64,000 bases of DNA from Flavobacteriales bacterium (GTDB taxonomy: Bacteria > Bacteroidota > Bacteroidia > Flavobacteriales > Flavobacteriaceae). Below, piece by piece: positions 1-64,000 of this stretch (the first letter of the stretch is position 1; each line of letters opens with the position of its first letter). Below the pieces are notes generated by a model. The model was given only the letters and a program-made list of their open reading frames with translations, made no database searches and was not told the origin of the DNA. A program made the translations under genes and the position numbers. Location: positions 1 to 64,000 of the forward strand of contig JAHENA010000006.1 in the NCBI GenBank assembly GCA_024643405.1, written 5' to 3'.

Positions 1-1775
1 CCATCTATCTGAGAAATGGTTGATTTATTTTTATTTGAACTTATAGTAATATTTGATTGAATAGCAAACTTTTTAGATATCTGAACCGTGGACTCAACTT
101 CTAAGCCTAATCGATAGCTATCACCGCTATTAGTTCTTATAGGTGCTCCCGTATTATCAATGGCTCCTGATAGTACTAACTGCTCGTTATAAAGCATATA
201 ATAAACATTGGCGTTTATTATAAGTGCACTGGTATGATGTCTCCAACCTAATTCAAAATCGTTTAATTGTTCTGGTTTTATATTTGGGTTACTTTCAAAA
301 TCACTTCTGCTTGGTTCTCTATTAGCCCTCGCATAAGAGAAATATAAATAATTTTCAGGGTTTAATTTATAGGTAATTCCGGCTTTAGGATTAAAAAAGT
401 CATAATTTTCATCAATCAACATATTGATTCTATCCGATGTTAAACCCGATGTTTTATAATTAACAAATCTCATTTGTAAATCAGTAAACAAACTGATTGC
501 GTTGTTTAATCTGTAGGTGGCTTTACCAAAAACACTAAAGTCATTCTTTTTACCTAAACCATTGTAATATTGGTCTCCTATTTCAGAATCACTCGCAAAT
601 CGTGCCCAAATAATTTCACCAAAATGATTTCCCGTGTAGGCATTATATGATGTTCCAAATGTAAAATTAATCACATCATTTTTATAATTGGCATTCACAT
701 TAAAAACATAAAAATCATTGTCTAACCATCGTCTGCGTATCAAATCAGTAGTGCTTATTGTTTCACTTCCAATTGAAATATCTGTTAAATCATAATCCGC
801 AAAATTTTCATCTTCTTTATATTGCTCAAAATAGCCTCTGCCATACGTATAATTTAACCCAATATTAGTGGTCCAATTATTATTATAGCGCTCATTCCAG
901 TGCAATTGATAATGATCTTGTTTATAATTATCTTCTTCATTTTCATAAAACTTAACCAACCCATTTTCATCGGTATACATGCCGGATGGGTTAAAGGTCC
1001 TGTTGGTTGCTAAAGTTTCCGCATCTATACCATTCCATGCCTGATAGGTTACTTCATGACCTCCAAAGGTTATTGCCTTAATTAAGGTATTATCATCAAC
1101 ATAAGAAGCCTGTAGGAAATAGGATTTTAAATCTGAAGCTGCTCTATCAATATACCCATCAGAATTGATTTGCGATAAACGACCAGCAATTTCAAAATGA
1201 TTATTTAAGATGCCTGTACTAAACTTTATATTGTGTTTTCTTGTATTATAACTTCCAAAAGTATTTGAAATTTCAGCACTTGCTTTTTCTGCAACAGCAT
1301 CCGTGAGAATGTTTATGCTTGCGCCAAAAGCACCAGAACCGTTAGTTGAAGTTCCAATACCTCTTTGTAACTGAAGGCTTTCTACTGATGAAGCAAAATC
1401 AGGCAAATCAACCCAATAGGTCCCTAAAGATTCAGAATCATTATAAGGAATTCCATTCACTGTAATATTGGTAGATTGGGCGCTTATACCACGCACCCTA
1501 ATTCCTGTGTAACCAACGCCAGAACCTGCATCACTTGTGGTGACAACAGAGGGCAAAAAGTTCAATAAAATAGGTAAATCCTGACCAAGATTCCGTTTTT
1601 CAAGCGCTTCCTTTTTAATGTTTGAATGTGTAATTGGTGAATCGGCATTCACCCTAATGGCCTTAACCAGCACTTCATCTAATACTTCAATTTTTGTTGA
1701 ATCCTGCTGTTTTTCTTGTGAATACAAACTCCCAGTCAATAAGACTAGTGACAAGGTTGTGAATAGTATTTTCAT
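1..1775 (-). CDS. TonB-dependent outer-membrane receptor, probable thiamine uptake (3' end outside window)
   Basis: This is an outer-membrane beta-barrel receptor of the TonB family; the window holds about 591 residues from the start and the barrel end lies outside. The ATG at 1775 opens a signal peptide (MKILFTTLSLVLLTGSLYSQ). A plug domain follows directly, with no N-terminal carboxypeptidase-like domain, including the stretches YTGIRVRGI and NITVNGIPYND typical of plugs. The later sequence is rich in aromatic beta strands. A TPP riboswitch lies in the leader about 75 bases upstream, so expression should fall when thiamine pyrophosphate is plentiful. That makes thiamine or a precursor the likely substrate. 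The family assignment is secure; the substrate is inferred from the riboswitch. Confidence 0.9.
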   Translation of the reverse strand, partial: MKILFTTLSLVLLTGSLYSQEKQQDSTKIEVLDEVLVKAIRVNADSPITHSNIKKEALEKRNLGQDLPILLNFLPSVVTTSDAGSGVGYTGIRVRGISAQSTNITVNGIPYNDSESLGTYWVDLPDFASSVESLQLQRGIGTSTNGSGAFGASINILTDAVAEKASAEISNTFGSYNTRKHNIKFSTGILNNHFEIAGRLSQINSDGYIDRAASDLKSYFLQASYVDDNTLIKAITFGGHEVTYQAWNGIDAETLATNRTFNPSGMYTDENGLVKFYENEEDNYKQDHYQLHWNERYNNNWTTNIGLNYTYGRGYFEQYKEDENFADYDLTDISIGSETISTTDLIRRRWLDNDFYVFNVNANYKNDVINFTFGTSYNAYTGNHFGEIIWARFASDSEIGDQYYNGLGKKNDFSVFGKATYRLNNAISLFTDLQMRFVNYKTSGLTSDRINMLIDENYDFFNPKAGITYKLNPENYLYFSYARANREPSRSDFESNPNIKPEQLNDFELGWRHHTSALIINANVYYMLYNEQLVLSGAIDNTGAPIRTNSGDSYRLGLEVESTVQISKKFAIQSNITISSNKNKSTISQID

Positions 1776-1844
1776 TCGATAAATAAATTTATTCGAATAA
1801 AAAGAGGTAATTATTCTGGTTAATATTGATTTAATTGGCTTTTT

Positions 1845-1920
1845 CGCCGTCCCTTAGCAGCATTACCTGCTCAGGTTCATTGGGTGTGATCTCAGCCATT
1901 TTTTTGGCACCCCTTTTATG
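1845..1920 (-). promoter_or_regulatory. TPP (thiamine pyrophosphate) riboswitch, THI element
   Basis: Read on the minus strand, the leader carries the ordered TPP-aptamer core: GGGGTGCC, then GGCTGAGAT, ACCC, GAACCTGA, a GCAGGTAATGCTGC stretch and the closing AAGGGAC. These are the conserved blocks of the THI box. It sits between arfB and the TonB receptor, about 70 bases before the receptor ATG, so it should control only the receptor and anything downstream of it, off the left edge. No clear terminator hairpin with a T-run was seen between aptamer and ATG, so the switch may act on translation or by an unseen structure. Confidence 0.93.
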
Positions 1921-1978
1921 AGAACAGTGCAAATGTATAAACAAAAAACAATTTGCTACTGATATTTAAAAAATAATT

Positions 1979-2386
1979 TTACTCGAAATCCGGCTTTTTT
2001 CTTGTGGACTTCTTAACAGATAAATTACGTTTGTTTTTAAGCCTTTTTTTTATAACACTTTTAGGGATTTTAGTTGGAACCCTTTTTTTATCAAGTTTCA
2101 ACCCTTCTTTTATCAGGGATAAAAACCGTTTTATAATCAGTTCCTTATTTTTGTGCTGACTTCTGCTTTCATCACATTGAAGCATAAGCATATTCTCCTT
2201 TGTTAATCTACTACTCCATTTATCTGCCAGCCTAGTTTTTTCATCTTCTGTTAAGGAAGTCGATTCAGAAAGATTAAACATTAACTCTATTTTTGTGGCA
2301 ACTTTATTCACATTTTGGCCACCACTACCCGAACTTCTAACAGCTTTAAATTTAAGTTCTGAAATTAAAGCTTCTTTATGCATCAT
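1979..2386 (-). CDS. arfB: Alternative ribosome-rescue factor ArfB / peptidyl-tRNA hydrolase (YaeJ)
   Basis: ArfB enters the empty A site of stalled ribosomes and hydrolyses peptidyl-tRNA. The 135-residue protein has the RSSGSGGQNVNKV stretch with GGQ at residues 22-24, the catalytic motif shared with class I release factors. It also has the long Lys/Arg-rich C-terminal tail (KKRLKNKRNLSVKKSTRKK) that probes the mRNA tunnel in this family. The length fits ArfB and rules out full release factors. The first ATG overlaps the stop of the DUF4301 gene (ATGA), so the two are translationally coupled. A second ATG directly follows the first and the choice barely matters. Confidence 0.92.
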   Translation of the reverse strand: MMHKEALISELKFKAVRSSGSGGQNVNKVATKIELMFNLSESTSLTEDEKTRLADKWSSRLTKENMLMLQCDESRSQHKNKELIIKRFLSLIKEGLKLDKKRVPTKIPKSVIKKRLKNKRNLSVKKSTRKKPDFE

Positions 2387-3936
2387 TTCTTAACCTGATG
2401 TGAACTCCTGAAGAAATCATTGACCGTTTTTACAGGGTTAAATGTATTAACCGGAACCTCAACAAAAATAGAATTCCAATAGGCCATACTACCATTCCAT
2501 AGACCCGGTAATTCGAGCGCTTTGATGTTAATTCCTGCTTGAGTTTTATTTGTTATAAAAGCCGCTTTATTGTCAACATAGCTCATTAAATTAAATAATT
2601 CTCCTTTATAATTTTTAAGGCCACACACCAGGTCTGTTGGATTAAAATGAGTAGCACTCTCAACAATATTTTTTTGATGAGGATTTGAAATATCTATTTG
2701 AGCAAACTCAATAATTTGTAATGAAACGGTTCCGTTCTGATCAGTTACCCAAAAAGGACCTCCACCTGGCTCGCCTTCATTTTTAACCATGCCACAAACA
2801 CGAAGCGGACGATTTAATTTCTCTTTCAAATAAAATATTTTAGAATCTATTGATGAGGTTTCAAAATCTGCAGGTATAACAATATTTAATTTTTCTGTTA
2901 TAAAATTAGTAATTCTTTTAATCTCATCTTCATCAAGGTTATCTGTGTCAAGTAATCTTAAACACTTGAAAATTTCGTCCTGAATCTCCAACAGAATACC
3001 GGCCAGTATTTTTCTGTAATTACAAACCTCTTCAAGCTGATCTCTCACAACTAAGTTGTCAATATTTTTTATAAATGCGATATCAAAATTTAATTCATTT
3101 AAATTTTCAAGTAAGGCTCCGTGTCCAGAAGGTCTGAACAAAATACTTCCATCTGATTCTCTAAAAAGTTGATTGTCCAACGTGAGGGCAATGGTATCAG
3201 TAGTTGATTTTTGATATGAAAAGTTGATATGAAATTTTTTGCCTGTTATCTCTTCTATCTCTTCTTGGATACGATTTAGCTCTCGATTAAAATTTTCCTG
3301 ATGTGTTTCTGATATAGTAAAATGCAAATTAGCATGTTTTTTGTTTGATGCATAAAATGCTGCTTCAAATAAATGCTCTTCAAAAGCCGTCGAAACATGT
3401 GTTTTATATTTATGAAATGGTAACAGCCCTTTCGGATAAAAACTATAATTCAATCGCTTTTCTTCCAACATGGTTTTTACAAACTCATAACACCTTTCAT
3501 CATAAAGCAATTCATTGTATTCAGGATTAATCTCATGAATTTTATGAACAACTTCTTCAAAAAAAGGTGATTTTTCAAGTGATTTAAAAAAATCTTCTAA
3601 TTCTTTGTTACCTGTCCTTTTTATAAAATCCTGAATACTTTCTTGTTGAATTTTATAGTTATTTAAGAACTCAAACAAAAATTTAAACATCCTGGTAGCC
3701 GCTCCTGAAGCAGGAACAAACTTAACTATTGATAAAGAATCACGTTTATTATCAAACCCATTTATATAATGAGATTTGTAATCCTCCTCAATTTTAAGAA
3801 TTCCATGCCCAATGGTTGCAGCTTCCTTTAAATTAGAAAACACCATTCCTGATTGAATTGAAACTACTTGGACTTTTATTTTATCAACCGTTAATCCGTG
3901 GTTTTTTATTTGAGAAATATCCTTTTCAGAAAACAC
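2383..3936 (-). CDS. DUF4301 family protein
   Basis: This 517-residue protein matches the Bacteroidota family DUF4301. Recognisable stretches are FVPASGAATRMFKFLFEF near residue 75, LFRPSGHGALLENLN in the middle, and CGMVKNEGEPGGGPFWV towards the C-terminus. No signal peptide or membrane segment is visible, so it is probably cytoplasmic. The start codon is GTG at 3936, overlapping the TAG stop of the NadR-like kinase gene by one base, and the end overlaps arfB; the run is clearly one operon. The SGAATRM and GHGALLENL stretches resemble sugar-phosphate nucleotidyltransferase segments, but that is only an impression and the function is unknown. Confidence 0.8.
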   Translation of the reverse strand: MFSEKDISQIKNHGLTVDKIKVQVVSIQSGMVFSNLKEAATIGHGILKIEEDYKSHYINGFDNKRDSLSIVKFVPASGAATRMFKFLFEFLNNYKIQQESIQDFIKRTGNKELEDFFKSLEKSPFFEEVVHKIHEINPEYNELLYDERCYEFVKTMLEEKRLNYSFYPKGLLPFHKYKTHVSTAFEEHLFEAAFYASNKKHANLHFTISETHQENFNRELNRIQEEIEEITGKKFHINFSYQKSTTDTIALTLDNQLFRESDGSILFRPSGHGALLENLNELNFDIAFIKNIDNLVVRDQLEEVCNYRKILAGILLEIQDEIFKCLRLLDTDNLDEDEIKRITNFITEKLNIVIPADFETSSIDSKIFYLKEKLNRPLRVCGMVKNEGEPGGGPFWVTDQNGTVSLQIIEFAQIDISNPHQKNIVESATHFNPTDLVCGLKNYKGELFNLMSYVDNKAAFITNKTQAGINIKALELPGLWNGSMAYWNSIFVEVPVNTFNPVKTVNDFFRSSHQVKK

Positions 3937-4505
3937 TATTTTTTATTTTTTAATAATTCATCAACATGTTTTACCGCTAAATCCAAACGCTCTTTTTTAC
4001 TTCCTTTTAGCAAAACATAAGGCCTTTTATATTTTATTAAAGCATCCTCAAAAGCTTTGAACATTATCTCTCTTTCGTGAGGCTTATCTCTTAAATCATC
4101 TGCTTCCCATGGCGTATCAATATACGTTAAAAAATATAAATCATAGGTGTTTTCTAAAGCATGTTTTTCTAAAATCGGATCACATGAACCCGTGTAATAG
4201 GTTTCAGAATAGACTTTAGTTTCCAATAAATCCGTGTCACAAATTAAAACAGAATCTGTTTTTTGTGACAACTTATTTTCCAAATTCATCTGTCCTAATG
4301 CAATTGGAAGCAAATCTTCAGCTTCACATGTCTTGCGTTCTTCATTCCATTTATTTTGAAGATATTCTCTAGCGTATTCAGGAACCCAAACAGAATTATA
4401 ATATCTGGCCAAATGAATAGATAAGGTTGTTTTACCCGTTGATTCCGGGCCAAACAATACAATTTTTACACAATTTGACGGTTGTTGTTTAAGATTTTCT
4501 TCCAT
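3936..4505 (-). CDS. NadR-like ATP-binding kinase domain protein
   Basis: This small P-loop kinase (189 residues) resembles the C-terminal ribosylnicotinamide kinase domain of NadR. The Walker A motif GPESTGKT lies at residues 19-26, followed by the VPEYAREYL segment and the acidic ICDTDLLETKVYSE segment typical of NadR kinases. The nucleotidyltransferase and DNA-binding domains of full-length NadR are absent. The ATG at 4505 lies 40 bases inside the end of the PnuC-family gene, so the two genes overlap and are surely co-expressed. A transporter plus a kinase that traps the imported vitamin by phosphorylation is the classic PnuC-NadR logic. Whether the substrate is nicotinamide riboside or thiamine cannot be read from sequence. 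Confidence 0.8.
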   Translation of the reverse strand: MEENLKQQPSNCVKIVLFGPESTGKTTLSIHLARYYNSVWVPEYAREYLQNKWNEERKTCEAEDLLPIALGQMNLENKLSQKTDSVLICDTDLLETKVYSETYYTGSCDPILEKHALENTYDLYFLTYIDTPWEADDLRDKPHEREIMFKAFEDALIKYKRPYVLLKGSKKERLDLAVKHVDELLKNKK

Positions 4506-5176
4506 TGTTTATATGCTAAAATTGCAAGAATTAAAAAAATAAAATATTGAATACCAGTAAAACCATATCCTTTTACAAAATATAGAGGGATGGAGGCTAT
4601 ATTTCCAATAATCCATAAAGTCCAGTTTTCAATTTTTTTAAGGGCCATAAGCCACATAGCCGCAAAAAATATTCCGGTAGTAAAGGTATCTATAAAAGGG
4701 GTAGCCATTCTAAATTTCTCTAGACTACCAGAAGTTAAATTTAAAAATGCAAAACGCATACTATCAGTAAAACTTAAATCATTAGGCATGACGTTGTAGT
4801 ATCGATATACTATTATTACAAATATAGAAGTTGATAAAAATATACCTATAGCTTTTAATTTGTCTTTGGTGTTTGTTCTTGTAATTGGAATGTGGTTCAT
4901 TTTATCATCAATAACTTTACTCCACATATACCAACCAAAAAGACTCATTAAAGTATAATAAATATTAATAATCAAATCTCCGTATAAATTCCATTGAGAT
5001 AGCAGGTAAACATATAAAGCTGTACTAATAATTCCTGTTGGATACACTAAAATATTCTCTCTTTTAGCGAACACAACGCTTATAACTCCAAATAAAGCCG
5101 CAATAAACTCTAAAATAATATTTATAGTTGAGGCTGCTTTATAGGGCTCGAGTAAAAAGTCTACTATTTGATTCAA
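4466..5176 (-). CDS. pnuC: PnuC-family vitamin transporter (nicotinamide riboside or thiamine)
   Basis: This inner-membrane protein of 236 residues has about seven hydrophobic segments. It carries WxxW signatures of the PnuC family (GWYMWSK near residue 85 and NWTLWIIGN near residue 187). PnuC proteins are facilitators whose substrate is trapped inside by phosphorylation, which fits the overlapping kinase gene downstream. The reading frame appears to start with TTG at 5176, since no ATG occurs near the expected N-terminus; the gap to the GGGP synthase stop is four bases. In Bacteroidota some family members (PnuT) carry thiamine, and the TPP riboswitch further downstream in the same gene run keeps that possibility open. 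Confidence 0.85.
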   Translation of the reverse strand: MNQIVDFLLEPYKAASTINIILEFIAALFGVISVVFAKRENILVYPTGIISTALYVYLLSQWNLYGDLIINIYYTLMSLFGWYMWSKVIDDKMNHIPITRTNTKDKLKAIGIFLSTSIFVIIVYRYYNVMPNDLSFTDSMRFAFLNLTSGSLEKFRMATPFIDTFTTGIFFAAMWLMALKKIENWTLWIIGNIASIPLYFVKGYGFTGIQYFIFLILAILAYKQWKKILNNNRQIV

Positions 5177-5180
5177 ATTC

Positions 5181-5903
5181 TTATTTTAATTGTTCAAGAA
5201 AGGATTCATCCTCCTCAAAAGCCGTTCCAATAACTACCAAATCAGCACCTGATTTATATGCATTTTCTAATTGACTAATAGTTCTTATGCCTCCACCAAC
5301 AATCAGTGGAATATTTAATTCTCTTTTAACTGAGCTAATAATTTCAGGAGTTACCGGTTCTTTAGCACCACTACCTGCTTCTAAATAAATCAGTTTCATT
5401 CCTAATAATTCACCAGCTTTGGCTGTATTGACTATATATTCAATATTATTTCTTGAAATAGGTTTTGTTTGAGTTACCATTTCAACAGCGGTTTGTTTGC
5501 CGTTCTCAATAAGAATATATCCAGTTGGAATAACTTCTAAATTGTTTTCCTTTAGTTTTGATACAGAATCTACATGTTTACCAATAAGATATTCAGGATT
5601 TCTTCCAGAAATTAAAGATAAAAATAAAAGTGCATCTGCTTTATTAGTTATTTGGGTAATATCTCCAGGAAATAATACGATTGGTAATTTAGTAAACCTT
5701 TTAATTTCTCTGATTAAAGCGTCTGTTTTATTGTCATCAACAATACTTCCACCTACAAAAACGTGCGTTGCTATTGACTGATTTATTTTTTTAATAAAAA
5801 CAGAAACTGCGTTTATCGAAGTCTTATCTGGATCAATCAATACGGCGAACAGCTTTTGTTTCTTTTTTATCGACGCCCTTATATTTTTATAGATAGATGT
5901 CAT
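5181..5903 (-). CDS. Geranylgeranylglyceryl/heptaprenylglyceryl phosphate synthase (GGGPS/PcrB family)
   Basis: This TIM-barrel prenyltransferase joins a polyprenyl diphosphate to sn-glycerol-1-phosphate, the first step of archaeal-type ether lipids. The 240-residue protein has the metal-site segment FAVLIDPDKT near residue 20, then FVGGSIVDD, PIVLFPGD, the YLEAGSGA loop and the phosphate-binding IVGGGIRT and VVIGTAFE at the end. Members are known from flavobacteria, where the lipid product in the cell is poorly understood. The gene abuts the phosphopantetheinyl transferase stop with no gap and lies four bases from the next gene, so it is mid-operon. Confidence 0.92.
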   Translation of the reverse strand: MTSIYKNIRASIKKKQKLFAVLIDPDKTSINAVSVFIKKINQSIATHVFVGGSIVDDNKTDALIREIKRFTKLPIVLFPGDITQITNKADALLFLSLISGRNPEYLIGKHVDSVSKLKENNLEVIPTGYILIENGKQTAVEMVTQTKPISRNNIEYIVNTAKAGELLGMKLIYLEAGSGAKEPVTPEIISSVKRELNIPLIVGGGIRTISQLENAYKSGADLVVIGTAFEEDESFLEQLK

Positions 5904-6530
5904 TTAGGATATGGCGTAGGCACAAGTAAAGCCTTCAAACTCTAAAAAATTTATACTATAACAATATTTTCTGTTTTTGTAATCAATCCAAGCCATGGTC
6001 ATCTCATCATTAACGGAAAAAGGAATTACCAAACAATGCTTTTTAAAACTTAATCCGGGCGTAGCAAATAATTTATACAGCGATTCTTTTACACACCAAA
6101 TGGCCGTTAGTTTTTTAATATAATCACCGTCGTCTTCCGTTAAATAATGAAACTCATAATCAATAAATTTATGAGCAATCATTCTTATTTTATCACGCTG
6201 TTTTTCAATATCAATCCCCACTATATTTTCACTTATAATCACCGCAGAAAATGTAAAAGAATGTGTTATTGAAATATGCTTACCATCTTTTAAATGTGGT
6301 TTGCCATGTTTATCATAAAACAAATCAGCATCATCATAACCAAAGGTATTCAACAAACATCTTACACTTAAAAATCCGCGTTGATGCAATTCACTTTTCA
6401 TTCCTAAAACACGATTTACATTCTCTGATTTTAAAGAAATGGATGTCATCAAATCATCAAATGACTCCGTAATCTTCCAGATTTTAACAGTAGTTTGTGA
6501 GTTTGGTGTAATGGATTTGTAAAGAGGCAT
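5904..6530 (-). CDS. 4'-phosphopantetheinyl transferase superfamily protein
   Basis: The protein transfers phosphopantetheine from CoA to carrier proteins. The 208 residues show the Sfp/AcpS-type signatures in order: GKPHL, ISITHSF, VGIDIEKQRDKI (metal-binding Asp/Glu) and WCVKESLYK with the second catalytic Glu. The length is that of the single-chain Sfp/HetI type rather than the short AcpS type. It is the first gene of a leftward run and is divergent from ahcY, with 64 bases between the two start codons. The carrier protein it serves is not in this window. Confidence 0.9.
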   Translation of the reverse strand: MPLYKSITPNSQTTVKIWKITESFDDLMTSISLKSENVNRVLGMKSELHQRGFLSVRCLLNTFGYDDADLFYDKHGKPHLKDGKHISITHSFTFSAVIISENIVGIDIEKQRDKIRMIAHKFIDYEFHYLTEDDGDYIKKLTAIWCVKESLYKLFATPGLSFKKHCLVIPFSVNDEMTMAWIDYKNRKYCYSINFLEFEGFTCAYAIS

Positions 6531-6553
6531 TTAATTTTCTGAAAGTTATTAGT

Positions 6554-6561
6554 TATCTTTG
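6554..6561 (+). promoter_or_regulatory. Predicted Bacteroidota -7 promoter box for ahcY
   Basis: The octamer TATCTTTG matches the Bacteroidota -7 consensus TAnnTTTG. It lies 33 bases before the ATG at 6595, which argues that the longer reading frame opening with TTG at 6559 is not the real start. No strong TTG -33 element was seen. Confidence 0.5.
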
Positions 6562-6594
6562 CAGGCAAAAATTGTTAAATACAAATATACTAAT

Positions 6595-7911
6595 ATGAAC
6601 ACAAAAACAGTTGCTTACGTTCCTAATAAGGTAAAAGATATATCACTAGCCGCTTGGGGAAGAAAAGAGATAGAATTAGCCGAAGCTGAAATGCCCGGTT
6701 TAATGAGTCTTCGTGAAGAATACAAAAATTCACAACCTCTAAAAGGAGCAAGAATTGCTGGTTGTTTACATATGACCATTCAGACAGCGGTATTAATTGA
6801 AACATTACAAGCTCTTGGTGCTGAAGTAACTTGGAGCTCTTGTAATATATTCTCAACTCAAGATCAAGCCGCTGCTGCTATTGCTGCCGCTGGCACTGCT
6901 GTATATGCTTGGAAAGACATGACTGAAGAAGAGTTTGACTGGTGTATTGAACAAACCCTTTTCTTTGGTAAAGACCGTAAACCACTTAATATGATATTAG
7001 ATGATGGTGGCGATTTAACCAATATGGTTCTAGACCGTTACCCAGAATTAATTTCAGGTATTAAAGGATTAAGTGAAGAAACCACTACTGGTGTTCACAG
7101 ATTATATGAAAGAATGAAAGCTGGGACTTTACCTATGCCTGCTATTAATGTTAATGACTCCGTGACAAAAAGTAAATTTGATAATAAATACGGTTGTAAA
7201 GAAAGTGCTGTAGATGCTATCAGAAGAGCTACAGATTTGATGCTTGCTGGTAAACGTGTTGTAGTTTGTGGATACGGAGATGTTGGTAAAGGTACCGCAG
7301 CCTCTTTTAAAGGAGCAGGAAGTATTGTAACCGTTACTGAAATTGATCCCATTTGTGCATTACAAGCAGCTATGGATGGGTTTGAGGTTAAACGTTTAGA
7401 GACCGTGATTGGAAATGCAGATATTGTTATTACAACCACTGGCAATAAAGACATTGTACGTGCCGAACACTTTAAAGCAGTAAAAGACAAAACTATTATA
7501 TGTAACATTGGGCATTTTGATAACGAAATTGATATGGCTTGGTTAAAGAAAAATTATGGTCATACAAAAAACACTATAAAACCTCAAGTTGACAAATATA
7601 CTATTGACGGGAAAGACCTTATCATATTAGCTGAAGGAAGATTAGTGAATTTAGGTTGCGCTACAGGTCATCCAAGTTTTGTAATGAGTAATTCGTTTAC
7701 AAACCAAACATTAGCACAAATTGAATTGTGGACTAATAGTGAAGCTTACGGAAATGAAGTGTATATGCTACCTAAACATTTAGATGAAAAAGTGGCCAAG
7801 TTACACTTAGAAAAAATTGGTGTGGAATTAACTGAACTTAGTAACGAGCAAGCCGATTATATTGGTGTTACTGTTGAAGGGCCATTTAAACCAGAATATT
7901 ATAGATATTAA
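6595..7911 (+). CDS. ahcY: Adenosylhomocysteinase
   Basis: This cytosolic NAD-dependent enzyme splits S-adenosylhomocysteine into adenosine and homocysteine, which keeps methylation running. The 438 residues include the substrate-site stretch [34 protein letters not shown], the NAD-binding loop [30 protein letters not shown] and the C-terminal PEYYRY tail that reaches into the neighbouring subunit. The ATG at 6595 is preferred because the upstream TTG start at 6559 lies inside the promoter box, and [19 protein letters not shown] matches the expected N-terminus. A hairpin terminator follows. Confidence 0.97.
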
Positions 7912-7933
7912 AAGAATTGCTTTTAATCTGAAT

Positions 7934-7966
7934 AAACCCTTGCAGAAATGTGAGGGTTTTCTTTTT
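7934..7966 (+). terminator. Intrinsic terminator of ahcY
   Basis: AAACCCT and AGGGTTT form a stem around a 13-base loop and are followed by a T-rich run, 23 bases after the ahcY stop. Confidence 0.7.
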
Positions 7967-7995
7967 AGTCTATAATATCAAAATAGTAAGTCACA

Positions 7996-8033
7996 AAAAA
8001 ACCTTTCTGTTTCCAGAAAGGTTTTGATTTTTT
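7996..8033 (-). terminator. Intrinsic terminator of rplU-rpmA (probably bidirectional)
   Basis: AAACCTTTCTG pairs with CAGAAAGGTTT around a short loop. On the minus strand the stem is followed by a T run, and it sits just after the rpmA stop. The plus-strand side also has a T-rich tail. Confidence 0.8.
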
Positions 8034-8049
8034 TAAAGAAAATTATTTC

Positions 8050-8310
8050 CTAAGCTTCAAAAGGCTCAATAGAAACGTAAGATTTGTTATCTTTTTTCTT
8101 TGTAAATTTTACAACACCATCAACTTGAGCGTGTAATGTATGATCTTTTGAAGAATAAACATTTTCACCTGGGTGATGTGTATTTCCTCTTTGTCTAACG
8201 ATAATGTTTCCAGCTATTGCAGCCTGACCACCAAAAATCTTTACACCTAAGCGTTTTGATTCTGATTCTCTACCGTTTTTCGAACTTCCGACTCCTTTTT
8301 TATGTGCCAT
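8050..8310 (-). CDS. rpmA: 50S ribosomal protein L27
   Basis: L27 is a large-subunit protein whose N-terminus reaches the peptidyl-transferase centre. The 86 residues begin [20 protein letters not shown] and continue with GVKIFGGQ and [16 protein letters not shown], the family signature. There is no Firmicutes-style N-terminal leader to be cleaved. It lies 26 bases downstream of rplU in the usual L21-L27 operon and is followed by a strong hairpin terminator. Confidence 0.97.
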
Positions 8311-8336
8311 TTTATTTCGATTTTATTTTTTTAAAA

Positions 8337-8888
8337 TTAACTTAAAGCAGCAATTAAATCAGCCTTCTTCATTGAAGAAATTCCTTCAATTCCTTTAGCT
8401 TTTGCCATTTCCTTTAATTCAGCAACTGTAAGTGTGCTTAAATCTTTAGTGGCCTTTGCCTTTGGTGCAACTGGTTTCACTTCTGCTTTTGGTGCAGCAG
8501 CCTCCACTTTTGGCTCTGCCTTTTTTGTTGCTTTAACAGGTGCCACTTTTTCAACTTTGGCAACTTTTTTAGCTCCCGAAGCAGCAATGCTTTCAATAAT
8601 GATTTCAGTTAAAGACTGACGGTGACCATTTTTTACACGGTATCCCTTACGTCTTTTCTTTTTGAAAACTATAACTTTGTCACCTTTTAGGTGCTTTAAG
8701 ACTTTTGCTCCTACTTGAGCTCCGTCTATAGCTGGGGCGCCTACAGTTACCTTGTCACCATCACCAATAAGAAGAACATTATCAAAAGCAACTTGCTTCC
8801 CTTCTTCTGTTTGTAAACGGTGAACAAAAACTTTCTGGTCTTTTACAACTTTAAATTGTTGCCCTGCTATCTCTACAATTGCGTACAT
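8337..8888 (-). CDS. rplU: 50S ribosomal protein L21 with C-terminal Lys/Ala linker and SAP/HeH-like domain
   Basis: Residues 1 to about 103 are a normal L21 (MYAIVEIAGQQFKVVKDQKV through KKRRKGYRVKNGHRQSLTEI), binding 23S rRNA domain I. The protein then continues to 183 residues, against about 103 for typical L21. A low-complexity linker rich in Lys, Ala, Pro and Val leads to a short helical module (LTVAELKEMAKAKGIEG followed by MKKADLIAAL) that looks like the HeH/SAP or Rho N-terminal type of nucleic-acid-binding domain. Such extensions occur in Bacteroidota. A near-consensus promoter precedes the gene. Confidence 0.95.
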   Translation of the reverse strand: MYAIVEIAGQQFKVVKDQKVFVHRLQTEEGKQVAFDNVLLIGDGDKVTVGAPAIDGAQVGAKVLKHLKGDKVIVFKKKRRKGYRVKNGHRQSLTEIIIESIAASGAKKVAKVEKVAPVKATKKAEPKVEAAAPKAEVKPVAPKAKATKDLSTLTVAELKEMAKAKGIEGISSMKKADLIAALS

Positions 8889-8928
8889 AGCGTAACGTTT
8901 TATTAATTAATTTATTTAAAAATGAGTG

Positions 8929-8959
8929 CAAATATACTGCTAATAAATTAATTTACAAA
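8929..8959 (-). promoter_or_regulatory. Bacteroidota-type promoter for rplU-rpmA
   Basis: On the minus strand the site reads TTTG, a 19-base spacer, then TATATTTG, an exact match to the Bacteroidota -33/-7 arrangement. It lies about 40 bases upstream of the rplU ATG. Confidence 0.75.
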
Positions 8960-8963
8960 CGTT

Positions 8964-9416
8964 TTATTTTTTTATAGAAATATTTCCACTGTTTTTAAAA
9001 AGCTGCATTACCGACAAGGTTCCAACTACAGTAGTTGCTAGACCCATAATTGCAACAATAAACGTTACCAATCCATCATTAATATCAAAATTTCCCTTAA
9101 ATGATTTGAGCAATTCAGGCAAGAAATCTTGATTTACTTCTGTTGAATAGATTAAAAAGAATAGGGTAAAAATAATAGTAGCAGTGACCCCGGTAACAAG
9201 TCCTGTTATAAAACCACTAGTATAATTAAACAACTCTGCTTTTTCCAATTTAAAAACACGTATCGATTCATAAATACCCAATGTAGTGATACCGGCATTT
9301 AGAAAACTATAAACTGGATTTATATGATTATCAAATAAAGCCAGAACTAAAAAATAAGCAATTAAAACAGCACCTGTTACAAGGCCAAATCTTATGGGAA
9401 GGATTATTTTATTCAT
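8964..9416 (-). CDS. DUF4199 domain membrane protein
   Basis: This is an integral membrane protein of 150 residues with four predicted hydrophobic helices (near residues 8-26, 37-52, 67-90 and 112-137). The pattern of two N-terminal helices, an ESIRVFK loop, a Gly-rich FITGLVTGVTAT helix and a final helix fits DUF4199, a family of unknown function common in Bacteroidota. It is a single gene between rplU and the divergent M16 pair. The 235-base gap on its upstream side is AT-rich and shows no clear element. Confidence 0.75.
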   Translation of the reverse strand: MNKIILPIRFGLVTGAVLIAYFLVLALFDNHINPVYSFLNAGITTLGIYESIRVFKLEKAELFNYTSGFITGLVTGVTATIIFTLFFLIYSTEVNQDFLPELLKSFKGNFDINDGLVTFIVAIMGLATTVVGTLSVMQLFKNSGNISIKK

Positions 9417-9651
9417 AATTATATATTTCTATTAAATATCGTGAAAAAATAAAGCTTTTTTAATTTTTATAAAGTTTTTTTATTGATCCCATTGCTGTGC
9501 TTGGTTTCTTAGCCAAAATTTTATTTAAAAAAAATGTTAAAATTAAGCCACACAATGTTTGTAGGATTTTTATTTATTATTTTTAATGTTTATATCTAAA
9601 AAGCGTATAAATTAACTTTCAACCATTTATTATTAATTAAAAAAAAGTAAA

Positions 9652-10971
9652 ATGAAAAGAAGCTTATTAAGTCTGGCTCTTTTGCTGTTTTTAGTTCATT
9701 CAGCATTAGCACAGAAAGTGAATTTTGAAGAATTTGATTTAGATAACGGATTACATGTTATCTTACATCAAGACAATACGGCCCCAGTTGTTATTACTTC
9801 TGTGATGTATGATGTTGGAGGAAAAGATGGAGATAGAGAACGTACAGGTTTTGCCCACTTTTTTGAACATTTATTATTTGAAGGTTCAGAGAATATCGGC
9901 CGTGGGGAGTTTATGAAAATTATTCCTGCCAATGGAGGAACGTTTAACGCAAACACCTCTCAAGACAGAACTTACTATTACGAAATTTTTCCTTCTAATA
10001 AAATAGAATTAGGCTTATGGTTAGAATCTGAGCGAATGTTACACCCGGTTATCGATCAAGTAGGTGTAGATACTCAAAATGAGGTTGTCAAGGAAGAAAG
10101 ACGCCAAAGCTATGATAACAGACCATATGGACAAATTTTAAGTGCTATTGGAGAAAATCTTTTTAAAGTACACCCATATAAGGATGAAAATATTGGCAAG
10201 ATGGAGCACTTAGATGCTGCCACATTAGAAGAATTTAACGCTTATTTTAATACCTATTACGTGCCAAATAATGCTGTATTAATTGTTGCAGGTGATATTG
10301 ATAAGGAAAAAACTAAAACATTAGTAAAAGAATATTTTAGTGAAGTAAAACGTGGACCGGATGTGGTTCGCAATTTCCCAAAAGAGGAACCCATCAACGA
10401 AACTATTAAAGCCGATAAATACGACAAAAATATTCAAATACCTGCCATTATCGCTGCTTATAGATTGCCAGGACAAGCTACAAGAGATGCTTACGTTTTG
10501 GATATGATTTCTACATATTTAAGTGATGGAAAAAGCTCTATATTATATAAAAAACTAATTGATGAGCAAAAGCAGGCTTTAGGAGTTCAAGCAGTAAACT
10601 TAGGGCAAGTAGATTATAATATTTTCGCCTTATTTGCCTTACCATTAGGTGATGTTCCTTTAGATACTTTACTCGGAGAAATTGATGAAGAAATATTAAA
10701 AATGCAAAACGATTTAATTTCTGAACGCGATTACCAAAAACTGCTTAACCAATTCGAAAATCAGTTTGTAAATTCTAATTCTAGTGTAGCTGGCATTGCG
10801 AGTTCTTTAGCAACCTACTATCTGTTATATGGAGATGTAAATTTAATAAACACACAATTAGATTTATACAGATCTATTACAAGAGAGGAGATTAAAGAGG
10901 TAGCTAAAAAATATTTAAGCCCTAATCAACGAGTAGAGATTCAGTATTTACCTAAAAAAGATGAACAATAA
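9652..10971 (+). CDS. M16 family zinc peptidase, catalytic subunit
   Basis: This exported insulinase/pitrilysin-family metallopeptidase has 439 residues. A signal peptide (MKRSLLSLALLLFLVHSALA) directs it to the envelope. The inverted zinc motif HFFEH lies at residues 69-73, and the distal acidic ligand sits in the NEVVKEERRQSYDN segment. Two M16 domains are visible, and the C-terminal one lacks the Arg-Tyr substrate motif. The next gene supplies a partner with the complementary features, so the two likely form a heterodimer. The stop overlaps the next start by 11 bases. Confidence 0.92.
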   Translation: MKRSLLSLALLLFLVHSALAQKVNFEEFDLDNGLHVILHQDNTAPVVITSVMYDVGGKDGDRERTGFAHFFEHLLFEGSENIGRGEFMKIIPANGGTFNANTSQDRTYYYEIFPSNKIELGLWLESERMLHPVIDQVGVDTQNEVVKEERRQSYDNRPYGQILSAIGENLFKVHPYKDENIGKMEHLDAATLEEFNAYFNTYYVPNNAVLIVAGDIDKEKTKTLVKEYFSEVKRGPDVVRNFPKEEPINETIKADKYDKNIQIPAIIAAYRLPGQATRDAYVLDMISTYLSDGKSSILYKKLIDEQKQALGVQAVNLGQVDYNIFALFALPLGDVPLDTLLGEIDEEILKMQNDLISERDYQKLLNQFENQFVNSNSSVAGIASSLATYYLLYGDVNLINTQLDLYRSITREEIKEVAKKYLSPNQRVEIQYLPKKDEQ

Positions 10972-13057
10972 GATGAAGACATTAAAATTAAAAATATCGA
11001 CCTTTATAAGTGTTGCATTATTAACTTTAGGTGTAAACGCACAAATAGACAGGTCACAAATGCCTGCGCCAGGACCAGAACCTAAAATTTCATTGGAAAA
11101 ACCGGATGAATTTCAGTTAAAAAACGGAATTACGGTGATGGTTGTTGAAAACAACAAACTTCCTAGAGTCTCATATCAGTTAAGCATAGAGAACAAACCA
11201 GTTGTTGAAGGTGAAAAAGCTGGAGTATTAGATTTATTGTCTGCAATGTTAGGAAATGGAACAAAAAATATTTCTAAAGATGCCTTTAATGAAGAAGTTG
11301 ATTTTCTTGGCGCTACTATAAACTTTAGCTCTAGTGGTGGTTTTGCAAGCTCATTGTCTAAATATTCTAATCGTATAATAGAATTAATGGCTGATGCTAC
11401 AATCAATCCTTTACTAACAAAAGAGGAGTTTGACAAAGAAAAAGAGAAATTGTTAGAAGGTTTAAAGGCAGACGAAAAAAGTGTTGACGCAGCTGCAGGT
11501 CGTGTAGTTAGCGCCCTGGCTTACGGTAAAAACCATGCTTATGGGGAGTTTGTTACTAAAGAAACTGTAAATAACGTTACGTTTCAAGATGTTTTAAATT
11601 TTTATAAGATGCGCTTTGCGCCTAACAATGCCTATATCGTTGTTGTTGGTGATATTAATACTAAAACTGTCAAGAATCAGATTAAAAAATACTTTGGTAA
11701 ATGGCAAAAATCAGATTTACAAGATTTACCTGCTCCAGTATTACCTGCAAATGTAGCAACTACCGAGATTAACTTTGTTGATATGCCAAATGCGGTACAA
11801 TCAAATATTTCTGTAACTAATAATGTAGACTTAAAACAGAACGAAAGTGATTATTTTGCGGCGTTAATGGCAAATAATATCCTTGGTGGTGGTGGTGAAG
11901 GCTACTTATTTAAAAACTTACGAGAAGACAAGGGTTATACCTATGGCGCCTATTCCAGTTTAGGGGCTGACCGATATGGTGTATCTCGTTTTAATGCCAG
12001 TGCAAAAGTACGTAATGCAGTAACAGATAGTGCCGTTGTTGAATTCTTAAAAGAGATAAAACGTATTAGAACTGAACCTGTAAATCCTCAGACTTTAAAA
12101 GATGCTAAAGCCAAATATATTGGTAATTTTGTAATGGCTTTAGAGCGCCCACAGACCATAGCCAATTATGCGCTAAATATCAAGCTCAATAATTTACCAG
12201 AAGATTTTTATACTAATTATTTAGAGAACATCAATAAAGTATCTGTAGAAGATGTACAGCGTGTCGCTAATAAGTATTTTAAATTAGAAAATGCAAGAGT
12301 AGTTATTGTAGGTAAAGGAAGTGATGTTTTAGATAATCTTGAAAAAACAGGAATTCCCATTAAATATTACGATAAATATGCTAACCCCACTGAAAAACCA
12401 GAGTTCTCCAAACCAATTCCAGCAGGTGTTACGTCCCAAACCGTTATTGAAAATTATTTAAATGCCATTGGTGGAAAAGAAAAAGCAATGTCTGTAAAAT
12501 CAACATTAACTAAAGCTACTATTAGTGGTTTAGCTCCTTTTCCTCTTAACGCAGAGTTAAAGGGGATGGTGCCAAATAAAGAGTCCATGGAATTAAGTGC
12601 TGAAGGCATGGGTGTTTTAATGAAGCAAAAATGGAATGGTGAAACGGGTTATGCTGAACAACAAGGTCAAAAACGAGAAATGACTGCTGAAGAAATTGCC
12701 CAAAAGATAGATGAAAAATCTATTTTTCCAGAATTATATTATGATCCTTCTAATGTAAGCTTAGAAAGCTTGACCACAATAGATGGAGAAGATGTTTATA
12801 AAATAAAAGTGACGAAAGGTGAAAAAGTATCTTACAGGTTTTATAATATGAAAACAGGATTATTAACTCGTTCCGAAAGCACTAACAAAGCGGCCGGTCA
12901 AGAAGTTACTTCTATTGTAGATTATGGAAGTTATACTGATGTTGAAGGCATACAATTCCCGTATTCCATGAAAGTAACTGCTGGTCCACAAGTGATTCCA
13001 TTTGTTATTAGTAGTATTGAAGTAAATAACGGTGTAACAGATGCCGATTTTGAATAA
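10961..13057 (+). CDS. M16 family non-catalytic subunit with C-terminal extension
   Basis: This 698-residue exported protein is the partner of the preceding zinc peptidase. The region aligned with the zinc site reads GVLDLLSAMLGNGT and has no HxxEH, so it is catalytically dead. It does carry the Arg-Tyr motif region (LREDKGYTYGAYSSLGADRYG) that M16 inactive subunits use to bind substrate. After the two M16 domains (to about residue 450) come roughly 220 further residues beginning near QTVIENYLNAIGG, resembling LolA-like or outer-membrane lipoprotein-sorting beta domains. A second ATG at 10973 is an equally good start. A terminator follows. Confidence 0.88.
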   Translation: MNNKMKTLKLKISTFISVALLTLGVNAQIDRSQMPAPGPEPKISLEKPDEFQLKNGITVMVVENNKLPRVSYQLSIENKPVVEGEKAGVLDLLSAMLGNGTKNISKDAFNEEVDFLGATINFSSSGGFASSLSKYSNRIIELMADATINPLLTKEEFDKEKEKLLEGLKADEKSVDAAAGRVVSALAYGKNHAYGEFVTKETVNNVTFQDVLNFYKMRFAPNNAYIVVVGDINTKTVKNQIKKYFGKWQKSDLQDLPAPVLPANVATTEINFVDMPNAVQSNISVTNNVDLKQNESDYFAALMANNILGGGGEGYLFKNLREDKGYTYGAYSSLGADRYGVSRFNASAKVRNAVTDSAVVEFLKEIKRIRTEPVNPQTLKDAKAKYIGNFVMALERPQTIANYALNIKLNNLPEDFYTNYLENINKVSVEDVQRVANKYFKLENARVVIVGKGSDVLDNLEKTGIPIKYYDKYANPTEKPEFSKPIPAGVTSQTVIENYLNAIGGKEKAMSVKSTLTKATISGLAPFPLNAELKGMVPNKESMELSAEGMGVLMKQKWNGETGYAEQQGQKREMTAEEIAQKIDEKSIFPELYYDPSNVSLESLTTIDGEDVYKIKVTKGEKVSYRFYNMKTGLLTRSESTNKAAGQEVTSIVDYGSYTDVEGIQFPYSMKVTAGPQVIPFVISSIEVNNGVTDADFE

Positions 13058-13074
13058 CTTTTAAAAAAAGTGAT

Positions 13075-13111
13075 AAAAAAACTCGAGGTTTTATAGCTTC
13101 GAGTTTTTTTA
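13075..13111 (+). terminator. Intrinsic terminator of the M16 gene pair
   Basis: ACTCGAGG and CTTCGAGT form a short stem with one mismatch near the loop, followed by seven T residues, 20 bases after the stop codon. Confidence 0.7.
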
Positions 13112-13239
13112 TCACTCATTTTACCGTTTCATTTCAAATCAAATTAATTATTTCTTTAATTAAAGGGATTGTCCCCTTAATCTAATCATTATTGCATCAT
13201 AAATCCTTTGTTAAAAAATGATTAAACCGCAATATTTTG

Positions 13240-13247
13240 TAATTTTG
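13240..13247 (+). promoter_or_regulatory. Predicted -7 promoter box for the HMA lipoprotein gene
   Basis: TAATTTTG matches TAnnTTTG and lies 28 bases before the ATG at 13275. The nearest upstream TTTG is about 29 bases away, longer than usual, so the -33 element is uncertain. Confidence 0.4.
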
Positions 13248-13274
13248 TAATTAATTTTTTAATACTTATAAATA

Positions 13275-13838
13275 ATGAATATCATTAAAAAAGCCCTAGT
13301 GGTTTTGGTTTTAGCCTTAATTTCATTTAGCTGTAAAAATGAAACTAAGCCTGAAGTTAAAACTGTTGAAACTGAAAATGCTTCACAAACTACAAAAGAA
13401 GTTGACCCTAATGCTACTTATGCCAAAGCTGAATTTACCATTGAAGGAATGACCTGTGCTATTGGCTGTGCAAAAACTATTGAAAAGAAAATTGCTGGAA
13501 TGGATGGCGTAAAATCAGCAACTGTTGATTTTGACCGAAAATTAGCAATGGTTGAATATAATGACGCTAAAGTGTCTCCTGCATCTCTTGAAGAAACAGT
13601 GACGAAAGTTGCTGATGTTTATAAAGTAAGTGACATGAAAACAGTTGATGCTTTTACAACTGTTCAGAAAGAATGTTCTCCAAAATGCAAACCAGACTGT
13701 ACTAAAAAAGATTGTGAAGATTGTAAAGCAAAAGCAGAGGCATGTAAGGCTAACTGCGCTAATAAAACTGAGGCAGAAAAAATGGCTTGCGCAAAAGATT
13801 GTCAAAAGCCTTGTTGTGCAAATAAATCTAAAGCATAA
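13275..13838 (+). CDS. Heavy-metal-associated (HMA) domain lipoprotein with Cys-rich tail
   Basis: This is a predicted lipoprotein (signal ending ISFSC) of 187 residues. An HMA fold spans about residues 50-120, with the metal loop GMTCAIGCAKTIEKK. The two Cys are separated by three residues rather than the canonical two, a form common in Bacteroidota. After the domain comes a tail of about 55 residues holding 11 cysteines in CxxxC, CxxxxC and CC patterns (KCKPDC, DCEDCK, KPCCANK), much like a metallothionein. It probably binds copper or zinc in the periplasm or at the membrane. It stands alone, with no P-type ATPase beside it. Confidence 0.85.
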   Translation: MNIIKKALVVLVLALISFSCKNETKPEVKTVETENASQTTKEVDPNATYAKAEFTIEGMTCAIGCAKTIEKKIAGMDGVKSATVDFDRKLAMVEYNDAKVSPASLEETVTKVADVYKVSDMKTVDAFTTVQKECSPKCKPDCTKKDCEDCKAKAEACKANCANKTEAEKMACAKDCQKPCCANKSKA

Positions 13839-13857
13839 TATTACTATGACTTTTAAT

Positions 13858-13890
13858 AAAAAAGCTTCTCATAATGAGAGGCTTTTTTTT
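13858..13890. terminator. Bidirectional terminator between the HMA gene and gldD
   Basis: AAGCTTCTC and GAGAGGCTT pair (one G-U) around a five-base loop, with A-rich and T-rich flanks, and separate two convergent genes. Confidence 0.75.
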
Positions 13891-14473
13891 ATTTCCACTT
13901 AACCGTTTCCATGATACGCTTGATGTCTTTCTCTAAATATTTTGCCGCCGGAAGGATAGAATCATAATTAGGCTTCGCATAAAAATATAAGGAGCCTGTT
14001 AAAAAATGTTCAGTACTATCTGTAACATAAAATTGTGATTGTGAAGCTGCGTTTCCACCAACCTCATAAAACATCCCGTACACTCTATTGAGCTTATTTA
14101 TATACTCCTTTTCCTTTATTTCATCAGCTTTTGCCGTATGCTTTTGAGTGAAATTTTGAGCATCTCTCAGAAAATCAATTAAATTTTTTTGATTATTATT
14201 GATTGATTTATAAGTTAAATAAATAGTTCCTTTTAATGTTGGATATTCTATATTTATAGCATAACTCTCTGTAGTGCTAGTGATTTTTTTTGATGAAATT
14301 TTATTGGCTAATGTATTAGACTCAAAAGAAAAAGGAACTCCATCAACGCTGGTATTAATGTAATTCGCTGCAGGATATTCTAAGCGTAAATAACCCTTTG
14401 GTTTAGGAACTACTTCATTATTGCAGGCGAAGCAAAAAAGGAAAATTATACTTAAATAAAAAAACTGTTTCAT
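13889..14473 (-). CDS. gldD: Gliding motility lipoprotein GldD
   Basis: GldD is a lipoprotein needed for flavobacterial gliding and T9SS function. The 194-residue protein has a lipoprotein signal (FLFCFACNNE) and the family stretch PKPKGYLRLEYP just after it, then YEVGGNAASQSQFYVTDST and FLTGSLYFYA. It follows gldE with a four-base ATGA overlap, and the order mutY-ssb-gldE-gldD matches that known in Flavobacterium johnsoniae. That context makes the assignment firm. Confidence 0.95.
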   Translation of the reverse strand: MKQFFYLSIIFLFCFACNNEVVPKPKGYLRLEYPAANYINTSVDGVPFSFESNTLANKISSKKITSTTESYAINIEYPTLKGTIYLTYKSINNNQKNLIDFLRDAQNFTQKHTAKADEIKEKEYINKLNRVYGMFYEVGGNAASQSQFYVTDSTEHFLTGSLYFYAKPNYDSILPAAKYLEKDIKRIMETVKWK

Positions 14474-15777
14474 TCTGTTTTGGTGAATTTTACAAACTTA
14501 ATCCGCTTTTTGTCTAAAGCTTCAATAGTAAAAACATAGGTTTTAAAATTTATTTTACTATTCAATTTTGGGAAATTCCTCGAAATCTCTAGAACAAAAC
14601 CTGCAACCGTTTCTGCTTCTCCTTTGTTCTCTTCAAAAGCAATTTCATCCTCAACTTTGATTATTTTATAAAAATCCTTCAGGGCAGTTTTTCCTTCAAA
14701 CACAAAATTATGATCATCTAATTTTGAGTATTTCAAATCTTCATCATCAAACTCATCACTTATATCCCCGACAATTTCTTCAATAATATCTTCTAAAGAT
14801 ATCAACCCAGAAGTACCACCATACTCATCAACTACAACGGCAAGATGTACTTTTTTCTCTTGAAATTCAGCCATTAAATCATCCAGCTTTTTATTTTCAG
14901 GAACGAAAAAAGGCTCGCGCAATAAGGTTGTCCAATCAAATTGTTTTCTGTCGATATATGGTAATAAATCCTTCACATATAGTATTCCTTCAATTTTATC
15001 AATATTCTCTCTATAAACAGGAATTCGGGAATATCCGTTTTCAACGATTTCTTCCATTATTTCAGTATATTTTTGATCAACACTTAGCGCAAAAATATCA
15101 ATACGTGGACGCATCACCTGTTTGGTATCAGTGTTCCCAAAAGACACAATTCCTTCTAGTATTTTCTGTTCTTCTCTGGTAGTATCATGCTCACTTGTAA
15201 GAGACAATGCCTGTGATAATTGGTCAACACTTAAATTAGATTTTTGCTTCCCTAGTTTATTATGAATAGCGATTGTTATACTGCGCATTGGCATGCTTAA
15301 TGGTGATAATAGAAAATCTAAAACTTTTAATGGATATGCCATAAATGTTGCAAACTTCACTTTATTCCTACTGGCATATATTTTTGGTAAAATTTCACCA
15401 AATAATAAAATTAAAAAAGTAACAATAACAACCTCAACAATAAACCTAAGTATTGGAGATTTCATCCCTTCAAAAAGAGTTTCACCTAAATAAGCGAACA
15501 AAATAACAATACCTATGTTAATGAAATTATTTGCAACTAATACGGTTGCTAACAATTTTTTGGGACGCTCTAAAAGTTTTGCAATAATTTGTATTCGTTT
15601 AGATTTTTGCTCTAAACCTTCTTCTATATCAGTTCTGGTAAGCGAGAATAAAGCGACTTCAGCGCCCGATATAAGTGCTGAAAAAAACAACAATAAAAAC
15701 AAAAGCACAAAGCCTGTAACAATTGATGGGTCAATTGCTATAAATAATGCTTTAAAACTCGGGGGACCAGGATCCAA
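14470..15777 (-). CDS. gldE: Gliding motility-associated protein GldE (CorC/HlyC-type CBS membrane protein)
   Basis: This is an inner-membrane protein of 435 residues. The DUF21 transmembrane region covers about residues 20-150, two CBS domains lie around 205-330 (KQVMRPRIDIFAL, DEYGGTSGLISLEDIIEEIVGD), and a C-terminal CorC/HlyC domain ends the protein. The architecture is that of CorC-type magnesium/cobalt efflux proteins. GldE is the gliding-linked paralogue and can stabilise GldD. The start appears to be TTG at 15777 (LDPGPPSFK), because an in-frame TGA lies only two codons upstream. It sits between ssb and gldD. Confidence 0.93.
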   Translation of the reverse strand: MDPGPPSFKALFIAIDPSIVTGFVLLFLLLFFSALISGAEVALFSLTRTDIEEGLEQKSKRIQIIAKLLERPKKLLATVLVANNFINIGIVILFAYLGETLFEGMKSPILRFIVEVVIVTFLILLFGEILPKIYASRNKVKFATFMAYPLKVLDFLLSPLSMPMRSITIAIHNKLGKQKSNLSVDQLSQALSLTSEHDTTREEQKILEGIVSFGNTDTKQVMRPRIDIFALSVDQKYTEIMEEIVENGYSRIPVYRENIDKIEGILYVKDLLPYIDRKQFDWTTLLREPFFVPENKKLDDLMAEFQEKKVHLAVVVDEYGGTSGLISLEDIIEEIVGDISDEFDDEDLKYSKLDDHNFVFEGKTALKDFYKIIKVEDEIAFEENKGEAETVAGFVLEISRNFPKLNSKINFKTYVFTIEALDKKRIKFVKFTKTE

Positions 15778-15800
15778 ATATCACAATATTAGTTAAACAA

Positions 15801-16247
15801 TCAGAACGGAAGGTCATCATCCTCTTCTCCAATAGGCTCATTAGCCATTTGTTGATTATCAATTGATTTTTTGGGCTCCATCTTATTAGAGGCTTGCCCT
15901 TCACTTTCCTTTTTAGTAGTCAAAAAGGTAAAATCAGTACATTGAATTTCAGTGGAATAACGTTCATTACCACTATCATCCTGCCACTTTCTAGTTTTTA
16001 ATCTACCTTCAACATAAATTCTATCGCCTTTGCTCAAGTATTTTTCGCAAATTTCTGCGGCCTTGTTTCTAACCACTATATTATGCCACTCCGTATTTGT
16101 TACGCGCTCATTGGTTTGCTTACTCACATACGTTTCATTTGTAGCCAAGGGAAACCTTCCAACACAACCGCCGCCTTCAAAATAATGCATTTTTACTTCG
16201 TCCCCTAAATGGCCTATTAGCATTACTTTATTTAATGTACCAGACAT
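15801..16247 (-). CDS. ssb: Single-stranded DNA-binding protein
   Basis: SSB coats single-stranded DNA during replication and repair. The 148 residues start with MSGTLNKVMLIGHLGDEVKM, contain the OB-fold WHNIVVRNKAAEICEKYLSKG and the YVEGRLKTRKWQD strand. They end in the acidic tip EEDDDLPF that recruits partner proteins. The gene lies 23 bases before gldE and about 90 bases after mutY. The glycine-rich linker is short. Confidence 0.96.
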   Translation of the reverse strand: MSGTLNKVMLIGHLGDEVKMHYFEGGGCVGRFPLATNETYVSKQTNERVTNTEWHNIVVRNKAAEICEKYLSKGDRIYVEGRLKTRKWQDDSGNERYSTEIQCTDFTFLTTKKESEGQASNKMEPKKSIDNQQMANEPIGEEDDDLPF

Positions 16248-16269
16248 AATTTTTTAAGTATTTAAAAAG

Positions 16270-16277
16270 CAAAATTA
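16270..16277 (-). promoter_or_regulatory. Predicted -7 promoter box for ssb-gldE-gldD
   Basis: On the minus strand TAATTTTG matches TAnnTTTG, about 23 bases upstream of the ssb ATG. No convincing -33 element was found. Confidence 0.4.
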
Positions 16278-16336
16278 ACCATTTACTGCGCATTTTTTTA
16301 AAAATAATAAAAAAATGTCATTTACGTACCAATCCT

Positions 16337-17377
16337 TTAAAAATTAAAATCATCAATAAAATTGCTTATTAAAATAGGCACAGGATAATTATGGATATCA
16401 TTAACGGAAATACTTTCCTTATTAATTTCATCAACATAAACAATCCAAAATTTGGTATATAAATGTTGGTGTGATAATTTATGAATGATAACTTTTTCAT
16501 TATATAAAATAACTTCAAAGTGATTATCTTCAAAAAATTTATTTTCCTTCAACTCAACCTCTATATCTTTTTGGATTAATTCCTTTTTATTTTCTATTAA
16601 AGGAAATTGATATAGGTTTTGCCATATCCCTTTTCCTTTTCGCACCTCTAAAATGGTTTTTTGGTCCTTTGATAGAATAACTAAGAAATTGAAATGTTTC
16701 TTTGATACCTTATTAAGTTTATTTTTTACCGGTAATTGATGAATAATTTTCCTATCAAATGCCACGCATCTTGTTTGAAAAGGACAACTTTCACAAAAAG
16801 GATTTTGCGGTTTGCAGTGCACAGAGCCAAACTCCATGATGGCCTGATTATAATCTGCCGGATTCTTAGTATCAATTAATTCTTGTGCGAGCAGTTTAAA
16901 TTCTTTAATTCCTTTGGTAGTATTAATTGGCGTGTCTATTCCAAAATACCTCGATAGCACTCTATAGACATTACCATCCACAACAGCTGACGATTCATTA
17001 TAACAAATAGAGGCGATGGCACTTGCTGTGTAATCACCTACTCCTTTCAGTTTTAGTAAATCTTTATAATTGTTAGGGAACTGTCCGTTTAAGTCTTCTG
17101 CAATATATTTTGCAGTAACATGCAAATTTCTCGCTCTTGAGTAATAGCCCAATCCCTGCCATAATTTTAGAACTTTACTTTCTTCCGCATTTGCCAGGTC
17201 ATAGATTGTAGGGAATTCTTCAATAAAAGACATGTAATAAGGCAGCCCTTGGTTCACCTGAGTTTGTTGTAATATAATTTCTGAAAGCCAAATAAAATAT
17301 GGGTTATTGGTTTGTCTCCAAGGAAGCTCTCTCTTATTATTTGAATACCAGTGATTTAATATTTTTGAAAATATCAT
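16337..17377 (-). CDS. mutY: A/G-specific adenine glycosylase
   Basis: MutY removes adenine mispaired with 8-oxoguanine. The 346-residue protein has the catalytic-Glu segment SEIILQQTQVNQG, the helix-hairpin-helix LKGVGDYTASAIASI with the nearby catalytic Asp in AVVDGNVYRVLSRY, and the iron-sulfur loop with spacing C-x6-C-x2-C-x5-C (CKPQNPFCESCPFQTRC). The C-terminal NUDIX-like domain follows from about residue 225. The cluster it needs is assembled by the suf genes elsewhere in this window. Confidence 0.96.
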   Translation of the reverse strand: MIFSKILNHWYSNNKRELPWRQTNNPYFIWLSEIILQQTQVNQGLPYYMSFIEEFPTIYDLANAEESKVLKLWQGLGYYSRARNLHVTAKYIAEDLNGQFPNNYKDLLKLKGVGDYTASAIASICYNESSAVVDGNVYRVLSRYFGIDTPINTTKGIKEFKLLAQELIDTKNPADYNQAIMEFGSVHCKPQNPFCESCPFQTRCVAFDRKIIHQLPVKNKLNKVSKKHFNFLVILSKDQKTILEVRKGKGIWQNLYQFPLIENKKELIQKDIEVELKENKFFEDNHFEVILYNEKVIIHKLSHQHLYTKFWIVYVDEINKESISVNDIHNYPVPILISNFIDDFNF

Positions 17378-17438
17378 TATTGAATTTATGGGAAGGGCAA
17401 AAATAAACGTTTATAATCTTAAATTTTAATGAATTAGG

Positions 17439-17471
17439 TTTGAAATATTGAATTTTAAATTCCTATATTTG
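17439..17471 (+). promoter_or_regulatory. Bacteroidota-type promoter for the HU gene
   Basis: TTTG, a 21-base spacer and TATATTTG match the -33/-7 arrangement, about 44 bases upstream of the ATG at 17515. Confidence 0.7.
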
Positions 17472-17514
17472 CATCCCTTTAAATTTATATAGTAACTAAA
17501 ATAAAATATTAAAA

Positions 17515-17805
17515 ATGACTAAGGCTGATTTAGTAGCAAAAATTTCTGAAAAATTAGGAATAGAAAAAGGTGATGTTCAAGCAACTGTTGAATCATTTAT
17601 GGATGAGGTAAAAACTTCATTAGAAAGTGGAGACAATGTGTACTTGAGAGGATTTGGTAGCTTCATCATCAAAACAAGAGCAGAAAAAACTGGTAGAAAC
17701 ATTTCAAAAAACACTACAATTAAAATTCCTGCGCACAATATTCCTTCCTTTAAGCCAGCAAAAGTTTTTGTTGAAGGCGTAAAAACTAATGTAGACGTTA
17801 AGTAA
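17515..17805 (+). CDS. HU/IHF-family DNA-binding protein
   Basis: This is a nucleoid-associated protein of 96 residues that bends DNA as a dimer. It shows MTKADLVAKISEKLGIEKGDV, the VYLRGFGSFIIKTR core and the flexible-arm region ARNISKNTTIKIPAHNIPSFKPAK type sequence (here RNISKNTTIKIPAHN). The length and fold are those of HU-beta. It has a strong promoter and is followed within 40 bases by a gene for a tiny basic protein. Confidence 0.95.
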   Translation: MTKADLVAKISEKLGIEKGDVQATVESFMDEVKTSLESGDNVYLRGFGSFIIKTRAEKTGRNISKNTTIKIPAHNIPSFKPAKVFVEGVKTNVDVK

Positions 17806-17843
17806 AACATTATAATTAAATATTAATTTAAAAAAGAAAATTT

Positions 17844-17936
17844 ATGCCAAGCGGTAAAAAACGTAAGAGACATAAGGTTGCAACGCACAAACGTAAAAAA
17901 CGTGCTCGTGCAAATCGTCACAAAAAGAAAAAATAA
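17844..17936 (+). CDS. Thirty-residue highly basic protein, probable small ribosomal protein
   Basis: The frame from ATG 17844 to TAA 17934-17936 encodes 30 residues starting MPSGKKRKRHKVATHKRKKR; about two thirds are Lys, Arg or His, and the chain ends in KKKK. It lies 38 bases after the HU gene and is followed at once by a hairpin terminator, so it is very likely expressed. The composition is that of a ribosomal protein. A new large-subunit protein, bL38, has been reported from the F. johnsoniae ribosome; whether this gene encodes it cannot be settled here. It is too short for most gene finders. Confidence 0.8.
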   Translation: MPSGKKRKRHKVATHKRKKRARANRHKKKK

Positions 17937-17942
17937 ACCATA

Positions 17943-17971
17943 AAAAGTAGTTTTATAAGCTACTTTTTTTT
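17943..17971 (+). terminator. Intrinsic terminator after the small basic protein gene
   Basis: AAAGTAG and CTACTTT form a stem around a nine-base loop, followed by a run of T residues, seven bases after the stop. Confidence 0.8.
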
Positions 17972-18114
17972 GGTCGTTAAAAAACGTTCTTTGAAATGAG
18001 TTCATTAAAATTTTAAACACGTATTGTGTTTTTTGAGCTCCACGGAGATTAAAAATCCTGTGAAAATAATGTATAATCCATCTGTACTTAATTGTATGGA
18101 TAAAAATTAACTTA

Positions 18115-19662
18115 ATGGATAAAGAATTGATTATTCGATCTAGTTCAGAAGATGTTGATTTTGCCTTATTAAAAGATGGAAAACTTATTGAATTACAGAA
18201 AGATGAAGAAAGTAATGACTTTTCTGTTGGTGATGTGTTTATAGCCAAAATAAGAAAAGCTGTTCCTGGACTAAATGCTGCATTTGTGAATGTAGGTTAT
18301 GAGAAAGATGCCTTTTTGCATTATCATGATTTAGGGCCAAAACTTCCTTCGCTTTTAAAATTCACAAAACGTGTAAGCACAGGTAAACTAAAAGATTTTT
18401 CTTTAAAAAATTTCCCATTTGAAAAAGATATTGATAAAGACGGAAGCATTGTTGATGTCTTAAAATCAAATCAATCGCTATTAGTACAAATAGTAAAAGA
18501 ACCCATATCAACTAAAGGCCCAAGAATAAGTTCTGAGTTGTCTATAGCTGGTAGATATATAGTTTTAGTGCCTTTTTCTGATCGTATTTCTATTTCTCAA
18601 AAAATAGAAAGTAAGGAAGAAAAAGACCGATTAAAACGACTGGTGAAAAGTATTACACCACAAGGTTTTGGAATTATTGTTCGTACAGTAGCAGAAGGCA
18701 AAAAAGTAGCCGAACTAGATAAAGATTTACAGAATTTGCTTAGTCGTTGGACGGCAATGTGTAAAAAGCTTAATAAAGCCCATCATCCAAGTAAAGTATT
18801 AGGAGAAATGAATAAAGCCTCGTCAATGTTACGAGACATATTTAATGACACCTTTACAAGTATTCATGTTGATGATGAAACGCTTTATTATCAAATTAAA
18901 GATTATGTGCAAGAAATTGCACCCAATAAAGAATCAATAGTTAAATTGTATCAAGCAAATGTTCCCATTTTTGAAAAATTTGGGATAGAACGACAGATTA
19001 AAACCTCATTTGGTAAAACTGTTTCCATGGCTAAAGGAGCCTATTTAATAATAGAGCATACAGAAGCATTACATGTAATAGATGTCAATAGTGGGAACCG
19101 GTCAAACAAAGCAAACAACCAAGAGGATACAGCCTTAGAAGTCAATATTATTGCTGCTACTGAAATTGCCCGCCAATTGCGTTTACGTGATATGGGAGGC
19201 ATCATTGTAGTGGATTTTATAGACATGACCAGTGCTGACAACAGGCAACAACTGTTTAATCACCTTCGTGATGAAATGAAGGATGACAGAGCTAAACACA
19301 AAATATTGCCGCCAAGTAAATTTGGTTTGATACAAATTACAAGACAACGTGTTCGCCCAGAAATGAACATTAAAACTCAGGAAGAAAATCCTGATGACAT
19401 CATTAATGGTTCTGAGGTTGACGCACCCATAGGAATTGTGCCAAAAATAACACATGACCTAGAACAATTATTAAAAAAAGACTATAAAAAGCTGACCTTA
19501 AACACACATCCTTTTATAGCAGCCTTTTTAACCAAAGGTTTTCCATCAACACGTTCAAAATGGTTTTTTGAACATAAAAAATGGGTTAAAGTTTTACCTA
19601 GAGATGCTTACACATATTTAGAATATCATTTTTTCGATAAAAATGGTAAACAAATTAAATAA
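18115..19662 (+). CDS. rng: Ribonuclease G/E family endoribonuclease
   Basis: This single-strand-specific endoribonuclease acts in rRNA maturation and mRNA decay. The 515 residues contain an S1-like RNA-binding part (VGDVFIAKIRKAVPGLNAAFVNVGYEKDAFL is its hallmark, split here across residues 41-72) and the DNase I-like catalytic part. Both metal-binding Asp stretches are present, HVIDVNSGNRSNKA and GGIIVVDFIDM. The CPxCxG zinc-link of E. coli RNase E is missing; the equivalent region reads ENPDDIINGSEV. There is no long C-terminal scaffold. A structured leader of about 140 bases precedes it and a strong terminator follows. Confidence 0.94.
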   Translation: MDKELIIRSSSEDVDFALLKDGKLIELQKDEESNDFSVGDVFIAKIRKAVPGLNAAFVNVGYEKDAFLHYHDLGPKLPSLLKFTKRVSTGKLKDFSLKNFPFEKDIDKDGSIVDVLKSNQSLLVQIVKEPISTKGPRISSELSIAGRYIVLVPFSDRISISQKIESKEEKDRLKRLVKSITPQGFGIIVRTVAEGKKVAELDKDLQNLLSRWTAMCKKLNKAHHPSKVLGEMNKASSMLRDIFNDTFTSIHVDDETLYYQIKDYVQEIAPNKESIVKLYQANVPIFEKFGIERQIKTSFGKTVSMAKGAYLIIEHTEALHVIDVNSGNRSNKANNQEDTALEVNIIAATEIARQLRLRDMGGIIVVDFIDMTSADNRQQLFNHLRDEMKDDRAKHKILPPSKFGLIQITRQRVRPEMNIKTQEENPDDIINGSEVDAPIGIVPKITHDLEQLLKKDYKKLTLNTHPFIAAFLTKGFPSTRSKWFFEHKKWVKVLPRDAYTYLEYHFFDKNGKQIK

Positions 19663-19664
19663 TT

Positions 19665-19697
19665 AAAAAAGCCCAACTTATATAAGTTGGGCTTTTT
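19665..19697 (+). terminator. Intrinsic terminator of rng
   Basis: A perfect GCCCAACTTA / TAAGTTGGGC stem with A-rich and T-rich flanks lies just after the stop codon. It may also serve the convergent aldo/keto reductase gene. Confidence 0.9.
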
Positions 19698-19719
19698 TGT
19701 TTTTATATATTATTACGTT

Positions 19720-20760
19720 TTATGGTGCTGGGTTAGGAATCATGGCATGAACAGCTTCAATTTGTTTAATAATAGCATCACTTAAGGTTACATTAATACT
19801 ATCAATATTTTCTTTTAGTTGATCCATTTTTGTTGCTCCAATAATATTGCTCGTTACAAAAGGTTGCTGGTTTACAAATGCTAAGGACATTTGTGCCAAG
19901 GTCATGTTATGGTCTTCTGCTATTTTCAAATAACGTCTCGTAGCTTCTGTTGATTGTTCACTGCTATATCTCGCAAACCTTGGAAACAAGGTTAATCGGG
20001 CATCTTTCCCTGCTATTCCTTTTATATATTTACCTGAAAGAACTCCAAATGCCATTGGCGAATAGGCCAATAAACCAATGCTTTCTCTTAATGAAACTTC
20101 AGCCATATCACCTTCAAAAACTCTGTTAATTAAGGAATAGGCGTTTTGAATGGTAATCATCCTTGGTAAATCATTGGCTTTAGATTCTTCCATATAACGC
20201 ATAGCACCCCATGCCTTTTCATTGGACATGCCTATATGGCGAATTTTACCTGCTTTTATCATTTCTTCTAAAGCGTGCAGTACTTCATTGAAATTGTCTT
20301 TCCATTCATCTTCGGGATTATGCTTATAATCTCTAACCCCAAAAGTATTAGTAAGCCTTTCTGGCCAATGGATTTGATACAAATCAATATAATCAGTCTG
20401 TAATCGTTTTAATTCAGCATCTAAAGCAACCTTAATGGCATTTAAGTTCAAACCGGTGGTTCTTATATGTGCCGTATAATCACTGGGACGACCAACAATT
20501 TTACTTGCTAAAATAACTTTCTCCCTGTTTCCAGTCTTTTTAAACCAAGATCCTATAATCTTACTTGTTCTGCCTTGGGTTTCCGGACTTGCAGGAACGG
20601 GATACATTTCTGCAGTGTCAAAAAAATTAACCCCTTGATCGAGTGAATAATCCATTTGGGCATGACCTTCAGCCTCTGTATTTTGATTGCCCCAGGTCAT
20701 GGTGCCTAAGCATATTTTACTGACTTTTATATTGGTATTTGGTAGTGTTGTATATTTCAT
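19720..20760 (-). CDS. Aldo/keto reductase (Tas-like)
   Basis: This NADPH-dependent oxidoreductase has a TIM-barrel fold. The 346-residue protein contains GVNFFDTAEMYP (catalytic Asp and Tyr), VILASKIVGR (catalytic Lys) and DLYQIHWPER (His), and the NADP-binding SNIIGATKMDQLKENI near the end. The PVPASPETQGRTSKIIG insertion is that of the Tas subgroup. The natural substrate is unknown. It is a stand-alone gene between two terminators. Confidence 0.93.
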   Translation of the reverse strand: MKYTTLPNTNIKVSKICLGTMTWGNQNTEAEGHAQMDYSLDQGVNFFDTAEMYPVPASPETQGRTSKIIGSWFKKTGNREKVILASKIVGRPSDYTAHIRTTGLNLNAIKVALDAELKRLQTDYIDLYQIHWPERLTNTFGVRDYKHNPEDEWKDNFNEVLHALEEMIKAGKIRHIGMSNEKAWGAMRYMEESKANDLPRMITIQNAYSLINRVFEGDMAEVSLRESIGLLAYSPMAFGVLSGKYIKGIAGKDARLTLFPRFARYSSEQSTEATRRYLKIAEDHNMTLAQMSLAFVNQQPFVTSNIIGATKMDQLKENIDSINVTLSDAIIKQIEAVHAMIPNPAP

Positions 20761-20803
20761 GTGCCTTTCTTTTTAAGCTTTTTTTAAAAAAGTTTAAAGA
20801 TAA

Positions 20804-20840
20804 AAAAACCTTTCAGTTAAAAGGAAACTGAAAGGTTTAA
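20804..20840. terminator. Terminator downstream of the OmpA gene
   Basis: A 13-bp stem AAACCTTTCAGTT / AACTGAAAGGTTT with a seven-base loop lies just after the OmpA-family stop and has T-rich sequence on the minus strand. Confidence 0.8.
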
Positions 20841-20860
20841 TACTTTGTTAAGATTTTATA

Positions 20861-21820
20861 TTAATTGTCTTTTAGCAATTTTGATAATTCATCTAGTTTA
20901 GGTGTTAAAATCACTTCAATACGTCTGTTTTTTGCTTTTCCTTCTGGCGTACTATTTGTAGCTACAGGCGCATATTCTCCACGACCGGCAGCTGTTAAAT
21001 TTTCCGGGTTAATAGCTGCATTTTCTCTTAAAATATTTACAATAGCGGTAGCACGTTTCGTGGATAAATCCCAGTTTCCACTTAATTGAGCATTACCCTG
21101 ATATGGTACATTATCTGTATGTCCTTCTATCAGTACTGCAATATCTGGATTTTGCCCTAAAACGCTTCCTAATTGTTGTACAGCTCTTCTTCCCTCTGAA
21201 CCTACAGCCCAGCTTCCTGAACTAAATAATAACTTGTTTTCCATAGAAACATAGACTTTTCCATCTCGTTGTTCAACGGTCAAACCTTTGCCTTCAAAAT
21301 CTGTTAAAGCTCTTGAAATAGCATCTTTTAAAGCAGTCATTGCGGCATCTTTATCAGCGATAACTTTTTCGAGCTCAGCAACTCTGTTCGAACGATCTTC
21401 CAGGGCTTTTTTAAGACTTTCCAATCTGGCATTTTCAGCAGCCAAGGCTTGCTCCTTAGCTTCCAATTGCGCTAATAATTCTCTGTTTTTTTGTGAATTG
21501 GCGGCAATGGCGGCAGAACTGTTTTTTTCTAAGGCATCATAGGATGCTTTTAAATTATCTAAATTCGCTTTAGCAGCATTATATTCGCCTTGCAGTCTGT
21601 CACGTTCTGCTACCGTTTCATCATAAGCGGATTGTAATTGTTTTAATTCATTTTCTGCTAAAGTTTTGGCGCTTAATAGGGCCTCATTCTCATCAGAAAG
21701 TTTTCTGTTCTCTTGTTTTAAGTCTGTATACTTACTTTCTAAATCCTTATATACTTTTGGAGACACACAAGAGGATAACAAGGTCACCGTTACTAATACT
21801 AATGAAAGTTTTTTTATCAT
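20861..21820 (-). CDS. OmpA-family peptidoglycan-binding lipoprotein with coiled coil
   Basis: This 319-residue lipoprotein (signal LLSSC, acylated Cys at residue 18) is predicted to tie the outer membrane to the cell wall. Residues about 25-165 form a long heptad-rich coiled coil (repeated KxLEDxxNxL-like stretches). The C-terminal 120 residues are an OmpA domain with IAVLIEGHTDNVPYQG and LSTKRATAIVNIL, then AGRGEYAPVATN and KNRRIEVILTP, which carry the diaminopimelate-binding Asp and Arg. A hairpin terminator follows. Confidence 0.93.
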   Translation of the reverse strand: MIKKLSLVLVTVTLLSSCVSPKVYKDLESKYTDLKQENRKLSDENEALLSAKTLAENELKQLQSAYDETVAERDRLQGEYNAAKANLDNLKASYDALEKNSSAAIAANSQKNRELLAQLEAKEQALAAENARLESLKKALEDRSNRVAELEKVIADKDAAMTALKDAISRALTDFEGKGLTVEQRDGKVYVSMENKLLFSSGSWAVGSEGRRAVQQLGSVLGQNPDIAVLIEGHTDNVPYQGNAQLSGNWDLSTKRATAIVNILRENAAINPENLTAAGRGEYAPVATNSTPEGKAKNRRIEVILTPKLDELSKLLKDN

Positions 21821-21840
21821 TTTTTAAAATTTTGTTAGGT

Positions 21841-22605
21841 TTATTTTTCTATTTCTACTAAAATGGGGCAATGGTCACTATGTACTGCGTTAGACAATAT
21901 AACGGCTCTTTTTATTTTTTCTTGTAATGCTTTTGAAACCATGGCATAATCTAAGCGCCAACCTTTATTATTAGCTCTGGCATTAGCACGATAACTCCAC
22001 CAGGTATAGTTATGAGGCTCTTTGTTTAAATGTCTGAAGGAGTCAATGAAACCACTAGCAATAAAACTGCCAATCCATTTGCGTTCTACTGGCAAAAAAC
22101 CTGAAGTATTACTTAATCCCTTCGGGTTATGAATATCAATTTCCTCATGGCAAATATTATAATCACCACAAATAATTAAATTTGGGATTTCCTTTTTAAG
22201 TGTATTAATATATTCCTGAAACATATCCATATATTCCAGTTTATGGTCTAGCCTGTCATCATTTGTCCCAGATGGTAAGTACAGGCTCATCACAGAAAAA
22301 CCATCATAATCAGCCCTTATATTCCTGCCTTCAAAATCCATAGAAGCAATCCCTGTTCCATATTCTACATGATTTGGCTCTGTTTTACTCAAAATAGCCA
22401 CACCACTGTATCCTTTCTTTTGTGCACTAAACCAATAATTGTATTTGTAACCCGCTTCAGCAAAAACATCTAAGTCCAATTGCTCCTTTAAAGCCTTTAT
22501 TTCCTGAAGGCAAATCACATCTGGATTGGCACTTTTTAACCAATCCATAAATCCTTTATTGATTGCGGCTCTGATGCCGTTGACGTTATATGAAATTATC
22601 TTCAT
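21841..22605 (-). CDS. xth: Exodeoxyribonuclease III (AP endonuclease)
   Basis: This DNA-repair enzyme cleaves at abasic sites and has 3'-5' exonuclease activity. The 254 residues have the ExoIII signatures: IISYNVNGIRAA (Asn7), DVICLQEIK (metal-binding Glu35), KKGYSGVAILSK, IICGDYNICHEEIDIHNP and the terminal HSDHCPI with the catalytic Asp-His pair. It lacks any signal peptide, in contrast to the exported EEP-family gene near 63 kb. It ends 21 bases upstream of the ompA-type gene and may be co-transcribed with it. Confidence 0.95.
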   Translation of the reverse strand: MKIISYNVNGIRAAINKGFMDWLKSANPDVICLQEIKALKEQLDLDVFAEAGYKYNYWFSAQKKGYSGVAILSKTEPNHVEYGTGIASMDFEGRNIRADYDGFSVMSLYLPSGTNDDRLDHKLEYMDMFQEYINTLKKEIPNLIICGDYNICHEEIDIHNPKGLSNTSGFLPVERKWIGSFIASGFIDSFRHLNKEPHNYTWWSYRANARANNKGWRLDYAMVSKALQEKIKRAVILSNAVHSDHCPILVEIEK

Positions 22606-22726
22606 GTAATAGAATAAGTATTTTAGCTAAAATAAATAATGCGTTACTTTTACACTATTATTTTACAAACCTTTTAACGAAAACTATTAACAAAATATTT
22701 TAAGCTATTTTTAGTTTAAGTATCAG

Positions 22727-25700
22727 ATGAAATTTATAGCCTTTCTTTTTATCTTTTTTATTGGTTTTTGTGCGATTGCCCAAAACCAGAATTCTAACTA
22801 TAGAACTAAAAAAGTTGCTGTGAAAGATTCTATTATTGTTGACAGTGTGAGCATCAATTCTAATTATTTTTTCATCAAAAGAAAAGACAATACGGTGATT
22901 GATTCCTCCTACTATACTATTGATTTCCCAAAAGCAACGTTAATCTTTAATAAGCCGATGGAAACCGATTCAATTATTATAAATTATTTGAGGTTCCCGG
23001 AATTTTTAACAAAAACCTATAAGCAATTGGACGAGAATATTATTGTTGAAAACAATGATAATATCCAAACGCTCTACAAACTTTCACAAAGCAATCAAGA
23101 GTCTACTTTTATACCTTTTGATGGATTAACAACTTCAGGAAGTATTTCGCGCGGCGTTACCATTGGGAATAATCAAAATTCTGTTTTAAATAGTGAATTA
23201 GATTTACAGATTACCGGTAAATTAAATGATAAAGTAACGTTAAGAGCCTCCATACAAGATGCCAATATTCCTTTGCAGGAAAGTGGGTATTCACAAAGAT
23301 TAGACGAATTTGACCAGGTGTTTATTGAGTTAATGAGCAATAAATGGAATGTGCGTGCAGGAGATATTGATTTAATAAATACCACCTCCTATTTTGGTAA
23401 TTTCTCTAAACGTGTGCAAGGGCTATTGTTAAATGTGAATTTTGATAAAGAGGATTCTAAAACAAATCTGTTTGCTGCTGGCGCTTTGGTTAGGGGGCAA
23501 TTTACACGCAGTCAATTCAAGGCACAAGAAGGCAATCAAGGTCCTTATAAATTACAAGGACAAAATGGCGAATTATATGTACTCATTGTTTCTGGGAGTG
23601 AAACGGTTTTTGTTAATGGCATTGCCCTAAGACGTGGTGAAGATGCCGATTATATTATTGATTATAACGCTGGTGAAATTATATTTAACTCCACATTTCC
23701 TGTAACAAGTGAAATGCGGATTACAGTAGATTATCAATTTAGTGAACGCAATTATTCACGATTAGTAGCCTATGGTGGAGGACGACTTGATAGTAAAAAA
23801 TTAAAAATTGGTGTTTCCATCTATTCTGAAAATGATGCTAAAAACCAGCCATTACAACAAAACTTATCTCAAGAACAGGTAGAAATACTTTCAAATGCTG
23901 GTAATGACACTTCCTTAATGGTATCACCTTCTGCGGTTTTAGATACTTATAGTGATAATCGGATTTTATATAGAAAAGAACTGATAAATGGTTTGGAGGC
24001 TTTTGTGTTTTCAAACAATCCGGATGATGAATTGTACCGCGTTACATTTAGTGCTGTTGGTGCCAATCAAGGCAATTATACTTTAAGCAGTATTAATGCT
24101 ATTAGCAAAATCTACGAATGGGTTGAGCCCATTTTAGGCATTCCACAAGGAAATTATGCGCCTATTGTTGAGCTTATTGCACCAAAAAAACTTCAAATGG
24201 CCATTATTAATGGACGCTATAACCCCTCTGAAAAAACAGCTATCGATTTTGAAGTATCCGGAAGCAAAAATGATCAAAACTTATTTTCAAGTATTGATGA
24301 TGAAAATAATGATGGATTTGCCACCAAATTTAAAATATCTCAAAGTATTATTAAAAAGGATAGTCTTTGGAGCCTCAATGTGGTTGCAGATATTGATTAT
24401 ATTCAAAAGAATTTTAAAACTATAGAACGGCTATATAACGCTGAATTTTCACGGGATTGGAATATTGAAAAACCACTTGGGAATCAAGAACTTTTTAAAA
24501 CGGGCTTACAATTATTTCATCCAGAAAAAGGAATTGCTACATACCAGTTTGAACATTTAGGGTATTCGGAAAACTTTACAGGAAAAAGGCATGTTGCAAA
24601 TATAAATTTGCTATTAAACAAATTTAATATTGTTTCCTTTTCCAGTTTTTTAACCGCCACTTCAGATTTAAATACGTCTAACTTTTTAAGATCATTCAAC
24701 AGAATAACTTACGGCATGACCAATAGCTGGTTAGGCACAAAAATTGCTGTTGAAGATAATGAACAAAAAGACATAAACACCTCAGCACTGACCCCGTTAA
24801 GTCAAAAATTTAAATCATACGAGGTTTTTTACGGTCTTGGAGACAGCACACAAATATTTGCCGAATTTGGTTATAAAAACAGAGTGAACGACAGTATAAG
24901 GAACAATGAATTACAAAAAGTAAATACTTCAAATACCTTTTTTTTAGATTCCAGACTGATTCAAAACACCAACACCAATTTATCTTTATATATTAATTAC
25001 AGAACCCTTAAAAATACTGACGAAGCAATTGATGACGAACAATCAATTAATTCCAGACTACAATACAACCAAAAGTTTATTAAACAACTTTTCCAGTGGA
25101 ATACCATTTTTGAAACCAACTCTGGCGCGCTAGCACAACAGGATTTTACCTATGTTGAAGTCGAACCAGGACAAGGAAGCTTCACTTGGATTGATTATAA
25201 TAACAATGGTATTCAAGAATTGGAAGAGTTTGAAATTGCCCAGTTTCAAGATCAGGGAAAATACATTAGAGTCCTACTTCCTAATCAGGTTTTTATTAAA
25301 ACACATCAAAACAGACTGAGTCAAACACTCACCATAAATCCACAACAATGGTCCGTGAGCCAAAAGAAGGCTGAGAATTTTTGGTCCCATTTTTATAATC
25401 AAACCACTTATTTAATTGATAGAAAGATAAAGCGTGATGGTAATAATTTTAATATTAATCCATTTGAATCAGATGCTAAAAATCAATTAGGATTGCAATT
25501 GAATGTGAAAAATGTGTTGTTTTTTAATAGAGGTAAACAGCATTATACTTTCTCATATACTTATTTATCAAATAAATCTCAAAATGTTTTGACTATTGGA
25601 TTTATTAAGAATAATTTAAAAAGTCATCAGCTCAATTTTAATCACAAAATTGAAGCATCTTGGCTTGTTGACTTACTTGCTGCATTTGACAATAACGAAA

Positions 25701-26137
25701 GTGTTAGTGAAAATTATTCCACTAAAAATTATAACTTCAATAAACAACGATTTAATCCAAAACTATCCTATTTATTTAATGATAATACGCGTTTTGATGT
25801 GTTCTATCAATACGCTTCAACCAACAATACCATTGGCAACCTAGAATCTTTAAAACAGCAAAAATATGGCGCTTCCTTTACCTTTTCCAGTAGTCAAAAA
25901 GGCGCGATAAATGGTGAATTTAATTATTTCTCAAATAACTTTATTGGAAACCCAAACGCCCCTGTGTCCTATCAAATGCTTGAAGGGCTGCAGCCAGGAA
26001 AAAACTTTACATGGCGCTTACTCGCACAAAAAAAACTTACTAAGTTTTTAGATTTAAACCTAAGCTATTTTGGAAGAAAAACTGAAACAAGTAAAACGAT
26101 ACATACAGGAACCATCCAGTTAAAGGCTTATTTCTAA
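22727..26137 (+). CDS. Large uncharacterised outer-membrane beta-barrel protein
   Basis: This 1136-residue exported protein has a signal peptide (MKFIAFLFIFFIGFCAIAQ). The N-terminal third is beta-rich and soluble-looking, including SGSISRGVTIGNNQNS, LYVLIVSGSETVFVNGI and RRGEDADYIIDYNAGEIIF. The rest alternates aromatic and polar residues like a membrane barrel and ends in phenylalanine, as barrels do. A conserved DYNNNGIQELEEFEIAQF element near residue 825 looks like a calcium-type Asp/Asn loop. I recognise it as a family widespread in Bacteroidota without assigned function. It ends four bases inside the convergent M28 gene. Confidence 0.75.
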   Translation: MKFIAFLFIFFIGFCAIAQNQNSNYRTKKVAVKDSIIVDSVSINSNYFFIKRKDNTVIDSSYYTIDFPKATLIFNKPMETDSIIINYLRFPEFLTKTYKQLDENIIVENNDNIQTLYKLSQSNQESTFIPFDGLTTSGSISRGVTIGNNQNSVLNSELDLQITGKLNDKVTLRASIQDANIPLQESGYSQRLDEFDQVFIELMSNKWNVRAGDIDLINTTSYFGNFSKRVQGLLLNVNFDKEDSKTNLFAAGALVRGQFTRSQFKAQEGNQGPYKLQGQNGELYVLIVSGSETVFVNGIALRRGEDADYIIDYNAGEIIFNSTFPVTSEMRITVDYQFSERNYSRLVAYGGGRLDSKKLKIGVSIYSENDAKNQPLQQNLSQEQVEILSNAGNDTSLMVSPSAVLDTYSDNRILYRKELINGLEAFVFSNNPDDELYRVTFSAVGANQGNYTLSSINAISKIYEWVEPILGIPQGNYAPIVELIAPKKLQMAIINGRYNPSEKTAIDFEVSGSKNDQNLFSSIDDENNDGFATKFKISQSIIKKDSLWSLNVVADIDYIQKNFKTIERLYNAEFSRDWNIEKPLGNQELFKTGLQLFHPEKGIATYQFEHLGYSENFTGKRHVANINLLLNKFNIVSFSSFLTATSDLNTSNFLRSFNRITYGMTNSWLGTKIAVEDNEQKDINTSALTPLSQKFKSYEVFYGLGDSTQIFAEFGYKNRVNDSIRNNELQKVNTSNTFFLDSRLIQNTNTNLSLYINYRTLKNTDEAIDDEQSINSRLQYNQKFIKQLFQWNTIFETNSGALAQQDFTYVEVEPGQGSFTWIDYNNNGIQELEEFEIAQFQDQGKYIRVLLPNQVFIKTHQNRLSQTLTINPQQWSVSQKKAENFWSHFYNQTTYLIDRKIKRDGNNFNINPFESDAKNQLGLQLNVKNVLFFNRGKQHYTFSYTYLSNKSQNVLTIGFIKNNLKSHQLNFNHKIEASWLVDLLAAFDNNESVSENYSTKNYNFNKQRFNPKLSYLFNDNTRFDVFYQYASTNNTIGNLESLKQQKYGASFTFSSSQKGAINGEFNYFSNNFIGNPNAPVSYQMLEGLQPGKNFTWRLLAQKKLTKFLDLNLSYFGRKTETSKTIHTGTIQLKAYF

Positions 26138-27060
26138 ATATTTAAGGTATCAATCTTCTTAAAAACAGCAATAATTAACTTTACAGATTCTTTATAAAAT
26201 TCCGGCTGAATATTTTCATAATCATCATTAGGCGTATGATAGTCCTCATGGTCATCTACACCAAAATACAAAAACGGTATTCCCTTTTTATGAAATGAAG
26301 CGTGATCAGAAGAATAAACCCAATTTTCAAGGCCATCTTCACCGTCATGACCAACCACCATTTTTACATGTTCCGTTTGATCAAAATTGGTAATGACCTG
26401 CTTAAGGGTAGGATTAAATCTTGTACCAACCACAAACAATTCCTTTGTTTCACTTCGGCTAATCATATCCATATTAAGGTTGAGCATGATTTTATTTAAC
26501 GACACAATAGAATTATTTGCATAATATTTTGACCCTTCAAGCCCAAGTTCCTCCGCATCAAAAGCTGCTAAAACCACTGAATGTTTAGGTGGGTTATTTT
26601 TAAAATACTCCGCAAAACTAATTAAAGCGCCTATTCCAGAAGCATCATCGTCAGCTCCATTATATATCTCGCCGTTTTTAATGCCTTCATGATCATAATG
26701 TGCACTTATAACAATGTATCTTTCTGGGTTATCGGTTCCTTTAATCAATCCTAAGATATTGGTGCCATTATAATTTATTCTCTTAGTGAAAAAAGAGAAT
26801 CTCTGCTCATAATTTGTGTTTAAAGGCAACACATTAAGTAACTGAAATTGATCGATAATATATCCTTTTGCTTTGTCCGCGCCCTTCGTACCGGTGCGCC
26901 TTCCTTCAAAAGTATCAGAAGATAACGTTCTAATGTTATTCAGTAAAGCATCCTCATTAAAAGGCGCCATTGACTCCCTTTGTTCTAGTGCATTCTGACT
27001 AAAACAAACTGTATATAATAAAACAAAAAAAAGAGTGCAAAAATTACATTTGTAAAGCAT
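26134..27060 (-). CDS. Exported M28 family aminopeptidase
   Basis: This zinc-dependent peptidase has 308 residues. The ATG at 27060 is preferred over a TTG three codons earlier because it opens a clean signal peptide (MLYKCNFCTLFFVLLYTVCFSQ). The di-zinc ligands are all visible in order: ISAHYDHEG (His), NGADDDASG (Asp), FDAEELGLEGS (catalytic Glu pair), NLNMDMIS (Asp) and SSDHASFHKKG followed by HEDYHTPND (His). It probably trims peptides in the periplasm. It converges on the large outer-membrane protein gene with a four-base overlap. Confidence 0.92.
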   Translation of the reverse strand: MLYKCNFCTLFFVLLYTVCFSQNALEQRESMAPFNEDALLNNIRTLSSDTFEGRRTGTKGADKAKGYIIDQFQLLNVLPLNTNYEQRFSFFTKRINYNGTNILGLIKGTDNPERYIVISAHYDHEGIKNGEIYNGADDDASGIGALISFAEYFKNNPPKHSVVLAAFDAEELGLEGSKYYANNSIVSLNKIMLNLNMDMISRSETKELFVVGTRFNPTLKQVITNFDQTEHVKMVVGHDGEDGLENWVYSSDHASFHKKGIPFLYFGVDDHEDYHTPNDDYENIQPEFYKESVKLIIAVFKKIDTLNI

Positions 27061-27122
27061 TACGTTCAATATTTAGGCAGGCTAATCTAAATAAAAAAAC
27101 TATCAAGATGCATTAACAAATG

Positions 27123-27866
27123 TTAATTTAAATTGGCTTTCATTAATTCTCGATTCATGCGAGCAATGTTATCTAAAGAAATGCCTTTAGGACATTCTAT
27201 TTCACATGCACCCGTATTTGTACAGTTACCAAAACCTTCTAAGTCCATTTGAGCTACCATGTTCCTTACGCGATCAGCAGCTTCAATTTGTCCTTGCGGC
27301 AATAACGCATATTGTGAAACTTTAGCACCTACAAATAACATGGCTGAAGAGTTTTTACACGTTGCTACACAGGCACCACAACCAATGCAGGTGGCTGCAT
27401 CCATGGCTGTATCTGCAGCATGTTTTGAAATTAAAGTACCATTGGCATCTTGGGTATTTCCTGAGGTATTTACAGATATAAAACCTCCTGCTTGTTGAAT
27501 TCTATCAAAGGCACTTCTATCGACTATTAAATCTTTAATCACCGGAAAAGCCGCAGCACGCCATGGTTCTATATAAATGGTGTCTCCATCCTTAAAACTT
27601 CTCATATGCAATTGACAAACCGTTATGCTTCTATCTGGTCCGTGAGCACGTCCATTAATAAACATTGAACACATACCACAAATACCTTCACGACAATCAT
27701 GATCAAAGGCTATGGGCTCTTCGTTTTTATCTATAAGATCTTGATTTAATACATCAAGCATTTCAAGAAAAGACATATCTGAAGAAACATCATCAACTTT
27801 ATAATCAACAAGTTTTCCTTTATCGCTAGCGCTTTTTTGACGCCAAATTTTTAATGTTAATTTCAT
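27123..27866 (-). CDS. sdhB: Succinate dehydrogenase/fumarate reductase iron-sulfur subunit
   Basis: The electron-transfer subunit of complex II carries electrons from SdhA to the quinone. The 247 residues contain the [2Fe-2S] loop [19 protein letters not shown], the [4Fe-4S] motif [13 protein letters not shown] and a third Cys set [14 protein letters not shown]. The ATG at 27866 (MKLTLKIW) is chosen over a TTG two codons upstream. It follows sdhA with a gap of about ten bases and is the last gene of the operon. Confidence 0.95.
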
Positions 27867-27876
27867 AACCAATCTG

Positions 27877-29874
27877 TTATTTGTAACTTCTTTCTTTTAC
27901 TTCAATATTTTCGTATACTAAGGCTTCTTTATGCAAAACGGCATCTTTAGGCTCCCCTTTATATTCCCAGGCAGAAACATATTGGAATTCTTTTCGTCGC
28001 ATGGCTTCACCTTCAGGTGTTTGATATTCATCTCTAAAATGACCTCCAGCTGATTCTTCTCTTTGTAAAGCATCTTTTGCAAACAACTCCCCTAATTCTA
28101 AGAAATCGGCCACGCGTCCTGCTTTAGCAAGTTCTTCATTATATTCATTGGCTCCTCCCGGAACTTTAACATCTTTCCAGAACTCTTTTCTCAATTCAGC
28201 TATTTCAGTAATAGCGTCTTTTAAATCCTTTTCATTTCTAGCCATTCCACATTTATTCCACATGATTTTACCTAACTTTTTGTGGAAATAATCTACAGAG
28301 TGCGTTCCATTATTATTTACCAAGGCATCAATCGTTGCTTTAACCTGTTTTTCCGCTTCTTCAAATTCTTTTGAATCCGTTGAAATTTTTCCGGTACGAA
28401 TATCATTTGATAAGTAATCTCCAATGGTATAAGGCAATACAAAATAACCATCAGCAAGTCCCTGCATTAATGCTGAAGCCCCAAGCCTGTTGGCACCATG
28501 ATCTGAGAAATTTGCTTCTCCAATAGCATATAATCCGGGAACTGTTGTCATTAAATTATAATCTACCCAAATACCACCCATTGTATAATGAACAGCAGGA
28601 TAAATCATCATGGGCGTTTCGTATGGATTCTGATCTACGATTTTTTCATACATCTGAAACAAGTTGCCATACTTGGCTTTAATAATATCTTTACCTAATT
28701 TGGTAACAACCACTTTATCATTTTCATCTAAACCTTTAACATGTGCTTGTTCTTTTCCATAGCGTTGGATAGCCGCTGCAAAATCTAAATAAACAGCTTC
28801 TCCCGTTTTATTCACGCCATAACCAGCATCACAACGCTCTTTAGCGGCTCTTGAAGCCACATCTCGTGGCACCAAATTTCCAAAAGCAGGATAACGACGT
28901 TCCAAATAATAATCGCGGTTTTCTTCTGATATTTCAACTGGTTTAAGTTTACCCTCTCTAATGGCCAACACATCCTCCATGTTTTTTGGCACCCAAATTC
29001 TGCCATCATTTCTTAATGATTCAGACATCAGAGTTAATTTAGATTGATGATCCCCTGAAACCGGAATACAGGTTGGATGAATTTGTGTAAAACAAGGATT
29101 CGCAAAAAAGGCACCTCTTTTGTGTGCTTTCCATGAAGCGGTTACGTTGCTTCCCATGGCGTAAGTTGACAAGTAAAAAGCATTACCATAGCCACCTGTT
29201 GCCAAAACAACCGCGTGAGCAGAATGGCGCTCAATCTCACCAGTAACTAAATTACGGGCTATTATACCTCTTGCTTTTCCATCAACAATAACCACATCCA
29301 ACATTTCATGGCGATTGTACATTTTAATTTTACCTCGACCTATTTGACGATTCATGGCTGAATAAGCACCCAACAATAATTGTTGTCCTGTTTGTCCCTT
29401 AGCATAAAAGGTTCTGGAAACTAAAACTCCACCAAAAGAGCGGTTATCTAACAAACCTCCATAATCACGTGCAAAAGGTACTCCTTGTGCTACACATTGG
29501 TCAATAATGTTGGTTGAAACTTCTGCCAAACGATATACGTTTGCTTCACGAGAACGATAATCGCCTCCTTTTACCGTATCGTAAAATAATCTATATGTTG
29601 AGTCGCCATCACCTTGATAATTCTTAGCGGCGTTGATTCCTCCTTGAGCCGCTATGGAATGTGCTCTTCTTGGGGAATCTTGAAAACAAAATGATTTTAC
29701 ATTATATCCAAGCTCCGCTAAGGTGGCAGCAGCCGAACCGCCCGCTAAACCTGTACCAACTATGATAACGTCAATAAGACGTTTATTAGCTGGATTAACC
29801 AAATTGATTTTATCTTTATAATTTGTCCATTTATCTTTAATTGGACCTTCTGGTACTCTTGAATTTAAAGCCAT
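27877..29874 (-). CDS. sdhA: Succinate dehydrogenase/fumarate reductase flavoprotein subunit
   Basis: This is the catalytic FAD subunit oxidising succinate to fumarate. The 665 residues show the dinucleotide fold [20 protein letters not shown], the covalent-flavin His region [12 protein letters not shown], the substrate-site [29 protein letters not shown] and [19 protein letters not shown]. The length and insertions fit the B-type (fumarate-reductase-like, menaquinone) enzyme used by Bacteroidota. It lies between sdhC and sdhB. Confidence 0.97.
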
Positions 29875-29886
29875 GTGTATTTAAGA

Positions 29887-30546
29887 TTAATGGTTAAAAT
29901 GATGAAAAAGTGCTATAAAAATAAATGCTGCTGGAATTATAATGGCATATATTTTACCAATTGACTGAAGTGTTTTCTTTCTGCCCGCAGTTATTCCCAT
30001 TGATTGAAATGCCGATGTAAAGCCATGCCCTAGATGCAACCCTAATAAAACAAAGGCAACCACATAAGCGCCAACGCGCAAAGGACTCATAAATTTATGC
30101 TGTAATTCACCAAAATATCTGGTTGGATCTTCAGGTAATACCTCAATATATTTATGATTGATTTCTGGAAACCAAAAGTCAATAAAATGTAAAAGTATAA
30201 ATGCAAGGATCACAAATCCGCTTAATATCATGTTTCTACTCATCCAAGTAGAATTTGCAGCACCGTTATTTTTGGCATATTTTACTCCTTGTGCTTTCTT
30301 GTTTCTTATTTCTAGTATAAATCCCAAGACAAAATGGAATACTACACCCAAAATTAAAACCGGTTGCATAATAAATTGAACTAGCCAATTTGTTCCCATA
30401 AAATGCGATGCCTCATTAAATGTGTCTGCACTAAAAACAGATAATAAATTGATAGAAACGTGCATTATTAGGAAAAACATGAGGAAGAAAGCTGATAGCG
30501 CCATGGCTACCTTTCTTCCAATCGAAGATTTAAAAAATCCGCTCAT
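29887..30546 (-). CDS. sdhC: Succinate dehydrogenase cytochrome b subunit
   Basis: This single membrane-anchor subunit of 219 residues has five hydrophobic helices and several helix-borne His residues (LIMHVSINL, GVVFHFVLG, ILLHFIDFW, LGLHLGHGF), suited to two b-type hemes as in B-type complex II; there is no SdhD. The ATG at 30546 (MSGFFKSSIGRKVAMALS) is preferred over a longer frame that begins upstream within the promoter region. Confidence 0.92.
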   Translation of the reverse strand: MSGFFKSSIGRKVAMALSAFFLMFFLIMHVSINLLSVFSADTFNEASHFMGTNWLVQFIMQPVLILGVVFHFVLGFILEIRNKKAQGVKYAKNNGAANSTWMSRNMILSGFVILAFILLHFIDFWFPEINHKYIEVLPEDPTRYFGELQHKFMSPLRVGAYVVAFVLLGLHLGHGFTSAFQSMGITAGRKKTLQSIGKIYAIIIPAAFIFIALFHHFNH

Positions 30547-30571
30547 TTTTTTGAAGATATTTAGATACGTA

Positions 30572-30603
30572 CAAAAATACACTTCAAGAACCTTATAGAC
30601 AAA
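30572..30603 (-). promoter_or_regulatory. Bacteroidota-type promoter for sdhCAB
   Basis: On the minus strand TTTG, a 20-base spacer and TATTTTTG lie about 26 bases upstream of the chosen sdhC ATG. This also argues against the longer sdhC frame. Confidence 0.65.
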
Positions 30604-30661
30604 AACAAAGTCACTTAAATATTTATTTAGAATGATTTTAATTAATTTGTATTTAGAAAAT

Positions 30662-30692
30662 TAAAAAGGGGCTTAAATAAGCCCCTTTTTAA
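30662..30692 (-). terminator. Terminator of the T9SS metalloprotease gene
   Basis: AAAAAGGGGCTT pairs perfectly with AAGCCCCTTTTT around a four-base loop, 24 bases after the stop. The symmetry would also stop plus-strand transcription. Confidence 0.88.
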
Positions 30693-30715
30693 TTCATTAT
30701 TGGCATCCCAAAATA

Positions 30716-32494
30716 TTATTCCAAAATTAATTTTTTGGTTACAAAAGCATTCTCTGAATGAATATTAACAAGATACATGCCTTTTGCCATTCCTGTCAAA
30801 TTAATGCTGCTTGTTTCTGAAGTACCTGAAAGATTCATTTCATAAATCAAGCGGCCACTCATATCATAAACAGTCGCTTTTTGTAAATTGACCTTTAAAC
30901 CATTTTTGATGTAAAATGTCCCATTGGATGGGTTAGGATAAATCTTCACAGCGTCATTCAATAGATCATCTTCAACACTTAAGCTGCAAGTACCGGCATA
31001 ATTAGTCATAGGGTCAAGTAGATTACAAACAGAGGTGACACTTCTTGATTGTACATCATTCCCAGCGTTGATATCGTCATTACTTAATACTCTGCTATAT
31101 TCACTTAGAGCTAAATTATAGTGCATGACTTCATTGGTATTGATGACATGCCCTAATTGATGCCCATGCCCTAGTTCATGTAATGCTACACTTTGAAAGT
31201 CATACCCGAGAATATTAGGTGTTCCGGGATCAACAATCCAAGTGGTGTCATCGTCAAACACAATATCCAGTTCGCTTACATACCATTCAATTGTACCATT
31301 ACAAGATTGACCGCTCCAATAAGAAACACAGGTTCCTAAAACACCAGAAGCTAATTCAGCGTTATTATCAAATCTTATTATATTTTTAGAATCCTTTTCC
31401 GTTTTATCTGTAGGATCAGGAGTGCTTCTTATAGTCCAATTAATTTTGGTAGTGCATCTCCAGTCTTCAAGCGCTTTTTCAAAAGCTAAGCGGGCTCCAG
31501 GCTTATCAGAATCATTAAAAAAATCAGTATACATTCTCCACTCATAACCTCCGGCAACACTTTGACCATAATGTTGTGTTTGGTAGGCACGAAGACCTGA
31601 TCCAGGATCATATTCTACATTTAATTCAGAATAAGGAACGGTTAAATTTGTAGTGGAAATGGTAGGGTTTGATGCCGCATCAGTTACTCGAATTTTTCCT
31701 GTTCCGGCACCGGAAGGTACCTGTACCAAAATTTGAGTATCAGACCAGGTTACCTGGCTGTCAAGGGCATTGATATATGCACCTCCACCTTCGTCTGCCT
31801 CATAAAAACCCACTTTGCCTTTTGTTGCCCCAAAACCTGTTCCATTGATGGTTACTAACGTTTTAGTACCTGCAGTAGCAGTAGTTGGGCTAAAATTTGT
31901 AATACTTGGCGCTAAAGCACTTTTTTGATTTAATGATTTATTAAGTTCAGCCGTATTAAAAGATGAAACTTCGACATAATTATATCCCGTGGCAGAAATA
32001 ATTTCTTTATAAAAGGCTGTTGAAATCCCTTTCTTTTTATTAAAAGGATTAATGGCTACATCATCATATAAATTATATTTATAACACCCCTGAATTGCAC
32101 TATAAGGTTGATATGAATTGCTTGGTGACTTAGCAGTTGTTTGATTTACAACATCACTACTTTGTAACACAAACAAGCCAACAGTACCGGTTTTCAATTT
32201 CAAGCTTGACGACACCATCATGGCTTCCAAATCAACCGTTCCTCCTAAAGTTATCACTTCAATAGTTGAAACAGGCGTTCCTTTAAACACCTTATATACC
32301 TTAACCGTATTAGAAGTATAAATTAAATTATTGCTCCAAAAAGATGTTTTGGATATTACTTCTCCTTCAACCACCAGTGTGGAATTATCAATTTGTTCCT
32401 TTAATGAGATTTCCCTTAACATTTCCTGAGCATACAGCCCATTAAAACTGCTGAAAAACAGCGTTAAGGCAAGTTTTAATATCATCTTTTTCAT
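30716..32494 (-). CDS. Secreted zinc metalloprotease with IPT/TIG domain and T9SS sorting tail
   Basis: This 592-residue exported protein starts with a signal peptide ending near SFNGLYAQ. An IPT/TIG immunoglobulin-like domain covers about residues 200-290 (ITNFSPTTATAGTKTLVTI). The matrixin-like zinc site HELGHGHQLGH is near residue 440, with NEVMHYN as the Met-turn. The last 80 residues are a type A T9SS signal (KIYPNPSNGTFYI, VYDMSGRLIYE, MAKGMYLVNI, KKLILE), so it should be secreted and attached to the surface. The ATG at 32494 is chosen over a TTG two codons upstream. No partner genes are nearby. Confidence 0.9.
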   Translation of the reverse strand: MKKMILKLALTLFFSSFNGLYAQEMLREISLKEQIDNSTLVVEGEVISKTSFWSNNLIYTSNTVKVYKVFKGTPVSTIEVITLGGTVDLEAMMVSSSLKLKTGTVGLFVLQSSDVVNQTTAKSPSNSYQPYSAIQGCYKYNLYDDVAINPFNKKKGISTAFYKEIISATGYNYVEVSSFNTAELNKSLNQKSALAPSITNFSPTTATAGTKTLVTINGTGFGATKGKVGFYEADEGGGAYINALDSQVTWSDTQILVQVPSGAGTGKIRVTDAASNPTISTTNLTVPYSELNVEYDPGSGLRAYQTQHYGQSVAGGYEWRMYTDFFNDSDKPGARLAFEKALEDWRCTTKINWTIRSTPDPTDKTEKDSKNIIRFDNNAELASGVLGTCVSYWSGQSCNGTIEWYVSELDIVFDDDTTWIVDPGTPNILGYDFQSVALHELGHGHQLGHVINTNEVMHYNLALSEYSRVLSNDDINAGNDVQSRSVTSVCNLLDPMTNYAGTCSLSVEDDLLNDAVKIYPNPSNGTFYIKNGLKVNLQKATVYDMSGRLIYEMNLSGTSETSSINLTGMAKGMYLVNIHSENAFVTKKLILE

Positions 32495-32611
32495 TTTCAA
32501 TTTTTTTATCTCAATATATTAAAAATATAATAAATGAGCTTTTACCAAAAATAAAGAATTATGAATAAAGTTTTAATAGTTTTTGTAATTTTATAGTTAA
32601 ATCGTAATTCC

Positions 32612-33901
32612 ATGAAATATCATCCTATTAAACAAAGTTTATTCATTCAAAACCGAAAAAATTTTAAAGCTAAAATGCTGCCTAACAGCTTAGCTGTTTT
32701 TAATTCCAATGACATTTACCCCATTAGTGCTGATAGCACCATGCCATTTGAACAACACCGTGACCTTTTTTATTTAAGCGCTGTTGATCAAGAAGAAAGT
32801 GTTTTAGTTTTATTTCCTGATTGTCCAAAAGAAAAGCATAGAGAAATTCTGTTTTTAAAAGAAACCAACGATCACATTGCTGTTTGGGAAGGCGAAAAAC
32901 TAACCAAAGAAGCGGCCTTTGAAACCAGCGGTGTAAAAACCGTTTATTGGCTTCAGGAAATGGAAAAAATCATGTTTGAGTTAATGACCCAATGTGATAC
33001 AGTGTACATAAACACGAATGAGCATTACAGAGCCAACGTGCAAACAGAAACCAGAGAAGACCGTTTTACAAAATGGTTAAAGAATAAATATCCAGCTCAT
33101 GCCGTTGCGAAAAGCAACCCTATATTACAGCGTTTAAGATCTGTAAAAAATCAAATTGAATTAGACCTCATTCAACAAGCTTGTGACATTACTGAGAAAG
33201 GATTCCGACGTGTTTTAAATTTCACAAAACCCGGCGTTTGGGAATATGAAATTGAAGCTGAATTTATGCATGAGTTTTTAAGAAACCGATCTAAAAAATT
33301 TGCTTATACCCCAATTATTGCTTCAGGAAATAATGCCAACGTACTCCATTACATTGAAAATAATCAACAATGTAAAAAAGGAGATCTCATTTTATTAGAT
33401 GTGGGTGCGGAATACGCCAACTATTCCAGTGATATGACCAGAACCATTCCTGTTTCAGGAAAATTTACAGAGAGACAAAAGGCGGTTTATAACGCGGTAA
33501 ATCGAGTAAAAAATGAGGCAACCAAGATGCTGGTTCCAGGAACAGATTGGGCATCCTATCATGTTGAAGTTGGAAAATTAATGACTTCTGAATTATTAGG
33601 ACTTAAATTATTGGATAAGGCTGATGTAAAAAATGAAGACCCTGATTGGCCAGCTTACAAAAAGTACTTTATGCATGGCACTTCTCATCATATGGGACTA
33701 GACACGCATGATTATGGTATTTTAACGGAGCCCATGAAAGCCAATATGGTTTTTACTGTTGAGCCAGGAATTTATATCCCTGCGGAAGGTTTTGGAGTTC
33801 GTTTAGAAGACGATGTGGTGATTCAAAAAACCGGCGAACCATTTAATTTAATGCGCAATATCCCTATTGAAGTCGATGAAATTGAGGATCTTATGAATTA
33901 A
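32612..33901 (+). CDS. pepP: Xaa-Pro aminopeptidase (M24 family)
   Basis: This cytosolic di-metal peptidase removes residues preceding proline. The 429 residues have the N-terminal creatinase-like domain (to about residue 170) and the pita-bread domain with all five ligands: ILLDVGAEYANYSSDMTRT (two Asp), MHGTSHHMGLDTHDYG (His), FTVEPGIYIP (Glu) and GVRLEDDVVI (Glu). There is no signal peptide. It is a single gene, and a 43-bp palindrome lies 37 bases after its stop. Confidence 0.95.
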   Translation: MKYHPIKQSLFIQNRKNFKAKMLPNSLAVFNSNDIYPISADSTMPFEQHRDLFYLSAVDQEESVLVLFPDCPKEKHREILFLKETNDHIAVWEGEKLTKEAAFETSGVKTVYWLQEMEKIMFELMTQCDTVYINTNEHYRANVQTETREDRFTKWLKNKYPAHAVAKSNPILQRLRSVKNQIELDLIQQACDITEKGFRRVLNFTKPGVWEYEIEAEFMHEFLRNRSKKFAYTPIIASGNNANVLHYIENNQQCKKGDLILLDVGAEYANYSSDMTRTIPVSGKFTERQKAVYNAVNRVKNEATKMLVPGTDWASYHVEVGKLMTSELLGLKLLDKADVKNEDPDWPAYKKYFMHGTSHHMGLDTHDYGILTEPMKANMVFTVEPGIYIPAEGFGVRLEDDVVIQKTGEPFNLMRNIPIEVDEIEDLMN

Positions 33902-33937
33902 ACTGATTTTCTTATTTACAAATAATTAAATTTATGA

Positions 33938-33980
33938 ATAATGCTATTATTTTGGTAAATTACCAAAATAATAGCATTAT
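33938..33980. repeat. 43-bp perfect palindrome between pepP and the LRR lipoprotein gene
   Basis: The 21-base arms ATAATGCTATTATTTTGGTAA and its exact reverse complement are separated by one base, with every position matching. There is no T-run after it. It ends 22 bases before the ATG of the LRR gene. It could act as a terminator for pepP, an operator, or a small mobile-element remnant. Confidence 0.9.
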
Positions 33981-34001
33981 CAGCTTTTTAAATCCTCATA
34001 C

Positions 34002-35441
34002 ATGCTTAAGGCTTTTAGCAATAATTTTTTAAGTGCTTTTTTATTACTTTTTGTTTTCCTTACAAATTGTAGCCCCGATGAAGTTGGAAACAACATTCCT
34101 AAAACAGGAAATATACCAGATGCTAATTTTGAACAAGCATTAATAGATTTAGGATATGATGATGTTTTAGATGGTAAAATTATAACTGCAAATGTTGCCA
34201 ATGTGACAGAATTAGATATTTCAGGTTACAGTTCCAATGATGTGGATACCAAAATAAAAGATTTAACCGGAATTGAATATTTTATAAGTTTAATAAAATT
34301 AAATTGTTCATACCAAAATATAGCCTCACTTGATTTAACGAATAATTTAAAATTAAAAGGATTAGAAGTTGCAGATATGGGTTCTTTAACCAATTTAAAC
34401 GTAACTAGAAATATTGAACTTGAAATATTAAAGTGCTTTAGAACTGGCGTTTCAAACTTAAATTTAAGTAACAACATTAATTTAATTGAATTATACACCT
34501 ACGAGAGTCTTCAACTTTCAAGCCTAGATATTCGGAACAACACTGTTTTAAAAACCATTTGGTGCAAAAACAACAATTTAAGCAGTTTAGATGTAAGAAA
34601 TAATATAGATTTAGAATTTTTAGATTGTCGCTTTAATACTATTTCTAGTTTGGATGTAACAAATAATACTAAAATAAAAAATCTGTCTTTTTGGGGAAAT
34701 AACCTGTCTAGTATTGATATTAGCAATAACCTTGATTTAGAATATTTTGATTGCTCAGAAAACAACATAACGACCTTAGATGTAAGTAATAATTTAGCTT
34801 TAGAAGCTTTGGGTTGTACAAGTAATCTATTAACTAATATTGATGTAAGCAACAATACATCTTTAATTAGTTTTGCATGTGACAATAATTTACTTAATAC
34901 TATTGATATTAGTAAAAACTTAGGCTTATTAAGTTTTTCTTGCGGAGACAATTCAATTACAAATTTAGATTTAAGTAACAATATTGCTTTAAACTCTTTT
35001 TATTGTAACAACCTCCCTCTTATTAATTTAGACCTTAGCAGCAATACTGAATTAGAAATTATTTGGTGTAATAACAACCCGCAACTTAGTATTATCAATT
35101 TTGGAAACAATTCAACTTTAGCTTGGTTTCAAGGTTATAACAACACCCAGCTTACTAGTTTAGATGTAAGTAATAACACCTCTTTACAATGGCTGCAATG
35201 TTATGATAATAGCCAACTTACTTCTATAAACCTTGGTACTAATAATAATTTGGTGTCTTTAGACTGTTACAACAATAATCTAACGAATTTAGACTTGAGC
35301 AATATCATTAATTTGTCTAGTTTAAATTGTACCTCTAATACTAACTTAAACTGTATCCAAGTCAATGACTTACAATTAAGCAATATTCCAACAGATTGGA
35401 TAAAGGACAATGCCGCAATTTTTGCCACTATTTGTAATTAA
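34002..35441 (+). CDS. Leucine-rich-repeat surface lipoprotein
   Basis: This 479-residue predicted lipoprotein has a signal ending FLTNC, followed by SPDEVGNN, which resembles a Bacteroidota surface-export signal. A capping region (PDANFEQALIDLGYDD) is followed by about 15 repeats of roughly 21 residues with the consensus LxxLDVSNNTxLxxLxCxNN. This is the bacterial LRR type seen in internalin-like adhesins, with regularly spaced Cys and Asn ladders. A short cap (CIQVNDLQLSNIPTDW) ends it. No T9SS tail is present. A role in adhesion or protein binding at the surface is likely but not shown. Confidence 0.88.
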   Translation: MLKAFSNNFLSAFLLLFVFLTNCSPDEVGNNIPKTGNIPDANFEQALIDLGYDDVLDGKIITANVANVTELDISGYSSNDVDTKIKDLTGIEYFISLIKLNCSYQNIASLDLTNNLKLKGLEVADMGSLTNLNVTRNIELEILKCFRTGVSNLNLSNNINLIELYTYESLQLSSLDIRNNTVLKTIWCKNNNLSSLDVRNNIDLEFLDCRFNTISSLDVTNNTKIKNLSFWGNNLSSIDISNNLDLEYFDCSENNITTLDVSNNLALEALGCTSNLLTNIDVSNNTSLISFACDNNLLNTIDISKNLGLLSFSCGDNSITNLDLSNNIALNSFYCNNLPLINLDLSSNTELEIIWCNNNPQLSIINFGNNSTLAWFQGYNNTQLTSLDVSNNTSLQWLQCYDNSQLTSINLGTNNNLVSLDCYNNNLTNLDLSNIINLSSLNCTSNTNLNCIQVNDLQLSNIPTDWIKDNAAIFATICN

Positions 35442-35450
35442 AAAACAATA

Positions 35451-35477
35451 AAAGGATCGTGTAAAACGATCCCTTTT
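35451..35477. terminator. Terminator between the LRR gene and aspartokinase
   Basis: GGATCGT and ACGATCC form a stem around a five-base loop with A-rich and T-rich flanks, between convergent genes. Confidence 0.75.
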
Positions 35478-35505
35478 GCTAACCTGACTAAATTAAATTT
35501 TTCTC

Positions 35506-36828
35506 TTAAACAGTGACTAATTCAAATAAGTAATTATTTAGTTTTCTTAGCGTATTAATTTTATCATTTGAATTGACTAACAGTGAAATATTATTTCTAC
35601 TACCGCCATATGAAATCATCCTGATTTTTACATCTTGTAAAATTTGAAACAACTTATAGGTATCCTGATGATTCACAATAGAGTGGCCCACAAGACAAAT
35701 AATAGTTTGATTTTTATCGACCTCAACCGCAGAAAATTTTTCAAGAGCTGTGATAATTTTATCTAAATTTCTATCATCATCAATAGTAAGTGAAATAGCA
35801 ACTTCAGAAGTTGTAATCATATCAATAGCCGTTTCATAAACTTCAAATATTTCAAACACTTTTCTAAGAAACCCATGTGCGAGTAGCATACGTCCAGACT
35901 TTATTTTAATGGCCGTAATATGATCTTTTGCGGCAATTGCTTTGACACCGTTTTCACTATGACTTTCATTAATCAGGGTTCCGTAAGCCTCTGGATTCAT
36001 GGTGTTTTTTAAACGCACAGGAATATTGAGGTCTCTAACTGGGGTTACGGTTTGTGGGTGTAAAATTTTTGCTCCAAAATAGGCCAATTCAGCAGCTTCA
36101 TCAAAAGATAAATTTGAAATAGGCTTTGTGTTTTCAACATATCTTGGATCATTGTTATGCATCCCATCAATATCTGTCCAAATTTCAACTTCTTCTGCCT
36201 TTATTACGGCTCCAATAATGGTAGCCGTATAATCACTGCCACCACGTTGTAAATTTGAAATATTTCCGTCTTGATCTAAACAAATAAACCCTTGTGTAAT
36301 ATAGATTGGCGCTTCAGAAGTTTCTTTAAAAATAATGTCTAAATCTTGTTTAATATAAAACAGATCTGGCTCGTTATTTTTATCAATTCGCATAAAACTT
36401 AAAGCGGGAAGTAAAGCAGATTTTACGCCTTCTTGCTTTAAGTAATTATGAAACATGAAGGTAGATAACAGTTCACCCTGAGCTACTATTTTGTTTTCTA
36501 AGTTAAGTGAATATTCTTTATAGGTACAATCAACTAAAAAGTTGAAAATTTCAGTCACATAATTCTTAACATCACTATTTAAAGAATCTTCGTAAAGTAA
36601 TTTGTCAATCACATTAAAATAATTTTCATGCAATTTATTTATTTTATCAACCGCCTCATTAGGCATGTTATTGGAAATATTACCAGCTATTGCCACTAAA
36701 GCATTTGTGGTTCCAGACATCGCTGACAAAACCACAATCTTTTTCTTTCCGTCATTAATAATGTTTTTAACATTGCTCATGTTTTCAACGGATCCTACAG
36801 AAGTTCCTCCAAACTTTAATACTTTCAT
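35506..36828 (-). CDS. Aspartate kinase (monofunctional)
   Basis: This enzyme phosphorylates aspartate at the head of the Lys/Thr/Met pathway. The 440 residues include MKVLKFGGTSVGSVENM, VVLSAMSGTTNAL, the aspartate/ATP-site stretch LQRGGSDYTATIIGA and EIWTDIDGMHNNDPR. Two ACT domains at the C-terminus (from about residue 300) give allosteric control. There is no homoserine dehydrogenase fusion. It is divergently transcribed from an ACT-like protein gene with 99 bases between, which suggests shared regulation. Confidence 0.95.
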   Translation of the reverse strand: MKVLKFGGTSVGSVENMSNVKNIINDGKKKIVVLSAMSGTTNALVAIAGNISNNMPNEAVDKINKLHENYFNVIDKLLYEDSLNSDVKNYVTEIFNFLVDCTYKEYSLNLENKIVAQGELLSTFMFHNYLKQEGVKSALLPALSFMRIDKNNEPDLFYIKQDLDIIFKETSEAPIYITQGFICLDQDGNISNLQRGGSDYTATIIGAVIKAEEVEIWTDIDGMHNNDPRYVENTKPISNLSFDEAAELAYFGAKILHPQTVTPVRDLNIPVRLKNTMNPEAYGTLINESHSENGVKAIAAKDHITAIKIKSGRMLLAHGFLRKVFEIFEVYETAIDMITTSEVAISLTIDDDRNLDKIITALEKFSAVEVDKNQTIICLVGHSIVNHQDTYKLFQILQDVKIRMISYGGSRNNISLLVNSNDKINTLRKLNNYLFELVTV

Positions 36829-36927
36829 TTTTTATTAATTTATGCTGCGAAAATATATTAGAATACTCAAAATAAGTTATTTATTAAAAAAATAGATTAT
36901 TTTTACACAAATTGTTAAATAATTAAC

Positions 36928-37584
36928 ATGAAGACTGTATCCAATTGTGTCGAAGACATTTTAATTGCCCAACCTTACCTAGAAGAAGCACTTTCAAGAA
37001 ATATTATAAACTTTAGTGCCTTAGCCATTGAATTGACTGAACCGATAAGTAAAATGTTGAAAAAAGAGGTGAAACCAGGGGCTATTATGATGGCATTACG
37101 CCGCTATCATCCGCCGGTTGCATTAACCAATTCTATTAAAATGAAAAAGGTTATTCAGAATTTAGGGGATATCACGGTGAGGTCAAACTTAACCGATTTT
37201 ACCGTAAAAAATTCTGAGACTTTAATTCATAACCACGCACAGATATTGCAAAAAATTAACGAAGAATCGAAATTGTTTTACACATTCACAAGGGGTATTC
37301 ATGAAAGCAATATCATCGTATCAAGTAGTTTAAATGATTATGTGAACACCCATTTTAAAAATGAAATCTTTATTGCGATTCAAGAAGGATTAACAGCTAT
37401 TAGCATTAGTTTACCTGAAGACAATTCAAAAATAGCGGGATTATATTATCACTTTTTTAAACGATTAGCCTGGGAGGGCGTTGTTCTTTATGAAGTCATT
37501 TCAACCACCAATGAATTTACTATTTTAGTTGAAGAAGAATATGTAGATAATGCCTTTTTAGCTATAAAACGATTCAAAAATTAG
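36928..37584 (+). CDS. Free-standing ACT-like regulatory protein, function unknown
   Basis: This 218-residue cytosolic protein has a helical N-terminal part (residues 1-65, VEDILIAQPYLEEALSRN and PGAIMMALRRYHPP) resembling a winged-helix module. Two repeats of beta-alpha-beta type follow, from about 75-130 and 140-215, like paired ACT domains (ITVRSNLTDFTV and AISISLPEDNSKIAG, then EVISTTNEFTILVEE). I do not recognise a named gene. Its position head-to-head with aspartokinase suggests it senses an amino acid or controls that pathway. Its 3' end overlaps the brnQ stop by 11 bases. Confidence 0.7.
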   Translation: MKTVSNCVEDILIAQPYLEEALSRNIINFSALAIELTEPISKMLKKEVKPGAIMMALRRYHPPVALTNSIKMKKVIQNLGDITVRSNLTDFTVKNSETLIHNHAQILQKINEESKLFYTFTRGIHESNIIVSSSLNDYVNTHFKNEIFIAIQEGLTAISISLPEDNSKIAGLYYHFFKRLAWEGVVLYEVISTTNEFTILVEEEYVDNAFLAIKRFKN

Positions 37585-38875
37585 CTTTTTTATAAATTTT
37601 TTTATTTATTAATTTTTGATAAATATTCACTAAAATAAAAGAGGTCAAAGCAGGTAAAACCCATCCTAAATTTTGCTGAGCCAAAGGAATCATTTTTACA
37701 ATAGGCTCCAGTTTGTCTTCAGGAAAAACAAAGTTTAAAAAATCAGGAATACTAAATATAAAAGTCACAAAAACCACCCATCTAAAAACCAATTTAGTGG
37801 CATATGATTCTTCCAAGGCATTCAATAATATAAGAACAATACAAAGTGGATATATAAACATTAAAGACGGAAGAGCCGCTTTAATAATATAGGACACTTC
37901 AAATTGACCTACCAAAATACCAGCAATACAACACACCATTGTTGTTATAACATAGGCCTTTTTCGATTCTTTAAAAAGTGCTTTAAAAAAATCTGCCGTA
38001 CTCATGATTATTCCTACTGCCGTTGTGAAACATGCCAATCCAACCAAAACACTTAAGAACATAGTTCCCATAGTACCTAAAGTTTTTGAAGCCAGACCAG
38101 AAAGCAAATTGGTTCTTGAAATATCAACTGGAAACTCAGAATTGTAAAAGGCCCCTAAAGCAATCAATCCGGCATAAATAAGGAATAACCCAACCATAGC
38201 GATTAGTCCAGATTTAGCAATCATAATTTTTTTATCCTTAAATGACAAGGTATCATTAAAATTGTTTATTGAAATGATTACAATGCCACCCATAACCATT
38301 CCTGCAATGGCATCATAAGTTTGATATCCTTCCAATAAACCACTAACTAATGGTGTGTCTAAATTAGACAGATTCATTGGGCTTACAGTTGAAGAAACAC
38401 CAATTGCAATAATGAACAGTAATATGAGTACAATGATAGGTGTTAAATATTTGCCCAAGATTTCCAAAGCATTATTTCTATTAACAACAAAAATAAAAGC
38501 CAGTGAAAAGTAGATGATGCTGGTTGTCAAAGGGCTTGTATTGAAGAAGGGTGCTATGGCAATTTCATGGGTAACTGCCGCTGTGCGAGGAGATGGTAAG
38601 GCAATTATTATCACATAAATGCAAAGACAAAATATTAAACTAAAAAGTGGAGACACTTTGTTTCCAAAAGCCAACATGGTCCCTTGTAATTTAGCATGTC
38701 CGAATACAGCTAATAAGGGAATAATAGTAGCGGATATAATAAACCCAATAGTAACCAACCACCAATCAGGTCCAGAATTAAAACCCAGTAAAGGCGGCAA
38801 AATTAAATTACCTGCACCAAAAAATCCGGCAAATAATGCAAAGCCAAATACAAAGGTTTGTTTAGTTTTATTCAT
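37574..38875 (-). CDS. brnQ: Branched-chain amino acid transporter (BrnQ/LIVCS family)
   Basis: This is an inner-membrane sodium-coupled carrier for Leu, Ile and Val. The 433 residues contain about 12 hydrophobic helices and the family stretches FAGFFGAGNLILPPLLGF near the start, PSPRTAAVTHEIAI, and EGYQTYDAIAGMVMGGIVI. Together with aspartokinase and the ACT-like gene it forms an amino-acid-related neighbourhood. It is divergent from the alpha/beta hydrolase. Confidence 0.93.
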   Translation of the reverse strand: MNKTKQTFVFGFALFAGFFGAGNLILPPLLGFNSGPDWWLVTIGFIISATIIPLLAVFGHAKLQGTMLAFGNKVSPLFSLIFCLCIYVIIIALPSPRTAAVTHEIAIAPFFNTSPLTTSIIYFSLAFIFVVNRNNALEILGKYLTPIIVLILLFIIAIGVSSTVSPMNLSNLDTPLVSGLLEGYQTYDAIAGMVMGGIVIISINNFNDTLSFKDKKIMIAKSGLIAMVGLFLIYAGLIALGAFYNSEFPVDISRTNLLSGLASKTLGTMGTMFLSVLVGLACFTTAVGIIMSTADFFKALFKESKKAYVITTMVCCIAGILVGQFEVSYIIKAALPSLMFIYPLCIVLILLNALEESYATKLVFRWVVFVTFIFSIPDFLNFVFPEDKLEPIVKMIPLAQQNLGWVLPALTSFILVNIYQKLINKKIYKKANF

Positions 38876-38885
38876 TATTCAATGA

Positions 38886-38893
38886 TATCTTTG
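38886..38893 (+). promoter_or_regulatory. Predicted -7 promoter box for the alpha/beta hydrolase
   Basis: TATCTTTG matches TAnnTTTG and lies 17 bases before the ATG at 38911. The leader would be very short. Confidence 0.45.
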
Positions 38894-38910
38894 ACTAATA
38901 TAGTTTAAAT

Positions 38911-39690
38911 ATGATTTTACAACACAAAGGCATAAACATTTTTTACACTGACCACGGCACCGGTACTCCGGTAGTTTTACTCCATGGATTTTTAGAAAAT
39001 TCTACTATGTGGGACCCTTTTACTCCCGTTCTTTCTAAAAAAAACAGAATCATCTGTATTGATTTACTAGGACATGGTCAAACCGACTGTTTAGGATATA
39101 TTCACTCTATGGAATTAATGGCTGATATTGTTAAGGCCGTCTTAGATTATTTAAAAATTAGTCATTCTATTCTCATTGGGCATTCAATGGGTGGTTATGT
39201 AGCATTAGCCTTTGCTGAAAAAAAACCGAATGATGTTATGGGACTATGTTTAATGAATTCAACTGCCAATGCTGATAGTAGTGAACGTCAAAAAAACAGA
39301 GACAGAGCGATTACCGCAGTGAAACAAAACCATAAAACTTTTGTAAGAATAGCAGTTGTAAATCTATTTAGACCTAAAAACAGAAGGATTTTTACTAAAC
39401 AAATAAAATTTATAAAAGAGCAGGCTTTAAAAATGCCCGTTCAGGGCATTGTAGCTGCTCTGGAAGGTATGAAAATTAGACAAGACAGAGAACAACTATT
39501 TAAAAACGCTGCTTTTGAGAAGTTAATGATAATAAGTAAAAAAGATCCTGTTTTAGATTTTAAATCTCTAATTAAGCAAACGAAAAACTCCAATATAAAA
39601 GTAGTAGAATTTCCAGACGGGCATATGAGTCATGTTGAAAACGAAACCTTATTCTTACATACAATTATGCATTTCATCGAAAAAATATAG
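38911..39690 (+). CDS. Alpha/beta hydrolase
   Basis: This is a cytosolic hydrolase of 259 residues. It shows the oxyanion-hole HG segment VVLLHGFLENSTMWDPF, the nucleophile elbow LIGHSMGGYVAL, an acid in IISKKDPVLDF and the catalytic His in PDGHMSHVEN. The substrate is unknown; the fold covers esterases and many other enzymes. It heads a rightward run followed by two small Cys-containing proteins. Confidence 0.9.
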   Translation: MILQHKGINIFYTDHGTGTPVVLLHGFLENSTMWDPFTPVLSKKNRIICIDLLGHGQTDCLGYIHSMELMADIVKAVLDYLKISHSILIGHSMGGYVALAFAEKKPNDVMGLCLMNSTANADSSERQKNRDRAITAVKQNHKTFVRIAVVNLFRPKNRRIFTKQIKFIKEQALKMPVQGIVAALEGMKIRQDREQLFKNAAFEKLMIISKKDPVLDFKSLIKQTKNSNIKVVEFPDGHMSHVENETLFLHTIMHFIEKI

Positions 39691-39749
39691 CTTTTTGTCG
39701 TTTTATTCATTTTTTGTTTTATATTTATACTGTTCTAAATCTGAAACTT

Positions 39750-40013
39750 ATGGAAAAAGCTACTAAAAAGACCTCATTCCTTCCAAATGTCTACTGCAAT
39801 GTCTTTGGTCATGATTTTGAGGTAACCAGAAAAGTAACCTATTACGTTAAAGAATATACTTGTACGCGTTGTAAAAAAGAGCTGACCACAAATGGTAACG
39901 GACAGCTCATTGAACTAACTCCAAAATTTAAAGAAATAAATGCCATTTTAGAGCGAATTCACAACGTTAGAATTGAACGTTCAAAGGAAAAATTAATCAC
40001 TTCATCGATTTAA
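39750..40013 (+). CDS. Small CxxC protein, copy 1 of a tandem pair
   Basis: This protein has 87 residues from the ATG at 39750 (MEKATKKTSF); a longer frame upstream is unlikely because it lies in the AT-rich leader. The core reads YCNVFGHDFEVTRKVTYYVKEY, a CxxC (CTRCKKEL), TTNGNGQLIELTPKFKEIN and a charged helix. Two Cys plus upstream Cys/His could hold one zinc ion, in the style of small prophage-type DUF1660 proteins, but that resemblance is tentative. Function unknown. The adjacent gene is a clear duplicate. Confidence 0.75.
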   Translation: MEKATKKTSFLPNVYCNVFGHDFEVTRKVTYYVKEYTCTRCKKELTTNGNGQLIELTPKFKEINAILERIHNVRIERSKEKLITSSI

Positions 40014-40094
40014 CAAAAACATGTTAAAATCATAAAAAACGTTTTCATACCTTAACAGTCTCTCACTAATTAATTAAGGCAAAACATTTTTTTG

Positions 40095-40343
40095 ATGAAA
40101 CATCTTCAGTGCAAGGTCTTTGGTCATGACTTTAAAGTTACCCGAAAGGTGACCTATCATGTAAAAGAATATACCTGTAAAAATTGCAGTAAGCAATTAA
40201 CTACCAATGGCAATGGCCATTTAATTGAACTTTCTCCTAAGTTTAAAGAAATAAACGACGTTTTAGAACGTATTCATGAAAAGCGAAACAAAAAATTAAT
40301 GGAGAAAAACCCCTTTAAAAACTTATTAGTTTTTAAGCATTAA
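40095..40343 (+). CDS. Small CxxC protein, copy 2 of a tandem pair
   Basis: This protein has 82 residues from the ATG at 40095 (MKHLQCKVFGHDF). It is about 70 percent identical by eye to the preceding protein over the 60-residue core, keeping FGHDF, TRKVTY, VKEYTC, the CxxC (CKNC), TTNGNG and LSPKFKEIN, while the N-terminus is shorter and the C-terminus differs (KKLMEKNPFKNLLVFKH). The copy arose by local duplication. Its end overlaps the convergent thiL gene by 11 bases. Function unknown. Confidence 0.72.
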   Translation: MKHLQCKVFGHDFKVTRKVTYHVKEYTCKNCSKQLTTNGNGHLIELSPKFKEINDVLERIHEKRNKKLMEKNPFKNLLVFKH

Positions 40344-41379
40344 AATTTTTCCATCCTTGTGCTTTTATAGGAATTTTAGTTTCTGCTCTTGTAACTAAAT
40401 GTATTCCTGACTCTTTTTCTTTGATAAAACCAATGACCGTCAAACTAGGATTTGCTTTTATTTTAGGGTAATCCTCTTGTGAAATAGTCATTAACAACTC
40501 ATAATCTTCGCCTCCATTTAAGGCAACTGTTGTACTATCAATATTAAATTCCTCACAAGTAGAAATAACCACCGGATCTAATGGTATTTTATCTTCAAAT
40601 AAATCGCAGCCTACTCCACTTTGTTTACAAATATGCATAATTTCAGAAGACAAGCCATCACTAATATCAATCATGGCCGTAGGCTTAACATTTAAATCCT
40701 TTAATAATTTAACAATATCTTTTCTCGCCTCGGGTTTTAATTGACGCTCTATAATATAACTATAAGGCTCCAAATCTGGCTGACTGTTCGGGTTTACTTT
40801 ATAAACCTCCTTCTCTCTTTCTAAAACTTGTAACCCTAAATAGGCCCCTCCTAAATCACCCGAAACGACAAGCAAGTCGTTTGGTTTAGCACCATGTCTG
40901 TAAACTTCATTGTTGGCATCAATAGTTCCAATAGCAGTAATTGAAATTAATAACCCCGTTGTAGATGAGGTCGTATCGCCTCCAACAACATCAATATTAT
41001 AAATAGAAGCAGCCGTCTCAATTCCGGCATAAAGTTCTTCTAAAGCTTCCAAAGGAAATCTGTTTGACACTGCTATAGATATGGTAATCTGAGTTGGGGT
41101 CGCATTCATAGCACAAACATCAGATAAATTAACAACCACTGATTTATAGCCTAAATGTTTTAAAGGCATATAACTCAAATCAAAATGAACACCTTCTACT
41201 AATAAATCTGTAGTCACAACAATTTTGTTGGCTTTAAAATCCAAAACAGCAGCATCATCCCCAACACCTTTTATAGTGGACTCATGATTAATTTTAAAAT
41301 TCTTAGTCAAATGATCTATTAATCCAAATTCTCCTAAATCACTTAATTCAGTCCGTTGTCTATTTTTATCTTCTATCAT
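40333..41379 (-). CDS. thiL: Thiamine-monophosphate kinase
   Basis: ThiL phosphorylates thiamine monophosphate to the active cofactor TPP. The 348-residue PurM-fold protein has GDDAAVLDF (metal-binding Asp pair), TTDLLVEGVHFDLSYM, VVVNLSDVCAMNA, GGDTTSS, VVSGDLGGAYLGL, TAMIDISDGLSSEI and NGGEDYELLM, all ThiL signatures. It stands alone and no TPP riboswitch was seen in its 184-base upstream region. It is the final step feeding the ligand of the riboswitch at 1.9 kb. Confidence 0.95.
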   Translation of the reverse strand: MIEDKNRQRTELSDLGEFGLIDHLTKNFKINHESTIKGVGDDAAVLDFKANKIVVTTDLLVEGVHFDLSYMPLKHLGYKSVVVNLSDVCAMNATPTQITISIAVSNRFPLEALEELYAGIETAASIYNIDVVGGDTTSSTTGLLISITAIGTIDANNEVYRHGAKPNDLLVVSGDLGGAYLGLQVLEREKEVYKVNPNSQPDLEPYSYIIERQLKPEARKDIVKLLKDLNVKPTAMIDISDGLSSEIMHICKQSGVGCDLFEDKIPLDPVVISTCEEFNIDSTTVALNGGEDYELLMTISQEDYPKIKANPSLTVIGFIKEKESGIHLVTRAETKIPIKAQGWKNFNA

Positions 41380-41519
41380 CCTGCAAAAATAACACCCTTA
41401 TTTTGATAATTCAACATAAGCAACATAATAACTCTTTTGAATTTTAACATAAAAAGAAACACAAAACCCTACTAATAATATATATTGAGCAAAAAATTAT
41501 TTTTTATCTGGTATAAAAT

Positions 41520-41540
41520 AAACTATGATTGCCATAGTTT
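41520..41540. promoter_or_regulatory. Perfect short palindrome, possible operator of the MbnP/MbnH-type operon
   Basis: AAACTATG and CATAGTTT flank a five-base centre, 23 bases before the ATG of the first gene of the operon. The dyad size and position fit a repressor or activator site. The regulator is not identified. Confidence 0.45.
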
Positions 41541-41563
41541 TATAAAGTAAATTCCAAAAATAT

Positions 41564-43051
41564 ATGAGAAATTTATTCAAATCTTGCTTTTTAAAATCCT
41601 CCAAATACTATTCTTTGCTCCTTTTCCTTTGTTTTTTTGTAGTATCATTTCAAAATTGTTCCGATGAACCTGTTTCAACTTTGCCAATTTCAGACAGCGA
41701 TAATGATGGCATAGAAGATAGCCTAGATAATTGTGCGTTTATATCAAACCCAAATCAAGAAGATTCCGATAATGATGGTATTGGAGACGTTTGCGAACTG
41801 GATTCTGACAATGACGGCATTATTGACGACTATGACAATTGCCGTTTTATTTCAAACCCCAACCAAGAAGATGACGATAATGATGGGTTTGGTAATGTTT
41901 GTGATAATAGCGATTCTACAGTAGCTCTCGCCTATTGTGAAAATGGATTTGCTGATATTTTCCCCTGTAACGACTATGATTTAATGGCTTGGATACCTTT
42001 AAGTACATTTGGAGCTACTGCAGGCAATGATTGTTGGGGATGGACAGATTCTACAACTGGAAAAGAATATGCATTGATGGGGACCAATTCCAATACTTCC
42101 TTTGTAGACATAACTGACACTGAAAACCCAATTTATTTAGGAAAACTGCCAACAGCTTCAGTAAACAGTTCTTGGCGTGATATTAAAATTTATAATAATT
42201 ACGCTTTTATAATTGCCGATAATGCCGGAAATCATGGGATGCAAGTATTTAATTTAACTCGTTTACGCAACGTATCCAATCCTCCTGAAACCTTTAATTC
42301 AGATGGCAATTATTCTGGTTTTGGAAGTGCACATAATATCGTAATTAATGAATCCACTGGATACGCCTATATTGTTGGCACCACAAAAAGTGGCCCTTTT
42401 ACCGGCACCACTTTATTCATAAATATTCAAGATCCATCAAATCCCATCTATGAAGGCAATTTCCAACTTGGCGGCTACTCTCATGACGCACAAGTTGTAA
42501 TTTATAATGGACCAGATACCGACTATACTGGTCGTGAAATTTTTATAGGAAGTAATGAAAACACGGTAATGATTGCAGACGTTACCGATAAAGCCAACCC
42601 AACAATTATTCGCACAGTAAATTACAGTAATACAGGATATACCCATCAAGGTTGGTTAACGGCAGACATGAAATATTTCATACTTGGCGATGAAGTTGAT
42701 GAACTTTCTTTCGGCAATAATACCAGAACCGTAATTTTTGATTTTACAGATTTGGACAATCCCTCTTATAGTTTTGATTATTTAGGACCTACGCTTGCTA
42801 TAGATCATAATGGATATGTAAATAATAACACTTTTTATCTAGCCAATTATAGAGCTGGAGTCAGAATCATTGATATCACACAAATAGGAAATAAATCAAT
42901 GACTGAAATTGGTTATTTTGATTCGTATCCGGAAAACAACAATGCCGCCTTTGATGGCGTCTGGAGCGTGTTTCCATTTTTTAAAAGCGGCAATATTATC
43001 ATTAGTGATATTAATAGAGGCCTATTTGTGATAAGAAAAAGCGGCTCTTAA
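41564..43051 (+). CDS. Choice-of-anchor B family lipoprotein with thrombospondin type 3 calcium repeats
   Basis: This 495-residue predicted lipoprotein has a signal ending VSFQNC, then SDEPV, an acidic motif typical of surface lipoproteins. Residues about 45-115 hold thrombospondin type 3 repeats (DSDNDGIEDSLDNC, DSDNDGIGDVC, DSDNDGIIDDYDNC), which bind calcium. The rest is the choice-of-anchor B domain built of LVIVD-like propeller repeats (YALMGTNSNTSFVDITD, AYIVGTTKSG, VRIIDI). It is the first gene of a four-gene run with gaps or overlaps of about 10 bases or less. A surface scaffold or adhesin role is likely. Confidence 0.88.
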   Translation: MRNLFKSCFLKSSKYYSLLLFLCFFVVSFQNCSDEPVSTLPISDSDNDGIEDSLDNCAFISNPNQEDSDNDGIGDVCELDSDNDGIIDDYDNCRFISNPNQEDDDNDGFGNVCDNSDSTVALAYCENGFADIFPCNDYDLMAWIPLSTFGATAGNDCWGWTDSTTGKEYALMGTNSNTSFVDITDTENPIYLGKLPTASVNSSWRDIKIYNNYAFIIADNAGNHGMQVFNLTRLRNVSNPPETFNSDGNYSGFGSAHNIVINESTGYAYIVGTTKSGPFTGTTLFINIQDPSNPIYEGNFQLGGYSHDAQVVIYNGPDTDYTGREIFIGSNENTVMIADVTDKANPTIIRTVNYSNTGYTHQGWLTADMKYFILGDEVDELSFGNNTRTVIFDFTDLDNPSYSFDYLGPTLAIDHNGYVNNNTFYLANYRAGVRIIDITQIGNKSMTEIGYFDSYPENNNAAFDGVWSVFPFFKSGNIIISDINRGLFVIRKSGS

Positions 43052-43061
43052 TTAAAAGATT

Positions 43062-44399
43062 ATGTTTCTTAAAATTATAAAAGTGCTCACAGTTAAACTC
43101 TTCATTCTTTCATTGCTATGGAGTTGTTCGTCAAACGATGAAACGACGGCAAGCAATACAATAGAAATTGATTTTATTAAAACTTTGGGGGGCTCAAATA
43201 ATGAAAGTGCAAAATCTATAACCACAACGTCTGATGGAGGCTATGCTATATTGGGCTATACTCAAAGTTTGGATGGCGATGTTATTAATAAGGCCAATAA
43301 TTCTTATGATTACTGGTTAATTAAGTTTGACCGAAATGATCATTTGCAATGGCAAAAAACGTATGGTGGCTCAGGTGATGATCGCGGTAATGATGTCATT
43401 CAAACAAATGACGGTGGTTATGCCATTTTAGGATATAGTCAAAGTAATGATGGTGACGTTAGTGAAAACTTTGGCTTTAGTGATTATTGGATATCCAAAT
43501 TAGATGCTTCCGGTAATATCCTTTGGAAAAAATCTTTTGGTTATGCCGGTACTGACACAGGTATTTCAATCATAGAAACAAATGATCTTGGTTTCCTTTT
43601 AACAGGAGTTCTTGATGTTACCGCTTCAGATGGCAATGGAAATAGTAAAAACACCAAAATTAATCATGCCGGAGGAGATTATTGGGTTATAAAATTAAAC
43701 ACAACAGGTGAGAAACAATGGAGTAAATATTATGGAGGAACTTTTACCGATACACCTTATGATGTCATTGAAACTGAAGATAATGGCTATATCATTGTAG
43801 GTTCTTCAGATAGTGCAGATGTTGATATTTCCAATAACCAAGGAACTTATGATTTCTGGGTAATCAAAATTACCAGCACAGGAGCTCTGGTTTGGGAAAA
43901 ATCATATGGTGGCTCAGAAATTGATGAAGCTTTTGGTATTGCAAAATCCTCTGATGGCAATTTTGTTATGGTGGGCGATACCAGAAGTAATGATAAAGAC
44001 GTCTTACAAAATAATGGCGCTTCAGATTTATGGGTTATAAAAATTAATCCTTCAGGAAATTTGCTCTGGGAAAAGACGTATGGAGGAACAAGTTTTGACG
44101 CAGGTCGTTCCATTTCAAATACATTTGACGGTGGGTTTTTAATATCAGGAAGTTCCAGAAGTTTGGATGGCGATTTAACCACCAATCAAGGACAAAATGA
44201 CGTTTGGGTTTTAAAAATAGATGCTGGAGGAAACCTCCTTTGGCAAAAGTCTTTTGGTGGGAGCAATATTGATTTTGCTTACGATGCTTTAGAACTTCAG
44301 GACAAAAGCTTAATTGTTATTGGTGAATCAAGTAGTTCGGATAAAGATATTATAGAAAACAAGGGGTTTACAGATTTACTAATTGCTAAACTTAAATAA
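43062..44399 (+). CDS. Repeat lipoprotein with seven propeller-like repeats
   Basis: This 445-residue predicted lipoprotein (signal LLWSC, Cys22, then SSNDE) has seven units of about 55-65 residues. Each carries a Gly-Gly turn and an Asp (TLGGSNNES, TYGGSGDDRG, SFGYAGTDTG, YYGGTFTDTP, SYGGSEIDEA, TYGGTSFDAG, SFGGSNIDFA), then DGGYxIxGxSxSxDGDV and DYWxIKLDxxGNLxW. Seven such units would close a seven-bladed beta-propeller. It overlaps the MbnP-family start by one base, so translation is coupled. Biochemical role unknown. Confidence 0.82.
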   Translation: MFLKIIKVLTVKLFILSLLWSCSSNDETTASNTIEIDFIKTLGGSNNESAKSITTTSDGGYAILGYTQSLDGDVINKANNSYDYWLIKFDRNDHLQWQKTYGGSGDDRGNDVIQTNDGGYAILGYSQSNDGDVSENFGFSDYWISKLDASGNILWKKSFGYAGTDTGISIIETNDLGFLLTGVLDVTASDGNGNSKNTKINHAGGDYWVIKLNTTGEKQWSKYYGGTFTDTPYDVIETEDNGYIIVGSSDSADVDISNNQGTYDFWVIKITSTGALVWEKSYGGSEIDEAFGIAKSSDGNFVMVGDTRSNDKDVLQNNGASDLWVIKINPSGNLLWEKTYGGTSFDAGRSISNTFDGGFLISGSSRSLDGDLTTNQGQNDVWVLKIDAGGNLLWQKSFGGSNIDFAYDALELQDKSLIVIGESSSSDKDIIENKGFTDLLIAKLK

Positions 44400-45169
44400 T
44401 GAAAAAATCAATCATAGTTTACATATTAATTATAATCATAATTGCATGTCAATCAGATAATCAAATAACTAATTCTGAAGCAGCCATAAGTTTTAACTTC
44501 AGCCATAATTGGGATGGCACATTAGTTACTAATACAGACTTTAACAAAATACAATATACTAATGCCCATGGTGAATCTTTAAGTATTGAAAAACTGAGAT
44601 ACCTGATTTCAAAAATAACCTTTCACAAATCTAATGGAGAAAAAATAGTTTTAGAAGGATACAACCTAGTAGATGTCACCAATGAATCTAATTTGTCATT
44701 TTCTTCAAACACACTTATTCCAACAGGCAATTACAGTAACGTTTCCTTTCTTTTTGGATTTAATAATGAAGCCAATATAAGTGGTGCCTATCCCGATTTA
44801 AATTCAGCCTCATGGAATGTTCCAGAAATGTTAGGTGGTGGCTATCACTACATGCAATTAGAAGGGAAGTACATAAATACATTAAGTGAAGAGATTGGAT
44901 ATGCCTGTCATGCTATTAGAGCCGTAGATAATTCAGACCCTAATCATTTAGTTTTTCAAGATACCTTCATTGAAGTTAATTTAGGTTCTGTGACTATTTC
45001 CAATGACAGCTCATTTAATATTTCAATGAATATTGCTGAATGGTTTAAAAATCCAAACCTTTGGGATTTAAATACTTTATATAACGCATTAATGCCCAAT
45101 TTTAATGCACAAGTGAAGCTATATGAAAATGGTCAAGACGTGTTTAGTTTAGAATCTGTTAGCCCATAA
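44399..45169 (+). CDS. MbnP-family lipoprotein (putative copper-binding)
   Basis: This 256-residue predicted lipoprotein has its acylated Cys at residue 17 (IIIIACQSD). The family opening strand FNFSHNWDGT is followed by TNAHGESLSIEKLRYLISKITF, VTNESNLSF, FLFGFNNEANISG, GGGYHYMQLEGKY and the YACHAIRA strand. In Methylosinus, MbnP is a periplasmic protein in which MbnH oxidises a Trp to kynurenine, creating a copper site. Here the next gene is a di-heme enzyme one base away, matching that pairing outside methanobactin producers. Trp38 and several later Trp are candidates for modification. Confidence 0.82.
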   Translation: MKKSIIVYILIIIIIACQSDNQITNSEAAISFNFSHNWDGTLVTNTDFNKIQYTNAHGESLSIEKLRYLISKITFHKSNGEKIVLEGYNLVDVTNESNLSFSSNTLIPTGNYSNVSFLFGFNNEANISGAYPDLNSASWNVPEMLGGGYHYMQLEGKYINTLSEEIGYACHAIRAVDNSDPNHLVFQDTFIEVNLGSVTISNDSSFNISMNIAEWFKNPNLWDLNTLYNALMPNFNAQVKLYENGQDVFSLESVSP

Positions 45170-45170
45170 A

Positions 45171-46241
45171 ATGATTAAAAAAAAGGTTTTACATAGTCTT
45201 CTTTTATTCCTTATAGTTTCATGCTCTAATGAAACTGTTGAGCAGTTCATTTATAAGGCAACACCAGCGCCATTAAATATTCCGCTCCTTTTTGAACAAA
45301 ACATTTTGGCCCCAATAATTCCTGTTAATAATCCTCAAACAGTTGAAGGCATTGCTTTAGGAAAAAAATTGTTTTTTGATCCTATTTTGTCAGCCAATAA
45401 TACACAGGCCTGTGCAGATTGCCACACACCGGAAAACGCCTTTACAGATACCAATCGTTTTAGTGAAGGTATTGACGGAATTTTGGGAAACAGAAACTCG
45501 ATGCCTTTATTTAATTTAGCATGGAATTATGATGAAAAATTCTTTTGGGATGGACGGGTTTTTAGTTTAGAACATCAGGCTTTTGAACCTGTCACTAATC
45601 CAATAGAAATGAAAAACACTTGGCAACAGGTCATTGAAAAATTGGAAACAAGTGCAGATTATCCCAAATTATTTAGTGAAGCCTTTGGAACTTCATCAAT
45701 AGACTCAACCTTAGTCACCAAAGCGATTGCACAATTTGAAAGAACTTTGATTTCTGCCAGTTCCAAATTTGATAAATATCTTTTGGGAGAAGGGACATTA
45801 ACAGCACAAGAGCTGAATGGGTTCAATGTTTTTATGGACGAAACAAAAGGTGATTGTTTTCATTGTCATGGTAATGCGAATAATCCATTATGGACAGATA
45901 ATATATTTCATAACAACGGCTTGGATGCTGTGATAACCGATTTGGGATTAGGAAAAGTAACAGGTGATCCGGCCGACAATGGTAAGTTTAAATCACCTTC
46001 ATTACGCAATCTGGCCTTTACTGCTCCTTATATGCATGATGGCAGATTTACAACCCTTGAAGAAGTCATCAATCATTATAGTGAAGGATTACAAAACTCC
46101 CCTACTATTGATCCATTAATGAAAAAGGTTTCACAAGGCGGCGTCCATTTAACTGAGCAAGAAAAAATAGATTTAAAAGCCTTCTTATTATCGCTTAGTG
46201 ATGAAGTCTTTGTTACTAATCCTGCCTTCTTAAACCAATAA
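45171..46241 (+). CDS. Di-heme MbnH/MauG-like cytochrome c peroxidase family lipoprotein
   Basis: This 356-residue predicted lipoprotein (Cys18 in IVSCSNE) has two c-type heme motifs, CADCH at residues 81-85 and CFHCH at 229-233. It keeps the family stretches MPLFNLAW, KFFWDGRVFSLEHQAFEP, SPSLRNLAFTAPYMHDGRF and LEEVINHYSEG. By alignment from memory, the axial Met of classical di-heme peroxidases falls on Tyr303, as in MauG and unlike peroxidases. That favours a protein-modifying oxidase rather than plain peroxide removal. It is the last gene of the operon and its partner MbnP-like gene ends one base before it. Confidence 0.85.
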   Translation: MIKKKVLHSLLLFLIVSCSNETVEQFIYKATPAPLNIPLLFEQNILAPIIPVNNPQTVEGIALGKKLFFDPILSANNTQACADCHTPENAFTDTNRFSEGIDGILGNRNSMPLFNLAWNYDEKFFWDGRVFSLEHQAFEPVTNPIEMKNTWQQVIEKLETSADYPKLFSEAFGTSSIDSTLVTKAIAQFERTLISASSKFDKYLLGEGTLTAQELNGFNVFMDETKGDCFHCHGNANNPLWTDNIFHNNGLDAVITDLGLGKVTGDPADNGKFKSPSLRNLAFTAPYMHDGRFTTLEEVINHYSEGLQNSPTIDPLMKKVSQGGVHLTEQEKIDLKAFLLSLSDEVFVTNPAFLNQ

Positions 46242-46306
46242 GAAAAACCTATAAAAGCATATGCTAATATAATGTTAGAATGCATGGAAATCCATAACTT
46301 ATATTG

Positions 46307-46314
46307 TATATTTG
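46307..46314 (+). promoter_or_regulatory. Predicted -7 promoter box for the suf genes
   Basis: TATATTTG matches TAnnTTTG exactly. It lies 76 bases before the sufA ATG at 46391 and overlaps the start of the longer sufA frame, which argues for the shorter protein. Confidence 0.55.
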
Positions 46315-46390
46315 TGGCTTATTTAGAAACCGTCTTAATAAAGACAGTTTACAAATAATTGAAAAACAAAATAAAACTTTTTTAATAATT

Positions 46391-46720
46391 ATGATTAAAG
46401 TTTCTGAAACTGCTAAGAAAAAAGTCATCGAACTTATGCAAGAAGACGGTTATAATCCATCAACGGATTACGTGCGTGTTGGTGTAAAAAGCGGTGGTTG
46501 TTCTGGTTTATCATACGACTTAAAGTTTGACAAAGAAAATCAAGAAGGCGATAAAGTTTTTGTTGATAATGAGGTGCAAATTATAGTTGATAAAAAAAGC
46601 TTTTTATACCTAATTGGGACGACACTTGAATATTCAGGAGGGCTTAATGGAACTGGGTTTGTATTTAATAACCCCAACGCAAATAGAACTTGTGGCTGCG
46701 GTGAATCTTTTTCACTTTAA
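46391..46720 (+). CDS. sufA: A-type iron-sulfur carrier (HesB/IscA/SufA)
   Basis: This carrier holds and passes iron-sulfur clusters to target proteins. From ATG 46391 (MIKVSETAKKKVIELM) it has 109 residues with the three cluster Cys, VGVKSGGCSGLSYDLKF and CGCGESFSL near the end, and the FVFNNPNA strand before them. A longer in-frame start at 46304 is rejected because it lies in the promoter box. It leads the suf operon, 24 bases before sufB. Confidence 0.94.
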   Translation: MIKVSETAKKKVIELMQEDGYNPSTDYVRVGVKSGGCSGLSYDLKFDKENQEGDKVFVDNEVQIIVDKKSFLYLIGTTLEYSGGLNGTGFVFNNPNANRTCGCGESFSL

Positions 46721-46744
46721 ACCATCCATAGAAGAACAAAGACA

Positions 46745-48193
46745 ATGAACAAATATACTGAAGACGATTTAAGAGAAGAACTTAAAACCAAGGAATATGA
46801 ATACGGATTTTATACTGATATAGAATCTGATACGTTCCCTAATGGTTTAAATGAAGACATTGTTAGAGCTATTTCTCTTAAAAAAGAAGAGCCTCAATGG
46901 ATGACTGATTGGCGACTTGAAGCGTTTAAAGCTTGGAAAGAAATGACTGAGCCAGAATGGGCAAATGTGCATTATCAAAAACCAGATTTTCAGGCTATTT
47001 CTTACTATTCTGCACCAAACAGCAAGCCTAAATACAACAGCCTCGATGAAGTAGACCCGGAATTATTAGCCACTTTTGCAAAGCTGGGCATATCAATTGA
47101 TGAACAAAAAAAGTTGAGTAATGTTGCTATGGATGTCGTTGTTGATTCCGTTTCAGTTGCTACCACTTTTAAAAAGACTTTAGGAGAAAAAGGCATTATT
47201 TTTATGAGTATTTCTGAAGCTATTAAAGAGCATCCGGAATTAGTTAAAAAATACATTGGGACCGTAGTCCCACAAAAAGATAATTTTTATGCAGCCCTTA
47301 ATAGTGCCGTATTTAGTGACGGGTCTTTTTGTTATATCCCCAAAGGGGTTCGTTGCCCAATGGAACTTTCTACTTATTTCAGAATTAATCAGGCAGGAAC
47401 AGGTCAGTTTGAAAGAACGCTGGTGATTGCAGATGAAGGGAGTTATGTGAGTTACCTTGAGGGTTGTACGGCTCCAAGTAGAGACGAGAACCAGTTGCAC
47501 GCTGCCGTAGTTGAGTTGATTGCCCTTAATGATGCTGAAATAAAATATTCAACCGTTCAAAACTGGTATCCAGGAAATGCGGAAGGCAAAGGAGGTGTTT
47601 ACAATTTTGTAACTAAGCGTGGCCTTTGTGAAACCAATGCAAAAATTTCTTGGACTCAAGTAGAAACTGGTAGTGCGGTAACATGGAAATATCCAAGTTG
47701 TGTATTGAAAGGAGATAATTCTATTGGAGAATTTTATTCAATTGCGGTGACTAATAACCATCAACAAGCTGATACCGGAACCAAGATGATTCATTTAGGT
47801 AAAAACACCAAATCAACCATCATTTCAAAAGGCATCTCTGCAGGAAAATCTCAAAATAGTTATCGGGGGTTAGTAAAAATAAGTCCGAATGCAGATAATG
47901 CCCGTAATTTTTCACAATGTGACAGTTTACTAATGGGTAATGAATGTGGTGCGCATACCTTTCCGTATATTGAAGCAAAAAATAAAACAGCCAGAATTGA
48001 ACACGAAGCTACCACTAGTAAAATTGGTGAAGACCAAATTTTTTATTGTAACCAACGTGGTATTGATACAGAAAAAGCTATTGCCTTAATTGTGAATGGT
48101 TTTAGTAAGGATGTCCTTAATAAGCTACCCATGGAATTTGCTGTGGAGGCACAAAAACTTCTTGAGATAAGCTTAGAAGGATCTGTAGGATAA
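46745..48193 (+). CDS. sufB: Fe-S cluster assembly scaffold SufB
   Basis: SufB builds the nascent cluster with SufC and SufD. The 482-residue protein has the family landmarks [42 protein letters not shown], the [16 protein letters not shown]-type region (here [15 protein letters not shown]), [20 protein letters not shown] and [21 protein letters not shown]. The parallel beta-helix pattern runs through the core. It is followed by sufC after about 40 bases. Confidence 0.97.
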
Positions 48194-48234
48194 TAAAATA
48201 ATAAATACAAATAGTCGCGATTTTAAATAATAAT

Positions 48235-48987
48235 ATGTTAAAAATTAAGAATTTACACGCAAGCGTTGAAGACAAATCCATTTTAAAAGGTATTAATCTT
48301 GAAATAAAACCTGGAGAAGTTCATGCCATCATGGGGCCAAACGGTTCTGGAAAGAGTACGCTGGCATCCGTTATTGCAGGAAAAGAAGATTACGAGGTAA
48401 CTGATGGAGAGGTTAGTTTTGAAGGAGAAGTTATTAATGACATGGCAGCTGAAGAGCGCGCCCATAAAGGCATTTTTCTATCATTTCAATATCCAGTTGA
48501 AATCCCAGGAGTTTCAGTAACAAATTTCATGAAAACAGCCATCAACGAAACGCGTAAAGCGAAAGGACTCGAAGACATGCCTGCTAAAGACATGTTAAAG
48601 TTAATTAGAGAAAAAGCGGAGTTATTAGAAATAGACAGAAAATTTTTATCTCGTTCATTAAACGAAGGCTTTTCGGGAGGTGAGAAAAAACGTAATGAAA
48701 TTTTTCAGATGGCTATGTTAGAACCAAAATTAGCCATATTAGATGAAACGGATTCAGGTCTTGATATTGATGCACTTAGAATTGTTGCTAATGGGGTAAA
48801 TAAACTTAAAAGTAAGAATAATGCGGTATTAGTTATTACGCATTACCAGCGATTATTAGATTATATAGTTCCTGATTTTGTTCATGTATTGTACAAAGGA
48901 AGAATTGTAAAGTCTGGAACCAAAGAATTAGCACATGAGCTTGAAGAAAAAGGTTACGACTGGATTAAAGAAGAAGTTAACGCATAA
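48235..48987 (+). CDS. sufC: Fe-S cluster assembly ATPase SufC
   Basis: This cytosolic ABC-type ATPase drives the SufBCD scaffold. The 250 residues include Walker [17 protein letters not shown], the Q-loop [13 protein letters not shown], the signature [15 protein letters not shown] and Walker [17 protein letters not shown], with the family-specific [10 protein letters not shown]. It has no membrane partner, as expected. It sits between sufB and sufD. Confidence 0.97.
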
Positions 48988-49036
48988 TTAATTTTCAGTT
49001 AGAGCGGCAAAACCACTTTGAACTAACAATTAAAAA

Positions 49037-50350
49037 ATGGATTTAAAAGAAAAATTAATATCATCCTTTTGGGCATTTGAAAACCATCAAGACGAAGATG
49101 CTTATTTACATAAAATAAGAACCGAAGCCATCAAAACATTTGAAGACAATGGCTTTCCTTCAAAAAAAGAAGAAGCCTGGAAATACACTTCCTTAAACAG
49201 TGTTTTAAAAAATGATTTTAGTGTGTTCCCAAAACAGGAAAATGCCATTGAATATAATGATGTTAAGAAATATTTTATTCATGACATCGACACTTATAAA
49301 ATTGTGTTTATTGACGGAAAATATTCTTCACACCTCTCACAAACAACACATGATGGTATGGACATTTGTTTAATGTCATCGGCATTATCAAAACCTAAAT
49401 ACCGAATTTTAATTGAGAATTATTTTAATAAAATTGCTAAGAACGACAGTTTAACGTCATTAAATACGGCGTTTTCAAGTGAAGGCGCTTACATTCATAT
49501 TCCTAAAAATAAAATGGTTGCAAAACCAATTCAAATCATCCATTTTTCCACAGGAAATGAATCAGCAATTATGTTACAACCGCGTAATTTAATTGTAGTT
49601 GACGAAAATTCGCATTTACAAATTATTGAAAGACATCAAAGCTTAACTGATAACCCTGTTTTAACCAATAGCGTTACAGAGTTATTTGTCAACAAGCGCG
49701 CTATTGTTGATTATTATAAAGTGCAAAATGATGATTCAAACGCCTCGTTAATTGACAACTCATATATCAATCAAAAACAAGAAAGTATATGTTCTGTTCA
49801 TACGTTTTCATTTGGCGGGAAATTAACTCGAAATAATCTTAATTTCTATCAACATGGAGAACGTATAAACTCCATTTTAAAAGGCATCACTATTATTGGT
49901 GATAAGCAGCATGTTGACCATAATACCTTAGTGCATCATACAGAACCAAATTGTGAAAGTCATCAGGATTACAAAGGTGTTTTTGGCGAAAATTCTACAG
50001 GTGTTTTCAACGGAAAAATAATTGTCAATAAAGAAGCTCAAAAAACCAATGCCTTTCAATCTAATAAAAACATTTTAATTAGCGATAAAGCAACTATTAA
50101 CACTAAACCACAATTAGAAATTTTTGCTGATGATGTGAAGTGCTCACATGGTTGTACCATAGGTCAATTAGACGAAAGCGCGCTGTTTTATTTACGTTCA
50201 AGAGGGATTCCTGAAAAAGAAGCGAAGGCATTACTTATGTATGCGTTTAGTAATAACGTGTTAAGCTCCGTGCGAATTCCTGAAATTAAACAGCGTATCA
50301 ATAAAATTATAGCTAATAAATTAGGTGTTGATATTGGTTTTGATTTATAA
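49037..50350 (+). CDS. sufD: Fe-S cluster assembly protein SufD
   Basis: SufD is the partner of SufB in the SufBC2D complex. The 437 residues start with a helical domain (KKEEAWKYTSLNSVLKNDF), then a right-handed beta-helix with YIHIPKNKMVAKPIQI and VDHNTLVHHTEPNCESHQDYKGVF split over the core, and the C-terminal signature KCSHGCTIGQLDESALFYL plus RSRGIPEKEAKALLMYAF. It is followed by a palindromic intergenic element, then sufS. Confidence 0.96.
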   Translation: MDLKEKLISSFWAFENHQDEDAYLHKIRTEAIKTFEDNGFPSKKEEAWKYTSLNSVLKNDFSVFPKQENAIEYNDVKKYFIHDIDTYKIVFIDGKYSSHLSQTTHDGMDICLMSSALSKPKYRILIENYFNKIAKNDSLTSLNTAFSSEGAYIHIPKNKMVAKPIQIIHFSTGNESAIMLQPRNLIVVDENSHLQIIERHQSLTDNPVLTNSVTELFVNKRAIVDYYKVQNDDSNASLIDNSYINQKQESICSVHTFSFGGKLTRNNLNFYQHGERINSILKGITIIGDKQHVDHNTLVHHTEPNCESHQDYKGVFGENSTGVFNGKIIVNKEAQKTNAFQSNKNILISDKATINTKPQLEIFADDVKCSHGCTIGQLDESALFYLRSRGIPEKEAKALLMYAFSNNVLSSVRIPEIKQRINKIIANKLGVDIGFDL

Positions 50351-50361
50351 TATTATTTAAA

Positions 50362-50434
50362 AGCTATTTCCCGCTATTCGCTCTATCTTTTTTAAATTAA
50401 TAATGTAAAAAAGGATGCCGCTACTATCGGGGCT
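50362..50434. repeat. REP-like imperfect palindromic element between sufD and sufS
   Basis: The 100-base gap begins AGCTATTTCCCGCTATTCGC, runs through CTCTATCTTTTTT, and closes AAAAAAGGATGCCGCTACTATCGGGGCT-like (last part CTACTATCGGGGCT). The two halves pair at the ends (AGC/GCT, CCCG/CGGG, TTTTTT/AAAAAA, GC/GC). From memory, elements of this form with CCGCTATC and GGATGCCGCT blocks recur between genes in Flavobacteriaceae. Only one copy is visible here. Confidence 0.6.
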
Positions 50435-50450
50435 ATTTTAAAAAACAACT

Positions 50451-51665
50451 ATGTTTAACGTAGAAGATATAAGAAAAGATTTTCCAATACTTTCAAGACA
50501 AGTCAACGGAAAACCTTTGGTGTATTTTGATAATGCAGCTACTTCTCAAACACCTCAACAGGTCATTGATGTTATTGTAGATTATTATTCAAATTACAAT
50601 GCCAATATTCATCGTGGCGTACATGCATTAAGTCAAGAAGCTACTGATAAATACGAGCAAGCTCGACATATTATTCAAAAGCATTTTAATGCCAGGTTTG
50701 CACATGAAATTATTTTTACCTCAGGCACGACGCATAGTATCAACTTAGTAGCCAATGGTTTTTCATCCATCTTAAATAAAGGAGATGAAATTATTGTATC
50801 TGCCTTAGAGCATCACAGCAATATTGTACCATGGCAAATGCTTTGTGAACGTACTGGAGCCATTTTAAAAGTGATTCCAATGAATCAAGAGGGTGAATTA
50901 ATTATGTCTGAGTATGATAAGCTTATTTCCAATAACACTAAATTGGTTTTTGTAAATCACATTTCAAATGCCTTAGGCACTATAAATCCTATTGAATACA
51001 TTATTGAAAAAGCACATCAGGTTGGTGCCGCGGTATTAATTGATGGCGCTCAAGCGTGTCCGCATTTAAAACCAGATGTTCAAGCTTTAGATGTTGATTT
51101 TTATGTAGCTTCAGCGCATAAAATGTGTGGCCCAACAGGTGAAGGCATGCTTTACGGTAAAGAAGCCTGGCTTAAAAAATTACCACCATATCAAGGAGGT
51201 GGTGAAATGATAGCTGAAGTTACTTTTGAGAAAACCACGTATGCCGAATTACCTCATAAATTTGAGGCAGGAACCCCAAATATTTGTGGCGGTATTGCCT
51301 TTGGTGCAGCCATAGACTATATGAACGCTATTGGATTTGACGCCATTTCTAAATATGAGCATGAGCTTTTAGAATATGCTACACAAAAATTACTTGAAAT
51401 AGAAGGCTTAAAAATTTACGGCACTTCAAAAAATAAAACATCTGTAATTTCTTTTAACCTAAAAGGTATTCATCCATATGATGTAGGCACTATTCTTGAC
51501 AAAATGGGAATTGCGGTGAGAACCGGCCATCATTGTGCGCAACCCATTATGGATTATTATAAAATTCCGGGCACCGTAAGAGCCTCTTTCGCTTTTTATA
51601 ATACCAAAACAGAAATTGATAGTTTAGTTGCAGCAGTAAAGAAAGCGCGACTCATGCTTTCTTAA
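50451..51665 (+). CDS. sufS: Cysteine desulfurase SufS
   Basis: This PLP enzyme removes sulfur from cysteine for cluster assembly. The 404-residue protein has YFDNAATSQTPQQV near the start, IFTSGTTHSINLVANG, the PLP-lysine stretch ASAHKMCGPTGEGMLYG, PPYQGGGEMI, KFEAGTPNICGGIAFG and the active-site Cys loop RTGHHCAQPIMDYY. The sequence is that of the class II SufS/CsdA type. Its partner SufE is encoded about 2.1 kb downstream, after two unrelated secreted-protein genes. Confidence 0.96.
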   Translation: MFNVEDIRKDFPILSRQVNGKPLVYFDNAATSQTPQQVIDVIVDYYSNYNANIHRGVHALSQEATDKYEQARHIIQKHFNARFAHEIIFTSGTTHSINLVANGFSSILNKGDEIIVSALEHHSNIVPWQMLCERTGAILKVIPMNQEGELIMSEYDKLISNNTKLVFVNHISNALGTINPIEYIIEKAHQVGAAVLIDGAQACPHLKPDVQALDVDFYVASAHKMCGPTGEGMLYGKEAWLKKLPPYQGGGEMIAEVTFEKTTYAELPHKFEAGTPNICGGIAFGAAIDYMNAIGFDAISKYEHELLEYATQKLLEIEGLKIYGTSKNKTSVISFNLKGIHPYDVGTILDKMGIAVRTGHHCAQPIMDYYKIPGTVRASFAFYNTKTEIDSLVAAVKKARLMLS

Positions 51666-51830
51666 GTCTACCCTTACTTTTTTTTAGGCTTTACAATAAA
51701 TAAAATTTTGTTATTTAGTTAACAGAAAAATACTTTTTGTCGAATATTTAACAAAATTTATTAACAAATGATAAGAAGTTTAAAAATATTTTATATTTTC
51801 CTCAACACTAATCCTTAATTAACAACTATT

Positions 51831-52901
51831 ATGAAAAAATTATTTTTTGGTTTGGCTTCAATAGCCTTATTATTTTCGGCATGTAACAACGATACAAAAG
51901 AGATTACTCTAGATCAAGAAATTGACATGAGCGATTTTTACGTTTACACGGATTCTGCTGATGACTTAGCTAATAAGCAAAATACAGGCAAGGACATTAA
52001 TAAAACTTGCGGAACCATGTCCAATTTAAACAGATTATTAGCCGAAAATCCAGGATTAGAGAAAAAAATGTTTGACATTGAATATAAAACTAGACAATAT
52101 ATAGCTGCAAAAGGAAATAGCTCAGGTAAAGGAAAACCAGGCGGAGGTTCAGGAGGTGGTGGTGAAACTGATATTGATGTTTTACCAATACAAGATAATT
52201 TAAATATTGTGATTCCTGTTTATTTTCATATAGTTTTACAAAATGCTAATGATGTTAGCGATGCACAAATTCAATCACAATTAAGAGTCCTTAATGATGA
52301 TTTTAGTAAAACAAATACAAACCTATTACCTTCAGGAGCCACTAATTTTATAAATGATGCTACCAACACAGGTATTAGTTTCTCTCTAGCAGGCATTGCA
52401 AGACATAACGATAATACTTCTTCTTGGGGAAGTAATGACGCTGTAAAAAATGCTTATCCACCTGTCTCCCCTTCAACACAACTAAATATTTGGGTTTGTA
52501 ATTTAGGTGGTGGTCTTTTAGGATATGCGCAATTTCCAGGTGGTAACCCAAGCACTGATGGGGTTGTCATACTTTACTCAAGTTTACCAGGTGGTTCTGC
52601 ATCCAATTATAACTTAGGAAGAACGGCAAGTCATGAGGTAGGACATTATTTAAATTTAAGACATATTTGGGGTGATGGCAGATGCCGTCAGGATGATTTT
52701 GTTGAAGACACTCCAACATCAGATGGTCCAAATTATGGATGTCCAGCATATCCAACAGTAAACTGTAGTTCCACAGATATGACCATGAATTATATGGACT
52801 ATACATATGATTCATGTATGTATATGTTTACCGATGGGCAACGAAATAGAATGAGAGCTATTTTTGCCGCTGGAGGTTCTAGAGAAAGTATGATACCATA
52901 A
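51831..52901 (+). CDS. M43 (pappalysin-like) zinc metalloprotease lipoprotein
   Basis: This 356-residue predicted lipoprotein has a signal ending LLFSAC, followed by NNDTKE. A Gly/Ser-rich linker near residues 97-112 (GKGKPGGGSGGGG) separates an N-terminal segment from the protease domain. The zinc site HEVGHYLNLRHIWGD fits HExxHxxGxxH, and MNYMDYTYDSCMYMFTDGQ gives the Met-turn and disulfide Cys typical of M43. There is no T9SS tail, so the lipid anchor should hold it. It lies inside the suf gene run without an obvious link to that pathway. A terminator follows. Confidence 0.9.
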   Translation: MKKLFFGLASIALLFSACNNDTKEITLDQEIDMSDFYVYTDSADDLANKQNTGKDINKTCGTMSNLNRLLAENPGLEKKMFDIEYKTRQYIAAKGNSSGKGKPGGGSGGGGETDIDVLPIQDNLNIVIPVYFHIVLQNANDVSDAQIQSQLRVLNDDFSKTNTNLLPSGATNFINDATNTGISFSLAGIARHNDNTSSWGSNDAVKNAYPPVSPSTQLNIWVCNLGGGLLGYAQFPGGNPSTDGVVILYSSLPGGSASNYNLGRTASHEVGHYLNLRHIWGDGRCRQDDFVEDTPTSDGPNYGCPAYPTVNCSSTDMTMNYMDYTYDSCMYMFTDGQRNRMRAIFAAGGSRESMIP

Positions 52902-52924
52902 TAAATATTTTTTGATTTTTTTTT

Positions 52925-52952
52925 AAAGACGCCAACTTTGGCGTCTTTTTTG
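52925..52952 (+). terminator. Intrinsic terminator of the M43 gene
   Basis: AAAGACGCC and GGCGTCTTT form a nine-bp stem around a six-base loop, then a T run, 24 bases after the stop. Confidence 0.9.
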
Positions 52953-52977
52953 TATTTTAAAATGAAAAATAAAAACA

Positions 52978-53766
52978 ATGAAATTAATTGTCATCCTATT
53001 CAGTATTCTTTCAATAAAAGGATGCTGTAATTCACCCAAAACCGTAGCTGTTTCTCAAAGTGAGAGCGTACCTCAATTAGAATTAAATGGACCCTATACT
53101 ATTATTTCTATATTTAATGAAGATGTAGCCATTTATAATTTAGAGGTAGATTTTAATGCTGCGGAAAAAAGAATTACTGGTTTTTCTGGCTGTAATCGTT
53201 TTTTTGGAAATTATACACTCAGTGATTCTACTATTACGTTTGGCCCACAAGGTTCTACAAAAATGTATTGTGATGACGATGCCAATACTATTGAAACTAA
53301 ATTGTATGAGGCCTTTTTAAAAATTAATCGTTTAAATTTTAACCATTCAAGTTTAGAGTTTATGAGTGGTAATAGCCAAGTTTTAAAAATGATAAAGAAA
53401 CCTCAGGAAATGATATCATTTTTTGAATACTCAACCGTTTCAAGAGGGACCTATAAACTCATCACTATAAATAAGAAACAAATCTCAATAATCAGCAAGC
53501 GCGATGCAACACCCATTATTAAGCGATGTTCCGAGCTTGAATGGGGAAAACTTATTGATGCCGTTAAAACACTAAACATTGAGAATATCTCCAATTTAAA
53601 GGCGCCTTCTGAAAAACGTTTATTTGATGGTGCATTAATTGCCAATTTAACTATTCAATATAACGGTGAGACCTATGAATCTGCAAGTTTTGATCATGGA
53701 AACCCTCCAGCAGAAATTGAACGTATTGTTAAGGAAATCTTATCAATTTCAGAAAATATTGAATAG
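52978..53766 (+). CDS. META-domain lipoprotein
   Basis: This 262-residue predicted lipoprotein has a signal ending SIKGC. A META (HslJ/DUF306-type) domain spans about residues 35-140: LNGPYTIISIFNEDVAIYN opens it, FSGCNRFFGNYTLSDSTITFG is its hallmark and MYCDD plus LYEAFLKINRL close it. A second domain of about 110 residues follows (STVSRGTYKLITINKKQISI and beyond), which I do not recognise. In E. coli, HslJ links to heat and novobiocin resistance. The gene is between the M43 protease and sufE. Confidence 0.8.
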   Translation: MKLIVILFSILSIKGCCNSPKTVAVSQSESVPQLELNGPYTIISIFNEDVAIYNLEVDFNAAEKRITGFSGCNRFFGNYTLSDSTITFGPQGSTKMYCDDDANTIETKLYEAFLKINRLNFNHSSLEFMSGNSQVLKMIKKPQEMISFFEYSTVSRGTYKLITINKKQISIISKRDATPIIKRCSELEWGKLIDAVKTLNIENISNLKAPSEKRLFDGALIANLTIQYNGETYESASFDHGNPPAEIERIVKEILSISENIE

Positions 53767-53804
53767 AAACATTTCTTATTGTATTTTTGCTTAAAATAAA
53801 CGCT

Positions 53805-54227
53805 GTGAGTATTAACGATATACAAAATGAAATTATTGACGAATTCTCAATGTTTGAAGATTGGGAAGAACGCTATCAATATATGATCGATCTTGGTAAA
53901 GATTTACCCTTAATTGAGGACCAATTTAAAACAGATTCTAATATTATAAAAGGCTGTCAAAGTAAAGTATGGGTTCATGCCGAATTAAAAGATGACAAAA
54001 TATTTTTTACAGCAGATAGTGACGCCATTATTACAAAAGGGATTATAGCAATTTTAATTAGAGTATTTTCAAACCAAAGACCAAAAGATATCATAGAATC
54101 TAACACAGACTTTATTGAAAAAATTGGTTTAAAAGAGCATTTATCTCCAACAAGAGCTAATGGCTTGGTAAGTATGATTAAACAGTTAAAAATGTATGCT
54201 ATAGCATACCAAACACAATTAAATTAA
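53805..54227 (+). CDS. sufE: Sulfur acceptor protein SufE
   Basis: SufE takes persulfide from SufS. From the GTG at 53805 (MSINDIQNEIIDEF) the protein has 140 residues with MFEDWEERYQYMIDLGKDLP and the sulfur-accepting Cys in IKGCQSKVWVHAE. A TTG six codons earlier lies in a TAnnTTTG promoter-like box (53782-53789) and is rejected. If that box is used the leader is only a few bases. It abuts the SufT-like gene with a one-base gap. Confidence 0.92.
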   Translation: MSINDIQNEIIDEFSMFEDWEERYQYMIDLGKDLPLIEDQFKTDSNIIKGCQSKVWVHAELKDDKIFFTADSDAIITKGIIAILIRVFSNQRPKDIIESNTDFIEKIGLKEHLSPTRANGLVSMIKQLKMYAIAYQTQLN

Positions 54228-54228
54228 T

Positions 54229-54555
54229 ATGAGCGACATAAAAATAGATACTTCAAAATTAGGTGAAAAAATTGTAGGCGTTTTAAAAACCATCTATGAT
54301 CCTGAAATCCCTGTGGATATTTATGAATTAGGATTGATTTACGACGTATTTGTCAACGAAGATTATGACGTTAAAATCTTAATGACTTTAACTACACCAA
54401 ACTGTCCGGTAGCTGAAACTTTGCCCCTAGAGGTTGAAGAAAAAGTCAAATCTTTGAACGATGTGAAAAGTGCTGAAGTTGAAATTACCTTTGATCCGCC
54501 TTGGACCCATGAATTAATGAGTGAAGAAGCGAAGTTAGAACTTGGGATGCTTTAA
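54229..54555 (+). CDS. SufT-like MIP18/DUF59 iron-sulfur maturation protein
   Basis: This 108-residue protein of the DUF59/MIP18 family helps Fe-S cluster carriage or maturation. It shows TIYDPEIPVDIYELGLIYDV, the conserved Cys in TLTTPNCPVAETLPLEVEEKV and EITFDPPWTHELMSEEAKLELG. This is the form often listed as a SUF system protein in Bacteroidota. It lies one base from sufE and 18 bases before the DUF2480 gene, so these three are co-expressed. Confidence 0.92.
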   Translation: MSDIKIDTSKLGEKIVGVLKTIYDPEIPVDIYELGLIYDVFVNEDYDVKILMTLTTPNCPVAETLPLEVEEKVKSLNDVKSAEVEITFDPPWTHELMSEEAKLELGML

Positions 54556-54573
54556 TTATATCCTTTCATTTTT

Positions 54574-55080
54574 ATGCAAGACGAAATTATCAATCGCGTA
54601 TCGAATAGCAAATTAGTAACCATTAACCTTGAAGATTATTATCCTCAAGGGAAACGTGTTTTGTTCGATATTAAGGATTGGCTTTTTGAAGGTTTTGTAT
54701 TACGTGAAAAAGATTTTAGAGAAAAGGCACAACAATTTGACTGGTCTCAATTTAAAGATCATTATGTGGCATTAACCTGCAGCAGTGATGCCATTATACC
54801 TGCTTGGGCGTTTATTTTATTGAACATCCATTTAGACCCTTTTGTAAAAAAAACCGTGATTGGTAATCTTGAATTACTTGAAACCTCCATATATCAAGAT
54901 GTATTAAACACTTTAGACATTTCTGAATTTTCTAATAAACCTATTATTATAAAAGGTTGCTCTAAAAAGCCAGTACCTCAAAATGCCTACATTATGCTGG
55001 CCAGTAAACTTAAACCAATTGCTCAGTCTATTATGTACGGAGAAGCCTGTTCTTCAGTGCCTTTATACAAGAAAAAATAG
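54574..55080 (+). CDS. DUF2480 family protein
   Basis: This is a conserved Bacteroidota protein of 168 residues with no signal peptide. It has DWLFEGFVLREKDFREKAQQFDW, VALTCSSDAIIPAWAFILL, KGCSKKPVPQNAYIMLASKLKPIAQSIMYGEACSSVPLYKK-type segments (the last part GEACSSVPLYKK) and three conserved-looking Cys, one in each of the last segments. Its position directly after sufE and the SufT-like gene hints at a role in iron-sulfur or sulfur handling. Function unproven. Confidence 0.82.
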   Translation: MQDEIINRVSNSKLVTINLEDYYPQGKRVLFDIKDWLFEGFVLREKDFREKAQQFDWSQFKDHYVALTCSSDAIIPAWAFILLNIHLDPFVKKTVIGNLELLETSIYQDVLNTLDISEFSNKPIIIKGCSKKPVPQNAYIMLASKLKPIAQSIMYGEACSSVPLYKKK

Positions 55081-55127
55081 AAATACAAATTGTTATTTTA
55101 TATATTTGAGCCTTAAAAAATAAAAAA

Positions 55128-56057
55128 ATGAATAGAAAATTACTTTTTTTAGTCGTTTTACTTTGTGGCATAGTCACTGTCAATGCACAAACAAAACAAG
55201 AGCTAGAAACTCAAAAAGCAGAAAAACAAGCTGAGGCAGATAAGTACAAAAAGGAAGCTGACGCCATTCAAAACCAAATTGATGCCCTTCCTGGTTGGAG
55301 AGTCGGCGCTTTTGGAACCATTGGTGGAAGTTTATCAAACTTTACCAATTGGTATTCGCAGGGTAAACCAAATAATACCTCGGGTAATGTAGGTTTTACT
55401 ATTAATGGGCATGCTAATTTAATTCAGGAAAAATTCTTTTGGAGAAACTCATTAACAACCAACTTAAATTGGGTAAAATTAGACGATAGAGATAATCCAA
55501 CAGACGATAGCAGTTTTAGCCCAACAACAGATGTCTTTTCTGTTTCCTCTTTATATGGAAGAAAAATCACAAAAAACTTTGCGGCTTCAGGTTTAATGGA
55601 ATACAGAACGACCCTTCTTGACAACTTCAATGATCCTGGGTATTTAGATTTAGGTATTGGTGTCACCTGGACTCCAATCGAAAACTTAATTGTTGTCATT
55701 CATCCTTTAAACTACAACTTTGTATTTAGTTCTGGAGATACCGTTTTTGAATCCTCTTTAGGAGCAAAAATTGTTGCAGATTATACCAGACAAATAGGTG
55801 CTATTAATTTAAAATCTAACTTGTCTATGTTTCAAAGTTATAAAAGTGCAAACTATTCAAACTGGACATGGACGAACTCATTTGGGTATACCTTATGGAA
55901 AATGATTGGTGTTGGTTTTGATTTTGGCCTAAGAAGTAATAAGCAAGAAGCACTTGATTATGCCTTAAATACCATTGGTGATACAAATGCCACTTTTGAT
56001 AATGTCAGCAACGATTTACAAACCTATTATACTGTTGGTTTAAGCTATAAATTTTAA
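55128..56057 (+). CDS. DUF3078 outer-membrane protein
   Basis: This 309-residue exported protein has a signal peptide ending TVNAQ. A charged coiled-coil stretch (ETQKAEKQAEADKYKKEADAI split near residues 27-50) precedes the barrel part, with WRVGAFGTIGGSLSNFTNWYSQG, FFWRNSLTTNLNW and LNYNFVFSSGD, and a final YTVGLSYKF. These match DUF3078, a Bacteroidota family of unknown function with a beta-barrel look. A promoter-like TATATTTG lies at 55101-55108. A terminator follows. Confidence 0.85.
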   Translation: MNRKLLFLVVLLCGIVTVNAQTKQELETQKAEKQAEADKYKKEADAIQNQIDALPGWRVGAFGTIGGSLSNFTNWYSQGKPNNTSGNVGFTINGHANLIQEKFFWRNSLTTNLNWVKLDDRDNPTDDSSFSPTTDVFSVSSLYGRKITKNFAASGLMEYRTTLLDNFNDPGYLDLGIGVTWTPIENLIVVIHPLNYNFVFSSGDTVFESSLGAKIVADYTRQIGAINLKSNLSMFQSYKSANYSNWTWTNSFGYTLWKMIGVGFDFGLRSNKQEALDYALNTIGDTNATFDNVSNDLQTYYTVGLSYKF

Positions 56058-56076
56058 ATAAAACCTATATAATAAT

Positions 56077-56111
56077 AAAAAAAGAGCTTCTTTAAGTGAA
56101 GCTCTTTTTTT
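56077..56111. terminator. Bidirectional terminator between the DUF3078 gene and hflX
   Basis: AGAGCTTC and GAAGCTCT pair around a six-base loop with A-rich and T-rich flanks, between convergent genes. Confidence 0.88.
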
Positions 56112-57324
56112 ATACGTGATTTTCATCATAATCTGGATACAGAAAATGATTATATGGAAATCGTGTAATATGAATTTGCCTTACTTCTTCATAAACTCGC
56201 TTTTTAAAATCTTCTAAGTTTTCTTTATTTAATGCTGATATAAACAGGGCATTATTACCTAATTTACTCATCCAAGTCTTTTTCCATTCTTCCAAAGAAT
56301 AATGTATTTTAGTCCGCTCAGTTTCTAAATCATCATCACTTAAAGGTTCTGGTTTATAAGCATCTATTTTGTTGAAAACCATAATAGTAGGCTTGTCTGC
56401 ACTTTTGATTTCTCCTAGTATTTTATGCACAGAATCTATATGCTCCTCAAAATTTGGGTGTGAAATATCTACCACATGCAACAACAAATCAGCTTCTCTA
56501 ACTTCATCTAAGGTGCTTTTAAAGCTTTCGACCAATTGGGTTGGTAATTTTCTTATAAACCCCACCGTATCTGATAGTAAAAAAGGTAGATTTTGAATCA
56601 CTACTTTTCGCACCGTTGTGTCAAGTGTTGCGAATAATTTGTTTTCAGCAAAAACATCACTTTTACTAATCACATTCATCAAGGTTGATTTACCAACATT
56701 AGTATAGCCAACAAGAGCAACCCGAACCATGGCACCACGATTTCCTCTTTGAACAGACATTTGCTTATCAATGGTCTTGATCTTTTCTTTAAGTAACGTT
56801 ATTTTTTCTCTCACTATACGTCTATCCGTTTCAATTTCTGTTTCTCCAGGTCCTCTCATACCAATGCCTCCCTTTTGTCTCTCAAGGTGTGTCCACATAC
56901 CCCGTAAGCGAGGTAATAAATATTCGCATTGCGCTAATTCAACCTGAGTTCGGGCATAACTGGTTTGTGCACGTTGTGCAAAAATATCAAGAATTAAATT
57001 CGTCCTATCAAGTACTTTACAGTTAAGAATTTTACTAATATTTCGTTCCTGAGCCGATGACAATTCATCATCAAAAATGGCAGTTCCAATATTATTTTCT
57101 GTGATAAAACGTTCAACTTCTTCAATTTTACCCGTACCTATAAAGGTTTTAGGATTGGGCATTTCCATTTTTTGAGTAAACCGCTTCACCACCTCTCCTC
57201 CCGCGGTAAAAGTTAAAAACTCAAGTTCATCCAAATATTCTTTAGATTTTACTTCATCTTGGTCTTTAGTAACAATTCCCACCAATACAGCCCTTTCTAA
57301 GGTTATATTTTTTGATTCTATCAT
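56110..57324 (-). CDS. hflX: GTPase HflX
   Basis: HflX splits stalled or stressed ribosomes. The 404-residue protein has an N-terminal domain (to about residue 125), a helical linker with GIGMRGPGETEIETDRRIV, and the G domain with VALVGYTNVGKSTLMN (G1), LLSDTVGFIRKLP (G3) and MVFNKIDAY (G4). The C-terminal tail is short. It stands alone, opposite the EEP-family gene. Confidence 0.95.
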   Translation of the reverse strand: MIESKNITLERAVLVGIVTKDQDEVKSKEYLDELEFLTFTAGGEVVKRFTQKMEMPNPKTFIGTGKIEEVERFITENNIGTAIFDDELSSAQERNISKILNCKVLDRTNLILDIFAQRAQTSYARTQVELAQCEYLLPRLRGMWTHLERQKGGIGMRGPGETEIETDRRIVREKITLLKEKIKTIDKQMSVQRGNRGAMVRVALVGYTNVGKSTLMNVISKSDVFAENKLFATLDTTVRKVVIQNLPFLLSDTVGFIRKLPTQLVESFKSTLDEVREADLLLHVVDISHPNFEEHIDSVHKILGEIKSADKPTIMVFNKIDAYKPEPLSDDDLETERTKIHYSLEEWKKTWMSKLGNNALFISALNKENLEDFKKRVYEEVRQIHITRFPYNHFLYPDYDENHV

Positions 57325-57400
57325 AAATTGAAATATTGTACAAAGTTACGTAATTGCAACCATTTTAATTTTTATATTTTTAGTGATCTAATTTGAATTT

Positions 57401-58375
57401 ATGAACGATTTTATTGGAAAAACCGAATCTAAACACCTTAATCATACTATTGCATTTTACAATCTCGAAAATCTTTTTGATATCTCTGACGATCCAAAAA
57501 CTAATGATAACGATTTTTTACCTACAAATACAAAAAAATGGACCACCAAACGCTACACAGATAAACTTAGAAAATTAGGTTTTGCCATTTCAAATATTGG
57601 GCTTAAAGAAACTGATAAGCATCCTGCCATCATTGGATTAGCTGAAATTGAAAATGACACCGTTTTAAAAGATCTTATTGCGTCAAAACACTTGAGTGAC
57701 TGCAATTACAGCTATGTGCATTACGACTCATTAGATGAGCGCGGAATTGATGTGGCCTTATTATATGATTCCACTTGTTTTAAAGTTACAAATAGTGAAA
57801 CGTTTTCGATTCTTTTAACTAATCAAGAAGGGTTACCCGATTTTACCAGAGACATCCTTTTAGTAACCGGTTTTTTAGAAAATGAAGAAATTCAAGTGAT
57901 TGTAAATCACTGGTCATCAAGACGTGAAGGTGAAAATGAAACAGAGTTTAAACGCATAGCCGCTTCTAATAAAGTAAGTGAGATTATTGATACCTTAAAA
58001 GCAAAAAATAATAATGTAAAAATTATGGTTATAGGAGATTTTAATGATGATCCAACTAATAATAGCATTATGCAATTAGTAGAAAATCAAGATTTATTTA
58101 ACCCAATGCAATCATTACTTTCCTACTCAAGAGGCTCCACCTCTCACAATTTTAAATGGAATTTATTTGATCAAATAATGTTTACAAAAAATTTCTTTCA
58201 AACGGTTCCAAACACCTTTAGTTTCTCAGAAGCTAATATTTTTGATGATGATTTTTTAAAACTTTTTAATGGCAAATATAAGGGCAAACCCTTTAGAACT
58301 TATCTAGGTAAAAAATACCAAGGAGGCTACAGCGACCACTTTCCTGTTTATGCTATTCTTCAAAAGAATTATTAA
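57401..58375 (+). CDS. Endonuclease/exonuclease/phosphatase (EEP) family protein lacking a signal peptide
   Basis: This 324-residue EEP-fold hydrolase has AFYNLENLFDISDDP (metal-site Asn/Glu), IGLAEIEND, DERGIDVALLY, IVNHWSSRREGE, VIGDFNDDPTNNS and GYSDHFPVY (catalytic Asp-His). The ATG is fixed by an in-frame TAA four codons upstream, so unlike its paralogue at 62.7 kb it has no signal peptide. It is about half identical to that protein by eye. It may hydrolyse DNA or phosphoesters inside the cell after uptake. It converges on the DUF5689 gene. Confidence 0.85.
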   Translation: MNDFIGKTESKHLNHTIAFYNLENLFDISDDPKTNDNDFLPTNTKKWTTKRYTDKLRKLGFAISNIGLKETDKHPAIIGLAEIENDTVLKDLIASKHLSDCNYSYVHYDSLDERGIDVALLYDSTCFKVTNSETFSILLTNQEGLPDFTRDILLVTGFLENEEIQVIVNHWSSRREGENETEFKRIAASNKVSEIIDTLKAKNNNVKIMVIGDFNDDPTNNSIMQLVENQDLFNPMQSLLSYSRGSTSHNFKWNLFDQIMFTKNFFQTVPNTFSFSEANIFDDDFLKLFNGKYKGKPFRTYLGKKYQGGYSDHFPVYAILQKNY

Positions 58376-58408
58376 AAAAAAGACCTCAGAAAAGAGGTCT
58401 TTTTTTTA
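58374..58408. terminator. Bidirectional terminator between the EEP and DUF5689 genes
   Basis: AGACCTC and GAGGTCT flank a six-base loop with long A and T runs on either side, between convergent genes. Confidence 0.88.
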
Positions 58409-58427
58409 TTCTTATTTAAAAATCTAA

Positions 58428-59828
58428 TTAATTACCTGTTACTTTTACATCATCAACTTGGAATGTTGTAGTGATGCCTGTACTTGAACCTAAATATTTA
58501 AAGGCAACATACATATTTCCTTCTAAACAAGAAACATTTATTGGCCCAGAATTAGTAAACGTTGTTCCATATCCTGACGTTGGTCCTTGCGGTAAAATGG
58601 CATCAACAGATAACCAAGTTGCATTAGAAATATCTGCTGAATTTCCAGTAAAGTCTGTTGAAACATAAACACTTAAGGCATCTCCGTTATAGTAACCAAC
58701 ATTAGTTTTAAAAGTTAATTGCTCTGAGGTTGTAGCATCCAAATTAATGGCAGGAGTGATTAACCAAACTTCATATGGGTTTTCATTTGAATTATAGGCC
58801 GTTGTCTGCATATAACTATTTCCACTGAAACTTCTTAAAGAATATTTATAGGTTCCTGCATTTGCATTAATATTTATCCAGCCTTCTGAAGTCAAAATGG
58901 CCTCCGTAGTACCTTCAAAGTTTTCATCAAAGATGACTTGGCTTCCACCAGAAGTACCTGTACATTCCAATAATGGTGGATCACATCGCTCACCATTAAA
59001 ATCTATGTCGTTTGTATCTCTTATAAACAACTGATAATCTGAATTATATTTACTAAAAACAGCCACTATAGAACCACTTCCAGTTGGAAATAATTCATTT
59101 TTAAAAGCTGCAAATCCACTATTTCTAATAATTGTGCTGGAATCATCGTCACAATTCTTTAAGTTTCTGTTCACAGTAAAAGTATCTGAAGCATTAGCAT
59201 ATGGTAAACCAACCTCAGGCAAACTTAATTGCATATTATCAATTTGGACCAACATGTTAATATAGTTATCACTAAAATCATCAGGAGTAATTACTTTAGG
59301 AATCATTGCTGCTATTTCTCCTGATCTTACAACATAATTTTTGTAATTGGTTGCAGAAATTCTGCCTACAGAGGTTCCTTGAATCGCCCCAATATGGAGT
59401 ACTCCATTCAAATTATCCATACCAAGACCATTCAGTTTAACATAAACTTTTCTTCCCGGTTTGTATTGTGCATATAAGGCTGTGACGTCAATATCTAACT
59501 GAACAGCTGCCGTAGGATTTTCAGGAGCATCTTGCAGTATTAACACTTTATAGAAATTACCTGCTTCATCATTCGATACAACATACCCTTCCATAATTAA
59601 TTCTCCTCCATTACTGGCTGCAGTAAAATCCACTAAACTACCAGAATACATTGACTTTATAATGCTTATGGTAGTATTAGCTTCAATGTTCGGTTCTGTA
59701 ACTTCAACACTTGGTATATCATAGTCATCATCTTGAACACATGATATAACAGCAAATACCGCTATAAACAAAAGTGTTAATGGTAAAAATTTCATTGTTT
59801 TCATAAGTTGTGATATTATATTTTTCAT
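58428..59828 (-). CDS. DUF5689 and choice-of-anchor J lipoprotein
   Basis: This 466-residue predicted lipoprotein starts at the ATG at 59828, four bases after the receptor stop; a longer frame inside the receptor gene is rejected. The signal ends AVISC and is followed by VQDDDYD, an acidic surface-export motif. DUF5689 covers about residues 45-280 (ELIMEGYVVSNDEAGNFYKVLILQD, QLFIRDTNDIDFNGERC). A C-terminal choice-of-anchor J domain follows (FDENFEGTTEA, EVWLITPAINLDAT, FQVDDVKVTG). With the receptor it resembles a SusC/SusD-like pair in which this protein binds the substrate. Confidence 0.88.
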   Translation of the reverse strand: MKNIISQLMKTMKFLPLTLLFIAVFAVISCVQDDDYDIPSVEVTEPNIEANTTISIIKSMYSGSLVDFTAASNGGELIMEGYVVSNDEAGNFYKVLILQDAPENPTAAVQLDIDVTALYAQYKPGRKVYVKLNGLGMDNLNGVLHIGAIQGTSVGRISATNYKNYVVRSGEIAAMIPKVITPDDFSDNYINMLVQIDNMQLSLPEVGLPYANASDTFTVNRNLKNCDDDSSTIIRNSGFAAFKNELFPTGSGSIVAVFSKYNSDYQLFIRDTNDIDFNGERCDPPLLECTGTSGGSQVIFDENFEGTTEAILTSEGWININANAGTYKYSLRSFSGNSYMQTTAYNSNENPYEVWLITPAINLDATTSEQLTFKTNVGYYNGDALSVYVSTDFTGNSADISNATWLSVDAILPQGPTSGYGTTFTNSGPINVSCLEGNMYVAFKYLGSSTGITTTFQVDDVKVTGN

Positions 59829-59832
59829 TTTT

Positions 59833-62601
59833 TTAAAATCTAAAGTAAACATTAACAAAATAAGTAGTTCCTCTGCCATACCAATATTTTGAACCAAATA
59901 CGGGTGTGTCATTACTTACATCATCTCTTAATTGTCTGTAATTAGCATTTCTGCCTTGCTCAAAACCACCTGTTCTATATTCCTTGTCTAACAGGTTATT
60001 AACACTCGCAAAAAAGCCAATATAGTAATCATCTATTTTCCATGATTTTCCACCAATAAGATTGACGCTCATATAACTATCAAATTTCTCCTGTTTTAAT
60101 AATTCTCTTGCCAATTCAGGATCGTAGTCATTAAACGGCAATCCATCGGCATCCTGATAGAAATTCTTCGTTCTTGTTAACGGACTTATATCAATGTATG
60201 TATCATCAAAAAAGTTTGCGGTTGCACCAATCCACCAGTAATCCGGATCACGGTATTCAAACCCAACTGAATAGGCTTTTTGTGGACCTCCGGCTATTTT
60301 ATAATTTTTTAAAGTAGATTCACCAAAATCAACTCTTCCTGTTTCAAAATCAGAAGATGTTAAATACAAATTGGGGTCGTTATCATACGTATATTGGCCT
60401 ACTGCAGCGGCCCCTTTAAGTGAGATTGTAGGCGTAACCTGAGCTTCTATACCAAATTCAGCTCCAATTTGTTTTTTATCTATTCCTTGCAGAATCTCCT
60501 GAACAAATGCTGTATTATCACCTCCTACACCATCAGCATAATAAAACGAAATTTCATTGGCATCTTCAATTTTTGAATAGTAACCAGTTAATTTGGCTTT
60601 AACTATTGGAGAACGGAAAATATAACTAGCATCAACGGTACTCATTTTCTCTTCTGTAATACCAATTACTATATTATGATTTTCTCTTGAATTTGAAAAC
60701 GTGTTTCTTAAGTCTGGAGCCTTTGTTAAATATCCGGCATTAAAATCAAACAAATGTTTTCCTGAAAGCTTATAAGTAAATCCGGCTTTACCACCAATCC
60801 CAGAAAAAGACAACTTCTCGCCTTTGCCGTATGAATTATCTGGATAAGCCCCGTTTTTGTATAATCCTTCTCTTTGATATTGTGTGTTTGAGAACGTTGC
60901 AGAAGCATAAAAATCAATTTTATTGTATTTAAACTGACCTTGCACAAACCCTGAAACTATATCAGAATACAAATTATAATTATATCTGAATTTTTCACCT
61001 TCTCCAACAATTCTGTTTGGATTGAGCTCATCAAATTGAAATCCGTCAAATGAATCTACATTTAAATAGCCATTCCCACCAAGTAAGTCAAGAATTTTAG
61101 CAAAGTTCTTAGAGGTTAATTTACTATAATTTAATGACCCATTTATAGTGATATGGTCATTTAAATAAGACGTTAAAATAGTATTTGCAGTAAACTGATT
61201 ATCATCATTTCTATCTTCAAATAGAATATAAGTTGAATAATTTTCAACATTTTCCAAATTAGTTAAATACATACTATTCCAATCAATTTGACCGTCATTT
61301 AAAAACTGCTGTTCATTTAAATAGGCTTGCTCATAATTTGGTCCGGCAGCAGGCGTTAGCCAATAACTAGGTAATTTTTGGTAATACGTTGGACTTGGAT
61401 TAGACCCTCCACCAACTGGAATACCATCACTGTTTAATCTTTGACCATTAAAATCAAGTCTGCTATTACCAATTTTTCCAAATTGATAAGCCACATTTGT
61501 ATTTAAGTTTGTCTTTTCAGAAATATCCCAAAAATGATTTAAGGTCAATATAGGTTCATTAACTTCCTTAATACGAGAATTGCGCTTTTCACCATCTTGC
61601 CATCCCCAATATTCATTATATTTTATGCCTTTTAAATCATAGACTTCCTGTGTATTAGGTGATGATTTTCCCCTTCTATTTGGTGTGTAAATTGAAGTAA
61701 AATTGATACTGTGTTTCTTACCCAATTTTTTCTCAATAGAAGCAAAAAATGAATTAGCATCATAAAGTGTTGCATCTTGAAAACCTTCATTTCCCCAACG
61801 TCTTGACAACATAAATACCATTGACCAGCCGCCTTTCATTTCACCAGTGGCATAACTCGCCATTAATCTATTGGTATAACTTCTATTGGATGATGAATAT
61901 GTAACTCTACCGCCACTTTGATATTGAGACGCTCTTACATTAATATTGGTGCTTCCCAAAAATCCACCAAAATTATAACTTGACGGTTGTAGCCCGACTG
62001 CCAACTCCTGGTTTCTTAAAACATCATTTAATCCGCCCCAATCACTCCATTGTGGCCTACCATTATATAATTTATTCATTTCAACACCGTTAATAAGCAC
62101 AGTACCATATTTAGAATCCAATCCTCGAACATTAAAAAATGAGGAGCTAAACTCAAAAGCCGCTGTACGCTGAAATACATCTAAAGATGAAGACAATAAT
62201 CCGGAAATATTGTCTGAACCACTTGTGTCATCATTAAGTTCATCGTCTGATAAAGTAATTGTAAATAAATCTTCAGCACTTGTCATCTCAAGTTCTAATG
62301 TCATATCTGTTATATTAACAGTTTGACCTTCATTAACTACTATAGGATATCTTTTTAAGGCGTATCCTTCTTTAAATATTTTTAATACCTGTTCTCCTAA
62401 AGGAACATTATTAGAAAATTTAAATTCCCCTAATTCATTAGTTTTAGTAGTTTGATTTGTTTCTTCAATAGTAATAGTCACCTTAGAGACGGGCTCAAAA
62501 GTAACAGCATCCTTAACGCTCCCTTTAATCATTGTTTGTTGCGCATAGGTTGTGAAAATTGAAAAAATTCCGAATAAAAAAATAAGTAACTTTTTTTTCA
62601 T
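59833..62601 (-). CDS. TonB-dependent receptor with carboxypeptidase-like regulatory domain
   Basis: This is a complete outer-membrane receptor of 922 residues. A signal peptide (LIFLFGIFSIFTTYAQQ) precedes a carboxypeptidase-regulatory-like domain, about residues 24-110 (GSVKDAVTFEPVSKVTITI, LGEFKFSNNVPLGEQVL). The plug follows, with FFNVRGLDSKYGTVLINGVEMN, then a long barrel ending GTTYFVNVYFRF with terminal Phe. It is translated with a DUF5689 lipoprotein and flanked by two EEP-fold hydrolase genes. No sugar-cleaving enzymes are near, so the ligand is more likely a phosphorylated or nucleic-acid compound. Confidence 0.93.
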   Translation of the reverse strand: MKKKLLIFLFGIFSIFTTYAQQTMIKGSVKDAVTFEPVSKVTITIEETNQTTKTNELGEFKFSNNVPLGEQVLKIFKEGYALKRYPIVVNEGQTVNITDMTLELEMTSAEDLFTITLSDDELNDDTSGSDNISGLLSSSLDVFQRTAAFEFSSSFFNVRGLDSKYGTVLINGVEMNKLYNGRPQWSDWGGLNDVLRNQELAVGLQPSSYNFGGFLGSTNINVRASQYQSGGRVTYSSSNRSYTNRLMASYATGEMKGGWSMVFMLSRRWGNEGFQDATLYDANSFFASIEKKLGKKHSINFTSIYTPNRRGKSSPNTQEVYDLKGIKYNEYWGWQDGEKRNSRIKEVNEPILTLNHFWDISEKTNLNTNVAYQFGKIGNSRLDFNGQRLNSDGIPVGGGSNPSPTYYQKLPSYWLTPAAGPNYEQAYLNEQQFLNDGQIDWNSMYLTNLENVENYSTYILFEDRNDDNQFTANTILTSYLNDHITINGSLNYSKLTSKNFAKILDLLGGNGYLNVDSFDGFQFDELNPNRIVGEGEKFRYNYNLYSDIVSGFVQGQFKYNKIDFYASATFSNTQYQREGLYKNGAYPDNSYGKGEKLSFSGIGGKAGFTYKLSGKHLFDFNAGYLTKAPDLRNTFSNSRENHNIVIGITEEKMSTVDASYIFRSPIVKAKLTGYYSKIEDANEISFYYADGVGGDNTAFVQEILQGIDKKQIGAEFGIEAQVTPTISLKGAAAVGQYTYDNDPNLYLTSSDFETGRVDFGESTLKNYKIAGGPQKAYSVGFEYRDPDYWWIGATANFFDDTYIDISPLTRTKNFYQDADGLPFNDYDPELARELLKQEKFDSYMSVNLIGGKSWKIDDYYIGFFASVNNLLDKEYRTGGFEQGRNANYRQLRDDVSNDTPVFGSKYWYGRGTTYFVNVYFRF

Positions 62602-62658
62602 ACTTGAATTTATATTTTAAGGAATAATATGAGTTAAATAAATATTATTTAAGCTATA

Positions 62659-62666
62659 CAAATTTA
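62659..62666 (-). promoter_or_regulatory. Predicted -7 promoter box for the receptor-DUF5689 operon
   Basis: TAAATTTG on the minus strand matches TAnnTTTG, about 58 bases upstream of the receptor ATG. No clear -33 element was found. Confidence 0.4.
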
Positions 62667-62739
62667 CATTATTTATAATAAATATCTACTTTTGGAATAC
62701 GTTTTGTAATGAAAATATCGTTAACCTAACATATCTCTA

Positions 62740-63795
62740 ATGAGAATTTTAAAACACCTTTGCTTTGTACTAATAGTTTGTGTAATCTCACATGTTAATG
62801 CACAAGAAAAAAAGACTTATAAAATCCATACAGTCGCTTTTTATAATTTGGAAAATTTATTTGATACTATAAATGACCCTATCAAATTTGATGAAGCCAG
62901 CCCTATGATGGAATTAAAAACCAATCGTTCTGCTGTATACAAAAAGAAAGTTCAGAATATGGCCAGTGTGATAGCTCAAATAGGTTTTGACGGGGCCCAT
63001 AATTCTCCGGCCCTAATTGGCGTTTCAGAGGTTGAAAACAGAGAGGTTCTTGAAGATGTAGTGAATGATTCTTCATTAATCTCTAAAGATTATGGCATCA
63101 TTCATTACCATTCTCCTGATGCCCGTGGTATTGATGTTGCTTTGCTTTATCAAAAACAATTATTTACGCCTATTTCAACCAGCAGTCATGAACTTAAAAT
63201 ATTTGATGACCTTTCAAATAAGCGCGTTTATACAAGAGATCAGCTTTTAGTGAGCGGTAACTTAGATGGTGAACTTATTCATGTCATTGTCAATCACTGG
63301 CCTTCAAGAAGTGGTGGTGAAGCTAGAAGTAGACCAAAAAGAGTGGCCGCCGCCAAACTAACTAAGCATTTAGTAGATTCGCTCCAAATAATAGACCCTT
63401 ACGCCAAAGTATTTATTATGGGAGATTTAAATGATGACCCTACTAATGCTAGTATTAAAGATGTTTTAAAAGCTCAAAAAGACAAAGAAAAAGTGGACTT
63501 AAAAGGTATTTATAACCCTTATGAATCTATGTTTAAAAATGGCATTGGTACCACCGCTTACAGAGATGCCTGGAGTTTGTTTGACCAGATTATGATAACA
63601 GAACCTTTACTTGAGAAAGATTTTTCTACCTATAGATTTTATAAAGCAGGTATTTTTAACGAAAACTTTTTAACTCAAAAAAGTGGCCGTTTTAAAGGAT
63701 ACCCTTTTAGAAGTTTTGGTTATAGTGGGTTTACTGATGGATACAGCGATCACTTCCCAGTATATGTTTATGTGGTTAAAGAAGTTGAAAATTAG
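62740..63795 (+). CDS. Exported endonuclease/exonuclease/phosphatase (EEP) family protein
   Basis: This 351-residue EEP-fold hydrolase has a clear signal peptide (FVLIVCVISHVNAQ), so it acts in the periplasm or outside. The active-site set is complete: AFYNLENLFDTINDP, IGVSEVENREVLEDV, DARGIDVALLYQ, VIVNHWPSRSGGE, IMGDLNDDPTNAS and YSDHFPVYVY. The family includes secreted DNases and sphingomyelinase-like phosphodiesterases. It is divergent from the TonB receptor with 138 bases between, a layout that allows joint control, and is followed by a strong terminator. Confidence 0.9.
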   Translation: MRILKHLCFVLIVCVISHVNAQEKKTYKIHTVAFYNLENLFDTINDPIKFDEASPMMELKTNRSAVYKKKVQNMASVIAQIGFDGAHNSPALIGVSEVENREVLEDVVNDSSLISKDYGIIHYHSPDARGIDVALLYQKQLFTPISTSSHELKIFDDLSNKRVYTRDQLLVSGNLDGELIHVIVNHWPSRSGGEARSRPKRVAAAKLTKHLVDSLQIIDPYAKVFIMGDLNDDPTNASIKDVLKAQKDKEKVDLKGIYNPYESMFKNGIGTTAYRDAWSLFDQIMITEPLLEKDFSTYRFYKAGIFNENFLTQKSGRFKGYPFRSFGYSGFTDGYSDHFPVYVYVVKEVEN

Positions 63796-63813
63796 ATTAT
63801 TCTATATATAAAT

Positions 63814-63846
63814 AAAAAAGGCGACACTTACATGTCGCCTTTTTTA
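63814..63846. terminator. Bidirectional terminator after the exported EEP gene
   Basis: AAAAAAGGCGACA pairs with TGTCGCCTTTTTT around a six-base loop, between convergent genes. Confidence 0.92.
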
Positions 63847-63847
63847 T

Positions 63848-64000
63848 TTAATTAGGCCAAACAGCCCATGGAATTCTTGATAAAAATAATACCAGTGCTA
63901 TAGTATAAAAAATAGCTATTGTTTTCAGTTTATATTTTGAGGTTAATTTCTTTTTATGTTTAGAATAACCAATGGTTATTAAAGTAACGGCTATAATATT
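63848..64000 (-). CDS. C-terminal end of an unidentified membrane protein (5' end outside window)
   Basis: The minus strand is open from the window edge to a TAA at 63848-63850, giving 50 residues. They contain one basic loop (YSKHKKKLTSKYKLK) and a hydrophobic helix (TIAIFYTIALVLFLSRIPWAVWPN as a 24-residue end, with SRIPWAVWPN last). The shape is of a small multi-pass membrane protein ending just after a helix. A second helix precedes the loop. The family cannot be named from this fragment. Confidence 0.6.
   Translation of the reverse strand, partial: NIIAVTLITIGYSKHKKKLTSKYKLKTIAIFYTIALVLFLSRIPWAVWPN

Follow-up and report, generated by a model that had tools for sequence, protein, structure and literature searches.

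A row of four adjoining genes in the stretch of DNA analysed here (the window; 64,000 nucleotides) is one instance of a fixed arrangement carried by many flavobacteria. In it a probable copper protein (MbnP-like) and a haem enzyme thought to mature it (MbnH-like) lie beside two propeller-like proteins, a choice-of-anchor B protein (CAB) and an SBBP-like seven-repeat protein (Table 1). We favour, with a probability of roughly 45%, the reading that MbnP binds Cu(I) in the envelope through a remodelled two-histidine site, that MbnH oxidises it at W139 where this residue is present, and that it works together with the propeller pair. If this is true, flavobacteria have an envelope copper system that operates without methanobactin. 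To our knowledge protein-bound kynurenine in a copper site occurs in very few proteins, and the four-gene cluster supplies partner proteins to look for.

The preliminary description of this DNA had four adjoining genes on a single strand with gaps or overlaps of 10 bases or less. The open reading frames on the plus strand bear this out: CAB and SBBP are 10 bases apart, SBBP and MbnP overlap by 1 base and MbnP and MbnH are separated by 1 base, the starts having been set mechanically so that individual gaps may be off.

Table 1. Features of the four-gene cluster and its neighbours (positions in the window)
Feature	Position	Strand	Basis
thiL-type gene, usual left neighbour	40333..41379	-	gene neighbourhood
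CAB, choice-of-anchor B protein (LVIVD-type beta-propeller), N-terminal TSP3 linker	41564..43051	+	TIGR04312, AlphaFold model
SBBP-like seven-repeat lipoprotein	43062..44399	+	NF047494 (weak), repeat spacing, conserved Trp
MbnP-like lipoprotein, GGGYH subfamily	44399..45169	+	PF20243, AlphaFold fold match
W139 codon of MbnP, best-aligned counterpart of WxW first Trp	44813..44815	+	hhalign, MAFFT
H150 codon of MbnP, LGGGYH motif, candidate metal ligand	44846..44848	+	invariant 101/101
H171 codon of MbnP, candidate metal ligand common to WxW-type MbnP	44909..44911	+	invariant 101/101
MbnH/MauG-type di-haem c-type enzyme	45171..46241	+	TIGR04039, PDB 6e1c match
MbnH first haem c site CADCH (C81-C84-H85)	45411..45425	+	100/100 relatives
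MbnH second haem c site CFHCH (C229-C232-H233)	45855..45869	+	100/100 relatives
MbnH Y303 codon, aligned with Tyr of 6e1c	46077..46079	+	100/100 relatives
suf-type genes sufA, sufB, sufC, sufD, usual right neighbours	46391..50350	+	gene neighbourhood

The MbnP-like protein and its candidate metal site

The MbnP-like protein scored 94.8 bits against PF20243 (cut-off 27), while the NCBIfam search returned no family at E 0.01. In searches of the PDB the single sequence gave no match at E 1 and a profile of 13 WxW relatives reached 7l6g, the MbnP of Methylosinus trichosporium, at just E 0.022. The fold comparison settled the identity: the AlphaFold model (pLDDT 92.2) matched 7l6g with Z 16.5 and rmsd 3.5 over 211 aligned residues, the next match having a Z of 8.3. 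Besides this fold, the Methylosinus system shares with the window an adjoining di-haem partner and one conserved histidine region. The window differs from it in the lack of a WxW motif, an LGGGYH motif with a new histidine, the lack of an MbnB gene and the fixed linkage to CAB and SBBP.

In MbnP the first Trp of the WxW motif is reportedly oxidised to kynurenine (a PNAS paper of 2021 is said to describe this). The protein of the window has W139-N-V141 instead, with Val at position 141 in 98 of 101 relatives, and because the motif is missing we filed it as a divergent PF20243 subfamily rather than as canonical MbnP. In both the hhalign and the MAFFT alignment W139 matches the first Trp of the motif and V141 its second Trp, and kynurenine at W139 is possible. 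Position 139 is Trp in 85 and Phe in 16 of the 101 relatives (79 and 16 when only distinct rows are counted); the protein of Winogradskyella haliclonae (L127) is one of those with Phe. In trees of all 101 MbnP and 100 MbnH rows the replacement by Phe required at least three changes on the former and at least five on the latter, and meanwhile both CxxCH sites and Y303 of MbnH stayed invariant. Since MbnH looks intact where position 139 is Phe, kynurenine at this position is not essential throughout the subfamily. The proposal that the known kynurenine chemistry is used here thus survives only in part: W139 aligns with the first Trp, but WxW has been lost and one group of relatives does without a Trp at 139. 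Moreover, the outgroups L162-L165 carry an M-x-W-P motif, so that the oxidised Trp may really correspond to V141 and not to W139; if so, the MbnP of the window has lost that Trp.

The two candidate ligands H150 and H171 are His in all 101 relatives. The counterpart of H150 is not His in the aligned WxW-type sequences, which on this alignment makes it a new histidine of the GGGYH subfamily. H171 corresponds to H179, invariant in the 13 WxW-type sequences, and its region aligns with the HVG of 7l6g. Other aromatic residues are kept as well: W222 in 101/101, W215 in 100/101 and W38 in 98/101. As judged from the sequences, this version of MbnP has probably rebuilt its metal site, and the known chemistry of the family should not simply be assumed.

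In our preferred reading MbnH would act as a di-haem oxidase on MbnP, the likeliest target here being W139, which would become kynurenine. Together with this kynurenine, H150 and H171 would bind a single Cu(I) on the outer side of the cytoplasmic membrane. In relatives with Phe139 either the two histidines would suffice and no kynurenine be needed, or a different aromatic residue would be the target of MbnH. The proposed site would resemble that of CorA and MopE more than that of WxW-type MbnP. According to PMC3912023, CorA binds Cu(I) through two His and kynurenine, and its gene shares a transcript with that of a BCCP-type partner. The methanotroph systems CorA/CorB and MopE/SACCP, in which a surface Cu(I) protein goes with a BCCP/MauG-like partner gene, have the ligands that we propose for the window; the CorA/MopE type is marked by Kyn-x-His plus a distal His. 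PMC3621798 describes the sequence of MbnP as having no marked similarity to those of MopE and CorA, and neither appeared, judged by match names, among the 50 structural matches listed for the MbnP model.

A somewhat less probable alternative is a site free of kynurenine, in which H150 has replaced the modified Trp as a ligand, the invariant histidines bind a metal and the target of MbnH lies elsewhere, for instance at W222, W215 or W38 or in the Trp-rich SBBP. H150 is precisely such an invariant newcomer, and W139 is dispensable while W222, W215 and W38 are kept; no compensating Trp was found among the Phe139 proteins, and the M-x-W-P outgroups permit V141 as the lost kynurenine position. The 12 conserved Trp of SBBP would offer further targets. 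Against this, both alignment methods hold W139 on the first Trp. The Trp of SBBP, like the His of CAB, are also largely retained in 34 loci without MbnH, which implies that these residues are not there for MbnH. The role of MbnH, in forming kynurenine or in something wider, can be tested directly, because a single bacterial family provides a natural series of MbnP proteins beside MbnH (WxW, W-x-W-P, W-x-V-P and F-x-V-P) and two subtypes in one cluster position.

The di-haem enzyme and the neighbouring suf genes

MbnH scored 263.5 bits against TIGR04039, below the cut-off of 362.85 (263.7 in the genome search, also below it), and 199 bits against PF03150. Its best PDB match was 6e1c (E 1.1e-53), an entry entitled 'Di-heme enzyme' which we take to be MbnH. 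The two CxxCH sites and Y303 are hallmarks of MauG/MbnH-type enzymes; Y303 falls on the Tyr of 6e1c, presumably the axial Tyr expected of MauG-type enzymes. MauG is likewise a di-haem enzyme that acts on Trp of a partner protein, but its listed chains (E 5.5e-31 to 1.1e-28) scored below 6e1c and its partner, according to PMC3912023, is methylamine dehydrogenase. Agreement between PF20243, TIGR04039, the 6e1c match and the 7l6g fold upholds the original identification of an MbnP-like and an MbnH-like protein; TIGR04039 is one of the model pair, with TIGR04052, named in PMC3621798. The statement that methanobactin genes are lacking also stood, since PF05114, the model for MbnB-type genes, had no match in the genome of the window (95.5% complete) and matched in 2 of 14 control genomes.

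The MbnH of the window is also closely similar to bacterial cytochrome c peroxidases in the PDB sequence search, and the cluster usually lies beside genes that, going by sequence, we take to be thiL, sufA, sufB, sufC and sufD. Of the GGGYH loci whose flanks were long enough, 98 of 102 had a thiL-type gene upstream and 101 of 104 had suf genes downstream. These observations would suit an ordinary envelope H2O2 peroxidase, for example one guarding the adjoining iron-sulphur assembly, with MbnP as electron donor or docking partner and no copper at all. We consider this unlikely. Ordinary peroxidases generally have Met at the position of Y303, and the best match is 6e1c rather than one of them; the suf genes also follow in 32 of the 34 loci without MbnH. 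Furthermore, suf has its own leader, whose palindrome (at most one mismatch) was present before suf in 75 of 139 cases versus 5 of 142 before CAB, and we dropped the idea of regulation shared with suf.

A perfect 8-5-8 dyad does exist at 41520-41540, as the preliminary description said, but its use as an operator had to be abandoned. Some 8-bp dyad occurred in 13 of 95 upstream regions versus 9% of mononucleotide shuffles, which is near chance, and the half-site of this dyad occurred in just 6 of the 95. No operator shared by the cluster was found in the upstream regions.

Conservation and modular structure of the cluster

Counts refer to loci except where genomes are mentioned. The rows came from two overlapping sources: 95 of the 101 for MbnP and 142 of the 150 for SBBP are distinct. 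The same-family set comprised 239 genomes (G000-G238), in which a full SBBP was defined by at least 386 bits; the partial proteins of G085, G089 and G149 (below 300 bits) were excluded. The 34 loci without MbnP were picked deliberately from 39 such genomes, and 34/150 is therefore not a natural frequency.

The preliminary description had named absence of co-occurrence in other genomes as a refutation. Within one score band, 23 of the 24 MbnP rows from the same family showed the order CAB-SBBP-MbnP-MbnH (20/20 plus three of the remaining four), the exception (G185/L240) having a WxW-like MbnP with MbnH alone. Among named records the order was present in 77 of 80, the other three being cut by contig ends. 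CAB was present in all 121 genomes with SBBP, and MbnP was absent from 39 of these. CAB and SBBP are thus the core of the cluster and MbnP-MbnH is an optional unit; the propeller pair must have a use without MbnP.

Where an MbnP-MbnH pair occurs, it follows SBBP and precedes the suf genes. The pair comes in two subfamilies, and each type of MbnP is accompanied by a type of MbnH of its own. In quick trees (117 of 170 MbnP, 105 of 168 MbnH and 101 of 151 SBBP rows) MbnP formed two groups of 59 and 57 rows with support 90, and MbnH the same two groups of 48 and 56 rows with a support of just 23. L170 (WxW, on a long branch) and L165 (class 'other') also fall with the GGGYH proteins in the MbnP tree. 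Such parallel splits are expected of an enzyme and its substrate. In four loci (L174, L175, L179, L204) a WxW-type pair occupies the same position after SBBP, and both types of MbnP-MbnH therefore seem to serve one module.

It is improbable that the genes are neighbours by history only, in a stable thiL-suf slot that gathers unrelated envelope genes. CAB-SBBP without MbnP, the 30 MbnP genomes without such an SBBP and the occurrence of MbnP-MbnH without CAB-SBBP (L162-L164 and L240) fit this explanation. However, the short gaps between the genes are retained across genera in the named records, two differing MbnP-MbnH types occupy the same position, and MbnP and SBBP are associated across genomes with an odds ratio of 6.2 (kinship ignored). 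The block is also absent as a whole: five congeners cleanly lack all four genes, homology resuming directly after the MbnH stop codon, and thiL adjoins sufA in 5/5 informative congeners.

The propeller pair

CAB matched TIGR04312 (choice_anch_B) with 536.8 bits (cut-off 100) over positions 2-364 of 364, and the LVIVD model matched 41 of 48 CAB rows at E 1 or better. This likeness places it among the choice-of-anchor B/LVIVD propellers, a family for which we know of no function. Its AlphaFold model had a pLDDT of 93.3, with Z values of 29.7-31.1 for the propellers among the matches listed. The haloalkylphosphorus hydrolase 5hrm was rejected as kin: its Z of 30.7 was tied with WD40 propellers and the profile match (E 0.1) covered short repeats. 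The description as a calcium-repeat choice-of-anchor B protein holds for the family and for the window, where CAB has two TSP_3 stretches, but the repeats are no fixed part and were dropped as a core feature, since just 23 of the 48 rows that were scanned contained TSP_3 (the row of the window had been trimmed ahead of its repeats).

Five histidines at blade-like spacing in CAB (H224, H257, H307, H361 and H415), each kept in 110-113 of 113 rows, suggest a putative metal site. Selenium-binding protein/methanethiol oxidase are His-lined propeller metal enzymes; they were absent among the 50 structural matches listed for CAB.

The predicted seven-repeat protein was recognisable by its D-x-W spacing as seven repeats of about 58 residues (W85, W143, W208, W266, W324 and W382; the seventh, at D438, is without Trp), and the conserved Trp number two per repeat in six of the seven. 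It is probably a propeller. Its repeat type resembles that of the SBBP-repeat lipoprotein LipL53 family (NF047494), from which it differs in scoring 44.3 bits, far under the cut-off of 400. Position 308 is Arg in all 116 loci that have MbnP and in none of the 34 that lack it. R308 was rejected as a docking residue, because one change on the SBBP tree separates the loci with MbnP from those without, and shared ancestry explains the pattern equally well.

In the reading preferred here CAB and SBBP, two probable propellers, would form the constant pair of an envelope lipoprotein module to which MbnP-MbnH has been added, and copper would probably be exchanged with, or presented by, this pair, perhaps at the cell surface. 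It is a long shot that the four proteins form a new kind of envelope redox-metal complex, in which MbnP has a two-His Cu(I) site, MbnH oxidises another MbnP residue or feeds electrons or radicals to the Trp-rich propeller, and the five-His propeller of CAB is the metal enzyme supplied.

All four proteins had been credited with lipoprotein signals. SBBP (LWSC), MbnP (IIAC) and MbnH (IVSC) do have ordinary lipoboxes, but the cysteine of CAB, as read from the sequence, lies in an atypical context (FQNC). By a simple pattern a lipobox was counted in 68/113 CAB, 88/101 SBBP, 92/101 MbnP and 47/100 MbnH proteins.

The four genes and their conserved order

The cluster consists of four plus-strand genes lying almost end to end (41564-46241), as the preliminary description had it: a choice-of-anchor B gene (CAB), an SBBP-like seven-repeat lipoprotein gene (SBBP), and genes for an MbnP-like protein and an MbnH/MauG-type di-haem enzyme. 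We regard the third gene as a divergent MbnP of family PF20243 that, together with its MbnH/MauG-type partner, belongs to a propeller-lipoprotein cluster of flavobacteria. The identities first proposed for these two proteins were borne out by the family matches in the table and by structure. The top solved relative of the MbnH-like protein was PDB structure 6e1c (E 1.1e-53), which we take to be MbnH. A sequence search found no solved relative of the MbnP-like protein, and its AlphaFold model (residues 18-256; pLDDT 92.2) matched 7l6g, the MbnP of Methylosinus trichosporium, with Z 16.5 and rmsd 3.5 over 211 residues, the second-ranked row reaching Z 8.3. In the window's genome the MbnP model and the MbnH model each have a single match, and there is no MbnB-type gene, in agreement with the earlier statement that methanobactin genes are absent.

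Genes of the cluster and smaller features in and around it
Feature	Position	Strand	Family match or description
Small ORFs	39714-40013; 40092-40343		similar, tandem, paired Cys (YTCxxC)
CAB	41564-43051	+	TIGR04312 choice-of-anchor B, 536.8 bits; TSP3 repeats N-terminal of domain
SBBP	43062-44399	+	NF047494, 44.3 bits, weak match only
MbnP-like	44399-45169	+	PF20243 MbnP, 94.8 bits
MbnP motif	44813-44848		residues 139-150
MbnH-like	45171-46241	+	PF03150, 199 bits; TIGR04039 MbnH, 263.5 bits, below equivalog cut-off
MbnH residue 247	45909-45911
Promoter-like box	46307-46314		TATATTTG
suf-leader palindrome	46322-46338		TTTAGAAACCGTCTTAA

PF20243 was present in 212 of 395 related genomes. Within a score band near the value of the window's own MbnP (E 1.5e-30 to 2e-28; 24 same-family rows), the order CAB-SBBP-MbnP-MbnH on one strand was found in all 20 loci fetched first and in three of the remaining four (23/24 in total); the sole exception, in genome G185, has a WxW-like MbnP and MbnH alone (locus L240). 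The window's MbnP had 461 relatives among the GTDB species genomes scanned, and 77 of the best 80 of these 461 had the full order, contig ends interrupting it in the other three (L085, L108, L119). Intergenic distances in the GTDB loci were mostly -8 to +25 bases, the extremes being -47 and +234. On its principal points the preliminary description was correct, and the genes are much more strongly associated than could be judged from the sequence alone. The perfect dyad that it placed ahead of the four genes is present 5' of CAB but is not shared by related loci and is near chance level. No recognisable description of the gene order was found among the open-access papers searched.

A core pair and an optional pair

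CAB and SBBP, a pair of probable propeller proteins, are the core of the cluster, and the MbnP-MbnH pair is optional. Among 239 same-family genomes full-length SBBP was present in 121, every one of which also had CAB (121/121); CAB without full-length SBBP occurred in eight more. MbnP was found somewhere in 82 of the 121 genomes and nowhere in 39, and 30 same-family MbnP genomes had no full-length SBBP. We classed 150 SBBP loci, including 34 without MbnP chosen on purpose from those 39 genomes: 112 carried an MbnP of the window's subfamily (GGGYH type), four carried one with the Trp motif of canonical MbnP (WxW type) and 34 had neither MbnP nor MbnH. Where flanking room sufficed, GGGYH loci had thiL on the left in 98 of 102 cases and suf on the right in 101 of 104. 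Each neighbour was found at three of the four WxW-type loci (L175 has neither), and the loci without MbnP had thiL in 30 and suf in 32 cases. The start of suf lay at most 300 bases past the module end in 27/34 loci without MbnP, 64/112 GGGYH loci and 3/4 WxW loci. Because thiL and suf flank the loci with or without MbnP, the MbnP-MbnH pair, where present, lies between SBBP and suf. On the SBBP tree a single change separates loci with the pair from those without.

None of six congeners of the window's genome has this SBBP or MbnP, and one has a CAB-family match. In five, sufA directly follows thiL with no cluster member; in the sixth the region ends at the contig end. Homology between the window and the five restarts directly past the MbnH stop and extends some 100-150 bases along the suf leader (alignment scores 133-169 versus shuffled maxima of 28-33); on the thiL side alignment is close to the shuffled level. 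Since these congeners lack all members and homology restarts at the MbnH stop, the cluster was gained or lost as a block. The two small YTCxxC ORFs adjoin thiL in all five informative congeners.

In the suf leader a palindrome lies 5' of sufA, just past a promoter-like box. With at most one mismatch it precedes sufA in 75 of 139 loci versus 5 of 139 shuffles, and it probably serves a suf regulator as its operator. Before CAB it is not enriched (5/142 versus 3 in shuffles), so the cluster's adjacency to suf may be positional.

On the MbnP tree one branch (support 90) parts the GGGYH type (59 rows) from the WxW type (57 rows). The MbnH tree gives the same two groups with one change, support for the separating branch being only 23. 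Against a profile of window-clade MbnH, GGGYH partners score 388-713 bits and WxW partners 248-398, the ranges touching at L162-L164 and L170. Judging from the matching groups on both trees and the profile scores, each MbnP type and its MbnH seem to travel together. The WxW-type pair occupies the same post-SBBP position in four loci (L174, L175, L179, L204), which require three changes on the SBBP tree, starred branches forcing only one. Loci L162-L164, from another family of the phylum, have a GGGYH-type MbnP and MbnH without CAB or SBBP. Residue 247 of MbnH is, at the sequence level, a marker of the two enzyme types (His in 48/48 GGGYH-partner rows, Arg in 47/56 WxW-partner rows). In the distant locus L170 (4375-8171) MbnP and MbnH share one row with two further genes, one CAB-like (weak match, 24 bits) and the other a second MbnH-like gene.

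Candidate metal sites

A 2021 MbnP paper reportedly describes oxidation by MbnH of the first Trp of WxW. The preliminary description inferred the same chemistry here, which is supported only in part: it is possible at W139, but WxW is absent and Phe replaces W139 in 16 of 101 relatives. In 13 WxW-type proteins M148, W150, W152 and H179 are invariant; the Met before WxW varies, being Leu in L145, L153 and L170. The window clade reads W139-N-V141-P-x-M-L-G-G-G-Y-H150, and both hhalign (probability 99.9) and MAFFT equate the first Trp of WxW with W139 and the WxW-type His with H171. Among 101 window-clade sequences H150, H171, Y149 and W222 never vary, and W215 is kept in 100 and W38 in 98; position 139 is W (85) or F (16), and position 141 is V (98) or W (3). 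Early branches (L181-L184, L166, L032, L035, L048) retain W-x-W-P. Because the outgroups L162-L165 read M-x-W-P, V141 is also a possible equivalent of the oxidised Trp. The motif forms a graded natural series, M-x-W-P, W-x-W-P, W-x-V-P and F-x-V-P, then GGGYH; L165 has GGGTERYH in place of GGGYH.

Phe139 arose at least three times on the MbnP tree (motif columns omitted) or five times on the MbnH tree. No compensating Trp appears elsewhere in the Phe139 proteins, and both CxxCH motifs, W126 and Y303 of MbnH are kept in 100/100 relatives. For these reasons kynurenine at W139 is not required across the subfamily; in the window's MbnP it is possible. The invariant H150 and H171 are the firmest candidates for metal ligands. 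The copper site of CorA comprises two His, a kynurenine and water (PMC3912023); beside the two His and kynurenine of that ligand set, the window's MbnP would offer H150, H171 and possibly a modified W139.

The AlphaFold model of CAB (residues 121-495; pLDDT 93.3) is a propeller. Its matches, Z 29.7-31.1 among the 50 PDB matches listed, are mostly WD40 proteins and so point to no function. Five His (224, 257, 307, 361, 415) at blade-like spacing, each present in 110-113 of 113 sequences and equally kept in loci without MbnP, may form a putative metal site in the central funnel. In SBBP 12 Trp, two per repeat in six repeats, are kept in 91-101 of 101 sequences, and largely also without MbnP. L036, L040, L050, L179 and other loci carry CAB as a tandem array of two to four genes before SBBP; SBBP, MbnP and MbnH are single there.
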